Shown here piece after piece: positions 1-48,954 of a DNA stretch of 48,954 nt. The position numbers were made by a program, and so were the translations under genes. The first letter of the stretch is position 1. The number at the start of each line of letters is the position of its first letter. The DNA comes from Bacteroidota bacterium (GTDB lineage Bacteria; Bacteroidota; Bacteroidia; AKYH767-A; OLB10): NCBI GenBank assembly GCA_024643795.1, contig JAHEMF010000017.1:1-48954 (forward strand). Direction: 5' to 3'. The notes beneath the pieces were generated by a model. It saw only the letters and a list, made by a program, of their open reading frames with translations. It made no database searches and was not told where the DNA came from.

Positions 1-459
1 GTGTTTTATGCTGTTGATATAAATAAAGAATTCACTGACATTTATGAAGAATCAACAAAAAGGCGCAGAACTGAATTTTCCGGTTTCAGGTTAAGACAAC
101 AAGTTCAGATCGAATCTCATGAAGTAGATAATGTAGAAGGGGTTTCACGTCAGGTCACCGAACTTATCAATCAGGGTGTGGAGTTTTATTCCAATGCACC
201 TGAATATTATTACACAAAGCTGGCGTCATTAAAGATTGAAATGATCGCTGAAGCTACTCAGGATGCCCGTGAACGGGCCGAGAAAATTGCCGAGAATGCA
301 GGTGGGGAATTAAGCGAACTTTCCAATGCGAGCATGGGGGTATTCCAGATCATTGCCCAAAACTCTTCTGAAGATTTTAGCTGGGGAGGTTCTTTTAACA
401 CTTCTTCCAAAAAGAAGACAGCAACCATTACCATGCGGCTTCAATACCAGATTAACTAA
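1..459 (+). CDS. SIMPL (DUF541) domain protein, C-terminal part
   Basis: The window opens inside this gene, so the 5' end is missing; the GTG at base 1 is only an in-frame codon, not a supported start. The visible 152 residues end with the pattern of SIMPL/DUF541 proteins: a segment in which the Ala/Glu/Arg-rich helix DARERAEKIAENAGGELSEL is followed by a short strand and a C-terminal TATITMRLQYQI strand. Family members are envelope-associated proteins of about 230 residues with no defined reaction, so roughly the first third is absent. The gene is followed by 122 non-coding bases before the next gene, which has its own promoter element. Family assignment is from recognisable motifs; the cellular role is unknown. 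Confidence 0.75.
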   Translation: MFYAVDINKEFTDIYEESTKRRRTEFSGFRLRQQVQIESHEVDNVEGVSRQVTELINQGVEFYSNAPEYYYTKLASLKIEMIAEATQDARERAEKIAENAGGELSELSNASMGVFQIIAQNSSEDFSWGGSFNTSSKKKTATITMRLQYQIN

Positions 460-550
460 AAATAATTCCATAATTTTTTCCCGCACACTATTAGGCTTTT
501 AAACTAAAAGTTATATTTTTTGGCAGGTTTTTTTATTGCCAATTATCTTC

Positions 551-558
551 TATTTTTG
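551..558 (+). promoter_or_regulatory. Bacteroidota -7 promoter element TATTTTTG
   Basis: Exact match to TAnnTTTG, 23 bases before the ATG at 582. No TTG sits at the usual 19-21 base spacing upstream; the nearest one, at 520-522, is 28 bases away. The element overlaps the palindrome at 553-572. Confidence 0.5.
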
Positions 559-572
559 GTTATAACCAAAAA
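553..572. promoter_or_regulatory. 20-bp perfect palindrome over promoter, likely operator
   Basis: TTTTTGGTTA is followed directly by its exact reverse complement TAACCAAAAA. It covers the -7 element and the expected transcription start of the cytochrome lipoprotein gene and ends 10 bases before its ATG. That position is typical of a repressor site. A second, looser inverted pair (TTGGCA at 520-525, TGCCAA at 537-542) lies just upstream. Confidence 0.5.
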
Positions 573-581
573 CAAAACACC

Positions 582-1193
582 ATGAAAACTTCATTAAAAC
601 TGGCCGTGACGCTTATCGTTACAGCCCTATCCTTTTCCATATATTCATGTGGAAATCAGGCTACTACTGAGCAGGAAGAAATGCCCGCAGATATGAAACC
701 TCAGGAACCTACCCAGGAAGAGTTAATTGCATTAGGTGAATATAAAGTCACAACAATGGGTTGCCATGACTGTCATTCTCCAAAGATCATGACCCCTGAA
801 GGACCTATGCCTGATCCTGAAAGGCTTTTGAGCGGACACCCCGCAGATGAAACACTGCCTGCATCAGACCCAAAACTTACAGCACCGGGAGCCTGGATAC
901 TAATGAATCAAAGCATTACAGCATTCGTTGGCCCCTGGGGAACTTCTTATGCCCGCAACCTCACATCTGACCCATCAGGTTTAGGTAACTGGACAGAAGA
1001 GAATTTTAAGATCGCAATTACAGAGGGCTGGTATAAAGGTATTCGTGATGGAAGAAGATTATTACCGCCAATGCCATGGCCAAACATGAGAAATCTTTCC
1101 GACGAAGATGTACATGCTATGTTTGTTTATTTACAATCTACAAAACCTATCAGCAATATGGTACCTGAACCATTGCCGCCGGCAGGAAGCTAA
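582..1193 (+). CDS. monoheme cytochrome c lipoprotein
   Basis: This is a 203-residue exported lipoprotein. The signal peptide runs to the lipobox cysteine C23 (sequence IYSC), after which an acidic, proline-rich linker leads to one CxxCH haem motif, CHDCH at residues 61-65. The C-terminal PPMPWPNMRN segment can supply the axial methionine, and the DEDVHAMFVYLQSTKPI helix is typical of class I cytochrome c domains of the kind paired with dehydrogenases. It would carry electrons at the periplasmic membrane face; its partner is unknown. The gene stands alone: it has its own -7 element and palindrome upstream and a strong terminator just after the stop. An intermediate-length single-haem domain is clear; the donor and acceptor are not. 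Confidence 0.85.
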   Translation: MKTSLKLAVTLIVTALSFSIYSCGNQATTEQEEMPADMKPQEPTQEELIALGEYKVTTMGCHDCHSPKIMTPEGPMPDPERLLSGHPADETLPASDPKLTAPGAWILMNQSITAFVGPWGTSYARNLTSDPSGLGNWTEENFKIAITEGWYKGIRDGRRLLPPMPWPNMRNLSDEDVHAMFVYLQSTKPISNMVPEPLPPAGS

Positions 1194-1203
1194 ATAATAT
1201 TTC

Positions 1204-1231
1204 TCCCCCTCATCAGAGGGGGATTTTTTTT
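1204..1231 (+). terminator. rho-independent terminator
   Basis: A perfect 8-bp stem (1204-1211 with 1216-1223), an ATCA loop and a run of eight T. It lies 10 bases after the cytochrome lipoprotein stop codon. Confidence 0.9.
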
Positions 1232-1261
1232 GAACTTTTCATACGACAGAATGTTACTTTG
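1229..1261 (+). promoter_or_regulatory. possible promoter of the pirin gene
   Basis: TTTG at 1229-1232 and TTACTTTG at 1254-1261 are 21 bases apart, the usual Bacteroidota -33/-7 spacing. The -7 box has one mismatch to TAnnTTTG. The -33 part lies in the T run of the preceding terminator. The predicted start is about 15 bases before the ATG at 1282. Confidence 0.4.
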
Positions 1262-1281
1262 CCCTACAAACATTGTACAAA

Positions 1282-2004
1282 ATGAAAACTTTAATTCACA
1301 AAGCAGAATCACGGGGTCATGCAGATCATGGATGGCTGAATTCATACCATACTTTTTCATTTGCAGGTTATCATGATCCGGAGCGTATGCATTTTGGAGT
1401 ACTAAGAGTATTAAACGATGATACGGTGGATGGTGGCATGGGCTTTGACACTCATCCTCACAATAACATGGAGATAGTGAGTATTCCACTGGAAGGAGAT
1501 CTTGAACATAAAGACAGCATGGGAAATGTTACCATAATTAAAAAGGGTGATATCCAGGTTATGAGTGCGGGAACCGGGGTTTATCACAGCGAGTATAATA
1601 AGAATGCTGACCTTCCGGTGAAGTTTTTACAGATATGGATCTTCCCGAATAAAAAAAATGTAACACCCCGGTACGATCAGAAAAGTTTGAATCCTGCAAA
1701 CAGAAAAAACCGGCTACAGCAAATTCTTTCAAATGATCCAAATGATGACGGAGTCTGGATCTATCAGAATGCATGGTTTTATTTAGGTGATTTTGATAAC
1801 GAATTAAGTGTTGCCCATAGCTTGCATAGTAACGCAAATGGCATATACGCTTTCATACTTGAAGGTGCATTTGAGATCAATGGCACTGATTTAGCAAAAA
1901 GAGATGGCATAGGAATTACAGAATGTTCACAAATTACCATTCATTCGAAAATGGATAAGAGCTCCATCTTACTTATGGAAGTCCCTATGCAATTAACTCC
2001 ATAA
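1282..2004 (+). CDS. pirin family protein (YhhW-like)
   Basis: This 240-residue bicupin protein closely resembles E. coli YhhW, which has quercetin dioxygenase activity in vitro. The metal ligands expected from YhhW are all present: H58 and H60 in THPHNNMEI, then H102 and E104 in YHSEY. The N-terminal HADHGWLNSYHTFSF and the SAGTGVYHSEYN block are family signatures. The ATG at 1282 is preferred to an in-frame TTG at 1273 because it gives the usual N-terminus and fits the promoter at 1229-1261. The protein is cytoplasmic, with no signal peptide. It is followed after 38 bases by the ClC gene on the same strand. The natural substrate is unknown. Confidence 0.9.
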   Translation: MKTLIHKAESRGHADHGWLNSYHTFSFAGYHDPERMHFGVLRVLNDDTVDGGMGFDTHPHNNMEIVSIPLEGDLEHKDSMGNVTIIKKGDIQVMSAGTGVYHSEYNKNADLPVKFLQIWIFPNKKNVTPRYDQKSLNPANRKNRLQQILSNDPNDDGVWIYQNAWFYLGDFDNELSVAHSLHSNANGIYAFILEGAFEINGTDLAKRDGIGITECSQITIHSKMDKSSILLMEVPMQLTP

Positions 2005-2042
2005 GATCTCTCATTGTCCTATTTTGATTAAATTGGGCACCC

Positions 2043-3419
2043 GTGAGAAATATTCTGGAGTCAAAGCAGGTTAAGGCCATCCGGTCCTTCTTAAAGCAGA
2101 CCTTTGAAAGGATCAAAAATGAAAGGATCAAGCACAATATGATGCTTGCCATTCCTTTCTGGATCGCCAGTGCGCTTACCGGGCTTTTAGCTGTATTCTA
2201 TGCCAAAGTCTTCGCCCTTGTAGAAGACCTTTCGCTGGCCGTTCTTCACGGCGATCCATACATGATCTTTATTATGGCTCCATTATGTTTCCTTGCAGGG
2301 GGCTGGATCGTCAATCGCTTCTCTCCTTTTGCCAGAGGTAGTGGTATACCGCAGGTAATGGCTGCCATTGACCTTGCCGAACCCTCAACTTTGAGAAAAG
2401 TTGACAGATTTCTGGGGCTCAAGGTCATCTGGGTAAAAATCGTGTCAAGCCTCACCATGTTATTTGGTGGCGCGGCAATTGGCCGTGAAGGCCCTACCAT
2501 ACAAATAGCAGCTTCGGTGTTCCGTCTGGTGAATCGCGTAATACCTTCCGACTGGCCAAAAGTATCGAGCCGTAATATGGTTACAACTGGGGCTGCAGCC
2601 GGACTTGCGGCGGCATTCAACACTCCACTAGGAGGGATTGTATTTGCTGTTGAGGAACTTTCAAAAACACATATCAGCTTTTTCCGCACTGCCCTGTTCT
2701 CTGCAGTTATTATTTCAGGGTTAACCGCACAAGCATTTCTGGGTCCATACTTATATCTGGGCTACCCCAAAGTGGCCGACCTGTCATGGTATATCATGGG
2801 CGTAGTTATTCTGGTTGCCATTTTATCAGGACTAGGGGGGGCATCATTTGGACTATTCATTATCAGGGCAATTGAATTCCGACTGAAATTAAAAAAACGG
2901 TATCAGTACCTCTATCTTTTCCTGTGCGGACTTACTATTGCTCTTCTCAGTTATTTCGTTAGTGATGTCGTTACAGGATCTGGGAAAGAAACCATTTCTG
3001 CTTTGCTCTTTTCAGATGATAAAACTTCTGACATAAAGTTTTTCTTCCTGCGCTTTATAGGACCGCTGGTATCCTTTACTGCAGGTGGTGCTGGCGGTGT
3101 TTTTGCCCCCTCACTGGCTACAGGCGCAACTATTGGTGGTATGGCCGCAGATTGGTTCAACCTTCAGTCTTCTGATGCAAATATGGTTATCCTTGCGGGG
3201 ATGGTTGGATTCCTCACAGGTGTTACACGTACACCTTTTACTTCTTCAATTCTCGTACTTGAAATGACCGATAGACATTCTGTGATCTTCTATCTGATGC
3301 TTGCAGGGATGGTTGCAAGCGTGGTTTCTCTATCTATTGACAGACGATCTTTTTACGAACATCTTAAAAGAGAATTTATCCGTAGTGCTATTGATCAGCC
3401 TAAAACAAAAGGGAAATAA
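2043..3419 (+). CDS. ClC family chloride channel/transporter
   Basis: This 458-residue multi-pass inner-membrane protein moves chloride, probably in exchange for protons. The ClC signatures are intact: GSGIP (residues 99-103), GREGP (147-151, with gating glutamate E149) and GGVFAP (351-356). FNTPLGGIVFAVEEL ends in E204-E205, matching the paired glutamates of E. coli ClC-ec1, one of which is the internal proton-transfer residue. That favours an exchanger over a pure channel. There is no C-terminal CBS pair. The start is a GTG; the first internal ATG would remove the cytoplasmic N-terminal helix. The gene ends three bases before a convergent gene, with no visible terminator. Confidence 0.93.
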   Translation: MRNILESKQVKAIRSFLKQTFERIKNERIKHNMMLAIPFWIASALTGLLAVFYAKVFALVEDLSLAVLHGDPYMIFIMAPLCFLAGGWIVNRFSPFARGSGIPQVMAAIDLAEPSTLRKVDRFLGLKVIWVKIVSSLTMLFGGAAIGREGPTIQIAASVFRLVNRVIPSDWPKVSSRNMVTTGAAAGLAAAFNTPLGGIVFAVEELSKTHISFFRTALFSAVIISGLTAQAFLGPYLYLGYPKVADLSWYIMGVVILVAILSGLGGASFGLFIIRAIEFRLKLKKRYQYLYLFLCGLTIALLSYFVSDVVTGSGKETISALLFSDDKTSDIKFFFLRFIGPLVSFTAGGAGGVFAPSLATGATIGGMAADWFNLQSSDANMVILAGMVGFLTGVTRTPFTSSILVLEMTDRHSVIFYLMLAGMVASVVSLSIDRRSFYEHLKREFIRSAIDQPKTKGK

Positions 3420-3422
3420 CTA

Positions 3423-3734
3423 TTACTTGGAAGAAACTACTGGTGCGTTTGTCAGGTATTTATAAATAAGTTCCTTTTGTTGTTCATTGATCTCTGAACG
3501 CTCCTGCATCTCATCAATATTTTCTTTCCATGTATGATGATCATATTGAGTTGGCGTATATAACCTGTGACAGCTTCCACATTTACTTACATATATCCTC
3601 CTTCCTTCTACCAACTCATCATAGGTAGCTGTTGCAGTGGCATGTTCAGGTGCTGGTGTATATAAAGCAGAAGCACAACCGATAAAAAATACCGCCCCGC
3701 AAAAAAGTATGATGTACTTAAAATTATAAAGCAT
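3423..3734 (-). CDS. small monoheme cytochrome c lipoprotein
   Basis: A 103-residue exported protein with a signal peptide ending at the lipobox FIGC (C20) and a single haem motif, CGSCH, at residues 52-56. The following RLYTPTQYDHHTWKENIDEM block resembles small diheme-cytochrome-related domains, in which the methionine after W..I (about M75) is the likely second haem ligand. Its start overlaps the end of the upstream barrel gene by 11 bases, so the two are almost certainly co-transcribed and co-translated. The protein probably passes single electrons in the periplasm beside that barrel. The redox partner is not identifiable from the sequence. Confidence 0.8.
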   Translation of the reverse strand: MLYNFKYIILFCGAVFFIGCASALYTPAPEHATATATYDELVEGRRIYVSKCGSCHRLYTPTQYDHHTWKENIDEMQERSEINEQQKELIYKYLTNAPVVSSK

Positions 3735-4551
3735 AAGAAAATATCAATCGTGTTTGAAACTTTTCGTACTCAGTAGTAACTAAACCTGTGCCTGACTCAT
3801 TTTTTAAACCTGCTAGCTGAGGCATTAGCGTGAAATTTATCCAGATAGGTCCTTTTACATATGAGAATCCCGGTCCGGCAAATAATGCAGAATTTTCAAG
3901 CTCGCCATCATGAAACCCATTTTTTACAGCTGCCTCGAAACCAAGATTCCAATTGGTGTTAACATTGTAGCTTAATCCATAATAAACATCAAAACTAAAC
4001 TCAAGCTCATTTTCAATTTCCTGCTCCAATTGTCCGTTGTCGTTAACACTGGATTCTATTTCCGTTTCAAATTCAAGCTCAGAGACCAGATTAACAGCCT
4101 GTAAAACACGACCTATCTGTTTATCAAGGATCACCTTAAATTCTAACTCAATTTCATCTCCACTTACTCCAAGCTCCCCATATAAGGCAGACCCCATTTT
4201 ATTAGCAGACGCATCAGACAGTTTCCATTTCCATTCATTACTGAATCCCCAGTTGAATTTCGATTCAATTTGTTTCGATCCAATTTCATCATATGATTCA
4301 AATGTAGTTGAGCCGGCATTAAGATAAAAAGCAACTTGCAGATTCTTTGCTATGCCGAATTCGTATTCAACACGTGAATCCAATGCGCGATAGAATTGAT
4401 CTTTACCTGTCCTGAGTGTATTCCAAACTTCAATCTCCCGCTGTCCCTGGTTCAGAACAATACTTTGGTAAGTGTGTGTAAACAATCTGTCTTGTGCTGA
4501 AACCGATAATGTTATCAAGCACAGTGTTAAAAGTAAACCATGTTTCTTCAT
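3724..4551 (-). CDS. outer-membrane beta-barrel protein of unknown function
   Basis: A 275-residue protein with a clear signal peptide (MKKHGLLLTLCLITLSVSAQ) followed by alternating aromatic/polar segments typical of an outer-membrane barrel, ending in a C-terminal aromatic strand (TRLIFSYAL). The start at 4551 gives a clean signal peptide; an in-frame ATG at 4590 would add 13 residues and lies inside the predicted promoter. The middle is unusually acidic, with long Glu-rich strands around residues 125-180. The gene overlaps the cytochrome lipoprotein gene downstream by 11 bases, so the pair may act together in electron or metal handling. I do not recognise a specific family. The promoter and a 35-bp palindrome lie directly upstream. 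Confidence 0.7.
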   Translation of the reverse strand: MKKHGLLLTLCLITLSVSAQDRLFTHTYQSIVLNQGQREIEVWNTLRTGKDQFYRALDSRVEYEFGIAKNLQVAFYLNAGSTTFESYDEIGSKQIESKFNWGFSNEWKWKLSDASANKMGSALYGELGVSGDEIELEFKVILDKQIGRVLQAVNLVSELEFETEIESSVNDNGQLEQEIENELEFSFDVYYGLSYNVNTNWNLGFEAAVKNGFHDGELENSALFAGPGFSYVKGPIWINFTLMPQLAGLKNESGTGLVTTEYEKFQTRLIFSYAL

Positions 4552-4587
4552 TAATTTGATCTTAAAGTGTTTTTGAATTCGGGGCAA

Positions 4588-4595
4588 CAAATGTA
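4588..4595 (-). promoter_or_regulatory. -7 promoter element TACATTTG
   Basis: Exact TAnnTTTG match on the minus strand, placing transcription start about 30 bases before the ATG at 4551. No TTG is found at -33. That region is filled by the palindrome at 4594-4628. Confidence 0.55.
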
Positions 4596-4628
4596 AACAC
4601 TATTTAGAATGATTCTAAATAGTGTTTA
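4594..4628. promoter_or_regulatory. 35-bp perfect palindrome, likely operator
   Basis: Two exact 17-base arms around a single G at 4611. The core TTTAGAATGATTCTAAA (4603-4619) has the 7-1-7 geometry of Fur/PerR-family sites. It touches the -7 element and covers the -33 region of the barrel/cytochrome operon. A one-mismatch copy of the core occurs at 30576-30592. Confidence 0.6.
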
Positions 4629-4698
4629 TAAAAAATACCTTTCTATTGTTAGATATTGATACTCTGTTAGTTATGATGTTAAAAAAACAATACTCATA

Positions 4699-4714
4699 CA
4701 TGATGGACATCATG
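4699..4714. repeat. inverted repeat CATGATG-GA-CATCATG
   Basis: Perfect 7-2-7 dyad, which contains ATGATnnnnATCAT, a CRP/FNR-like 5-4-5 layout. It overlaps the stop of the possible 68-codon gene and lies about 150 bases before the barrel gene start. Confidence 0.35.
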
Positions 4715-4895
4715 AATTAGAAGGATTATACTGAAAATCAGTGTAGTTTGTCTGCACCGGAGATCTCATTTTAGAATGAATCTTATTCATATACATAATG
4801 GAAGTGTTTTTCTGCCCAATGAAATGCATAAGCATGATTGCCCAGATTGCGTAAAACATCCACGCCCATCCTGATTGAGGTGCTGCTTTATTCAT
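4710..4895 (-). CDS. possible small membrane protein
   Basis: A 61-codon reading frame from the ATG at 4895; an upstream in-frame ATG at 4916 would give 68 codons. The N-terminal half, SGWAWMFYAIWAIMLMHFIG, is a single aromatic-rich membrane segment preceded by a short polar stretch, and the C-terminal half is polar. It fills part of an otherwise empty 544-base gap, on the same strand as the barrel/cytochrome pair. I do not recognise the protein. No promoter element or ribosome site confirms it, so it may be a chance reading frame, although the single membrane helix is a favourable sign. Confidence 0.35.
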   Translation of the reverse strand: MNKAAPQSGWAWMFYAIWAIMLMHFIGQKNTSIMYMNKIHSKMRSPVQTNYTDFQYNPSNS

Positions 4896-5095
4896 AGTAC
4901 GTATTTTGAAAACCATCCTTGATCAATTCATACAAATCCATTCTATTACATTCGTGAACATATATTTTCAGATTGGTTAGTAGCTGTCAATTAAGTTAAT
5001 AAGAAACCTATTGGTGATTTTATGCTGAATGCTGCATTTACTCAATCTAATTGTTAATGGATAAGTTGAGTTGATAATTAGTATTTTTATGCCAT
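4896..5095. other. intergenic region, no clear gene
   Basis: A/T-rich DNA between the possible small gene (-) and the K+ channel gene (+). A 7-of-8 match to the -7 element (TATTTTTA, 5082-5089) ends 6 bases before the channel ATG, which would give almost no leader. I see no other supported feature. Confidence 0.4.
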
Positions 5096-5896
5096 ATGGA
5101 TATCATCAACAGGAAGAAATTATTTGAGATCATTTTTGGCACCGAAACAAGAGCGGGCAAACGTTTTGATCTTGTAATATTATGGTTGATCATCATAAGC
5201 GTTCTGGTTGTGATGATAGAGAGTATTAGTTCAATTGAACATCAATTCAGTTCACTTTTTAAATACATTGAATGGTTTTTTACCATAATATTCTCCATTG
5301 AATATTTGCTGAGAATATATGTACACCCGAAACCTCTCAAGTATATATTTTCTTTTTGGGGAATTGTTGATCTTCTTTCAATAATTCCTACATACCTCAG
5401 CTTGATTTTTGCCGGCACCCATTATCTTGCATCCATCAGGATCTTACGCCTGCTGAGAGTATTCAGAATATTAAAACTAGGCCGCTATTTTACCGAGTCA
5501 CAGGTATTAGGAAGGGCATTACTTTTAAGCTCTTATAAGATCTCAGTATTCATGTTGAGTGTTGTATTGATTGTAATTATAATGGGCTCCATTATGTATG
5601 TTGTTGAAGGTGGTAAAAACGGGTTTGATAGCATTCCAAACAGTATATATTGGGCTATCATTACTATAACTACTGTCGGCTATGGCGATATAGTTCCGGG
5701 AACTCCATTAGGCAAGATCATTTCATCCATAATAATGATTATGGGTTACTCTATTATAGCTATTCCTACCGGGATCATCTCAGTTGAGATCTCGAAAGCT
5801 ACAAGAGAGGATGAAAGCAAAAACTGTCCGTCATGCAATGCTAAAAAATTGGCTCCTGATGCACGGTTTTGCCATCAATGTGGTAAGCCTTATTAG
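5096..5896 (+). CDS. voltage-gated-type potassium channel with C-terminal zinc ribbon
   Basis: A 266-residue six-helix ion channel of the inner membrane. Segment S4 carries regularly spaced charges (R115, R118, R121, R124, K127, R130) as in voltage sensors. The pore helix and selectivity filter read TTVGYGD (192-198), the potassium signature. After S6 the short cytoplasmic tail ends in a four-cysteine zinc ribbon (C244, C247, C259, C262; CPSC...CHQC), in place of the RCK or cyclic-nucleotide domains common in bacterial K+ channels. The gene starts a same-strand group of envelope and stress genes. The channel assignment is firm; regulation through the zinc ribbon is inference. Confidence 0.9.
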   Translation: MDIINRKKLFEIIFGTETRAGKRFDLVILWLIIISVLVVMIESISSIEHQFSSLFKYIEWFFTIIFSIEYLLRIYVHPKPLKYIFSFWGIVDLLSIIPTYLSLIFAGTHYLASIRILRLLRVFRILKLGRYFTESQVLGRALLLSSYKISVFMLSVVLIVIIMGSIMYVVEGGKNGFDSIPNSIYWAIITITTVGYGDIVPGTPLGKIISSIIMIMGYSIIAIPTGIISVEISKATREDESKNCPSCNAKKLAPDARFCHQCGKPY

Positions 5897-5909
5897 ATAT
5901 AGTTGAAAT

Positions 5910-5923
5910 ATGATAAATATCAT
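5910..5923. promoter_or_regulatory. inverted repeat ATGATA-AA-TATCAT
   Basis: Perfect 6-2-6 dyad, 65 bases before the DUF1508 ATG, matching ATGATnnnnATCAT like the site at 4699-4714. It resembles CRP/FNR-type sites (TTGATnnnnATCAA) but differs at the outer base of each half. Confidence 0.35.
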
Positions 5924-5987
5924 TGAGTATCTTAAGATTCTTTAATAATATAGACACTGAATAATTAACATCTAAAAAAATATTATC

Positions 5988-6320
5988 ATGGGTAAATTTA
6001 TTGTTAAGAAAGACAAAAAAGGAGAATTCCGTTTTAATTTGCACTCTCCAAATGGTCAGGTGATTTTAACCAGTGAAGGTTATACTACAAAGCACTCCTG
6101 TTTGAATGGTATTGAATCTGTGAAAAATAATGCTGTGGAACGGATGAAATTTGATCAGACCACTTCCAGTAACGGCAAATTTTACTTTAATCTGCATGCA
6201 GCCAACGGAGCTATAATTGGAACAAGCCAAATGTATGAATCCAAGCAATCTTGTGAGCATGGCATTGAGAGTGTAGCTTCAAATGCTCCAATTGCTGAAA
6301 TATCAGATGAATCCAACTAA
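5988..6320 (+). CDS. DUF1508 (YegP-like) tandem-repeat protein
   Basis: A 110-residue protein made of two copies of the DUF1508 unit. The first runs about 2-50 (KGEFRFNLHSPNGQVILTSE...SCLNGIESVKNN) and the second about 55-103 (NGKFYFNLHAANGAIIGTSQ...SCEHGIESVASN). This two-repeat arrangement is that of E. coli YegP, a small cytoplasmic protein often seen in stress-linked contexts but with no established reaction. An inverted repeat lies 65 bases upstream and a terminator directly follows, so it is probably a single-gene unit. Family is certain from the repeats; function is unknown. Confidence 0.92.
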   Translation: MGKFIVKKDKKGEFRFNLHSPNGQVILTSEGYTTKHSCLNGIESVKNNAVERMKFDQTTSSNGKFYFNLHAANGAIIGTSQMYESKQSCEHGIESVASNAPIAEISDESN

Positions 6321-6344
6321 ACTTGATATTTTCAATTACTTTTT

Positions 6345-6372
6345 GGCAGCCGTTATGGCTGCCTTCTTTTTA
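6345..6372 (+). terminator. rho-independent terminator
   Basis: GGCAGCC (6345-6351) pairs with GGCTGCC (6357-6363) around GTTAT, followed by TTCTTTTTAT. It ends the DUF1508 transcript. Its tail runs into the promoter of the next gene. Confidence 0.85.
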
Positions 6373-6378
6373 TATTTG
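6371..6378 (+). promoter_or_regulatory. -7 promoter element TATATTTG
   Basis: Exact TAnnTTTG match, 14 bases before the MscS gene ATG at 6393. A TTTG at 6342-6345 is 25 bases upstream, slightly too far for a standard -33. Confidence 0.5.
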
Positions 6379-6392
6379 ATTCAAAATATCTG

Positions 6393-7301
6393 ATGGAAGA
6401 TATCCTTAAAGAATTCAGTAAAAATAATCTGTTACCACAGGCAACAACTTTCCTGATCTGGGTGATTGTTATTCTTTTTACCTCATGGATCCTGCGCAAT
6501 GCCGTCACAAGAGGTATTAGTGATAATTCATCCAGGTATCGCATGCGAAAGGTAGTTTCACTTGTTGCCCTGGTGATGATCTTACTGCTAGCCTTGATGA
6601 CATTCTCAGGCAGTCTTAAGTATTTTTCTGTTACCATTGGATTCATAAGTGCCGGAGTGGCTTTCGCTCTTAAAGAAGTTATATTGGCTGTAGCCGGATG
6701 GATTTCGATTTTTTCAGTTCGTAGCTTCAGACCGGGCGACAGAATAGAAATTGGACATGTGAAGGGTGATGTGATTGACATTGGAGTTACACGAACCACC
6801 CTCATGGAAGTAGGTCAATGGGTTGGAAGCGATAATTATACAGGAAGAATCATACAGGTGAGTAATGCTACTGTATTTCAATCACCGGTATATAACTATT
6901 CAGCTGATTTTCCATTTTTATGGGATGAATGTCTGATCCCTATAAGGTATGGGTCAGACATTCAGGTGGCCCAAAAAATTATCAATGATGTTGCTCACAT
7001 TCAGTTGCAAGATTATTCAAAATTTGCAAAAATAGAATGGAAGCAAATGGTATCAAGATACCTTATCGAAGATGCCAATGTATTTCCTACACTTTCCATG
7101 AAACTAACCGACAATTGGATTGAATTCAATTTAAGGTATGTTGTAGACTATAAAAAAAGAAGAACTGTTAAAACTACATTATTTGAACAGTTGCATGCCA
7201 AAATTGAGGAAACCGGCGGTAAAGTGAAACTTGCATCAGCAACATTTGAAGTAACAGACATTCCGGATATGAAAGTTGAAATAAAAAATGAAATTAAATG
7301 A
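6393..7301 (+). CDS. MscS family mechanosensitive ion channel
   Basis: A 302-residue inner-membrane channel that would open under membrane tension to release solutes on osmotic downshock. There are three N-terminal membrane helices (about 18-36, 52-70 and 76-108). The third is the Ala/Gly-rich pore helix, SVTIGFISAGVAFALKEVIL, and is followed by the FRPGDRIEIGHVKGDVIDIG beta domain and a soluble C-terminal domain. It is close to the size of E. coli MscS (286). Its stop overlaps the next ATG by four bases (ATGA), so the DUF389 membrane protein is translationally coupled to it. A private promoter element precedes it. Confidence 0.92.
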   Translation: MEDILKEFSKNNLLPQATTFLIWVIVILFTSWILRNAVTRGISDNSSRYRMRKVVSLVALVMILLLALMTFSGSLKYFSVTIGFISAGVAFALKEVILAVAGWISIFSVRSFRPGDRIEIGHVKGDVIDIGVTRTTLMEVGQWVGSDNYTGRIIQVSNATVFQSPVYNYSADFPFLWDECLIPIRYGSDIQVAQKIINDVAHIQLQDYSKFAKIEWKQMVSRYLIEDANVFPTLSMKLTDNWIEFNLRYVVDYKKRRTVKTTLFEQLHAKIEETGGKVKLASATFEVTDIPDMKVEIKNEIK

Positions 7302-8662
7302 TCCGGAATTTTCTGCTTAAATATTTTGACCTCCGATTCAGCCAGGAAACAGAATCAAAGGTTCTGGAGGGGATTGAAACAGGTTGTAATTTCAGAGGAG
7401 TAAATTCATGGGCACTTATAGCTGCAATTATCATTGCTTCTATAGGTTTAAATGTAAATTCCACCGCCGTAATAATTGGAGCAATGCTTATCAGCCCGCT
7501 GTTAGGACCACTGATAGGAATGGGCACCTCAATTGCGATTTTCGACTTTGAGCTTTTGAAATTTGCTTTCCGTCAATACCTGATCTTTGTTGCCATTAGT
7601 CTAACAACATCAACATTGTTTTTTCTGGTGTCACCAATGGATGAAGTTACACCGGAATTATTAATGCGTACCTACCCATCCATTTATGATGTGCTCATAG
7701 CATTCTTTGGTGGTCTTGCAGGAATTATAGCTTTTACCAGAAAAGACAGAATAAGTAATATAATTCCGGGAGTTGCTATCGCAACTGCACTGATGCCTCC
7801 TCTTTGTACGGCCGGCTATGGCATAGCCAACTTCAACTTCCCGTTCCTTGCCGGATCATTGTACCTGTTCATAATAAACTCGGTAATGATTGCAATGGCC
7901 ACGTTTTTAGTGGTTAAATTTTTACTCAGGTTCAGCTTAAAGGAGTATCCCGACCAGCACACCTCCAACAAAGTAAAGAACCTTTCTATTACGATTGTAA
8001 TTGTAACAATATTACCAAGTATATACCTCGCGTATAACCTTGTAACTAAAAGTTCATTCGAAAGAAAGGCTAATGATTTCATTGAATCAGAAATCGTACA
8101 AAAGAATATTCCGGTAATATCAAGATCTGTCTCATTCAGCGATAATCAGATAAGTCTGTTCCTTATCGCCGGAAGTGATGATACTCTGAAGAATAATCTT
8201 GAAGATAAATTGAGGTTTTATGATCTTGGCACAACAAAACTCATTTTACAATCTGCTGAAGATTACTACAAAGAAGGTCAAAACAAGTACACTTCTGTAA
8301 TATCTGATAAAGACAATCTTATATTATCTCTCAGAGATACTATATTAAAGCTGAGGAATACTATAGACAATACAAAAGCCGAATCTCAGTATAAATTAAT
8401 AGTTCTAAAAGAGTTGAAAGCTATTAATCCCTCCGTCCTATCATTCAATATTTTTAATAAAACCGACTCTCTAAGCAATCTGATTGACTCTGTGATGGAG
8501 GCGGTTGTGGTTACAAAGACCGAAATTGATGAAAATGAAGGTCAGGCTTTACGCCGATTTATCATTCAGCGTACAGGATTTGATACCGTAAATGTTTTTT
8601 TTCTTACCGATCCATCAAATTTGGTGAATCCAGCAACCAAATCACAACGCAAAAGAAAGTAG
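7298..8662 (+). CDS. DUF389 membrane protein
   Basis: A 454-residue inner-membrane protein. The DUF389 hallmark is present near residues 45-75: GLNVNSTAVIIGAMLISPLL followed by GPLIGMG. About six membrane helices extend to residue 250. The C-terminal 200 residues are hydrophilic, with a probable coiled coil around 330-385 (SLRDTILKLRNTIDNTKAE), and probably face the periplasm. The ATG lies within the last codons of the MscS gene, so the two products are made together, suggesting a shared envelope-stress or osmotic role. No reaction is established for the family. Confidence 0.88.
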   Translation: MIRNFLLKYFDLRFSQETESKVLEGIETGCNFRGVNSWALIAAIIIASIGLNVNSTAVIIGAMLISPLLGPLIGMGTSIAIFDFELLKFAFRQYLIFVAISLTTSTLFFLVSPMDEVTPELLMRTYPSIYDVLIAFFGGLAGIIAFTRKDRISNIIPGVAIATALMPPLCTAGYGIANFNFPFLAGSLYLFIINSVMIAMATFLVVKFLLRFSLKEYPDQHTSNKVKNLSITIVIVTILPSIYLAYNLVTKSSFERKANDFIESEIVQKNIPVISRSVSFSDNQISLFLIAGSDDTLKNNLEDKLRFYDLGTTKLILQSAEDYYKEGQNKYTSVISDKDNLILSLRDTILKLRNTIDNTKAESQYKLIVLKELKAINPSVLSFNIFNKTDSLSNLIDSVMEAVVVTKTEIDENEGQALRRFIIQRTGFDTVNVFFLTDPSNLVNPATKSQRKRK

Positions 8663-8669
8663 CTTTCCG

Positions 8670-8677
8670 TAAATTTG
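8670..8677 (+). promoter_or_regulatory. -7 promoter element TAAATTTG before htpG
   Basis: Exact TAnnTTTG match just after the DUF389 stop, 28 bases before the htpG ATG. No -33 TTG at usual spacing, so expression may rely on an activator or an alternative sigma factor. Confidence 0.45.
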
Positions 8678-8705
8678 CATCTCATTTTAAAGTTAAGTTA
8701 ATACC

Positions 8706-10532
8706 ATGAGCAAAGGCAAAATAAATGTTCACACAGAGAACATATTCCCGATCATTAAAAAATTTCTGTATTCCGATCATGAGATCTTTCTGAGAGAGTT
8801 GGTATCAAATGCAGCTGATGCCTCCCTTAAGCTTAAAACCCTTGCAAATTCAGGTGAGTTTAAAACTGAACTAGGTGATCTCTCAATTACAGTAGCTGTG
8901 GATAAGGATGCACGCACTATAACCATAAGCGACAGCGGTATTGGGATGAATGCTGAGGAAATTGACAAATACATCAATCAGATCGCTTTCAGCGGAGCTG
9001 AAGAATTTGTTGAGAAGTATAAGGATAAAATGGAATCACAAAATATTATAGGCCATTTTGGATTAGGATTTTATTCATCATTCATGGTTTCATCAAAAGT
9101 TGAGATCATAAGCCGATCGTGGAAAAGTAAAGATGAGGCCGATGCCGTAAAATGGGTTTGCGATGGGAGTCCGGAATTTGAATTAGGAACAGCTTCCAGA
9201 AAAGCAATAGGCACGGACATTGTATTGCATATAAATGACGATTCACTCGAGTATCTGGAGCCTACAAGGATCTCCAATTTGCTGGACAAGTATTGTAAGT
9301 TTTTACCGGTACCCGTGAACTTTGAAGGAAAAAAGATTAATAATACCTCTCCGGCATGGGTTAAAAAACCCAGTGAATTAACTGAGGAAGATTATCTTAA
9401 TTTCTACAAAGAACTCTACCCCTTTGCCGAACCACCATTGTTTCATATTCATTTAAATGTAGATTTCCCTTTTAACCTTAGTGGTATACTGTACTTCCCT
9501 AAATTCAACCCTAATGTTGAATTTCAGAAAAACAAGATCCTTTTATTTTCAAACCAGGTGTTCGTAACAGACTCTGTAGAAGGAATTGTGCCCGATTTTC
9601 TCACATTACTCCATGGAGTCATTGACTCCCCGGACATCCCTTTAAATGTCTCAAGAAGTTATTTGCAAAGCGATTCAAACGTCAAAAAGATCTCCTCACA
9701 TATCTCTAAAAAGGTAGCTGACAAACTTGAGGAACTATTTAAAGAAGACAGAAGTTCGTTTGAAAGCAAGTGGGATGACATTGGCGTGTTTATTAAATAT
9801 GGTATGTTAACAGATGAGAAATTTTATGACCGCACATTTAAATTTTGCCTGCTCAAAAGCGAATCAGATAAATATTTTACCATTAACGAGTATGAGGATC
9901 TTGTATCACCTAATCAAACCAATAAGGATGGCAAGATCGTGTTCTTATATGCTGCTGATCAGCAAGAATATTTCCAGCAAATCGAGTCATGCAAGAATCT
10001 GGGTTATGATGCTCTTATCTTATCAGGGCCACTTGAGAGCCATTTTATAAATCAGATAGAATCAAAGAATGATAAGATCATTTTTGCAAGAGTGGATTCA
10101 AACACACCGGAAAAATTAATTGAAAAAGAAAAAGACTTAGATTCCAAACTTTCGGATGATGAAAAAAAAGTGATCGATACAACTATTGAAGCTGTAAAAT
10201 CAGATCAGGAATTCAAAATAGAATATATATCCTTGCCTGCCAACAGTGCACCACTGACAATTTCACGACCTGAATTCATGAGAAGGTTCAAAGAAATGTC
10301 TGCTTCAAGCGGAAACCCTATGATGGGTAGCATGCCTGATCCGCTTACATTGTCCGTGAACACCAATCATCCATTGATCATAAAAGCAATAAGTGAACCG
10401 GAAGATGTTAAACGACAGGAGAGAGTCAAGCATGCACTCGACCTGGCCTTACTTTCTCAAAACATGCTGAAAGGTAAGGAGCTCAGTGAATTCATCAAGA
10501 GAAGCCTTGTTATTGCAGAACATGAACTGTGA
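8706..10532 (+). CDS. htpG: molecular chaperone HtpG (Hsp90)
   Basis: A 608-residue ATP-dependent cytoplasmic chaperone. The GHKL nucleotide pocket is intact: E31 (ATP hydrolysis) and N35 in FLRELVSNAADA, DSGIGM at 76-81, and GHFGLGFYS near residue 118. The middle domain carries the catalytic-loop block LNVSRSYLQ. The C-terminal dimerisation region ends normally, at a length usual for bacterial Hsp90. It sits downstream of the channel genes on the same strand, with its own -7 element, and fits a general stress grouping. It converges with the next gene, leaving only three bases between stop codons. Confidence 0.97.
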   Translation: MSKGKINVHTENIFPIIKKFLYSDHEIFLRELVSNAADASLKLKTLANSGEFKTELGDLSITVAVDKDARTITISDSGIGMNAEEIDKYINQIAFSGAEEFVEKYKDKMESQNIIGHFGLGFYSSFMVSSKVEIISRSWKSKDEADAVKWVCDGSPEFELGTASRKAIGTDIVLHINDDSLEYLEPTRISNLLDKYCKFLPVPVNFEGKKINNTSPAWVKKPSELTEEDYLNFYKELYPFAEPPLFHIHLNVDFPFNLSGILYFPKFNPNVEFQKNKILLFSNQVFVTDSVEGIVPDFLTLLHGVIDSPDIPLNVSRSYLQSDSNVKKISSHISKKVADKLEELFKEDRSSFESKWDDIGVFIKYGMLTDEKFYDRTFKFCLLKSESDKYFTINEYEDLVSPNQTNKDGKIVFLYAADQQEYFQQIESCKNLGYDALILSGPLESHFINQIESKNDKIIFARVDSNTPEKLIEKEKDLDSKLSDDEKKVIDTTIEAVKSDQEFKIEYISLPANSAPLTISRPEFMRRFKEMSASSGNPMMGSMPDPLTLSVNTNHPLIIKAISEPEDVKRQERVKHALDLALLSQNMLKGKELSEFIKRSLVIAEHEL

Positions 10533-10535
10533 TGA

Positions 10536-11141
10536 TCATTTAAAGCGACTGATCTTATTATTTTTCTTTACCGATTCAAAGTAGTTCCCCAGATTCAAAC
10601 TCAGTGAGATATTATGGGTGGATTGGTCGTATTCATCAACAGCAAAAAACCTGAGGTATCTTATCGTAAATGATGGACCGAAAATATAGGTTCGTATACC
10701 TAAGGTTGCACACGGGCCACTTTGCCATTCTTCTCTGAACAGGTTGAAGCTGTATCCACCTCCAATAAAGAACCCCAGATCCGAATAGAAGTCCTTGGAA
10801 GCATTGTGCCCTAAATTTAATTCAACCAGCAACGGAAGATCTGTATAAATATATTCCAACGAATCCGTTGATGAAGCAGGATGATATCCAAAAGAAATGT
10901 GAGATCCAAACGAAACGCTCATATCAGAAAAGGCCCTGGTAAGACTCAGGTTAGGAGAATAGGTTATAATGGGTATAAGATCCTGTGAATTGTCGAAATC
11001 ATATAAAATGACCCCAATTCCGGCAGCATGTTTGAATTGTTCTTTCAATGAATATTTGGAACCCATTTGAGCATACTGCCCTTGGCACACACCTATTGGA
11101 ATTATGAGAATTGATATTAAGAAGGCTATTAGCTTGTTCAT
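10536..11141 (-). CDS. secreted outer-membrane beta-barrel-like protein
   Basis: A 201-residue protein with a signal peptide (MNKLIAFLISILIIPIGVCQ), then repeated short amphipathic strands with glycine turns (SFGSHISFGYHP, LGFFIGGGYSFNLF, PSFTIRYLRFFAV). This pattern suggests a small outer-membrane barrel of the kind broadly called porin-family in Bacteroidota. No active-site motif is seen and I do not recognise a defined family. It is convergent with htpG and divergent from the DUF3127 gene, so it stands alone. It is not obviously similar to the barrel proteins at 3724 or 18533. Confidence 0.6.
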   Translation of the reverse strand: MNKLIAFLISILIIPIGVCQGQYAQMGSKYSLKEQFKHAAGIGVILYDFDNSQDLIPIITYSPNLSLTRAFSDMSVSFGSHISFGYHPASSTDSLEYIYTDLPLLVELNLGHNASKDFYSDLGFFIGGGYSFNLFREEWQSGPCATLGIRTYIFGPSFTIRYLRFFAVDEYDQSTHNISLSLNLGNYFESVKKNNKISRFK

Positions 11142-11169
11142 GAGGCTAATATATCAAATCCGGTGAACC

Positions 11170-11185
11170 AGTATTGAACAATACT
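11170..11185. promoter_or_regulatory. inverted repeat AGTATTG-AA-CAATACT
   Basis: Perfect 7-2-7 dyad between divergent genes. The right half-site core ACAATACT (11178-11185) recurs at 11198-11205, exactly 20 bases on, or about two helical turns. This suggests an operator with an extra half-site ahead of the DUF3127 gene. Confidence 0.4.
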
Positions 11186-11242
11186 TTTAATTTTTATACA
11201 ATACTCTTATCTTGCAATTCAATTATTAAAACAAAATATACA

Positions 11243-11614
11243 ATGAGTTTAGAAGTTACCGGAACAATCACACAGATCTTACCACTAGAAACCGGAGAAG
11301 GCAAAAACGGCCCCTGGAAAAAACAGTTTTTTGTAATTGAATACATGGATGGGAGTTATGCTAAAAAAGTATGCTTCTCATTATGGGGCGATAAAACCTC
11401 TTCATTAAATGAGGTGCAACAAGGCACTCAGGTGAAGGTATCATTCAATATTGAATCAAGAGAATATAATGGCAGGTGGTATACTGATGCAAAAGCATGG
11501 AGAATAGAATCCATGTTACAAGGTTCAGCAGGTGGCGGTTCAACTTTTGTTGATCAGGGAGCTGACCCCGTTTTCAATGAGAATCCGGCCGATGAAAATG
11601 ATCTTCCCTTTTAA
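11243..11614 (+). CDS. DUF3127 OB-fold protein, SSB-like
   Basis: A 123-residue cytoplasmic protein of the Bacteroidota-type DUF3127 family. The body is a single OB-fold-like beta domain (SLEVTGTITQILPLETGEGK through WYTDAKAWRIES), followed by a Gly/Ser/Asp-rich flexible tail ending DENDLPF. That acidic tip is strikingly like the C-terminal peptide with which single-stranded DNA binding protein recruits partners. Nucleic-acid binding is inferred from the fold and tail and is not established. The ATG at 11243 gives the conserved N-terminus; an in-frame TTG at 11174 would begin inside the inverted repeat at 11170-11185. It is a single-gene unit closed by a terminator. Confidence 0.85.
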   Translation: MSLEVTGTITQILPLETGEGKNGPWKKQFFVIEYMDGSYAKKVCFSLWGDKTSSLNEVQQGTQVKVSFNIESREYNGRWYTDAKAWRIESMLQGSAGGGSTFVDQGADPVFNENPADENDLPF

Positions 11615-11633
11615 ACACTAGATAAATTTACTT

Positions 11634-11658
11634 AAAGGCCGGATTTCCGGCCTTTTTT
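11634..11658 (+). terminator. rho-independent terminator
   Basis: AAAGGCCGG (11634-11642) and CCGGCCTTT (11647-11655) pair perfectly around ATTT, followed by more T. It ends the DUF3127 transcript only 11 bases before the next ATG. Confidence 0.88.
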
Positions 11659-11669
11659 ATGTTTTATAA

Positions 11670-13829
11670 ATGAAATTAAAAGTTGCAACGCTAATTCTCC
11701 TGGCAGTAATAAATGCATCTGTTTCACTTGCAGGAGGCGGCATGTGGATCCCATCTGCTATAGACTCTTTGTTGCTATCCAAAATGACCAAATTGGGATT
11801 TGGTTTAACTGCCGAAGATATTTACAGTGATTCTACAACCAGCATGAAAGATGCAGTTGTTTGGTTTGGAAAAGGGTGTACCGGAGAGATCATCTCCAAC
11901 AAAGGCCTACTGCTAACTAACTACCATTGCAGTTATAGCCAAGTGCAGGCAAGATCAACGATCAACAATGATTATTTGAAAAATGGTTTTTGGGCTCAGG
12001 CCGACTCAGCTGAACTTCCCTGTCCGGGTTTAACAGTTACATTTATCAAAAGTATCATTGATGTTTCAAAGGTTATCCTGAACTTATTACCAGACAGCAT
12101 ATCAAAAAATGAAAGAGACCTTATCATCAATACTGCTTCAGACAGTCTGGTAGGGATAAATACCAAAAACACTCATTACGGAGGCTTTGTAAAATCATAC
12201 TATTACAACAACCGTTTCTTCCTATTTATAACCGAAGAATTCACAGATGTACGACTTGTTGGAACACCACCTTCATCGATTGGTAAGTTTGGCGGTGAAA
12301 CCGATAACTGGGTATGGCCAAGGCATACAGGTGATTTTGCACTTTTTAGAGTATACGCGTCACCTGAAAATAACCCCGCTCCTTACTCCCCTGAAAACAA
12401 ACCCTTTTCTCCCCGATACCATTTCCCGATCTCATTAGAAGGAGTGAATGAAAATGATTTTACACTTGTTTATGGTTTTCCGGGAACCACCTCCCAGTAT
12501 ATAACATCAGGTGCCGTGAAATTTGAAGAAGAACAAAGAAATCCGGCACGTATTGCCATCCGAAAGAAAAAGCTTGAGATCCTTGACAAGCAAATAATGT
12601 TTAATGATACTGTAAGGATCAAATATGCAGCCACCCAACAACGCGTTGCTAATGCATATAAAAAGTGGCAGGGTGAATTTCTGGGATTAACAGCTGATAA
12701 TACCATTGATGAGAAGCTACTATTTGAACAAGAATTTAAAACCTGGGCGTCAAAAAGCGATAAAAGCAAATACATAAATATTGTTGACAGCATTAATTCA
12801 ACCTATCAAAACTATGCTCCTTACCGTATTGCAAAGGATCTCTATTACGAATGCACCAATGATCAACAAACTATCCAGCTGGTAAAAAAATATCTCGAGC
12901 TTGATAAATTGATCAGCAGCAGGAGCACAGACCAAAAAAACATTAAAAAAGCGATAGCAGTATATTCTGCTATGGCAAGAGCACATTTCAAAGGCTATCA
13001 TGCGGCAACAGACCGATTATTATTTATTGCCGTTGGTGAAATAATGTATAACAACACAGAGCCCGGTTTAAGACCTGAATATTTTACAGAGATAGACAAA
13101 TCGTCCAACATCCATCAATTTATTCAGGAAATGTATGACAATTCTGTTTTCACAGATGAACAGGAGTTGTTGAATGCTTTGAGCAAGCTGGATTATAAAA
13201 GGTCGAAATTTCTTAGGAATGATCCGCTGTTAAAATTTGTAATGTCAATAACCGAATTTGAAAGCAATACTATTACACCAAATGCCACCATTCTGGATGG
13301 ACATATCAATGATGTCATGCAACATTATATGGCAGGGTTATTAGAGATGAAAGGTGAGCAGAACCTATTTCCAGATGCCAACAGTTCATTGAGAATATCA
13401 TTTGGAAAGGTAGAAGGATTTGATCCGCAGGATGGAATAACTTACAAATACTTCACTACGCTTGATGGTATCATTGAGAAAGGAAACAGGAATAATGCAG
13501 ACTGGATCACAGACCCTAAATTATCACAACTTCAATCCATAAAAGATTATGGGCCATATGGATACAATGACACGTTAGTTGTGGCATTCATTGCATCGAA
13601 TCATACTACCGGTGGCAATTCAGGAAGTCCTGTACTCAATAAAAATGGAGAATTGATAGGAACCAATTTCGACAGAGTATGGGAGGGAACTATGAGTGAC
13701 ATTAAGTTTGATCCTTCAAGATGTCGTAATATAACACTGGATATCAGATACACACTATTTATCATTGATAAGTTTGCAGGCTGCAGCAGAATTATTGATG
13801 AGCTTACACTGACCAAAGGACAACCGTGA
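11670..13829 (+). CDS. S46 family dipeptidyl peptidase (DPP7/DPP11 type)
   Basis: A 719-residue exported serine exopeptidase that removes dipeptides from peptide N-termini. A signal peptide precedes the mature start at about residue 22 (GGGMWIP, a family hallmark). The triad is visible: H86 in LLLTNYHCSY, an aspartate near 222 in WPRHTGDF, and S651 in TGGNSGSP. R669 (NFDRVWEG) lies 18 residues after the serine. In Porphyromonas gingivalis DPP11 the same spacing separates Ser655 from Arg673, the residue that selects Asp/Glu at P1, whereas DPP7 has Gly. Acidic specificity is therefore likely but unproven. The gene starts right after a terminator, with no clear promoter of its own. Confidence 0.93.
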   Translation: MKLKVATLILLAVINASVSLAGGGMWIPSAIDSLLLSKMTKLGFGLTAEDIYSDSTTSMKDAVVWFGKGCTGEIISNKGLLLTNYHCSYSQVQARSTINNDYLKNGFWAQADSAELPCPGLTVTFIKSIIDVSKVILNLLPDSISKNERDLIINTASDSLVGINTKNTHYGGFVKSYYYNNRFFLFITEEFTDVRLVGTPPSSIGKFGGETDNWVWPRHTGDFALFRVYASPENNPAPYSPENKPFSPRYHFPISLEGVNENDFTLVYGFPGTTSQYITSGAVKFEEEQRNPARIAIRKKKLEILDKQIMFNDTVRIKYAATQQRVANAYKKWQGEFLGLTADNTIDEKLLFEQEFKTWASKSDKSKYINIVDSINSTYQNYAPYRIAKDLYYECTNDQQTIQLVKKYLELDKLISSRSTDQKNIKKAIAVYSAMARAHFKGYHAATDRLLFIAVGEIMYNNTEPGLRPEYFTEIDKSSNIHQFIQEMYDNSVFTDEQELLNALSKLDYKRSKFLRNDPLLKFVMSITEFESNTITPNATILDGHINDVMQHYMAGLLEMKGEQNLFPDANSSLRISFGKVEGFDPQDGITYKYFTTLDGIIEKGNRNNADWITDPKLSQLQSIKDYGPYGYNDTLVVAFIASNHTTGGNSGSPVLNKNGELIGTNFDRVWEGTMSDIKFDPSRCRNITLDIRYTLFIIDKFAGCSRIIDELTLTKGQP

Positions 13830-13830
13830 A

Positions 13831-16389
13831 CTATTCTTTGATAAAAGGTCTTACTGCCATGTCACCAATTCGGATGAAGTACATACCTGGAGTCAGATCT
13901 GAAACATCAAATATGAATTCTCCGCCCGCTGACTTAGCAACGAAAACGGTTTTAATGGTACGTCCGGCGAGATCTAATACCTCAACTTTTGTTTGTGTCA
14001 CAAATTCGCTCGATACTATTATTAATTGATCTCGCGCCGGTATAGGATACAATAAAATAGAGTTTTCATCTTCATAGGAAGATAGCCCAACAAGCGATGT
14101 TTGCAAAGTGTTTAATGTTGTGTTGGTTACAACAGGGGTGTTATAATCAAAATATATATTAGCAGTATTTTCAATCTCTGTTCCGTCAGGCAGTCCCTGA
14201 TATGGTACAATAGAATATTCAATATATCCATGACTACCGGGTTCGTTTGAATTACTGTCAGGAAGATATATCCCTGAAAACTTCCAGGTTGCCACATTAT
14301 CAGTAATGTCAAGATCGTAAACATGACTTGCACCCTCCATTCTAAACGTATTGATATTTAAATCCGGATCGATCTCATCCTGAACTATCACATTGACTGC
14401 GGAGGCTGTTCCCGTATTCTGAAATCGTATTTTATAAAACAACCTTTCATCGTGATGAACTTCGCCATCAGGCCCTTTCCCTTGGGGCAGCACATTTTTA
14501 TCATTAGGATCAAATGACCCAATGACCATATGATCATAGGTGAAAGCATTATTTGAAAGATCATTGTCTGTGTATCCCGCATCTGGCATTATATTGCATG
14601 AAAAATTCAACACCATGCCCAGTGGAACTGTTGATGGTAAATTAAAAACTGCTTCATAGTTTCCGGATTCTGTTCCAGCCATTATTCCTGTATTCCATGT
14701 GATTGTATGGGCGACATTATCAATAACTCCATTAGCGGGAACCGAACTAAGTGGAGTTAAAAGTGAATCGTATTCATAAACCAATGTGCCGCTTATAGAA
14801 TCAATGCCGGTGTTCATAATTTTAAACTTGGCATCATAATCAAATCCGGGCCTTAGTTCAGATGATGAATAATGATGAACTCCCAGATTGCCGGTAACAA
14901 TTGAATAAAATCCAAAATCATTATTAGAGAATGTTCCTCCACTACTGTTTATTACTATACTATCAGGGTAGATCTGGGCAGAATCAAGAGAGTTTGCGAA
15001 TGCCTTTACTGAATATGTTCCGGGAGGAACTTTAAAAGTGTAGCTGCCTGCGGAGTTTGCATGTGTAGTGTAAATTCGACCCAGACTATAATCATATAAC
15101 CTAATGGTTACATACTCGAAATTACGATCAGGTGGAACATTTCTTACACTATCATTATTCAGATCAAGAAATGTACGCCCTGAGATAGTTGTATTTGCTT
15201 GTGCAATACCAAAATTTAAATTAGACAAAGAACCGGTACTCAGTGTGTTAATAGTATATTTCCCATCACTAGGAATGGTTCTGAAAAAGCCTGCCATTCC
15301 TGAAAATGAAATATAAGTAGTAGATTGGGGCACCAGTAACTGGTAAAATCCGGATGAATCCGTTGTTGCGTAATAATCGGTTGATCCTAAATATGGTGAT
15401 AAAACATTTACTTTTTTATTAATTACAGGAGCTTCTCCGGCATCTTTTATGCCATCCTTATCAGCATCAATAAAAACATACCCTGAAACAGTATCAGGTT
15501 GCACACCACATATATCATAAAAAATCGGTTCAACTCTATAAATAGGCACAAAAGAATTAATATCATCTATGTTAAATAACAATACTGCCTGCCCGGGAAC
15601 ATGGGCCACACCTGCTCCTCCGGGAATTTGTACTTGTGCTCCATAATTAAAAAAAACAAGATTTGTGCTTATGCCGGCACCCTCTATTAAATATTGGCCG
15701 CTAATGTAGTTTGGAGTAGAAGCTGGTGTAGATAACATCTGAGGACCACAAATTGGAATTGGATTATTAAGATTACTTATAGACAGGTTGCTAAGTCCGG
15801 TATTGACCTGAACCTTTTGACTGACTTGTCCATTAAATGAAAATGTTCCTGTGTCAAATGTTATCAGGTACTCCCCAGAACTTGCATAGGTATGTTGACC
15901 CCAGGTTCCTTGTGTCACTGTCCCGTCTCCCCAATCAATTGTAATGTTAAAAGTGCTATTGTATCCACCAAAAAATGAACCCATTACTTCAACTGTCAAT
16001 CCATTAACTCCAATATCCATTTGAGCGAATGTTGCATCACTGGTAGATTGAAAAATGTTAGCAATTGTTTTTTCACAGCTATCGCCTGTTATTGTGTTAG
16101 TGCCCCAAACTGTTAAACTAACCAAACTGTAACCCGTTTGAAGCAGCACACCGTTCGGGTTTAATATTGAGTCGGTGGAAGCTACCTGATCATTGATTTT
16201 CCATAACCAATCGTATGCAACCCAGCTAGGATCAAAAGTGGTTGGTCCTGCATTAATATTTATCGCATCCAAATAAAAGCCTTGTTGCAATGCAAACTGA
16301 GGGTGAACACCGCATTGAGAATTGGCACTTTTTTGAATGAACAAACTAAATAGAAGTACCAGACAAAATATGAGTTGATTTTTATTCAT
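13831..16389 (-). CDS. large secreted protein with PKD-like and Cna-B/SdrD-like modules and T9SS domain
   Basis: An 852-residue extracellular protein. A signal peptide (to about residue 24) is followed by a PKD-like module near 115-200 (FNITIDWGDGTVTQGTWG), then SdrD/Cna-B-like modules around 300-395 (GYVFIDADKDGIKDAGEAPV) and 395-490 (GRTFLDLNNDSVRN). A conserved repeat-type domain at about 500-760 contains GSFDPNDKNVLPQG and NIYFDYNTPVVTNTT. The C-terminal 75 residues (LLYPIPARDQL ... GMYFIRIGD) form the type A sorting domain of the type IX secretion system. The protein is probably a surface or adhesive filament. No catalytic motif is seen. The gene converges with the S46 peptidase gene, one base separating their stops. 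Confidence 0.85.
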   Translation of the reverse strand: MNKNQLIFCLVLLFSLFIQKSANSQCGVHPQFALQQGFYLDAININAGPTTFDPSWVAYDWLWKINDQVASTDSILNPNGVLLQTGYSLVSLTVWGTNTITGDSCEKTIANIFQSTSDATFAQMDIGVNGLTVEVMGSFFGGYNSTFNITIDWGDGTVTQGTWGQHTYASSGEYLITFDTGTFSFNGQVSQKVQVNTGLSNLSISNLNNPIPICGPQMLSTPASTPNYISGQYLIEGAGISTNLVFFNYGAQVQIPGGAGVAHVPGQAVLLFNIDDINSFVPIYRVEPIFYDICGVQPDTVSGYVFIDADKDGIKDAGEAPVINKKVNVLSPYLGSTDYYATTDSSGFYQLLVPQSTTYISFSGMAGFFRTIPSDGKYTINTLSTGSLSNLNFGIAQANTTISGRTFLDLNNDSVRNVPPDRNFEYVTIRLYDYSLGRIYTTHANSAGSYTFKVPPGTYSVKAFANSLDSAQIYPDSIVINSSGGTFSNNDFGFYSIVTGNLGVHHYSSSELRPGFDYDAKFKIMNTGIDSISGTLVYEYDSLLTPLSSVPANGVIDNVAHTITWNTGIMAGTESGNYEAVFNLPSTVPLGMVLNFSCNIMPDAGYTDNDLSNNAFTYDHMVIGSFDPNDKNVLPQGKGPDGEVHHDERLFYKIRFQNTGTASAVNVIVQDEIDPDLNINTFRMEGASHVYDLDITDNVATWKFSGIYLPDSNSNEPGSHGYIEYSIVPYQGLPDGTEIENTANIYFDYNTPVVTNTTLNTLQTSLVGLSSYEDENSILLYPIPARDQLIIVSSEFVTQTKVEVLDLAGRTIKTVFVAKSAGGEFIFDVSDLTPGMYFIRIGDMAVRPFIKE

Positions 16390-16502
16390 TTTCTGTATTT
16401 ATTATTCTAAAGTAGATTAATAAGTATTAGAGAGTATCAAAAAAACTCAAATATTGGCGAAAACATAAAATCAAGAGGTTAACTACTTCTGATAAAGGGC
16501 AT

Positions 16503-16528
16503 AAAAAAGGGTGGAACTTCCACCCTTT
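16503..16528 (-). terminator. rho-independent terminator (minus strand)
   Basis: AAAGGGTGG and CCACCCTTT arms around AACTT, with six A on the plus strand at 16503-16508 (a T run on minus). It lies four bases after the stop of the 359-residue T9SS protein gene. Confidence 0.88.
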
Positions 16529-16532
16529 CGTT

Positions 16533-17612
16533 TTATTGTATCACAAACCGATTTCGCACAGGCGGTATCGATGGCCCGGAAAGCTCATAGAAGTATATTC
16601 CCCTTGCAAAAGCCGAGCTGTTCATAAGATATGTGGAAATACCTTTTATGCTTTCCTGACGTACAACCTTTCCGTCAACATCGCATATTCTCAGTTGTTC
16701 AGCACCTTCGAAATCTACCTGTATGGTAATAATTTCTCCATAAGAAGGGTTAGGGAATAGTGAAACCTGCTCCTGCAATTCATTGTTTTCAGGCAAGCCA
16801 ACCAATCCCGGCTGATAATACCTTGCTCCTATAGAGTTGCCTGGAGTAGCCGGGTCTTCATCTATCTCCATAACAATGGCGTTAGGTCCTTTTTTTACAA
16901 AATAATGAGTTATAGAGGTGTCAGCAGGGCCGTTGGAATTAAAGAAAGTATAGTTGCCCGTGCCGGCTGCATCTAAAAATGTACTATCAATTGTGTAAGT
17001 GAAATCTCTAATTCGCAATACGCTGGCATTAACAGCTATAGGAGTGTTTATGGTACCATATGCATTACAAGTGAAATTTTGAATAAAATAAAGCTTTATT
17101 AGTACGCCAGGGTTTGGTAACTGAGCTGGTTGTTCAACTGTAAAAAGTGCATTATGATTGCGGGTGCCGTTATATGTGAACGGTGCCGGAAGGATCAGTT
17201 GATCAGGGTTAAGATCAAGCACTGTGACCGGCTGACCTCCACTTGCATCATAACCTCCATCAAGAAATATCCCGTTGCTGGCCGATCTTAAATATGTTGC
17301 TGCATTATTAGAAACATCCCACAATGCCATGGTTGCATTAGGAAAATTACTGGCCCATGCCAAAGGTGTTGAAGAAGGTAAAATGAACCCCAGCACCGTT
17401 GTATCATCAACAATGAATGCACTTGAATAATTCCAGTTTTGTGAAGCTCCTGCTCCGGGAATTGTATGCACGCCAGTTCTGCTGTCTGATAATTCAGCCC
17501 AGATTTCACCCGGCACCGGGTAGTCGCTTTGATTAAATGTTATCTGCGCATAGGTGCTTCCGGAAACAAACAGGAACAGAATAAGAAGTCCATGAGTAAT
17601 TTTTGTTTTCAT
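16533..17612 (-). CDS. secreted protein with T9SS C-terminal sorting domain
   Basis: A 359-residue extracellular protein. The signal peptide (MKTKITHGLLILFLFVSGSTYAQ) is followed by a beta-rich region of about 250 residues that I do not recognise. It has repeated short hydrophobic strands and few charges, as in Bacteroidota surface proteins. The last 75 residues (VSLFPNPSYGEIITIQVDF ... ARGIYFYEL) match the type A sorting domain that sends cargo through the type IX secretion system. A private terminator separates it from the larger T9SS cargo gene downstream on the same strand. No enzyme motif is visible; a structural or adhesive role is possible. Confidence 0.82.
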   Translation of the reverse strand: MKTKITHGLLILFLFVSGSTYAQITFNQSDYPVPGEIWAELSDSRTGVHTIPGAGASQNWNYSSAFIVDDTTVLGFILPSSTPLAWASNFPNATMALWDVSNNAATYLRSASNGIFLDGGYDASGGQPVTVLDLNPDQLILPAPFTYNGTRNHNALFTVEQPAQLPNPGVLIKLYFIQNFTCNAYGTINTPIAVNASVLRIRDFTYTIDSTFLDAAGTGNYTFFNSNGPADTSITHYFVKKGPNAIVMEIDEDPATPGNSIGARYYQPGLVGLPENNELQEQVSLFPNPSYGEIITIQVDFEGAEQLRICDVDGKVVRQESIKGISTYLMNSSAFARGIYFYELSGPSIPPVRNRFVIQ

Positions 17613-17677
17613 TTGAGTTGGTTTTTATTGATTGTAAAGTTATACCCATTTCCATCAATTTGCATCCTTTTTCCGAG

Positions 17678-18076
17678 TTAATCCAGAAACCTTTTCAACT
17701 CTTCAGCTTTAGGTATCCGGCAATCCATTCTCCGGCCAAATAATCGCTCACGCCTTGCGGCAATAAAGTCGTACACAGGATCCGCTACAAACTTGGGTAT
17801 CAGCAATATAAAAGATCCAATATTCCAGGGAAACTGCAGTTTCAAGCTTACTCTGCCTACAGCACGACTTTTAAAATAGAGCTTTTCTCCTTCCTTATAT
17901 ACGATAGAGTCAGGTAATGCAGCATTCCAATGAGAAATAACTGATTTAAAGCTTTTTCCCTGAATTGTAGACAGGTGCAAACCTCCACTTTTATCATACT
18001 TCAGAATAATATCTGCAAACCGATTGCAAAGTATGCAATAGCCATCAAAAAATACTATAGAATCCAACGCATGCAT
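17678..18076 (-). CDS. DCC family thiol-disulfide oxidoreductase (DUF393)
   Basis: A 132-residue protein with the defining DxxCxxC motif, D11-G-Y-C14-I-L-C17, in VFFDGYCILCNRF at the extreme N-terminus. This places the redox cysteines on a thioredoxin-like fold. A central hydrophobic segment and the basic RRERLFGRRMDCRIP tail are usual for the family. Specific substrates are not established for this group. Its ATG directly abuts the stop codon of the thioesterase gene upstream, with no base between, so the two form one translational unit. Confidence 0.88.
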   Translation of the reverse strand: MHALDSIVFFDGYCILCNRFADIILKYDKSGGLHLSTIQGKSFKSVISHWNAALPDSIVYKEGEKLYFKSRAVGRVSLKLQFPWNIGSFILLIPKFVADPVYDFIAARRERLFGRRMDCRIPKAEELKRFLD

Positions 18077-18517
18077 TTATTTACTTTTTACTTCAAGCAC
18101 AGCCATTGTAAGCCTGCTCAAGCAAATAATATGACCATCATCGTCTTTTATCTCAATTGTCCACACCTGAATTTTTCTACCCAATCTAACAGGTACTGCT
18201 TTAGCATAAACAAATCCATGGCTTACGCTCTTAAGGTGATTAGCATTTACTTCTATTCCAACACAGTGGTACTTTGCTTGGTCAACTGTTAGGTATGAGC
18301 CTATGCTTCCAAGTGATTCTGCCAACGCAACAGAAGCTCCACCGTGTAAAATCCCCATAGGTTGAACTGTTCTGTGATCAACAGGCATTCTTGCAAGCAT
18401 GTAATCATCTCCAATCTCTAACATCTCGATGCCAAGGTGTTCAAGCATGTTTTTACGGATAAGGTGTTGAACACTTGAAATACTTTGATGACTAAACCAT
18501 ATTGATTTTTCGCTCAT
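18077..18517 (-). CDS. hotdog-fold acyl-CoA thioesterase (YdiI/PaaI-like)
   Basis: A 146-residue cytoplasmic thioesterase. The hotdog signature HGGASVALAESLGS places H58-G59-G60 and the likely catalytic E67 as in E. coli YdiI/EntH-type enzymes, and the flanking PVDHRTVQPMGILHGG and NANHLKS blocks also fit. YdiI cleaves 1,4-dihydroxy-2-naphthoyl-CoA in menaquinone synthesis, which would suit an organism using quinol:cytochrome c reductase, but no other menaquinone genes are nearby, so substrate is open. It lies between the barrel gene at 18533 and the DCC gene, all in the same direction; the gap to 18533 is 15 bases. Confidence 0.85.
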   Translation of the reverse strand: MSEKSIWFSHQSISSVQHLIRKNMLEHLGIEMLEIGDDYMLARMPVDHRTVQPMGILHGGASVALAESLGSIGSYLTVDQAKYHCVGIEVNANHLKSVSHGFVYAKAVPVRLGRKIQVWTIEIKDDDGHIICLSRLTMAVLEVKSK

Positions 18518-18532
18518 TTGATTAATTTTTAA

Positions 18533-19228
18533 TCATTCGTTTGTGGCGTCTGCACCTATTCCGTTTGGAAAGAAGGATTTATAGATCTCGCCAAAAAATA
18601 TTCTCACACGCAAAGCAAAAACTGGTCCGTTCAAGTTTTGTTGCAAACTATCATTGTCCACCAACATAACCCTAAATCCTACCCCTCCGCTTATTCCAAA
18701 CCATTTTACAATTCTGTATGTCGCCATTCCTGTAGCGCTAAACATTACCACACCTTCCTTGTCCAATTTCTTCTTTTCATTCAAATCGCCTATTCTTTCA
18801 TAATAGGAAAAGTATGAAGTTCCTATCCCCAGTTGTGCCGGAACACTGAACTGCCACATACCCTTGTCACGAATCATATATTCGCCATATATGATTCCCA
18901 TCCTGAGTGTGAATTTTGCATTAAGTGTTGAATCGGCTCCCAGCATTGTTGTGATGGTCTTTTTTTCAACGATATCTGTATTGAGCCATCCATAGCCTAA
19001 GCCCAGTTTTAGTTTTTTATTAAACTCCAGCCCCGCTTTAATGCCGGTGGTTGAAGCTAACTTACCTTCTACAAATGAAAAGTTCCGGTCATATATAAAA
19101 AATAGGCTTGGTTTCTTGTCAAAGCTAACCAGCGGCTCATCCCCGGTTGCTTCCGGTGTAGATGCAACCATGAGAACCGGATGGAATAAAAATATTACCA
19201 AGCAGAGAAGCTTTGCCTTGAATATCAT
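18533..19228 (-). CDS. exported beta-rich protein, probable outer-membrane barrel
   Basis: A 231-residue protein with a signal peptide (MIFKAKLLCLVIFLFHPVLM) followed by alternating strands (SVPAQLGIGTSYFSYYERIG, GISGGVGFRVMLVDN, LRVRIFFGEIY), suggesting a small barrel in the outer membrane. No family signature is recognised. It is the first gene of the 19228-to-17678 unit, 15 bases before the thioesterase. It stands just downstream of the terminator that ends the ACIII/oxidase operon, so it probably has its own promoter, although no exact -7 element is visible. Confidence 0.6.
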   Translation of the reverse strand: MIFKAKLLCLVIFLFHPVLMVASTPEATGDEPLVSFDKKPSLFFIYDRNFSFVEGKLASTTGIKAGLEFNKKLKLGLGYGWLNTDIVEKKTITTMLGADSTLNAKFTLRMGIIYGEYMIRDKGMWQFSVPAQLGIGTSYFSYYERIGDLNEKKKLDKEGVVMFSATGMATYRIVKWFGISGGVGFRVMLVDNDSLQQNLNGPVFALRVRIFFGEIYKSFFPNGIGADATNE

Positions 19229-19274
19229 TTCATTAAAACGATGGTCGGGAATATTATATTTCTCAAAATTCGCT

Positions 19275-19304
19275 AAAAAAAATACCCCGCGGTGGCGGGG
19301 TATT
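19275..19304 (-). terminator. rho-independent terminator of the ACIII/oxidase operon
   Basis: Perfect 10-bp arms (19281-19290 with 19295-19304) around a GGTG loop; eight A at 19275-19282 give a T run on the minus strand. It lies 24 bases after the coxA stop and ends the eight-gene operon. Confidence 0.93.
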
Positions 19305-19327
19305 TGATATTTATTAACGAAGGCTTT

Positions 19328-21157
19328 TTAATGATCTCCTGGTCTGTTTGATTCAGGAGTCTCTGAAGCAGGTACCGTTTGAGGAATAAAATCCTCTTTG
19401 GCTCCAGGCTTACTATAATCATAGGGCCAACGATGTACCTCAGGAATTTCACCAGGCCAGTTGCCGTGTAAATGTTCAACCGGTGCTGTCCATTCGAGGG
19501 TATTCGACCTCCATGGATTCTGAGGAGCTTTAGGGCCTTTGAACATGCTATAGAAGAAGTTGAAGGCAAAAATTAACTGCGCCACACCTGCAAGCAGGGC
19601 AAATACGGTTATAAGTTCATTGATGTTTATCAAGCCATCCCAACCCTCATATGCGGTATTAGTATAATATCTTCTTGGTACACCTGCTAACCCTATGAAA
19701 TGCATGGGGAAGAATACCGCATAAACACAAATTAATGTTGTCCAGAAATGAAAATAACCTAAGGTCTTATTCATCATTCTTCCGAACATTCTGGGGAACC
19801 AGTGGTAAACTCCTGCAAACATTCCAAAGAATGCCGAGCTTCCCATTACAATATGGAAGTGCGCAACTACGAAATAGGTGTCGTGCAAATTAATATCCAG
19901 TGCTGAGTCTCCCAATATGATACCTGTTAGTCCACCTGTGATAAAGAAAGAAACCAACCCGATTGCAAACATCATAGCAGGCGACAGAATAATATTTGCC
20001 TTCCAGACTGTAGCGATATAGTTGAAAACTTTAACAGCTGACGGAATTGCAACCAGCAGTGTAGTAAATACGAATACAGACCCAAGGAATGGATTCATCC
20101 CTGTCACAAACATGTGGTGACCCCAAACAATGAACGATAGGAAAGCGATCACAAGCATGGAGCCGATCATGGCTTTATAACCAAAAATTGGCTTTCTGGA
20201 CATGGTTGAGATGATCTCCGATGACAACCCGAGTGCGGGTAATAATACGATATATACTTCAGGGTGACCCAGGAACCAGAATAAGTGCTGGAACAGGATC
20301 GGACTTCCGCCAACCTGATCAAGTGGTACGCCACCAATAAAGATGTCAGACAAATAAAAGCTTGTACCCATGCTGCGGTCAAACACAAGAAGAAGTGCAG
20401 CAGCAACTAATACGGGAAACGAAAGCACTCCAAGGATTGCGGTGATCATAAATGCCCAAACTGTTAAAGGCAATCTTGTCATAGACATTCCTTTTGTGCG
20501 CAAATTGATTACGGTTGCTATATAGTTAATACCTCCAAGCAATGCTGAAACTATGAACAGCACCATTGAAACCAGCCACATGGTCATACCTAAACCGGAT
20601 CCGGGAATGGCTTGCGGTAAAGCGCTGAGTGGCGGATAAATAGTCCATCCTCCTGAGGCAGGTCCTGCTTCAATAAAAATAGAAGCGAACATCACTATTG
20701 AAGAAGCAAAGAAGAACCAGAAAGAAAGCATATTCAGGAACCCTGATGCCATATCACGTGCTCCTACCTGAAGGGGAATAAGCAAGTTGGAAAATGTACC
20801 AGACAGCCCACCCGTCAATACAAAGAACACCATGATGGTTCCATGTATGGTAACCAAAGCAAGGTAAAATCCTGAATCCAACACTCCGCCTTTACCCCAT
20901 TTTCCAATGATACTTTCAAGGAATGGGAACGGGTGATTAGGCCATGATAACTGTAGCCTAAAGATCATTGACATCCCCATTGCCAGGAATGCCATGAAGA
21001 TGGCTGTTATCAAAAACTGTTTGGATATCATCTTATGATCGGTACTGAACACATATTTGGTCCAGAACGACTGATGATGGTCATGATGGTCATCATGTCC
21101 GTGGCCATGGTCATGTGACACAGCTGGTGCGGCATGAATATTTTCCTTGATTTCCAT
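19328..21157 (-). CDS. coxA: cytochrome c oxidase subunit I, A1-type haem-copper oxidase
   Basis: A 609-residue, 12-helix catalytic subunit that reduces oxygen to water and pumps protons. The ligands are all visible: H105 and H435 for haem a, H433 for haem a3, and H298 with H347-H348 for CuB. The cross-linking Y302 lies in HPEVY. D135 (D-pathway entry), E300 in HPEVY and K376 (K-pathway, IPSAVKVF) define an A1-type proton-pumping enzyme. H425-D426 match the Mg/Mn site. Residues 15-28 hold eight histidines (HDHGHGHDDHHDHH), probably flexible and possibly copper-binding. It is the last gene of the operon, 27 bases after coxB, and is followed by a strong terminator. Confidence 0.97.
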   Translation of the reverse strand: MEIKENIHAAPAVSHDHGHGHDDHHDHHQSFWTKYVFSTDHKMISKQFLITAIFMAFLAMGMSMIFRLQLSWPNHPFPFLESIIGKWGKGGVLDSGFYLALVTIHGTIMVFFVLTGGLSGTFSNLLIPLQVGARDMASGFLNMLSFWFFFASSIVMFASIFIEAGPASGGWTIYPPLSALPQAIPGSGLGMTMWLVSMVLFIVSALLGGINYIATVINLRTKGMSMTRLPLTVWAFMITAILGVLSFPVLVAAALLLVFDRSMGTSFYLSDIFIGGVPLDQVGGSPILFQHLFWFLGHPEVYIVLLPALGLSSEIISTMSRKPIFGYKAMIGSMLVIAFLSFIVWGHHMFVTGMNPFLGSVFVFTTLLVAIPSAVKVFNYIATVWKANIILSPAMMFAIGLVSFFITGGLTGIILGDSALDINLHDTYFVVAHFHIVMGSSAFFGMFAGVYHWFPRMFGRMMNKTLGYFHFWTTLICVYAVFFPMHFIGLAGVPRRYYTNTAYEGWDGLININELITVFALLAGVAQLIFAFNFFYSMFKGPKAPQNPWRSNTLEWTAPVEHLHGNWPGEIPEVHRWPYDYSKPGAKEDFIPQTVPASETPESNRPGDH

Positions 21158-21184
21158 ATTACAACTTTAGATCAGGATTCGCAT

Positions 21185-22231
21185 TTAAACAGCAGCATTA
21201 GCTGCTTCATTATTATCTACTGTATTATCTATCTGATTGTTTTGTGCAGGCACAACTTCAGGTGCCGGAACTACAGGTCTCTCACCTTTGAGCCAACTGT
21301 CAAATTCAGCCTGTTCAACAACCACTACTTTCATTTTCATTGTATAGTGAGCTACTCCACAAATTTTATTGCACACCAGCACATAATCGAATTTTTCATT
21401 TCCGGTAATCTCTCTCATTTGGGCTGTTGTGATAGTTGGCTCCATATAGAATCGTGTGGTCATACCGGGAACACAGTTCATTTGAGCACGGAAATGCGGG
21501 AAGTATGCAGAGTGCAAAACATCTCTGGAGTCAAATTCAAATAAGATAGGTTGACCAACCGGAATATACATTTCATTTGCCTTGGTCATAATATCATCCG
21601 CTGCAGCGGGATCTGAAACATCAACTCCCAATGGGTTGTCGTCTGCAATTAATCGGAAGTTTGATTTTCCCAGCATGTTATCAGCACCTGCATATCGTGT
21701 GATCCAGTTGAACTGATATCCATAAACCTGAACCACCATTCCGTCGCCTTTATTGACATCATTAGTGATGCGGTTCCATGAACTCAATCCTGTGATGATC
21801 AATGCAGAAAGTACAATTGTAGGAATGATGGTCCACAACATTTCCAGCTTCATGTTCTCAGGATAGAAATATGCTCTCCTTGAAGCACTATGACGATATT
21901 TATAAACGAACCAGAATAATGCGATTTGAGTAATAAAAAATACAATGCCAATGACAGCAAAATTTATATTCAGCAGGAAGTCTGTTTCTTTACCATGCTT
22001 AGATGCTGCCTCAGGGAGCATGAAAGGCTGATACTTCAAAGTCATGTATATCATCAGACCTAGGCCTGCGATCATGAAGGTCATCATTCCAATTCCGTTC
22101 CATTTATCATGTCGGGCCTGTGTTTCATCTTTGTCTTCACCGGAAAGCGAAGATGCAAGTTGAACTACGTTCAATAACCTTGCGGTTACTAAAACACCCA
22201 GGAGAACGGCTATTATCAACAACAAATTCAT
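21185..22231 (-). CDS. coxB: cytochrome c oxidase subunit II (CuA)
   Basis: A 348-residue subunit that accepts electrons at its periplasmic CuA centre. The ligands are complete: H240 and the motif C287-NKI-C291-GVA-H295-YT-M298. The residue equivalent to the canonical backbone-carbonyl glutamate is K289, which should be tolerated. There is no C-terminal cytochrome c domain, so this is not a caa3-type subunit; the tail is Ala/Asn/Pro-rich and disordered. The N-terminus has about four hydrophobic segments (1-20, 47-63, 88-110, 131-150), more than the usual two. Electrons therefore probably arrive directly from ACIII or via a soluble or lipid-anchored cytochrome. Confidence 0.95.
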   Translation of the reverse strand: MNLLLIIAVLLGVLVTARLLNVVQLASSLSGEDKDETQARHDKWNGIGMMTFMIAGLGLMIYMTLKYQPFMLPEAASKHGKETDFLLNINFAVIGIVFFITQIALFWFVYKYRHSASRRAYFYPENMKLEMLWTIIPTIVLSALIITGLSSWNRITNDVNKGDGMVVQVYGYQFNWITRYAGADNMLGKSNFRLIADDNPLGVDVSDPAAADDIMTKANEMYIPVGQPILFEFDSRDVLHSAYFPHFRAQMNCVPGMTTRFYMEPTITTAQMREITGNEKFDYVLVCNKICGVAHYTMKMKVVVVEQAEFDSWLKGERPVVPAPEVVPAQNNQIDNTVDNNEAANAAV

Positions 22232-22267
22232 TTTAAGTCTTTATTAAGTATTAAACTTCTTCAAGTA

Positions 22268-23461
22268 TTATATAGAATGGTGTAAACTCTCCTGCAACAT
22301 TGGATGGTTTTCACGCAGTAAAGGAGCTTTTGCAAGTGCATTCAGCATTACAAACATGAACAAACCTGCAAACCCGAGGGCAGTACCAATTTCCATCCAG
22401 CCAATGTGCCAGTGCTCACCAACTACACCGGGAGTGATCATTAGAAAGGTGTCAATCCAGTGACCTATTATCAATATTACTCCAACTATAAGCAGTGTAT
22501 TTGTCTTTCTTTTAGCATCTCTTGTCATCAACACAATGAATGGAGTGATGAAGTTTATAAAGAAGTTGGTCCAGAATAGTACACGATAGTGATCGAAGCG
22601 TAACATGAAATATGTAACCTCTTCAGGAATATTCGCATACCATATTAACATGAATTGTGCAAACCATAAATAAGTCCAGAAAACACTGAATGCAAACATG
22701 AACTTACCTATATCGTGCAAGTGGTGTTCAGTAACCCATGGCATTAATCCTTTTTTTACAAGGTAAGCTGTGGTTATTCCGATTACTGATAAACCACTGA
22801 TGAACAATCCTGCAAATGTATACCACCCAAAAAGTGTAGAGTACCAGTGTGTATCTATAGACATTACAAAATCCCAGGCTGAAGTTGAAGAAGTGATAGC
22901 AAACAATACAAGAAATGCTGCTGAAATGCGTTTAGCTTTTTTATAAAATGCCTGGCCTCCTTCTTTATCTTCTCTCAGAGAAAGTTTTCTGAGGGTTAAT
23001 GTAAACCCGATCCAAACCGCAAAGTATACCAGCATTCTGGTCACGAAGAAAGGCAGGTTAAGATACGCTGATTTGCCATCGATGATTTTATCGTATTCAG
23101 GAGAAGCCGGATCATATAGATCATGGTGAAGCCAGTGGTATAAATAATGCCCGCCATTGTTACCAGCAATAAGATTACCAAAAAATACGATCAACATCAA
23201 AACGGCGGCATATGGTAAAAATGCGCCCATTGCTTCTGGGATTCTCTTTACAGATACAGACCACCCAGCCTCGGCAGCATATTGCAGAGCAAGAAAAAAT
23301 GTTCCGCACAGTGCTATCACCATGAAGTAAAAAGTATTGTGCAGCAAATTAGACCATGCCTGATGACTATGGGTCATGAAACTGGCTGCTATAGATATGA
23401 GCCCTATCCCGATCAGGATAAAACTGATCATTCTGGCTCTGTTTGATAATACGTAATTCAT
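22268..23461 (-). CDS. actF: alternative complex III subunit ActF
   Basis: A 397-residue polytopic membrane subunit of the quinol:cytochrome c oxidoreductase ACIII, of the PsrC/NrfD-like type with about ten helices. Recognisable blocks are the Trp/His-rich DFVMSIDTHWYSTLFGWYTF segment and FWTYLWFAQFMLIWYANIPE, which occur in ActF. In the complex it pairs with ActC; its quinone-site role is less certain than that of ActC. It sits between actE (14 bases) and coxB (36 bases), in the standard act gene order. It has no cofactor motif of its own. Confidence 0.92.
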   Translation of the reverse strand: MNYVLSNRARMISFILIGIGLISIAASFMTHSHQAWSNLLHNTFYFMVIALCGTFFLALQYAAEAGWSVSVKRIPEAMGAFLPYAAVLMLIVFFGNLIAGNNGGHYLYHWLHHDLYDPASPEYDKIIDGKSAYLNLPFFVTRMLVYFAVWIGFTLTLRKLSLREDKEGGQAFYKKAKRISAAFLVLFAITSSTSAWDFVMSIDTHWYSTLFGWYTFAGLFISGLSVIGITTAYLVKKGLMPWVTEHHLHDIGKFMFAFSVFWTYLWFAQFMLIWYANIPEEVTYFMLRFDHYRVLFWTNFFINFITPFIVLMTRDAKRKTNTLLIVGVILIIGHWIDTFLMITPGVVGEHWHIGWMEIGTALGFAGLFMFVMLNALAKAPLLRENHPMLQESLHHSI

Positions 23462-23475
23462 AACTCTTCCTTTTA

Positions 23476-24117
23476 TTAGTTATTGGCTGCCCCTGTGTTT
23501 GCCTCTGAATTATCAGCGGCTACAGCGGGCTCAGCCGCAGCCATCATATCACGAACGTACATCGTGATCTTCCAACGTTCCTCAGGATCAAGCTGAGATG
23601 CATGTGATCCCATGAGATTAATACCATAAGTAATTGTGTGGAATATTTTACCGGGTGTAAGGTCGCGCATATTTCCTCCCCTTGAAGATACACCGGTTAT
23701 GTATGAAGGTGGTGGTGGAAACTTGCCGGTTGCTATCAAAGAACCATCGCCTCCGCCTGTTGCACCATGACATTGCATGCAAAAGTTTTCATATAAATAT
23801 TTGCCCCTGTCCAGGTTCAATTGATTCTTTTCAAATGGATTTGCAAGGTCTCTTCCTGCAGCCTCATACCCTTCATTGGTTGAAGGGTAGTTAAAAAAGG
23901 TGTAATCACGGGGCATGGTTCCTTTAACAGGGACAAGTGCTGAAACGCTGTCATCAAACATCGTATTGGGAGCATAAGTCTCATATGATGGTGACCTGTA
24001 CATATCCGGCATAAACTCAAGGCCGGGTTTACTGCTATCCTTACCACATGAAGTGATAAACGCCATTGCAGCTACCAACACTAAACCCTGAGAAAACCTG
24101 TTTACATTCATTTTCAT
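23476..24117 (-). CDS. actE: alternative complex III monoheme cytochrome ActE
   Basis: A 213-residue lipoprotein with a signal peptide ending at C24 (ITSC). The single haem motif is CMQCH at 113-117, and the distal ligand is probably M169 in ITYGINLMGSH. Pro-rich loops (GKFPPPPSYITG) and the DPEERWKITMYVRDM helix fit a class I cytochrome domain. In ACIII this subunit receives electrons from the multihaem ActA and hands them on towards the oxidase. The C-terminal 30 residues are Ala/Asn/Glu-rich and disordered. It lies 15 bases from actD and 14 from actF. Confidence 0.93.
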   Translation of the reverse strand: MKMNVNRFSQGLVLVAAMAFITSCGKDSSKPGLEFMPDMYRSPSYETYAPNTMFDDSVSALVPVKGTMPRDYTFFNYPSTNEGYEAAGRDLANPFEKNQLNLDRGKYLYENFCMQCHGATGGGDGSLIATGKFPPPPSYITGVSSRGGNMRDLTPGKIFHTITYGINLMGSHASQLDPEERWKITMYVRDMMAAAEPAVAADNSEANTGAANN

Positions 24118-24132
24118 TCGTGTTTCTGTCTA

Positions 24133-24651
24133 TTAGTCTTTTGTATAAAGTGCGCCCATCGCAGTCATTGCAGCTTTAGCATCTTCAGCCTCAGCTCCGG
24201 TTGCTGCTTCAATGGTCATTACAAATCTGTCATCAGCCATACGGTCATCAATCACATGCGGCTCAACGCCCGGAAGTATCTTACTTCTCAGAAAGAAGGT
24301 AATAGCCATTCCATGAGCTGCACACAAAACCGTGAATTCAAATGTTACCGGGATAAAGGCCGGCATATTCTTATAAAAAGCAAAACTGGGTTTACCACCA
24401 ATATCCATTGGCCAGTCGAATATGTTCATGTAGTACATCATAAGAAATGCAAGGCTTGTGCCTGTGATGCCATACAAGAATGTACATATTGATAAACGTG
24501 TGCGCTTTAAACCTAATGCAGGATCCATTCCGTGAATAGGAAATGGAGAAATAACATCAACAACGTTATATTTTTTGGCTCTGAGCGTTTTTACCGCCTC
24601 AAGAACCACATCGTCGTCTTCAAATATTCCATATACTTTTTTAGTGGCCAT
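24133..24651 (-). CDS. actD: alternative complex III subunit ActD (DUF3341)
   Basis: A 172-residue inner-membrane subunit with a cytoplasmic N-terminal ferredoxin-like region (GIFEDDDVVLEAVKTLRAKK, then DVISPFPIHGMD), two membrane helices (about 58-78 and 95-117) and a cytoplasmic C-terminal tail with DDRFVMTIEAATGAEAEDA. This is the DUF3341 architecture of ActD, a structural subunit without cofactors. Its start overlaps the actC stop by 11 bases, so the two are coupled, and actE follows after 15 bases. Confidence 0.93.
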   Translation of the reverse strand: MATKKVYGIFEDDDVVLEAVKTLRAKKYNVVDVISPFPIHGMDPALGLKRTRLSICTFLYGITGTSLAFLMMYYMNIFDWPMDIGGKPSFAFYKNMPAFIPVTFEFTVLCAAHGMAITFFLRSKILPGVEPHVIDDRMADDRFVMTIEAATGAEAEDAKAAMTAMGALYTKD

Positions 24652-26029
24652 GATTGTCAGCTCCTTTCTTTTTAGCTTGAGAACTTGAACTCTTAACTAT
24701 GGTTTTCAATTCGCTCATTGCAATAACAGGGAAGAACCTGGTGAACAAGAGGAACGGAACAAAAAACAGTCCGAGTGAACCTATGAATATGCCTACTTCC
24801 ACCCATGTTGGATGATACATGGCCCAACTTGATGGAACATAGTCGCGATGCAGAGATGTTACAATGATCACAAATCTTTCAAACCACATACCAATATTTA
24901 CAAAAATGGATATGATGAACGTTGCGAATACACTTGTGCGAAGTTTTGATGACCAGAATAGCTGCGGAGTGATAACGTTACATGTCATCATACTCCAGTA
25001 TGCCCACCAATATGGCCCTGTGGCACGATTGATAAACGCATATTGTTCATATTCAACTCCGGAATACCATGCAATGAAGAATTCGGTCAGGTAAGCTACA
25101 CCTACGATTGAACCTGTAAGCAATATGATCCTGTTCATCATATCTATATGGTAGATGGTGATGTAATCTTCCATATTAAGGACCTTACGGGTTATAATAA
25201 GTAGTGTTTGCACCATTGCAAAACCTGAGAATATAGCACCGGCAACAAAATATGGTGGGAAGATGGTAGTGTGCCATCCCGGGATAACAGACGTTGCGAA
25301 GTCCATGGATACAACCGAGTGAACAGATAGTACAAGTGGTGTGGATAACCCTGCCAGCACAAGTGATAACTCTTCAAATCGCTGCCAGTTTTTTGCAGTT
25401 CCTGTCCATCCAAAACTTAGTATAGTATACCAGAACTTTGAAGCTTTAGTTTTAGCACGATCTCTTACTGCAGCAAAATCAGGAATAAGACCTGAGTACC
25501 AAAATACCAGAGACACGGAGAAGTATGTAGAGATCGCAAATACGTCCCACACAAGTGGTGAATTGAAGTTAACCCACAATGAACCAAACTGGTTAGGTAA
25601 TGGAAGCGGCCAGTATGCAACCCACGGCCTTCCCATGTGTGATACAATGAAAGATGCAGCACATATTACAGCAAAGATGGTCATTGCTTCCGCCGACCTG
25701 TTGATAGAGAGTCTCCACTTTTGTCTGAATAATAACAGGATGGCAGAGATCAGCGTACCTGCGTGACCAATACCGACCCACCATACAAAGTTGGTAATAT
25801 CCCATGCCCAACCAACAGTTTTATTGAGCCCCCATACACCCAGTCCGGTACCAACCGTGTATGAAACTGATATGATCCACCATAAAAGTGCTGCTGAAGC
25901 AATGGTGAAAGCTATCCACCACCACTTATTCGCTTTTCCTTCTATGGGGCGGCAGATATCCTCAGTAATCTGGTGATAAGTTTTATCACCCAGTATTAAC
26001 GGTTCCCGCAGTTCTGATTCGTAGTGCAT
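24641..26029 (-). CDS. actC: alternative complex III quinol-binding subunit ActC
   Basis: A 462-residue polytopic protein of the NrfD/PsrC family with about ten helices, the subunit of ACIII thought to hold the quinol-oxidation site next to the iron-sulfur subunit ActB. Family blocks include NFVWWVGIGHAGTLISAILL near residue 85 and VIPGWHTTIFPPYFVAGAIF near 255. The N-terminal ITEDICRPIEGK stretch is cytoplasmic. It follows actB by 42 bases and overlaps actD by 11 bases. Confidence 0.94.
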   Translation of the reverse strand: MHYESELREPLILGDKTYHQITEDICRPIEGKANKWWWIAFTIASAALLWWIISVSYTVGTGLGVWGLNKTVGWAWDITNFVWWVGIGHAGTLISAILLLFRQKWRLSINRSAEAMTIFAVICAASFIVSHMGRPWVAYWPLPLPNQFGSLWVNFNSPLVWDVFAISTYFSVSLVFWYSGLIPDFAAVRDRAKTKASKFWYTILSFGWTGTAKNWQRFEELSLVLAGLSTPLVLSVHSVVSMDFATSVIPGWHTTIFPPYFVAGAIFSGFAMVQTLLIITRKVLNMEDYITIYHIDMMNRIILLTGSIVGVAYLTEFFIAWYSGVEYEQYAFINRATGPYWWAYWSMMTCNVITPQLFWSSKLRTSVFATFIISIFVNIGMWFERFVIIVTSLHRDYVPSSWAMYHPTWVEVGIFIGSLGLFFVPFLLFTRFFPVIAMSELKTIVKSSSSQAKKKGADNHGH

Positions 26030-26071
26030 ATTCCTTTATATTCCGTATCAAATAATTCCTAACCGGCTTAA

Positions 26072-29000
26072 TCAAGCGTTGCCGGATGAAGGTATCTTGT
26101 TTCTAACTTTTGTATGATAATAAATTGATGGCTGTACATTCAGCTCTTCCAGCAAATGGTACTTCCTCTCGTCCTTTTGTAACTGAGAAAGCTTGCTCTC
26201 TGAATTGTTGTAATCGCCAAATATTATTGCATTAGTTGGGCACGACTGAGCACAAGCAGTGTTGATCTCGCCATCGCCAGGACGACGTCCTGCTTTTTTA
26301 GCTTCCAGTTTACCATATTGTATTCTTTGAACACACATGGTACACTTCTCCATCACACCTCTTGAACGTACCACAACATCAGGATTAAGTACCATTTTAC
26401 CCAAGTCACTGTTCATATTATAATCGAACTGGTCGTTATCTGAATACTTCCACCAGTTAAATCTTCTTACCTTATACGGACAGTTATTGGCGCAATAACG
26501 GGTTCCTACACATCTGTTATAGGCCATCATATTTAGCCCTTCTGAACTATGAGTTGTAGCTGCAACAGGACATACCGTTTCACATGGAGCATGATTACAA
26601 TGCTGACACATCACCGGCTGGAATACAACCTCGGGGCTGTCTGAAGGCTTTTCCATTTCAAGCAACATACCCATCTTACCAAGACCTTCTTCCTTCGCCT
26701 TCTCTTCATTCATATCACTGGTATAATATCTGTCGATACGTATCCAGTGCATCTCTCTTGCAATATCTATCTCTTTCTTACCTACTACAGGTACGTTATT
26801 TTCTACCTGACAGGCAATAACACATGATCCGCATCCGGTGCAAGAGTTAAGGTCGATTGACATTCCCCAGAAATGGTTTGGTTTATCAAAGCCGGGATTT
26901 TTAGGTGAAGCCCATAAATCAACTTCTGTTGCGAGTTTCTTACCCTGATATGTTTCTATCATCACATCCGGATTACCTGCTTTAGGATCTTTCAGATATG
27001 CATCAAGGTTAGTTTCTTTTACAATTGCCCTTCCCATCATAGTATGGTGGGTTTGTGTGGCAGCTAAAAGATAATCGTCATCAGTGGTTTTGGTTATACT
27101 TCCACCTAATGATTCCATATGCACAGTACCGTTAGAGTATGTAGCAAATGGATATGCGTTGAATCCAAGTCCTTCAGCAGCTTTACCGGCAGCAGTACGA
27201 CCATAACCAATTGCAATGGCTACTGTATTCTCCGCCACACCCGGCTGTATTAAAACCGGCCCCTTTACTGTAACTCCGTTGGCAGTAAGTTCAACAACAT
27301 TTCCCTGCACAAGTCCTAGTGAAGTTGCCATACTTGGAGCCATCGCTATATAATTGTCCCAACAAACTCTTGAGATTGGGTCAGGCAACTCCTGAAGCCA
27401 TGGATTATTTGCCTGGTTACCGTTACCGATCCCGGCTTTTTCATAAAGTACAATATCAACTCCTGTGCTTTTTACTCCGTTAAGAGCAGAAGCCGCCGAA
27501 TTAATATCACCGTTATATTGAATAGCTTGCCTTTCTGTGTTTCCTGTATTGAACACTCCGTTTTGGAGTGCTGAGTTCCAGAATGCCTGTGCAGATGTTA
27601 CCTCTGATTGCATTCCGTACATATTACTCATCCATCTGTTCTGCAGATAAGTGTAGTAATCTTCATGAGCAAGTCCTGCCCATTTAATGAGACTATCTTG
27701 CATCTGACGAGTGCTGAACAATGGCTTTATCACAGGCTGAGCCAAGCTAAAGTGTCCTTTTACTGGTTCAGCATCATCCCATGATTCTAGAAAGTTGTGT
27801 GATGGACATACATACTCTGCCATTGCCGAAGTTTCGTCAGGGCGATCAGAAGTTGTTATCACCAAAGGAACTTTCTTTATGGCTGCCTCAACCGCACTCT
27901 TGTTAGGCCAGCTATATACCGGATTAGCACCGTATATGATAAGAGCATTGATCTTACCTCCTGCCATCTCACTCATAAGTTCTTCAACCTGACCATCAAT
28001 ACATTGACGCATGTTAGAAGGCTGATCAAGATTGATGATATTTTCATAGGCTCCCAAAAGTGTATTGATTGCATTAACAACTTCCTGCATGTTTGCATCA
28101 TTGTTACCACACAATACAACTGCTTGTCCGCGAGCATTCCAAAGATCTTTAGCTGCAGCTGACAAAGCATCATCAAAAGGTGTAATTACTTTAGTTGCTT
28201 CCTGTACACCAGCCATGGAAGCTATTTTGTTATACAAAGAAACCGCAACCGCACCCATTTGAGACGGGCGGACCCTTGTTCGGTGATCGGCATTGCTACC
28301 GGTAAGCGAAAGGTTTGATTCAAACTGATAATGCCTGGACATCTCTTTCTTCCCGAATAGTTTTCTATTCTCTGCATACTGTCTGGCATGTTCTACCGGA
28401 CTTAACCAGGCAGACAAGAAGTCACAATTCAAAGAAGTGATCATTCTTGCTTTTGAAAGATCGTAAGTAGGAATATCTGCTTTGCCAAACGACTTTTGGT
28501 TGGCCATGCGCATTCCCGAAAATGATACTGCATCATATGTAACATGCTTAGTGCCGGGTAGAGCGGTTGCCACTTCGTTAATAAGTGCATGAGTTGAAGG
28601 ACTCAGCAAGGTAGATGTCAGTATCCTTATTTGCCCACCGGCATTGGAGATCTCAGCAAGTTTTGCTTTTATATTGGAATCGATGTTTGCCCAACCTGCT
28701 GTTTCACCTTTTATTGAAGGGCCTTTGTAACGAGCATCATCATAAAGACTAAGTACAGAAGCCTGTATACGTGCACTGGTGGCGCCTTTAGAAATGGCAC
28801 TTTGTTCGTTACCATCAATCTTAATTGGTCTTCCTTCTCTTGTTTTGATTAGGATAGCGCTGTAATCGTGGCCGTCAGAAAAAGTAGAGGCATAATAATT
28901 GGGGACGCCGGGAGTGATCTCTTCCGGCTTTATCACATAAGGGATAGCTTTACGAACGGGAGCTTCGCATGCAGCAAGGCTGGCCGCTGCCATACCAAAG

Positions 29001-29167
29001 CCCATGAACTTTAGGAAGTCACGACGAGAAGTTGAATCTGCTGACTCGGCCTTCTTTCCTAAAACCTCATCAACAGGAAGATGCTCGTAGAACTCATTGT
29101 TTTTAAGTCGAACAAATTCAGCATCATTCTTAAGCTCCTCAACACCTTTCCAGTATTTCTTTTCCAT
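26072..29167 (-). CDS. actB: alternative complex III iron-sulfur/molybdopterin-like subunit ActB
   Basis: A 1031-residue periplasmic subunit. An extended N-terminus precedes a Tat motif, S47-R48-R49-D-F-L-K, and a hydrophobic stretch ending in a lipobox-like AAC at C67, so export is probably Tat-dependent with lipid anchoring. Residues about 70-740 form the molybdopterin-oxidoreductase-like domain, which binds no Mo cofactor in characterised ACIII. The C-terminal ferredoxin-like domain carries the cysteine clusters: CTGCGSC...C near 774, CQHCNHAPC...CP near 859, CVGTRYCANNCP near 888, and CTMC near 942 with CAQSC near 970. Together these suit one 3Fe-4S and three 4Fe-4S centres. TatA is encoded in the same window. 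Confidence 0.95.
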   Translation of the reverse strand: MEKKYWKGVEELKNDAEFVRLKNNEFYEHLPVDEVLGKKAESADSTSRRDFLKFMGFGMAAASLAACEAPVRKAIPYVIKPEEITPGVPNYYASTFSDGHDYSAILIKTREGRPIKIDGNEQSAISKGATSARIQASVLSLYDDARYKGPSIKGETAGWANIDSNIKAKLAEISNAGGQIRILTSTLLSPSTHALINEVATALPGTKHVTYDAVSFSGMRMANQKSFGKADIPTYDLSKARMITSLNCDFLSAWLSPVEHARQYAENRKLFGKKEMSRHYQFESNLSLTGSNADHRTRVRPSQMGAVAVSLYNKIASMAGVQEATKVITPFDDALSAAAKDLWNARGQAVVLCGNNDANMQEVVNAINTLLGAYENIINLDQPSNMRQCIDGQVEELMSEMAGGKINALIIYGANPVYSWPNKSAVEAAIKKVPLVITTSDRPDETSAMAEYVCPSHNFLESWDDAEPVKGHFSLAQPVIKPLFSTRQMQDSLIKWAGLAHEDYYTYLQNRWMSNMYGMQSEVTSAQAFWNSALQNGVFNTGNTERQAIQYNGDINSAASALNGVKSTGVDIVLYEKAGIGNGNQANNPWLQELPDPISRVCWDNYIAMAPSMATSLGLVQGNVVELTANGVTVKGPVLIQPGVAENTVAIAIGYGRTAAGKAAEGLGFNAYPFATYSNGTVHMESLGGSITKTTDDDYLLAATQTHHTMMGRAIVKETNLDAYLKDPKAGNPDVMIETYQGKKLATEVDLWASPKNPGFDKPNHFWGMSIDLNSCTGCGSCVIACQVENNVPVVGKKEIDIAREMHWIRIDRYYTSDMNEEKAKEEGLGKMGMLLEMEKPSDSPEVVFQPVMCQHCNHAPCETVCPVAATTHSSEGLNMMAYNRCVGTRYCANNCPYKVRRFNWWKYSDNDQFDYNMNSDLGKMVLNPDVVVRSRGVMEKCTMCVQRIQYGKLEAKKAGRRPGDGEINTACAQSCPTNAIIFGDYNNSESKLSQLQKDERKYHLLEELNVQPSIYYHTKVRNKIPSSGNA

Positions 29168-29202
29168 ATCGGGTTAATCGGGTTGTGTCTGAATAATATT
29201 TA

Positions 29203-30450
29203 TTAATAGTGGCAACGGGCACACTCAAGTCCGCCAATCTTTTCAACTGTCATGCGTGCTTCTTCGCCATATTTCTCTTTTAACTTTTCATGTAATTCGG
29301 TATAATAGCCATTGCCATCCATACTTACTTCGGTTTGACGGTGACATTCAATGCACCATCCCATTGTTAATGGTGAGAATTGCTTGACAACATCCATCTC
29401 CTGAACCGGGCCATGACATGTCTGGCATTCCTGTTTTCCAACCACATAGTGTTGTGCGTGGTTGAAATAAGCCAGATCAGGAAGATTATGGATACGAATC
29501 CATTGAACCGGCTTTTGATCCGGACCATATTGCTGGGTATTAGGATCATAATCCAAAGCTGCATATATCTTGGCTATTTCAGTTTTTCCATAAACCGGAC
29601 CTTCCTGAACATACTTATGGCAGTTCATACAAACATTAACAGAAGGGATGTTTGCATGCCTGCTCTTTAATGCTCCTGAGTGACAGTAAACGCATGAAAT
29701 TCCATTTTGGCCAGCATGAAGTTTGTGCGAAAATTTGATGGGTTGTTCAGGTGCATAGTCTTGTGAAATGCCTATCCCCGCAAGGGCATCCCACCCTTTA
29801 ATACTTCCCCAAACCGATCCTACTACAAATAATACAGCGATCAGTTTTTTGTTGGATCTTACCCAATTCTTGGTGGCTCTTGTTGTTGTAACCGGCTCAA
29901 GCTCAGGGAGTCCCTGTCTGGAACGCACCAACCTCTCTAAAGATGTTTTAACCTTGCCAAGGGCAACGAATATGATAAGAAGCGTAAGTATAACGATCAA
30001 CAATACCCAAGGAAACCCAGGTTCTGCATCAGCTGTTTCACCTGCCCCTACAGGACCTTTAACAGCAGTTGTAGCAGCTTTTTCACCTTCAGCCTTTACA
30101 TAGTCAAGGATTGAAATGATCTCTTCATCAGAAAGTGCAAACGCCGGCATAACCGTTTTATTCGCTTCTTCATAGATCTTAATAGCATACTCATCACCTG
30201 CTTTGATCAGCGATTGTGAGTTCTTTATCCACTTTACAAGCCATTCCTGGTTTTTTCTAGTGTGAATATTCTTAAGACCCGGCCCAATGACCTTATTTTC
30301 TCCAACACTGTGGCACTGTGCACATTGGCTCTTAAAAAGCCCCTCGCCATCAGGCTGGGCCTGAGTATTGGCTGCTGGGAACAGAAAAAGCAGTGTGAAT
30401 AAAACAAGTAGTGCCTGACAAGTCCTGGTGGCAAACATGCTACCTTTCAT
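29203..30450 (-). CDS. actA: alternative complex III multihaem cytochrome ActA, six CxxCH motifs
   Basis: A 415-residue multihaem subunit and the first gene of the operon. After a signal peptide there is a class I cytochrome c domain with CAQCH (43-47) and a likely distal M101 in VMPAF. A membrane helix (148-165) and a second hydrophobic segment (203-216) follow, then a class III-like domain with five motifs: CVYCH 253, CMNCH 274, CQTCH 342, CIECH 366 and CARCH 410. The pentahaem part matches characterised ActA; the N-terminal monoheme module adds a sixth haem beyond the five described for Rhodothermus. Upstream lie a -7 element (30523-30530), a leader dyad (30473-30487) and the Fur-like site (30576-30592). 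Confidence 0.93.
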   Translation of the reverse strand: MKGSMFATRTCQALLVLFTLLFLFPAANTQAQPDGEGLFKSQCAQCHSVGENKVIGPGLKNIHTRKNQEWLVKWIKNSQSLIKAGDEYAIKIYEEANKTVMPAFALSDEEIISILDYVKAEGEKAATTAVKGPVGAGETADAEPGFPWVLLIVILTLLIIFVALGKVKTSLERLVRSRQGLPELEPVTTTRATKNWVRSNKKLIAVLFVVGSVWGSIKGWDALAGIGISQDYAPEQPIKFSHKLHAGQNGISCVYCHSGALKSRHANIPSVNVCMNCHKYVQEGPVYGKTEIAKIYAALDYDPNTQQYGPDQKPVQWIRIHNLPDLAYFNHAQHYVVGKQECQTCHGPVQEMDVVKQFSPLTMGWCIECHRQTEVSMDGNGYYTELHEKLKEKYGEEARMTVEKIGGLECARCHY

Positions 30451-30472
30451 ACGGTTGATTTTGAGTTCATTA

Positions 30473-30487
30473 TGGCGTTAAACGCCA
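30473..30487. repeat. 15-bp dyad TGGCGTT-A-AACGCCA in the actA leader
   Basis: Perfect 7-1-7 inverted repeat, 22 bases before the actA ATG and downstream of the predicted start of transcription. It could be a leader RNA hairpin or a DNA site. It has no T run on either strand, so it does not look like a terminator. Confidence 0.4.
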
Positions 30488-30522
30488 GACATAAGGATAC
30501 AATACCCCCAATAGAGGGTGGG

Positions 30523-30530
30523 CAAATTTA
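30523..30530 (-). promoter_or_regulatory. -7 promoter element TAAATTTG of the ACIII operon
   Basis: Exact TAnnTTTG match on the minus strand, giving a leader of about 65-70 bases before actA. There is no TTG at the -33 spacing, which suggests that an activator is needed. Confidence 0.55.
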
Positions 30531-30575
30531 AGACAAACATTTCTGAAATTAAAAGGACTTGTCAGTGAAATGTAA

Positions 30576-30592
30576 TTTAAAATGATTCTAAA
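30576..30592. promoter_or_regulatory. Fur-like 7-1-7 site TTTAAAATGATTCTAAA
   Basis: Differs by one base from the core of the 4594-4628 palindrome (4603-4619). It is centred about 66 bases upstream of the predicted actA transcription start, a position more usual for an activator site. Confidence 0.5.
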
Positions 30593-30752
30593 CTAAATCG
30601 ACTAGGAACTGATTTTCAGATGTTCCCAATGATTGTTATGAACGCCCTTTGGGGGAAAGCGTCTGTGTTTGGTGATGTTTCTCTATGTTACTAAACAGGT
30701 ATTCATATTCCAATTAGTATGTTTTTCAATAAGCAGGTTTATCCTCCATTGT

Positions 30753-30760
30753 TACATTTG
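30753..30760 (+). promoter_or_regulatory. -7 promoter element TACATTTG
   Basis: Exact TAnnTTTG match, 18 bases before the SPOR gene ATG at 30779. It supports that start over the in-frame ATG at 30719, which lies upstream of the promoter element. Confidence 0.5.
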
Positions 30761-30778
30761 CACTATCAAATTAGTGTG

Positions 30779-31189
30779 ATGCGATATTCAAAAACTTTTG
30801 CGGCAATTTTCCTTTTAATGGCAGGGAGTACAATGCTGATCAATACCGATGCTAACGGTCAATACTATAGTATTTCGAAGCAGGACAGTTTGGTAAAAGT
30901 TTTAATTAAAAGACATATTGCGCTTTGTCAGGCTAAGAAGACAATACCCGGATATAGGATCCAACTTTATTTTGGCCCTGACAGAAATGAAGCAATGAAG
31001 GTCAAAGAGGATTTTGAAAAAACAAACAAGGAACTAACGGCTCATCTTTCATATCAACAACCAAATTTTAAGATAAGGGTTGGTGATTATACTTCAAGGC
31101 TTGAAGCATTGAGGTCCTTAAAAGACATTCACTATATTTTTAGTTCTGCTTTTCTTGTTAAGGATGATGTGAATTTGCCAGTTTATTAA
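30779..31189 (+). CDS. exported SPOR-domain protein
   Basis: A 136-residue protein with a signal peptide (MRYSKTFAAIFLLMAGS) and a single C-terminal SPOR domain of about 70 residues (GYRIQLYFGPDRNEAMKVKE ... KIRVGDYTSRLEALRSLKD). SPOR domains bind denuded peptidoglycan, so this is probably a small periplasmic cell-wall binding protein. The ATG at 30779 is preferred because it gives a proper signal peptide and lies after the -7 element; an ATG at 30719 would add 20 residues. It is followed by the YkgJ-type gene after 15 bases, so the two may share a transcript. Confidence 0.85.
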   Translation: MRYSKTFAAIFLLMAGSTMLINTDANGQYYSISKQDSLVKVLIKRHIALCQAKKTIPGYRIQLYFGPDRNEAMKVKEDFEKTNKELTAHLSYQQPNFKIRVGDYTSRLEALRSLKDIHYIFSSAFLVKDDVNLPVY

Positions 31190-31204
31190 CTGTTCGTTTT
31201 TTAC

Positions 31205-31708
31205 ATGAAAATTTATTCTGTCAATGAATTATCATTAGAAAAGAAAAACAATAATGATCAGAACAAAGCTTGCTTGAACAGGCTGAGAAGCCTTTCCTCC
31301 AAGGCATTTGATGAAAAGATCCATAGTATAGCCAGGCTGGTTATTGATCAAATTGATTGTACGAAATGCGGCAACTGCTGTAAAAGCTCATTCGTTGGTA
31401 TACAAAAAAATGAGGTGTCACGAATTGCCGGTTGCTTTGATATCACAACTGAAGAATTCATACAATACCATATGGCTGTGGAACCGGATGGGGAAGGAGG
31501 GTACCTAAAAACAAAGCCATGCCCCATGTACATAGAACATCATTGTAGTATATATGAAGAACGTCCCCGCTCTTGCAAAGAATACCCCGGGATCCTTAAT
31601 TCACAATTAAAGTTCAGACGCCATAGAATTCTTGAAGAATACGGAATTTGCCCAATAGTTTATCATACCATTGAGATGCTGAAAAAAGACAATAGGCAAT
31701 TAGAGTGA
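31205..31708 (+). CDS. YkgJ family cysteine-cluster protein
   Basis: A 167-residue cytoplasmic protein with the YkgJ/UPF0153 pattern CxxCxxCC (C52, C55, C58, C59 in DCTKCGNCCK) and further conserved cysteines C106, C114 and C124 in KPCPMY, HHCSIY and PRSCKEYP. The set is thought to bind zinc or iron; no reaction is established. It probably shares a transcript with the SPOR gene 15 bases upstream. It ends 20 bases before a convergent gene. Confidence 0.87.
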   Translation: MKIYSVNELSLEKKNNNDQNKACLNRLRSLSSKAFDEKIHSIARLVIDQIDCTKCGNCCKSSFVGIQKNEVSRIAGCFDITTEEFIQYHMAVEPDGEGGYLKTKPCPMYIEHHCSIYEERPRSCKEYPGILNSQLKFRRHRILEEYGICPIVYHTIEMLKKDNRQLE

Positions 31709-31728
31709 TAAAAAGATTTAAAGAATAA

Positions 31729-32115
31729 TTACATCGTTTTTGACAAAAAGTTCAGTAATTCTACTCTAAGGTCATGGAAAATCTTTTCAAACCTTTCCAT
31801 TCTTTCTCTCATTGCAGGATGATCAGCAAGCCTTCTTCTGTTAAGGGCTACATCATTTTTTTCGGCTTCTTTCTCAATCTCATTCTCGTGCTGTTTTATT
31901 TCGTGCCAGAACTCGTCGATCTCATTCCGTTGGATGATGAACTGATTTTGAAAATGCTCTACCATAGCCAGCACTTCGGTCTTGGTATTTTTTACTGCTA
32001 CTTCTTCGATCCTGTGTTTGAGGACCTCAATATCATCTTTATAAAAACTTAACCTGTTCAACCATTCCTGATGCTCGGAATGTAATACTTCAATTTTTTG
32101 GGTTTCCATTGTCAT
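31729..32115 (-). CDS. small coiled-coil protein of unknown function
   Basis: A 128-residue, highly charged, almost entirely helical protein without signal peptide or membrane segment. The heptad-like pattern spans about 10-95 (HSEHQEWLNRLSFYKDDIEVL ... EIKQHENEIEKEAEKND), followed by a short basic helix with RRRLADHPAMRERMERFEKI. I do not recognise a family. It lies 24 bases after the membrane-protein gene on the same strand and may be co-transcribed with it. A role as a scaffold or regulator is only a guess. Confidence 0.6.
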   Translation of the reverse strand: MTMETQKIEVLHSEHQEWLNRLSFYKDDIEVLKHRIEEVAVKNTKTEVLAMVEHFQNQFIIQRNEIDEFWHEIKQHENEIEKEAEKNDVALNRRRLADHPAMRERMERFEKIFHDLRVELLNFLSKTM

Positions 32116-32139
32116 TAAATTTATTTGTTAATCAAATTT

Positions 32140-32613
32140 CTAATCATCGTCTGTATCAGCTCTTGCTGAGTCTGACTGCAATAATTCTGTGTGTCTTATC
32201 ATTCCGCCCTCTTTTCCGGTATGAACCATCGAAACTATAGTTGCGCTTTGAAATATGATGCAAATGATAAGTAACGGTTTTGAATATGAACTACTTGCTT
32301 TAAAAGCCGCAAGCGTTCCCAGTGAAATTGCCCCCGCAACAATAGATATCCACATCGATATTTCTGCTGATTCTTCATGTTCTTCAATGGCACTTTCATT
32401 TATTCCTATGCGGCCTTCCAGTTTATGCTCTGCTTCTTCTCCGGTAAGATATGCTCCTATTCCAAATAGTGCCGAAATAACCGCCACTACCATAGCTGCA
32501 TGCAATAAGTGGTCACTTTTATATATGAACCCTGCAAGAAGGAGACATAACCCGAATATAGAGCCTAAAATAGGGATATGGTTAATGAGTAGATGGAGGT
32601 ATGCCTGATCCAT
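32140..32613 (-). CDS. DUF2231-like four-helix membrane protein
   Basis: A 157-residue membrane protein with about four helices (8-28, 36-57, 84-104, 112-130). The opening LHLLINHIPILGSIFG, with H12 before a short loop, resembles the DUF2231 type of membrane protein that sits beside respiratory or haem genes in many Bacteroidota. A Glu-rich loop (GINESAIEEHEESAEI) lies between helices 2 and 3, and the C-terminus is acidic (DSARADTDDD). No cofactor motif is certain, although His residues at helix starts could bind haem. The gene is upstream of the coiled-coil gene by 24 bases. Confidence 0.6.
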   Translation of the reverse strand: MDQAYLHLLINHIPILGSIFGLCLLLAGFIYKSDHLLHAAMVVAVISALFGIGAYLTGEEAEHKLEGRIGINESAIEEHEESAEISMWISIVAGAISLGTLAAFKASSSYSKPLLIICIIFQSATIVSMVHTGKEGGMIRHTELLQSDSARADTDDD

Positions 32614-32756
32614 TGCTTCATGATAAAGTTAGGGTGAAATTACTTAAGAAGCAATTCGGCGAATATGACCTGCATCATTATTCACCAAAAAGATTGAGAT
32701 ATACTCAGGATTCAGAAATTATTTAAAGTGAGGTTGATAAAGAGAAATGCTAATAT

Positions 32757-32960
32757 TCAGTCTTCTTTATCTTTGATCTCCTTGGTGTCGTCAGATTTGC
32801 CACTACTGGCATTTTTGAATTCCTTGATCCCTTTTCCTAAGCCTTTTGCAAGTTCCGGGATGCGCTTTCCACCAAAAAATAAAAGCAGAACTACAATAAT
32901 GAGTATGATTTCCGGAGCTCCAAGCCCGCCAAGGAATCCTAATAAAATAGCGTTAAACAT
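32757..32960 (-). CDS. tatA: Sec-independent translocase protein TatA/TatE family
   Basis: A 67-residue protein with the TatA build: a short N-terminal hydrophobic helix ([15 protein letters not shown]), the FGG hinge, then the amphipathic helix [20 protein letters not shown] and a charged tail (KEIKDKED). It forms the pore-like assembly that exports folded proteins with twin-arginine signals; ActB in this window carries such a signal. A -7 element lies in the 45-base gap to the upstream EnvC-like gene. No tatC is present in the window. Confidence 0.95.
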
Positions 32961-32977
32961 GGTTTAATATTATAGAA

Positions 32978-32985
32978 CAAAGGTA
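32978..32985 (-). promoter_or_regulatory. -7 promoter element TACCTTTG of tatA
   Basis: Exact TAnnTTTG match on the minus strand, 17 bases before the tatA ATG and after the EnvC-like stop, so tatA can be transcribed on its own. Confidence 0.5.
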
Positions 32986-33005
32986 GAAAATAATTGAATA
33001 CGGGC

Positions 33006-34238
33006 TTAATTACGTGCCAGCCACTTGACAGGATCAAGCTTTGCTGTTCCTTTCCAAATCTCCAGGTGAACCTGACTTGATCCGTCATCAGGATCCGTAT
33101 ATACTCGTCCGATAGATTGCTTTACTGATACTTTATCGCCTTTCCTCACAAATACTGCTTCAAGGTTTGAGTATACTGTGAGGTATTCACCGTGGCGTAT
33201 AATAACAGCACTATTTGCACCTGGAATCGTGATAACGCCACTGACCTCCCCATCAAATACAGTTCTTACACTACTTCCTTTAGCAGTTCCTATATCTACT
33301 CCATTATTGCTTATCACTATACCTTTCAACTCTGGGTGCGGATGATCACCGAATGAACTTGTGATTCTTCCATTGGCAACAGGCCAGGGTAGGTTACCCA
33401 TATTACTTGCAAAACCGGCTGAAAGTTTTTTGGCTTCCGGAGTTAATGAGAATACGTTTTCGGAAGTAACATTTTTTGCACCTGCAGCAGCAGCCTTTTT
33501 CTTGGCTGCTTCAATTTCCTTTTTGATGAGGTCGGCAATTGCGTTATCCAATTTTTTCTTTGCCCGTTGTTTGTTTGCAAGGTCTGTTCTTAATTTCTTC
33601 TCCTGATCCTGCAGCTGTGCAATCAATTTATCTTTTTCTTTTCTCTCCTTATTCAGAGCTTCTTTTTCCTTTAATTGAGTATCCAGCAATGCCGTTTTCG
33701 AAACCTTCTGCGATTCAAGGTCCTGTTGTTTGTGTTCAAGAGCTGTTTGTGTACTGTCAAGCATGGCGGCCTGACGTTTTCTTCCATCACTATACTGTTG
33801 TAGATAGCGAAGTCTTTTCATCGCCTGGTTAAAATCAGTTGCAGCGAAAATGTACATAAGCCTTTGGTAGCTGTTCTGATTACGCTGAGCAAACAATATC
33901 ATTTGTTCATAGCTCTGCTTCAACTCCTTCATGGTATTCTCCAGCTCATGAATTTCACCAGAGGTTTCATTTATTTCACTATTGAGCCCGGCAACCTCTT
34001 TATTAATTGTTCTGATAAGCTCTTCCCGAAGTTCTATCTTTCTCTTCAATGATTTAACCTGTGCGGCGGCTGCCGATTTATCTTTCCTGGTCTCCTGAAG
34101 TTCTTTGTTGGTTTGACTTATCTCCCGCTGTAAAGCAGCACGTTTCTTCTCGAGTTCAGATTTGCTCTGAGCCCAACCATTGGTGAATAACAACATCAAA
34201 CCAATAAAAACTAAAAAATATTTACTGAACTTTGGCAT
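33006..34238 (-). CDS. EnvC-like murein hydrolase activator (degenerate LytM)
   Basis: A 410-residue periplasmic protein. A signal peptide (to about 24) is followed by a long coiled coil (25-250, KSELEKKRAALQREISQTNK and later) and a C-terminal LytM/M23 domain (about 285-405). The zinc-site residues of active M23 enzymes are replaced: the first HxGxD is NNGVD, the later YxHL is YSNL and the HxH is QVH, leaving a single possible ligand. This is the condition of E. coli EnvC, which activates amidases for septal splitting rather than cutting itself. The start overlaps the DUF4292 gene by 17 bases, so the two are co-translated. Confidence 0.88.
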   Translation of the reverse strand: MPKFSKYFLVFIGLMLLFTNGWAQSKSELEKKRAALQREISQTNKELQETRKDKSAAAAQVKSLKRKIELREELIRTINKEVAGLNSEINETSGEIHELENTMKELKQSYEQMILFAQRNQNSYQRLMYIFAATDFNQAMKRLRYLQQYSDGRKRQAAMLDSTQTALEHKQQDLESQKVSKTALLDTQLKEKEALNKERKEKDKLIAQLQDQEKKLRTDLANKQRAKKKLDNAIADLIKKEIEAAKKKAAAAGAKNVTSENVFSLTPEAKKLSAGFASNMGNLPWPVANGRITSSFGDHPHPELKGIVISNNGVDIGTAKGSSVRTVFDGEVSGVITIPGANSAVIIRHGEYLTVYSNLEAVFVRKGDKVSVKQSIGRVYTDPDDGSSQVHLEIWKGTAKLDPVKWLARN

Positions 34239-35049
34239 AGTTCTCCGGTATACTGAACGGATAAGAAAGTGATTCGTTGATATTAAGTTTTGAGAATTGC
34301 AAATTTATGACCATTGTATCATTAGCAATGATTTGTGTTTTTGACTTATAAGGGAAAAGCCCTCCGTCAGTTGTTCTAAAGTCGCTATATTCAGTCAATA
34401 ACTTTTTAGCAGCTTTTTTATCATCAATGCTCAGCATGATTATTTTGTATGATTCATCATCGATCCAAATGTCTTGTATAATAGGCTTTGAAGGATCTTC
34501 TTCTTCCAATGATCTTAACAACTTATTCTTACTGAGCGTACTCAATATATAATATTTATCATCTATATAAGCCGAATTAAACTTGTTCTTTTTATAAGAA
34601 AAAATGTTTCCGGTTAAGATGCCTTGCATCACGTCATAATCTATATTGAGATTATAAAGATCATTAAGGTATTTATAATCTGAAGAGCTATACCGTTTAT
34701 TAAGGCGATCCATGAATTGAATTGAATCTCTTGTAGCAATAATCCGGGCAACTTCTATTCCAAGTAGTGGGCTTATGGAAATCCATATCACACTATCACT
34801 TTGCATCCTTAAGCTGATGTTAAAATTCGTTTTATTACCCCCTATATTAGTCTCAACGGACGCCCTTCCGCTTGCGGTTTTAATTTTGAAAGTGTTTTGA
34901 ATTATCAGGTTCTCCAGGACACCAGCTTCCTTTTCTTCAAGTTTTTTATTGTCCTTGATCTTAGGATATTCAGCTACCCGGGTATTCTTGCAAGCGAATA
35001 AAGTGATCAGCAATGCAAAAACAGAAATAAGCCTTAAATTGTAGTTCAA
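34222..35049 (-). CDS. DUF4292 lipoprotein (LolB-like)
   Basis: A 275-residue lipoprotein with a signal peptide ending at C20 (LFAC). The remainder is a DUF4292 domain, a beta-rich half-barrel recalling LolA/LolB lipid carriers; recognisable segments are RMQSDSVIWISISPLLGIEVAR and KYYILSTLSKNKLLRSLEE. Family members are common in Bacteroidota beside EnvC-like and TPR genes. A role in outer-membrane lipoprotein or glycolipid transfer is inferred from the fold and is not proven. It follows the TPR gene by 11 bases and overlaps the EnvC-like gene by 17 bases. Confidence 0.8.
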   Translation of the reverse strand: MNYNLRLISVFALLITLFACKNTRVAEYPKIKDNKKLEEKEAGVLENLIIQNTFKIKTASGRASVETNIGGNKTNFNISLRMQSDSVIWISISPLLGIEVARIIATRDSIQFMDRLNKRYSSSDYKYLNDLYNLNIDYDVMQGILTGNIFSYKKNKFNSAYIDDKYYILSTLSKNKLLRSLEEEDPSKPIIQDIWIDDESYKIIMLSIDDKKAAKKLLTEYSDFRTTDGGLFPYKSKTQIIANDTMVINLQFSKLNINESLSYPFSIPENYAKVQ

Positions 35050-35060
35050 TTTTGAATTTA

Positions 35061-36833
35061 TTATTCGTAAAGCTTTTTATCTCTAATTTTTTGTTCAATG
35101 AATTCAGAAGCTTCTTCTGTTTTGGATGCGTTGATCCAGAACTCAACAGCTTTATCAGTATCCCCTAATTGAAAAAGTACATCTCCCATGTGCTCAAGGA
35201 TAGTGCCACTGCTTTCTCCGCCATGATCCAATGCTTTCTGAAGATATTGTTTCGCCTCTTCATACTTTCCCAATCTGTAAAGTATCCAGGCATAAGTATC
35301 TTCAAATGAAGCCTGCCCGGGCTGGATATCATTGGAGCGCTTTGACATCTCTTCAGCCTTTTCAAGCTTTTCACCTCTCAGTGATAGGTAGTAGCTATAG
35401 TTATTGAGCAGGAAAGGGTCATCGGGATTTATCTTCAATGCCTTTTCAAAATTCTTATCTGACTCAATATAATCTTTGAGCTCATTGTAACTATCTCCAA
35501 GGCTTGAATAAAACTGAAACAGCTGTGCGTCGTTATCCACCACCAATTTGCTTCCTGTTGTCAAAACCTTAATCGCTTCACTATGCCGGTCATTTTGCGC
35601 TAATGCTATTCCGTGGAACATATATACTAACGACTGCTCTGGATATAAGTCCAACGCTCTGGAAGTATACTCCAGCATTTCTTTATAATCGCCTAGTTGA
35701 GAGTAACAATAGAATAATTGTTGCCATACAGTGAAGTTTTTATCATCCAGCTGAATTGATTTCAGGTACTGGTCTTTGGCATCTGTATACTTTTCTGAGA
35801 TCACCAGGAAGTCTCCATAAATGGCTTGTGCAACCGCTTCCCCGGAATGTGTTTCAGCAAGTATTGAGCTGAGCTCTACAGCCTGCCCTAACATTTCCTG
35901 ACTAGATTCAACCAATGGCAAGTATGATGAAATGATCTTGATCTTAACATCTGAATCGAGCTCTATGCTTCCAAATGCAAGTTTAAGTTGCTCAAATGAT
36001 TTCTGCTTTTGATTGCCTGAGCGATAATATTCGGCAAGTGCAAGATAAACGTATGGGCTATCAGACCTTATAGCCTGCATCCTTTGAATGGCCTCATACG
36101 CCTTCTCCTGATCACCGGTGATCTGATACAACTCAACAAGCATTGAATAGTACTTCAGTTCAGCCGGGTTTTTAGCTATAAGCTTCTCAACCTCAATTGC
36201 AGCTTTATCGGTTTTCCCCAGCTTCAGGTAGAGCCGTTCTTTATCACTTATAAGATCCGGATTTATTCCGATTATTTGTTCAATTTGATCATACACTTTA
36301 ATGGTTTCATCATACTTACCATTGTAAAGTAATATAGCAGCATATTTAAAGGACAAGTCCAGATCATCGGGATGTTCTCTATGTAACCTTGATAGTAATT
36401 TTTCTGCTTCACTATTCTCACCAGATGAAACATAAAGTTCGCTAAGGAAAAGTTGATACCACAGATTATTTTTATCAAGTTCTGCAGCAGAGCGCGCGAA
36501 GAACAGCGCATCTTCAAGCTTATTCTGTTCACTTTTAATAAGTGCTATTTCATACATCGCGGCATGATTAGTTCCGTCAATACGAATACACTGTAAAAAC
36601 ATTTCTACAGACTTGTCTAAGTTTCCTGCAAGCTTTTCTTTTACTGCATTTACGTATAGGTATCTTAGATTGATAGTTTGTTCTTCTGTTAAATTCTTCG
36701 AATTTGACCCCGTTGAATTACTCACAGCAGGTTGGCTCAACTTTTCAGATGAACTACAGGATGCAAGAGTTATAATAATAGCTACTGCTAGTATCTTAAA
36801 AAAAGACAAAAATGTGATTTGATTATTATTCAC
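35061..36833 (-). CDS. TPR-repeat lipoprotein
   Basis: A 590-residue lipoprotein with signal peptide ending at C26 (LASC), then around twelve tetratricopeptide-like helix pairs from about 50 to 580. Typical units include DAKDQYLKSIQLDDKNFTVW and SDKNFEKALKINPDDPFLLN. Such proteins are protein-interaction scaffolds in the periplasm. The start is a GTG at 36833, the only start that keeps the signal peptide, three bases after the nucleotidyltransferase stop. It is followed by the DUF4292 and EnvC-like genes, so the three envelope proteins may act together at the cell wall. Confidence 0.83.
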   Translation of the reverse strand: MNNNQITFLSFFKILAVAIIITLASCSSSEKLSQPAVSNSTGSNSKNLTEEQTINLRYLYVNAVKEKLAGNLDKSVEMFLQCIRIDGTNHAAMYEIALIKSEQNKLEDALFFARSAAELDKNNLWYQLFLSELYVSSGENSEAEKLLSRLHREHPDDLDLSFKYAAILLYNGKYDETIKVYDQIEQIIGINPDLISDKERLYLKLGKTDKAAIEVEKLIAKNPAELKYYSMLVELYQITGDQEKAYEAIQRMQAIRSDSPYVYLALAEYYRSGNQKQKSFEQLKLAFGSIELDSDVKIKIISSYLPLVESSQEMLGQAVELSSILAETHSGEAVAQAIYGDFLVISEKYTDAKDQYLKSIQLDDKNFTVWQQLFYCYSQLGDYKEMLEYTSRALDLYPEQSLVYMFHGIALAQNDRHSEAIKVLTTGSKLVVDNDAQLFQFYSSLGDSYNELKDYIESDKNFEKALKINPDDPFLLNNYSYYLSLRGEKLEKAEEMSKRSNDIQPGQASFEDTYAWILYRLGKYEEAKQYLQKALDHGGESSGTILEHMGDVLFQLGDTDKAVEFWINASKTEEASEFIEQKIRDKKLYE

Positions 36834-36836
36834 CTG

Positions 36837-37844
36837 TTAATGCTCTGTAGTAAAATCACCAATACTTAATTCCCTTTTGTTTCCTGACAAGACAACATGG
36901 TTACCAATCATTGTATTGGTAAGACAAGCGTCGCTGATATTAGCATTTGTTTGTATGATTGAATTTGATATTCTGCAATCTTTTAAGACTGTGGACTCCC
37001 CTACAGAAACATGTGGCCCTATAACTGAATTTTCAATGACTACATTATCTCCAACATAACAAGGCTCAATAATAACAGAATTAATAATATTGGATTTAGC
37101 CGTATGGTTTTTTGCAGAATTTGGTTTTATTTCAAGTACTCTTTGGTTGGTGTTCACTGTTGCATCTTTATTGCCGCAGTCAAGCCATTCCGTTACGGTT
37201 GAACTCTTTAGTTTGAGTCCTTTATTCTTCATGTTTTCAAGAGCGTTAGTAATCTGATATTCACCTTTATCTTTGATGTCATTATCTATCAGATACTGGA
37301 GTTCCTGCTTGAGGTTCTCACCATCTTTAAAATAGTATATCCCAATTATAGCAAGGTCTGAAACAAAGGTTTGTGGTTTCTCAACAAAATCGGTTATGTT
37401 GCCACTGTCATCAAGCTTAACCACTCCGAACATTCTGGGGTCATCAATTTTGCTGGTCCAGATAATACCATCGCCTGATTCATTGGCTTTGATAGGTTCG
37501 GTTTTAAATAAAGTATCGGCAAAAGCTATAACCACGTTGCCAGTTAACGCCGGTTGAGCACACAGTATTGCATGAGCAGTTCCTAATGGCTCGTCTTGAT
37601 AGTGAATAGATCCGGAAGCTCCTTGTTTTTCTGCGATTTTGATTAGGCTTTGCTCAACTTCCGATCCAAATCGGCCAATGATAAAAGCGATTTCATCCAC
37701 AGGTTCATGGCACACTTTAATGATGTCCTCAACCAGATGCTCAACTATAGGTTTACCTGCAACTGGAATTAAAGGTTTTGGAATAGTGAGGGTGTGAGGC
37801 CTCATCCGTTTGCCCATTCCGGCCATCGGAACAATGATCTTCAT
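36837..37844 (-). CDS. NDP-sugar pyrophosphorylase with left-handed beta-helix tail
   Basis: A 335-residue cytoplasmic sugar-phosphate nucleotidyltransferase. The N-terminal domain opens with the nucleotide-binding signature MAGMGKRMRPHTLTIPKPLI and includes FADTLF (metal-binding aspartate) and EKPQTFVSDLAIIGIYYF. From about residue 250 the repeat pattern IINSVIIEPCYVGDNVVIEN and ENSVIGPHVSVGESTVLKDC marks a hexapeptide left-handed beta helix, as in GlmU-type or archaeal bifunctional enzymes. The substrate, probably glucose-1-phosphate or a related sugar-1-phosphate, cannot be fixed. It has a consensus promoter over which a symmetric site lies, and it heads the 37844-33006 operon. Confidence 0.88.
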   Translation of the reverse strand: MKIIVPMAGMGKRMRPHTLTIPKPLIPVAGKPIVEHLVEDIIKVCHEPVDEIAFIIGRFGSEVEQSLIKIAEKQGASGSIHYQDEPLGTAHAILCAQPALTGNVVIAFADTLFKTEPIKANESGDGIIWTSKIDDPRMFGVVKLDDSGNITDFVEKPQTFVSDLAIIGIYYFKDGENLKQELQYLIDNDIKDKGEYQITNALENMKNKGLKLKSSTVTEWLDCGNKDATVNTNQRVLEIKPNSAKNHTAKSNIINSVIIEPCYVGDNVVIENSVIGPHVSVGESTVLKDCRISNSIIQTNANISDACLTNTMIGNHVVLSGNKRELSIGDFTTEH

Positions 37845-37879
37845 AGCTTGGAAATAGTAATTTGATGAATTTAGCGCTG

Positions 37880-37909
37880 CAAAAGTAAGAAACCCATATG
37901 GATTATCAA
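37880..37909 (-). promoter_or_regulatory. consensus -33/-7 promoter of the nucleotidyltransferase operon
   Basis: TACTTTTG (37880-37887, exact TAnnTTTG) with TTG (37907-37909) 19 bases upstream, the best -33/-7 pair in the window. Start of transcription is about 30 bases before the ATG at 37844. Confidence 0.65.
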
Positions 37910-37922
37910 TATACTGATAATC
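37901..37922. promoter_or_regulatory. inverted repeat GATTATCA-N6-TGATAATC over the -33 element
   Basis: Perfect 8-base arms with six bases between. TCAATATA also repeats directly at 37906-37913 and 37921-37928, 15 bases apart. The site covers the -33 of the promoter and lies 7-28 bases beyond the dut stop codon, so it could also act as a weak terminator stem, although it lacks a T run on the minus strand. Confidence 0.5.
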
Positions 37923-37928
37923 AATATA

Positions 37929-38363
37929 TTATTTTGTTCCAGTGTGACCGAATCCGCCAGCGCCTCTGTCAGTTTCACCTAAAGTTTGAGCTTCTTCCCA
38001 TATTATAGTTTCATGGGCGGCGACAATCATTTGAGCAATTCTTTCACCGTTATCTATTTTAAAGGGTGAATCCGACAAATTGACAAGCAATACTTTTACT
38101 TCGCCCCTGTAATCTGCATCGATAGTTCCCGGCGAGTTTAATACAGTTATTCCATTCTTAAATGCCAACCCACTTCTAGGCCTGATCTGAGCTTCAAAAC
38201 CAGGAGTTAATTCTATGAACAAGCCCGTTGGTATTAAAGCTCTTTGCAAAGGTTCCAGCAAAACAGATTTATCCAGGTTTGCCCTGAGGTCTATCCCTGC
38301 TGCATTTGCAGAAGCATATTCTGGCAATGGATGTTTTGAATTATTGACAATCTTAACTTTCAT
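37929..38363 (-). CDS. dut: deoxyuridine triphosphatase (dUTPase)
   Basis: A 144-residue trimeric enzyme that hydrolyses dUTP to dUMP, keeping uracil out of DNA. The five dUTPase motifs appear in order: [41 protein letters not shown] and [10 protein letters not shown]. The start at 38363 gives the family N-terminus MKVKIVNNS and overlaps the flippase stop by 11 bases; an in-frame ATG at 38393 would add ten residues and a larger overlap. It is the last gene of the transcription unit running from 41343. Confidence 0.96.
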
Positions 38364-39852
38364 TTTCAATCCTAATCTCCTTAAGGTGATCAAACTTATA
38401 TACTAAGGCAACAAAGGTTAGAAGTATCATTGTATTTATCAACATTCGGGTTGCAAATCCGAAGGAGAAAGTCTGGTCAAGAAAAACTGATAATAAATAC
38501 ATCCCAACTGATATAAGAATGAATGCCAGCAGTTTTGCGGGTTGATAGTGGATGGGAAATTTAGTCTGCCCCAATATATATGACAATATCATCATGGCTC
38601 CGTAACATCCCAGAGTAGTCCATGCTGCCCCGGAATATCCAAAAACAGGGATCAGATAGTAGTTTCCTACCAGAGTAATAACTGCACCGGCTATAGCCAG
38701 ATAAGCACCATAAATTGTTTTCCCGGTGAGTTTATACCATATGCTCAGGTTAAAAAATATTCCTAAAAACATGTTAGCCAGCAGCAGCACTGGCACAATG
38801 TGTAATCCGGATCTGTATGATGGCCCAATGAAATATTTGAATATGTCTATGTATAGCATTACCAATAAAAATATCAATGAACATGTCAGAACAAAATATT
38901 TCATGACAACTGAATAGGTTTTAGCTGCATCATCTTTCCCATACATTGAGAAGAAGAATGGTTCTGCAGCATATCTATATGCCTGAACGAATAGTGTCAT
39001 CAAAATGGAAAGCTTATAACATGCGCCATATATTCCCAACTCATTCATTGCAATGACGGGATCAGGAATCAGGAATTTGATCATAACCCTGTCTAGTGTT
39101 TCGTTTATCATCCCGGCAAAACCGGCAATTAACAATGGCAAAGAATAAATGAGTATTTGCCTTAACAAGGGTGTACTGAAATGTCGGAATGAGAACCTGA
39201 ATTCGGGCAACAGGAACAACAAAGTAGTAATACTTGCTATCAGGTTTGCAATAAAAACATAGATCACTAAATTCTGAGGCCAATATATCTTACTTACTGT
39301 ATCGTGCATTGGCAGGTTTGAATGTGTTGCCCAATATGGGAGCACCAAAAAGAAAAACAGATTCAATAATATGTTTACTGAAATGTTCAGAACCTTTATC
39401 AAGGCAAACCTTTTTGCCCTCGATTCTTGCCGGAGTTTTGCAAAAGGCATTGAACTTAATGCATCAAATGCTATTACAAGCGCCATGATAATTATATACT
39501 CCGAATGACCATCATACCTGATGATGGAGGATATATCACTACTAAAATAGATCAATATAAATGTGAAGACAGATGTGCTGGCAATTAAAGCGGACATGAT
39601 AGTGCTGAATACTTTTTTACCATCATTTTCCTGATTCTGACTAAATCTAAAAAATGCCGTTTCCATTCCATAAGTATAGAGGATGATAAAAAAGGAAATG
39701 TAAGCGTATATCTCAGTTACAACTCCGTATTGTCCAGGCTGAGAAAAGATGTTGGTGTGAAGCGGGACCAGTAAATAATTTAAAAACCTGCCAATAATAC
39801 TACTCAGTCCGTAAACTACTGATTGACCTGCAAGTTTTTTTACTGCTTTCAA
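38353..39852 (-). CDS. polysaccharide (lipopolysaccharide) flippase, MOP superfamily
   Basis: A 499-residue inner-membrane protein with about 14 membrane helices in the layout of Wzx-type flippases. The Gly/Tyr-rich start ([19 protein letters not shown]) and the charged loop near residue 150 ([20 protein letters not shown]) are usual. It would move lipid-linked oligosaccharide across the membrane for surface polysaccharide or lipopolysaccharide. No glycosyltransferases are adjacent; the nearby NDP-sugar pyrophosphorylase is the only other sugar gene. The gene follows acylphosphatase by 26 bases and overlaps dut by 11 bases. Confidence 0.88.
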
Positions 39853-39878
39853 TATTAAGTCTGATATTTATTAAAAAC

Positions 39879-40148
39879 TTAGTGTTGTATTACAAATGCC
39901 TGATAGCCGTGAGCTGTAATATCAATAAAATCAATTTTTTCTACTTTCGAATCAGGCGAACCAATATTACACCAATCTGTGAAAATACGAATTGCATCCA
40001 ATGACCCTTCAGCCTCAATATAAACAGTACCGTTAGGGTCATTCCTTACAATTCCTTTGATATTCAACTCATCTGCCTTCAGTTTAGTATGTTTTCTGAA
40101 AAACACCCCTTGTACACGTCCATATATCCTCATTGCTATTGATTTCAT
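39879..40148 (-). CDS. acyP: acylphosphatase
   Basis: An 89-residue cytoplasmic enzyme that hydrolyses acyl phosphates such as acetyl phosphate. The catalytic residues are visible: R18 in GRVQGVFFRKHT and N36 in VRNDPNGTVYIEAEG, at family positions. The length is exactly typical. Its ATG overlaps the enoyl-CoA hydratase stop by four bases (ATGA), so it is translationally coupled to it. Confidence 0.93.
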   Translation of the reverse strand: MKSIAMRIYGRVQGVFFRKHTKLKADELNIKGIVRNDPNGTVYIEAEGSLDAIRIFTDWCNIGSPDSKVEKIDFIDITAHGYQAFVIQH

Positions 40149-40921
40149 TCACCTTTGAATTGCGGCTTTCTCTTTTCCATAAAAGCTGTAGCACCTTCAA
40201 TGAAATCTTTTGTTACAAAGCATTTGCCAAATTCATCTATTTCTTTTGTAAATCCATTCTGAGATGTAAGGCCTGAATTCACAGCCTTAATAATTGAGGA
40301 GATTGCAAGAGGGGCTTGCATGCTGATTTTGTTTGCTATTTCAACGCATTTGTCAATCAGTTCATTGGGTTCAGTAACATAATTTACAAGTCCCAATTCC
40401 AGTGCTTGATTGGATCCGATCATATCGGTAGTCATTAATAACTCAAGTGCCTTGGTTGGTCCAATTAATCTGGGAAGTCGCTGAGTGCCCCCATAACCGG
40501 GTATCAAGCCCAGTTTCACTTCAGGCTGTCCGAATTTTGCATTAGTTGCTGCTATTCTTAAATGACATGCCATTGCCAACTCACATCCACCGCCAAGGGC
40601 AAACCCATTTATGCCTGCGATAACAGGCTTTGAAAGTTGTTCAATTTTGTTGAAGACCAACTGCCCATCCATGGCAAGCTTAGCGCCTCCCTTTTCATCC
40701 AGGTCTTTGAATTCTGAGATGTCGGCACCTGCGACAAATGATTTTTCGCCAGAACCTGTCAATATAATGGCTCTTACATCCGTGTCGGCTTCCGCCGTGG
40801 TAATGGCAAGTCCTATCTCCTGAATTGTTGCTTTATTTAGTGCATTTAATTTATCAGGTCTGTTGATAGTGATTATAACGTGACCACCTGATTTTTTATA
40901 AAGTAGATTTTGAAACTCCAT
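40145..40921 (-). CDS. enoyl-CoA hydratase/isomerase (crotonase family)
   Basis: A 258-residue cytoplasmic crotonase. The oxyanion region is GADISEFKDL near 65-74 and the catalytic glutamates are E114 in GGGCELAMA and E134 in GQPEVKLGLI, the two residues needed for hydration of 2-enoyl-CoA. Close to the standard length for short-chain (crotonyl-CoA type) enzymes. It follows the B12-binding domain gene by two bases and overlaps acylphosphatase by four. The specific acyl-CoA is not fixed; fatty acid or branched-chain amino acid breakdown is likely. Confidence 0.93.
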   Translation of the reverse strand: MEFQNLLYKKSGGHVIITINRPDKLNALNKATIQEIGLAITTAEADTDVRAIILTGSGEKSFVAGADISEFKDLDEKGGAKLAMDGQLVFNKIEQLSKPVIAGINGFALGGGCELAMACHLRIAATNAKFGQPEVKLGLIPGYGGTQRLPRLIGPTKALELLMTTDMIGSNQALELGLVNYVTEPNELIDKCVEIANKISMQAPLAISSIIKAVNSGLTSQNGFTKEIDEFGKCFVTKDFIEGATAFMEKRKPQFKGE

Positions 40922-40923
40922 GT

Positions 40924-41343
40924 TTATTTTGTTCTGTTTTTATTAACCCAACTTGTTATATAATCAACTATTTCTTTAGTATCGGTTCCGGGAGGGAATA
41001 GCATTCCCACACCCATTTCTTTTAGCAACGACATATCACTTTCAGGGATGATTCCTCCTCCGGTAACCAGAATATCATTAACTCCTTTTTCATGAAGCAA
41101 TTCCATGATCTTTGGAAATACAGTCATGTGTGCACCTGAAAGAATACTTACTCCAATCACATCTACATCTTCCTGGATTGCTGCGTTAACAACCATCTCA
41201 GGAGTTTGTCGAAGTCCGGTATAAATAACTTCCATTCCGGCATCTCTTAAAAATGCCGCAATTACCTTAGCGCCTCTATCATGTCCATCTAACCCCACCT
41301 TTGCAATAAGCACTCTAACTGTCTTATCAGAATTTTCTGCCAT
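40924..41343 (-). CDS. free-standing B12-binding domain, acyl-CoA mutase small subunit type
   Basis: A 139-residue protein that is only a cobalamin-binding domain. DGHDRG carries H21, the base-off cobalt ligand; SILSGAH and [10 protein letters not shown] complete the nucleotide-loop sites. This is the small-subunit or C-terminal domain type of methylmalonyl-CoA mutase or isobutyryl-CoA mutase. In many bacteria the domain is fused to the catalytic chain; here it is separate and the large subunit is not in the window. It heads the unit with enoyl-CoA hydratase, acylphosphatase, flippase and dut. A -7 element precedes it by 22 bases. Confidence 0.9.
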
Positions 41344-41364
41344 TGATCTCTATGTTTGTTACCT

Positions 41365-41372
41365 CAAAAATA
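41365..41372 (-). promoter_or_regulatory. -7 promoter element TATTTTTG
   Basis: Exact TAnnTTTG match on the minus strand in the gap between the histidine kinase stop and the B12-domain gene. It gives a short leader of about 17 bases. Confidence 0.5.
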
Positions 41373-41397
41373 CACATTCAGGCAACCTTATTTAATT

Positions 41398-44300
41398 TTA
41401 CTGATTTGTCTTTGGTAAATAAATAAAAAAAGTAGTGCCGTGGCCTACAACTGATTCAAACCAAATACTTCCACCAGAACCAACAATTATATTTTTCACC
41501 ATTGCCAGCCCCAATCCTGTTCCACCAGACTTAGTTGTAAAATTAGGGACAAAAATTTTAGCTTGATCTTCCGTGTTTATTCCGGTTCCATTATCCTTGA
41601 TAGCGATCATATACCCTTTATTGATATACGACAAGGATATTTCAATTAGTCCTAACCGTTCTTCAGGAATTGACTGAATTGCGTTTTTGAGAATATTTGA
41701 AAATGCCCTTCCCATTTGTTCTTTATCTGCATAAATGAAACATGGATCTGTGATCTCTGTTTTAAAATCAATCTTGATATTGAATTCCTTATCAAATAAC
41801 ACAACAACATCGGCAATAATCTTTTGCAGTTGCAATACTTCATTTTTTGCTTTTGGCATTTTTGCAAAGTTTGCAAATTCCGTTGCAATATTTGACAATA
41901 CATCTATCTGCTCTGACAGTGTTTTGGTCAGCTTTGAGATCAGTCCATCCATATCATGATACCCCTCACGTCTCGCTTTTTCCAAATGTTGAACATTCAG
42001 TTTCATTGGCGTTAAGGGGTTCTTAATTTCATGTGCAACCTGCTTGGCCATTTCTCTCCAGGCAGTTTCCCTTTCTGATTCAGCCAATTTTTTAGCACTA
42101 ACTTCAAGCTCTGTTACCATTCTATTGTACTGAGCAATAAGCGTTCCGATCTCATCATTCGTTTTCCATTGTATATACTCATTAGACCTGCCGTATCGGA
42201 CCTTTGCCATCATGCCCTGAATAATTTCAAGAGGCCTTGTTATCCTGTGTGCTATAAATATTGCAAGTAAAATAGCAACAGAAAATAACAAAACATAAAT
42301 ATTTATCAATGCCATTAAGAAGTTAGAAATATCATTCTTCAAGTCTGCTTCCTTAGCAAAATATGGCATGTTCAAATATCCGATCACATTGTTTGAATTG
42401 TCAACAACCTTTTCATATACCGACAAGTAGTTTAGTGATCCTATATTCTCATATTGGTAAAATATCTGTGCTCCTGGTTGCTTTAACTGTAATAGAGCGT
42501 TATGATGAATAATTTCACCCGTTAGTCTCTGTTCATATATTTTAGGCTGTGTTGTATAAGCAAGATTTCCATTGGCATCAAAGATTGAAAAATCATTTCC
42601 TACCATTTCAGAGAGTTGGTTATACCTGAAATAAAGATCATCCGTAATATTTAATTCATCTCTTTCCCTTTCTTTTAGGTCATCAGTGATAATTGCTGCC
42701 AGAGACTTTAACTTCTCAGTTGCCTCGCTGATAGTATTTTCTTGAAAATCCCTTCTAATTAAAAATAATGAAGCTATACCTATCATTATTATCGCAGACA
42801 CAACAACGCCTATTATGGAAACCTGTATTCTTTGTTTGAGGTTGAGCGGCTCTATCTTCCGGATAGAGTATAACTTGCCGGATACCTTATAGGCTAAATA
42901 TGCTATTCCGAAAAATGTTAATATATAAGCGAATAGTGTCACATATGAAAAAACTGTGCTGTTCCTTTTTGATATTACAACAATTTTTTCACCGTCATGA
43001 TGAATCAAGTGTGAGTGGTGTGCAGTATCTATAAAGAAGTTTTGTGAATTTTTCGCTAGCACATCTTTGACTTGAAACAAGCCATAATTATATGCACCTT
43101 CCGAACTGATCAAACTATCCCTCAAATAAACCGCTGAAGAATAATCTGATTTATTTGTCTTTTTTATAGGAACACTTTCGCTTAAAAGCAGATCAGGAAA
43201 TCCCGCATTGGTCTTCCAAAATTTCTCTCTGAATAGAAGATATATGACTCCATCATTGGAATTAAGGTCATTACGATCAACTAATATTCTTCCAATATAT
43301 TTATAATCCAGATTGGATGCGCCAGTGTAGTATAAGCCCTCGGATAGGGATTCCTTACCATATTCATCAATGGTTTTTTCAATAAAGTCTATGTTCCACG
43401 ATGGATCTCCGATATAATTAAGGGGCAATCCATTGCCATAAAAAGATCGAATGGTTACATCATATTTGTCCCAATATCCTGAATTCAATCGCAAATTCAG
43501 GTTTTTCCGAATAACCTCAATATTGGAATAGTTAACAATGATACTATCATAAGGAAGATTGAAAAAATTAATTATTGAAGTATCAGTTGTTACCTGTTTA
43601 ACTACATCACTGTAAAGATATTCAGCTATCAGGTCTTGTTCATTCAAAAGCCGGGATGCCATGAACAACCTAGACTCTTTTTCTTTCTTACTGCTATTTG
43701 CAATAACAATGACAACAGCAAGAATGCTGTAGAGTAGAAGTTTTAAGATACTTGACCCAGGCAGCTCACTTATAAGTTTATACCTATTAAAAAATGTATT
43801 AATCGTGAAAAAAGCCAAGACAAAAAATAACTGGTATGCGGTAATCCCAATTGTGTCAAATATGCCAGAATCAAAATTCAACAGCGTGAATAATATTGCA
43901 CATACCACGGTATATATTCCAATAACAATTGCTCCAGATCCAAGATTCTCCATGAGCTTGTTCAAGAGTTTGCAGATCAGAAACATGGCGTGAATTACAA
44001 ATGCAATTATTGCAAGCCCTGCTACACTGAAGTAATCCAAATCCAGAATAGCGCTTGAGTCAAATATTATTGTGGAATTTAAAACAAGGCCACTCAAAAT
44101 ATTATATAGACCTAGGATTCCAACAAACCCAAACAGTCCAAGTGCAATAGCAATTAGGTATTTATTTAGGTTTGAATTTGTAATGACGCGATTAATCAGT
44201 TGCTCTTTTGAAACCTCATTTATCACATTCATTGTAAAAACAAGAATGATACTAAAAAGCAAAAGGTCTCCCAGTGAATTCAGCGTAGATGAGGAAGCAT

Positions 44301-45108
44301 AATATAAAGGACTAAAGAAATCTGAACCAGCAAGCGAAGGTGGAAAATTGAAATATTTTAAACTTAAATAAACAAATATTGTAAAGGACAGGCCGAAAAT
44401 ATTAGAGGTGTAACTTCTATTGCCTTTCGAGAAATAGAAACTTCCAAATATCATGATCAATATCAAAAGTATCCATTCGGCAATGTTCATATAGAAGTTA
44501 ACATCTCCAGAGGGGGCATCTTTAGATTCTCCAATATAGAATTCTGTTTGCCCTTTGAATACTACAGGTATAAGATTACTTTGTTGTAATATGCTAAATG
44601 TACATTTTGATGAAATATTAAGGTCTGCATTAAAGCCAGATCTTAAATATTGATTTTGCAGACTGTATTGGACATATACCCGATATATTGCAAAAACAGA
44701 AAGTTCATTTGAATGCTTTTCCGAGAGGATGAAATAATATCCATTGCCAGGATCAAAAAAACCATCTTTCAATTGAATTTTAGCTTCATCCAAATTCTTT
44801 TCAAGCGGGATGCTATTATTCGTCCAAAATACCAATGTATCATCTTTGTAGATGAAATAAGAAATATCGGTATCGAAATTTATTGAATCCGCTTTAATGT
44901 CCTCAACCGAAGAATTTGCGAGGCTGAAAAGTGCATTTGTATGTGTATTGGCAACCTTTGAGAGTTCTTCAAGGTTCAAAGAAATGTTCTTTGAAATACT
45001 ATTCAGGTCATATGGGCGATTAAGTATATAAACATCACTTATGGAAGTAATTAAAAAGATAATTACTGTAGACCAAAAGGATAAATATATCTTCTTCGAA
45101 AAATTCAC
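41398..45108 (-). CDS. large NtrY-like sensor histidine kinase
   Basis: A 1236-residue membrane sensor kinase. There is one membrane helix at about 8-28, an external segment to 205, a cluster of about eight helices (205-470), a second large external region (475-730), two further helices near 738-758 and 785-806, a third external segment (806-950), a helix near 950-970 and a HAMP region (970-1000). The kinase core has H1026 (QVAHEIKNPLTPM), NILKNAIQ (N box), KDNGTGI and GGTGLGLAMVK. The length and arrangement match the NtrY-like kinases of Bacteroidota. No response regulator is adjacent, so the partner is elsewhere. No exact -7 element precedes it. Confidence 0.9.
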   Translation of the reverse strand: MNFSKKIYLSFWSTVIIFLITSISDVYILNRPYDLNSISKNISLNLEELSKVANTHTNALFSLANSSVEDIKADSINFDTDISYFIYKDDTLVFWTNNSIPLEKNLDEAKIQLKDGFFDPGNGYYFILSEKHSNELSVFAIYRVYVQYSLQNQYLRSGFNADLNISSKCTFSILQQSNLIPVVFKGQTEFYIGESKDAPSGDVNFYMNIAEWILLILIMIFGSFYFSKGNRSYTSNIFGLSFTIFVYLSLKYFNFPPSLAGSDFFSPLYYASSSTLNSLGDLLLFSIILVFTMNVINEVSKEQLINRVITNSNLNKYLIAIALGLFGFVGILGLYNILSGLVLNSTIIFDSSAILDLDYFSVAGLAIIAFVIHAMFLICKLLNKLMENLGSGAIVIGIYTVVCAILFTLLNFDSGIFDTIGITAYQLFFVLAFFTINTFFNRYKLISELPGSSILKLLLYSILAVVIVIANSSKKEKESRLFMASRLLNEQDLIAEYLYSDVVKQVTTDTSIINFFNLPYDSIIVNYSNIEVIRKNLNLRLNSGYWDKYDVTIRSFYGNGLPLNYIGDPSWNIDFIEKTIDEYGKESLSEGLYYTGASNLDYKYIGRILVDRNDLNSNDGVIYLLFREKFWKTNAGFPDLLLSESVPIKKTNKSDYSSAVYLRDSLISSEGAYNYGLFQVKDVLAKNSQNFFIDTAHHSHLIHHDGEKIVVISKRNSTVFSYVTLFAYILTFFGIAYLAYKVSGKLYSIRKIEPLNLKQRIQVSIIGVVVSAIIMIGIASLFLIRRDFQENTISEATEKLKSLAAIITDDLKERERDELNITDDLYFRYNQLSEMVGNDFSIFDANGNLAYTTQPKIYEQRLTGEIIHHNALLQLKQPGAQIFYQYENIGSLNYLSVYEKVVDNSNNVIGYLNMPYFAKEADLKNDISNFLMALINIYVLLFSVAILLAIFIAHRITRPLEIIQGMMAKVRYGRSNEYIQWKTNDEIGTLIAQYNRMVTELEVSAKKLAESERETAWREMAKQVAHEIKNPLTPMKLNVQHLEKARREGYHDMDGLISKLTKTLSEQIDVLSNIATEFANFAKMPKAKNEVLQLQKIIADVVVLFDKEFNIKIDFKTEITDPCFIYADKEQMGRAFSNILKNAIQSIPEERLGLIEISLSYINKGYMIAIKDNGTGINTEDQAKIFVPNFTTKSGGTGLGLAMVKNIIVGSGGSIWFESVVGHGTTFFIYLPKTNQ

Positions 45109-45185
45109 TTATTCGGATTTTAAACCTATGTAGAGTCTGTATAACCAATGTAAAATACAAAATAACAGAGTTCAAATAAAAATGA

Positions 45186-46184
45186 TCAACTGAGTTGATC
45201 AGAAAGCAGCTTCATTTCTAATCTTGCCGACAACTGTTCATACAATACCCTATATACTGCATCACAAATTGGCATATGGACCTGATAGTCCTTGTTCAGT
45301 TCATAGATGCATTTTACGGCGTAATATCCTTCTGCGATCATATTCATTTCTACCTGTGCACTTCTGACTGAATACCCCTTACCGATCATGTTCCCAAAAG
45401 TTCTATTCCTGCTGAACTGGCTGTATGCAGTAACCAGAAGATCCCCAAGGTATGCTGAATCATTAATATCTCTATTGATAGGATGAACCTTGTCAACAAA
45501 CCTCTTTATCTCCTGAATGGAGTTGGCTATTAAAACAGCCTGAAAATTATCTCCATATCCAATACCATGACAAATTCCACTGGCTATGGCTACAATGTTC
45601 TTAATGACTGCGGCATATTCCGTTCCAAAAATATCATCTGAAGTTGTAGCTTTTATGTACCTGCATGATAACAACTGAGCCATGTGTGAAGCGTTAGATT
45701 CATCCTGAGATGCGACAGTTAGATATGAAAGCTTCTCCAACGCTACTTCTTCTGCATGACATGGGCCGGTTATAACACCAATGTTTTGGACATTCACTCC
45801 CATGATATTTGATAAATAGTCTCCTACAATCAACAGCTCATCAGGTATTATCCCTTTTATTGCAGAAAAAACTATCTTATCCCGCAATGAATCATCACTT
45901 AACCCGGAAAGAGTATGTTTTAAAAAAGCTGATGGTACAGCAAGTATTAATATGTCAGACCCTTTTACAACTGCTTCGAGATCACTAGTAACAGTAACTG
46001 ATTGAGTATTGATTTCGACATCTGTTAGATATCTTGGATTTCTGCGGTTCTTTAATATGTAGTCAACTGATTCCTGATTTCTGTGCCACCAGCTTAATTC
46101 AGAATTTTCTGATAAAATTTTTACAAGAGCTGTGCTCCAGCTGCCACCTCCAATTACTGCTAACTTCTTTTTAGGATTTATCAT
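45186..46184 (-). CDS. gpsA: NAD(P)-dependent glycerol-3-phosphate dehydrogenase
   Basis: A 332-residue cytoplasmic enzyme that reduces dihydroxyacetone phosphate to sn-glycerol 3-phosphate for phospholipid synthesis. The Rossmann motif GGGSWSTALVKIL lies at residues 12-24. FSAIKGI, GVITGPCHAEEVA and EYAAVIKNIVAIASGICHG (with the catalytic lysine) follow in family order. It lies six bases after the M28 peptidase gene and is therefore probably co-transcribed with it. A 77-base gap separates it from the kinase gene downstream. Confidence 0.95.
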   Translation of the reverse strand: MINPKKKLAVIGGGSWSTALVKILSENSELSWWHRNQESVDYILKNRRNPRYLTDVEINTQSVTVTSDLEAVVKGSDILILAVPSAFLKHTLSGLSDDSLRDKIVFSAIKGIIPDELLIVGDYLSNIMGVNVQNIGVITGPCHAEEVALEKLSYLTVASQDESNASHMAQLLSCRYIKATTSDDIFGTEYAAVIKNIVAIASGICHGIGYGDNFQAVLIANSIQEIKRFVDKVHPINRDINDSAYLGDLLVTAYSQFSRNRTFGNMIGKGYSVRSAQVEMNMIAEGYYAVKCIYELNKDYQVHMPICDAVYRVLYEQLSARLEMKLLSDQLS

Positions 46185-46190
46185 TGAATA

Positions 46191-47876
46191 TTAAAATTCA
46201 ATATCAGCTTCCATCAACTGGCCATCCCTAATAAACTTCACTTTAGTCAGATCTCCTTTTGCATACTTACTCAAGGCCTTCATATAGCTCATCATATCGG
46301 TGATATTATTATCACCAAGAGCTGTTATTATGTCTCCAGCCTGCATGCCTGCCTTTTGTGCCGGTTTATCATCAGATACGCCATCGATCCGCATGCCGCT
46401 ACCTTCAAAAGCATAATCAGGAACTACGCCTAAAGTTACCTTGAAACGTGGAGCGTTTTCATTATCTGAATCTGACGTTTTTGTAAATGCCAACTCTCCG
46501 TCATTATCCAGATCTTCAACCAAAGCAATCATTATTTTCATCACACTTAATTCTCCTCGATAGTTTATAAGGTTTTCATCGTCTGATGGTTTGTGATAAT
46601 CGGGGTGAGTGCCTGTAAAGAAGTGGATTGACGGAATGTCTTTCAGATAAAATGAAGTATGGTCAGACGGGCCAACGCCTGAATCGGTGGTCTTGAAATC
46701 CACGCTATCTATATGAATTGACTCAATAGCATCCTTCCATACCGGCGAAGTGCCAACTCCATTAATAATTAAAACTCGCTTATTGCTATCAAGCCTTCCA
46801 ACCATATCCATATTTAACATATAGTTAAAACTTTCCAAGGGCTTAGTTGGATTTTTCACATAGTATCCAGACCCCAACAATCCTTTCTCTTCACCTGAAA
46901 AGGCGATGAATAAATAATTGTTTCCATCCAAATTTGAAAGATCAAGGTATCGAGCCAGCTCAATTAACAAGGCTGTTCCGCTGGCATTATCATCAGCGCC
47001 GTTATGTATATCAGGCTCACCTCTGTATAAAGAACCTTCAGCACCATATCCCAAATGGTCATAATGAGCTCCTATGACGACTGTGTGCTTAGATTCATTA
47101 TTAATGAATCCGGCTACATTATAAGCTGTTTTCCTTTCTCTGATTATTTCAGAATTCATCGAAATCTTCCAACTTGATCCATCACTCAAAGTTTTGAATG
47201 CCATTCCTTTTGCAAAAATCACGGGAATGTCTTTTGATGTATATCTTCTTGAATAGTCAAATTTGGGATCATCCTGATCTTTGTCAGAGTTAATAAAAAC
47301 AATTCCGGCAGCCCCTTTGGCAATTGCGGAGTCGATTCGGGTACCTATATCAGAAAGTTCCGCCATTTTAGAATGTGGGTGCATCCCTTCGGGGTTGCCA
47401 TATTCCATGATAAGAATTTTTCCTTTGACAGAGCCTAAACCATTGTAGTCATTTCTTCCCGGAGCAATAATCCCATACCCAGCTTTGATTCCGGGCCCTG
47501 ATGCCTTTTTATTGGCAGAATATGATAATGGGAAAAAATCTGCTTCAAGCTCAAATTTCTTTTTATTGATAATTAAGCTATTAGCATCTGTAGCTTCCCC
47601 TGCAGCGGTGAAAGGAAATGGCTGTAAATATCCTTCTGTCCCGGCAGGTTGAAGCCCGATCGACTGAAACTGCCCTGAAATATATTGGTAAGCTTTTTTT
47701 TCACCTTCCGATCCAGATTCCCTTCCTTCATATTCATTTGAAGCAAGGGTTGAAATATGCCGTTGTAAATTTTGCAAAACCTTGGAATCATCTGATCCTT
47801 GCTGTGCTGTTACCAGGAATGATTGCCCCAAGAATAAAATTATGGCTACTAGCCTGTAATATTGCTTATAATTCAT
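46191..47876 (-). CDS. M28 family aminopeptidase with PA and PDZ domains
   Basis: A 561-residue exported zinc peptidase. A signal peptide (MNYKQYYRLVAIILFLGQSF) is followed by a PA-type insert (about 125-235) and the M28 core. The metal and catalytic residues are AHYDHLG (histidine ligand), NGADDNASG (bridging aspartate), FSGEEKGLLGS (glutamates), NMDMVG (aspartate) and DYH near residue 430. A C-terminal PDZ domain (about 470-560) contains GMRIDGVSDDKPAQKAGMQA. The reaction is removal of N-terminal residues from peptides. It is transcribed divergently from the LytTR regulator gene and leads into gpsA. Confidence 0.92.
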   Translation of the reverse strand: MNYKQYYRLVAIILFLGQSFLVTAQQGSDDSKVLQNLQRHISTLASNEYEGRESGSEGEKKAYQYISGQFQSIGLQPAGTEGYLQPFPFTAAGEATDANSLIINKKKFELEADFFPLSYSANKKASGPGIKAGYGIIAPGRNDYNGLGSVKGKILIMEYGNPEGMHPHSKMAELSDIGTRIDSAIAKGAAGIVFINSDKDQDDPKFDYSRRYTSKDIPVIFAKGMAFKTLSDGSSWKISMNSEIIRERKTAYNVAGFINNESKHTVVIGAHYDHLGYGAEGSLYRGEPDIHNGADDNASGTALLIELARYLDLSNLDGNNYLFIAFSGEEKGLLGSGYYVKNPTKPLESFNYMLNMDMVGRLDSNKRVLIINGVGTSPVWKDAIESIHIDSVDFKTTDSGVGPSDHTSFYLKDIPSIHFFTGTHPDYHKPSDDENLINYRGELSVMKIMIALVEDLDNDGELAFTKTSDSDNENAPRFKVTLGVVPDYAFEGSGMRIDGVSDDKPAQKAGMQAGDIITALGDNNITDMMSYMKALSKYAKGDLTKVKFIRDGQLMEADIEF

Positions 47877-47881
47877 GGTGG

Positions 47882-47889
47882 CAAAAATA
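47882..47889 (-). promoter_or_regulatory. -7 promoter element TATTTTTG, nearly leaderless
   Basis: Exact TAnnTTTG match on the minus strand, only five bases before the peptidase ATG. If used, the transcript would have almost no leader. It may also be a chance match. Confidence 0.35.
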
Positions 47890-48007
47890 CCATTTTTTAA
47901 AGGAGCTTTTTAACCCCGATAGCTTTAATACAAAAGTTTTACAAAATATCTGTTATATTTAACTTTCGATTTTGAATAGTATTGGCAACTTTTTAAATGT
48001 CATTTTT

Positions 48008-48754
48008 ATGATCAAACCCAAAATCCTGATTGTTGACGACGAACCTAAAAGTCAAGAAAAGCTTCAATATTTAATTGAATCTCATTTCCCTGAATTTCAA
48101 ATATCTGCAATTGCCTCCTCTGTACAGGAAGCTAAAGAGATGATAAATCTGGAGGAGCCTGATCTGGTTTATTTGGATATTATGATGCCCGGCTTGGACG
48201 GGTTTAGCCTGATAGAATCATACCCGAACAGGAAATTTGAAGTTATTGTGACCACTGCATCTCCAGAATTTGGAATTCAGAGTGTGAAGTCCGGAGCTAT
48301 TGATTACATTCTTAAACCCGCGACATTAGAAGATGTAAACTCTTCCCTGAGGTCTTACGAAGAAAAGTATAGCAGCAATAACGGCACAAAACTTTATTGG
48401 GAAAATAGGAGGAAAATAGCAATAACTACTTCTAATGGTTTTGTCATAGAAGATGTTGAAAATATAATACAGCTTGAAGCCGATAATAATTATACAAAAG
48501 TTCAATTACATGAAAAACCTGCGCTTTTAGTTTCCAAACCTTTGAGGGATTTTGAAAAGTGTTTAGAAGGATATAACTTTTTTGTCAGGATCCATAAGTC
48601 TCATATTATTAACATGCATTTTTTAAAGTCTTTTTCATACAGTGATGGTGGAATTATTACAATGGTAGATGGGAGTACACATCCTGTATCAAAAAGAAAG
48701 AATCCGGAATTTTTCAAAGCGTTAGCCTCATTTTCCCTGATGGTTAAGTCGTGA
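48008..48754 (+). CDS. LytTR family response regulator
   Basis: A 248-residue two-component regulator. The receiver domain (5-120) has the acidic pair D10-D11, the phosphorylation site D57 in YLDIMMPG and the lysine in ILKPA. The C-terminal LytTR DNA-binding domain (about 145-245) includes [15 protein letters not shown] and [14 protein letters not shown]. The ATG at 48008 gives the normal N-terminus [12 protein letters not shown]; a TTG at 47972 is in frame but adds an untypical stretch. Its stop overlaps the GTG of the next gene by four bases, so a cognate sensor is translated directly after it. Confidence 0.95.
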
Positions 48755-48954
48755 AATCAATTCTCTATATTTTTATTTTTCATTGCCTGGGAATTTCTTT
48801 GGTTTCAGGTCAATATATGCCATATACTCAATATACACTAAAAGATGGCCTACCAAGTTCAAACGTATATGCAATATCACAAGATGAAGATGGCTTTATT
48901 TGGCTGGGAACAGAAAATGGATTAAGCAGGTTTGATGGATATGAGTTTGAAAAT
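48751..48954 (+). CDS. propeller-type two-component sensor, N-terminal part
   Basis: The window ends in this gene; 68 codons are visible. The GTG start overlaps the regulator stop (GTGA). A signal peptide, [19 protein letters not shown], is followed by the first two-component-regulator propeller blade: [20 protein letters not shown] then [19 protein letters not shown]. Such propellers form the external part of sensors that usually end in a transmembrane Y_Y_Y domain and a LytS-type histidine kinase. With the LytTR regulator it would make a signalling pair. The rest of the gene is beyond the end of the sequence. Confidence 0.85.

Follow-up and report, generated by a model that had tools for sequence, protein, structure and literature searches.

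A Fur-type box at a conserved distance from alternative complex III promoters in Bacteroidota points to probable iron-dependent activation of respiration

In a stretch of Bacteroidota DNA of 48,954 nucleotides (the window), a Fur-type box lies upstream of the promoter of the alternative complex III (ACIII) operon. Because the box is shared with iron-uptake genes and keeps a fixed distance to the promoter, it is probably an iron-dependent switch for iron-hungry respiration. We observed the motif, its sharing with iron-uptake genes, its conservation, two promoter geometries and a phasing of one helical turn, and we consider it likely that Fur carrying iron represses iron uptake and acts as a direct activator of iron-rich respiratory enzymes. 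We also lean, with less assurance, towards the broader claim that Fur is a dual regulator phylum-wide, with phased upstream boxes directly driving ACIII, Na+-NQR, succinate dehydrogenase and cbb3 oxidase, as a transcriptional, RNA-free form of iron sparing across much of the phylum.

The window belongs to a genome of 2.88 Mb in 110 contigs (G000). Two copies of the palindrome are relevant here, one ahead of the ACIII operon and one ahead of a gene pair for a probable outer-membrane barrel and a cytochrome. The features around them, with the strand in brackets, are:

3423–3734 (−), small lipoprotein cytochrome with one CxxCH haem site (weak PF09626 match)
3724–4551 (−), DUF6662 protein, probably an outer-membrane barrel (PF20367), with a cytochrome partner in relatives
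4588–4595 (−), TACATTTG, −7 element of the barrel/cytochrome promoter, overlapped by the 35-bp palindrome in repressor geometry
4594–4628 (no strand), perfect 35-bp palindrome with the Fur box 4603–4619 at its centre
19328–22231 (−), cytochrome c oxidase subunits II (21185–22231) and I (19328–21157), as the operon continues
22268–23461 (−), probable actF by position, without a Pfam match
23476–24117 (−), actE, cytochrome c
24133–24651 (−), actD (PF11821 ActD, E = 2.6e-57)
24641–26029 (−), actC, NrfD-type membrane subunit (Pfam/profile matches)
26072–29167 (−), actB, molybdopterin-like and Fe-S subunit (Pfam/profile matches)
29203–30450 (−), actA, multihaem cytochrome c, first gene of the ACIII operon (Pfam)
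30523–30530 (−), TAAATTTG, Bacteroidota-type −7 element of the ACIII operon, 45 nt downstream of the box
30576–30592 (−), Fur-type box upstream of actA, TTTAGAATCATTTTAAA when read on the actA strand
30753–30760 (+), TACATTTG, −7 element of the divergent SPOR gene, 160 nt from the box
30779–31189 (+), secreted SPOR-domain protein, divergent from actA

The SPOR gene is followed by one for a CxxCxxCC protein (PF03692; region 30779–31708).

Checked against the window sequence, TTTAAAATGATTCTAAA occupies 30576–30592 exactly and is one base apart from the 4603–4619 core, as the initial annotation had described it. The annotation had also placed the site about 66 bases from the predicted actA start, and this figure needs correcting: the start is the ATG at 30450, so the box lies 125 nt from it, and 66 nt is approximately the distance from the box centre to the inferred transcription start, placed about five bases past TAnnTTTG. 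When both strands were scanned, the one further match within three mismatches, at 11821, fell inside the ORF 11670–13829; there is therefore no other copy upstream of the window genes, as had been proposed. With the two sites each matching on both strands, five matches within three mismatches were counted in the window against 1.1 expected, a number reached in 1 of 100 shuffles. An Rfam search of the window gave no match.

Across the whole genome the motif occurs above random frequency, with five palindromic sites within one mismatch of TTTARAATNATTYTAAA and none for a reversed control. Scored with a weight matrix built from feoA boxes only, the window site at 4603 reached 26.2 bits, the maximum, and that at 30576 reached 23.1 bits; the remaining matches in the genome within two mismatches mostly had low scores and no nearby promoter. 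The other sites within one mismatch lie upstream of sufE (L003), upstream of feoA–feoB (L004) and near the gene of a secreted protein (L005).

The company that the motif keeps in other genomes is similar. It stands 19–37 nt upstream of a FeoA domain in 20 of the 30 relatives read, and further sites lie ahead of TonB-dependent receptors, of a ScdA/RIC-type hemerythrin protein and of Rieske-type genes. The window genome encodes one FUR-family protein (PF01475, E = 3.6e-27); the solved proteins nearest to it in sequence are Fur proteins, and its best structural matches are Fur proteins as well. By sequence and gene company, then, the window motif is a Fur box, presumably bound by Fur. A search for the DtxR family (PF02742) in the window genome returned no match, which rules out DtxR as the regulator there, and four genomes (G000, G024, G033 and G040) combine a feoA box and FUR with the absence of DtxR. 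Autoregulation of Fur was considered and rejected, as just one weak site was found near a fur gene.

To place the actA site in its phylogenetic context, we compared actA upstream regions. An actA homologue was found in 61 of 61 genomes searched, and the −7 element TAAATTTG is kept in nearly all relatives' actA upstream regions. The sister genus (G009 and G014) has an ActA of 70% identity and shares the 17-mer without a change, again 45 nt from TAAATTTG. Identity between the window and this genus is 22/22 over the site plus five bases, 30/31 over the promoter block and 15/24 over the spacer, and just 14/49 over the 49 bases upstream of the site. Weaker versions occupy nearly the same place in three genera of the family (g5, g7 and g2), several genera have none, and a good site is missing from the standard position in several genera of the family and order to which the window belongs.

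We also applied the matrix built from feoA boxes to the 350 nt upstream of actA at 80 named Bacteroidota loci, and at 66 of them a site reached the cut-off of 13 bits, against 0.8 expected from shuffles; the site is thus present upstream of actA in relatives. At 69 of the 80 named loci, or 35 after merging near-identical segments, a site lies 44–58 nt from TAnnTTTG or TAnnTTCG. The consensus of the actA sites at named loci is TTATTTAGA-N5-T[A/C]TAAATT[A/G]; the middle of these sites is less conserved than that of feoA sites, and their promoter-side half is T[A/C]TAAA. Family f3 has a related palindrome some 300 nt ahead of actA (L026, L310 and L317); in L310 and L317 its distance to the −7 element is about 175 nt, which an activator model leaves unexplained.

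The boxes take two kinds of position relative to the promoter. At the DUF6662/cytochrome pair and at sufE the box ends 7–8 nt before the −7 element, and at feoA of the window genome it follows that element, all of these being repressor positions. At actA 45 nt separate the end of the box from the −7 element, and the box centre falls near −66 relative to the inferred start. The initial annotation proposed a single regulator that could repress the barrel/cytochrome pair and activate ACIII; this geometry (7 versus 45 nt) and conservation support the idea well, with Fur as the putative bound protein.

To examine the spacing more widely, we scanned 149 whole genomes for TTTAGA-N5-TNTAAA followed by TAnnTTTG within 40–60 nt. 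This composite gave 117 matches in 80 genomes (reversed control, 27 in 22), and 21 of the 30 matches fetched as loci proved to be upstream of actA. Spacings of 45–47 nt (48 matches) and 56–57 nt (35 matches) dominate, with few between (n = 117); 89 of the 117 fall into 44–47 or 55–58 nt (p ~8e-17 if uniform, the bins having been chosen post hoc and the genomes being related). The two peaks are about 11 bp, or one helical turn, apart, as expected for an upstream protein touching RNA polymerase. Across the 117 matches the peaks keep one helical phase to the promoter and differ by a whole turn, which is the behaviour expected of an upstream (class I type) activator. The same architecture as at actA was found at nqrA (G045, G050, G094 and G130), at sdhC–sdhA (G073, G088 and G119), at ccoS–ccoN of cbb3 oxidase (G062) and at a 4Fe-4S ferredoxin (G127), targets that are all iron- or redox-centred. 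Genus g5 (L280 and L281) has a box 46 nt from a promoter ahead of a small membrane protein of 112 aa.

FUR was undetected in 8 of the 149 genomes. Six of these (G008, G027, G034, G075, G085 and G123) have no composite, and G008 also lacks a feoA box and any site within one mismatch; FUR-less G004 has one composite, at a gene other than actA. G069, which is 99% complete and has no detectable FUR, keeps an actA composite with the 45 nt spacing (L387). With too few FUR-less genomes and this one counterexample, co-occurrence of FUR and composite was set aside as proof of the regulator, whose identity therefore rests on motif identity and gene company.

The actA site of G069 would be accounted for if a non-Fur regulator with a near-identical palindrome, responding for example to oxygen, redox state or haem, activated the respiratory promoters, and Fur acted only on feoA-type boxes. 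So would the degenerate centre of the actA consensus (TTATTTAGA-N5-T[A/C]TAAATTA), at which feoA boxes keep AATnATT. However, the feoA-trained matrix recovers the actA sites by itself, the actA- and feoA-type boxes of the window genome are the same 17-mer within two or three bases, and the complex III cluster responds to iron in published RNA-seq (PMC7221216). We therefore consider a separate regulator unlikely, while giving it more weight than the alternatives that follow.

It is much less probable that the site serves the divergent SPOR gene, or that Fur represses actA from there. The SPOR gene is divergent from actA also in the sister genus and in distant families, and in two genomes (G073 and G129) overlapping boxes are phased to both the actA and the divergent SPOR promoters, but it is the distance to the actA −7 element that is exactly kept (45 nt in the window and the sister genus), and not that to the SPOR promoter. 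This variable spacing led us to reject the box as a regulator of the SPOR gene alone. Repression of actA would have to be reconciled with a site well upstream of the promoter, unlike the repressor boxes, and with a complex III cluster that rises with iron in Elizabethkingia (PMC7221216).

A PerR box sensing peroxide is more doubtful still. The sole FUR protein has a glutamate at the position of the aspartate of Bacillus subtilis PerR (Asp104), and the targets seen are iron-uptake, Fe-S and respiratory genes, with no peroxide genes among them; these points outweigh the likeness of the 7-1-7 layout to PerR boxes and the presence of B. subtilis PerR among the structural matches of the FUR protein. 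Of the iron or peroxide sensing first suggested for the site, iron is thus retained, in view of the feoA, sufE and TonB-receptor boxes, the single FUR gene and the published RNA-seq, and peroxide finds no support in view of the Fur glutamate. A chance match in A+T-rich DNA, which the short, A+T-rich site and the modest window shuffle count might by themselves suggest, is already refuted by conservation and phasing across many families and has a negligible probability.

We return to Fur as both repressor and direct activator. In an iron-replete cell, iron-loaded Fur would bind the box upstream of the actA promoter (centre about −66) and recruit or help RNA polymerase, so that the iron-rich ACIII and oxidase operon would be switched on; on promoter-overlapping boxes, Fur would turn off feoAB, suf and the DUF6662/cytochrome pair. 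Under iron shortage Fur would leave, uptake would come on, and the costly haem and Fe-S respiratory complexes would go down. We infer both that Fur is the bound protein and that its binding activates.

Published expression data bear on this model. In RNA-seq of the flavobacterium Elizabethkingia anophelis, a quinol:cytochrome c oxidoreductase cluster was 4.1–8.6-fold higher in iron-rich medium (PMC7221216); its authors call the cluster bc1, and in our reading it has ACIII gene content. Succinate dehydrogenase and a cytochrome c oxidase subunit ranked with the genes most strongly induced by iron, and expression of siderophore and TonB-receptor genes dropped with iron (PMC7221216). For Riemerella, the same paper refers to a comparable increase in electron-transport genes, and its passages on Fur leave the regulator unnamed. 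Fur purified from Riemerella requires Mn(II) to bind a TonB-receptor promoter (PMC7976709). The literature searched, with subscription papers mostly outside it, held no direct report of Fur acting on respiratory genes in Bacteroidota, and it held no Fur footprint, mutant or start-site data for these promoters.

For the matching of respiration to iron in Bacteroidota, that literature offers expression data and no mechanism. The phased box supplies a concrete cis-element and suggests a regulator for the way complex III, SDH and NQR are reported to respond to iron, and lets iron-regulated respiration be predicted in uncultured Bacteroidota from sequence alone. If the model is true, direct activation by Fur would extend from scattered cases to core energy metabolism.

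The pair at the other window site was also surveyed. A DUF6662 protein and a one-haem lipoprotein are adjacent in eight genomes, the window's own included, and a ninth has a DUF6662 relative only. Fur boxes lie just upstream of the pair in three genomes from three families (the window genome; G031, with two boxes; and G029). The pattern suggests that an outer-membrane barrel and an exported redox protein form pairs repressed by Fur; as a guess, such pairs may serve in ferric iron reduction at the cell surface or as an electron conduit. DUF6662 is named in no paper of the literature searched. FUR-less G027 has the pair in the neighbourhood of a DtxR-family gene and of an ORF reading like a metal transporter (L254, 2398–6319). 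In G028 a Fur box is followed by genes for a probable barrel and a Rieske-like lipoprotein and by an imelysin-like gene; in G033 the genes behind it are for a Rieske protein and a probable barrel. L262 (2449–5001), L259 and L260 show an alternative way of combining a barrel with a redox protein in genera other than the window's, with a probable outer-membrane barrel, an exported Rieske-like protein and an imelysin-like gene behind the box.

The system resembles the known Fur regulon, for which binding to a TonB-receptor promoter was demonstrated in Riemerella anatipestifer (PMC7976709), in having a 7-1-7 palindrome at feoAB, TonB-receptor and suf promoters and one FUR protein, and the core here is TTTAGAATnATTCTAAA, compared with GATAATGATAATCATTATC quoted for the Riemerella Fur box. 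Unlike in that known regulon, some boxes here are placed well ahead of respiratory promoters, with two spacings that differ by one helical turn. CRP-type class I sites likewise lie upstream of −33/−35 at spacings one helical turn apart, but CRP is of another protein family, and the promoter here is of the Bacteroidota type. The Irr box of alphaproteobacteria, TTTAGAAnnnTTCTAAA, has almost the same sequence as the window box, and Irr belongs to the same protein superfamily; Irr was rejected as the regulator, as the only FUR protein of the window genome scores 33–35 bits on Irr models (cut-offs 150–170) and fits them far more weakly than Fur models.

In the RyhB iron-sparing response of Proteobacteria, a small RNA acts after transcription. 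The outcome is shared, in that iron-rich enzymes such as SDH drop when iron is scarce, but the element found here is a promoter site rather than a small RNA. Direct activation by Fur is known at norB of Neisseria and in Helicobacter. As in those cases, metal-loaded Fur upstream of the promoter would raise transcription; here, in contrast, it would do so for whole iron-rich respiratory operons, phylum-wide and at two phased spacings.
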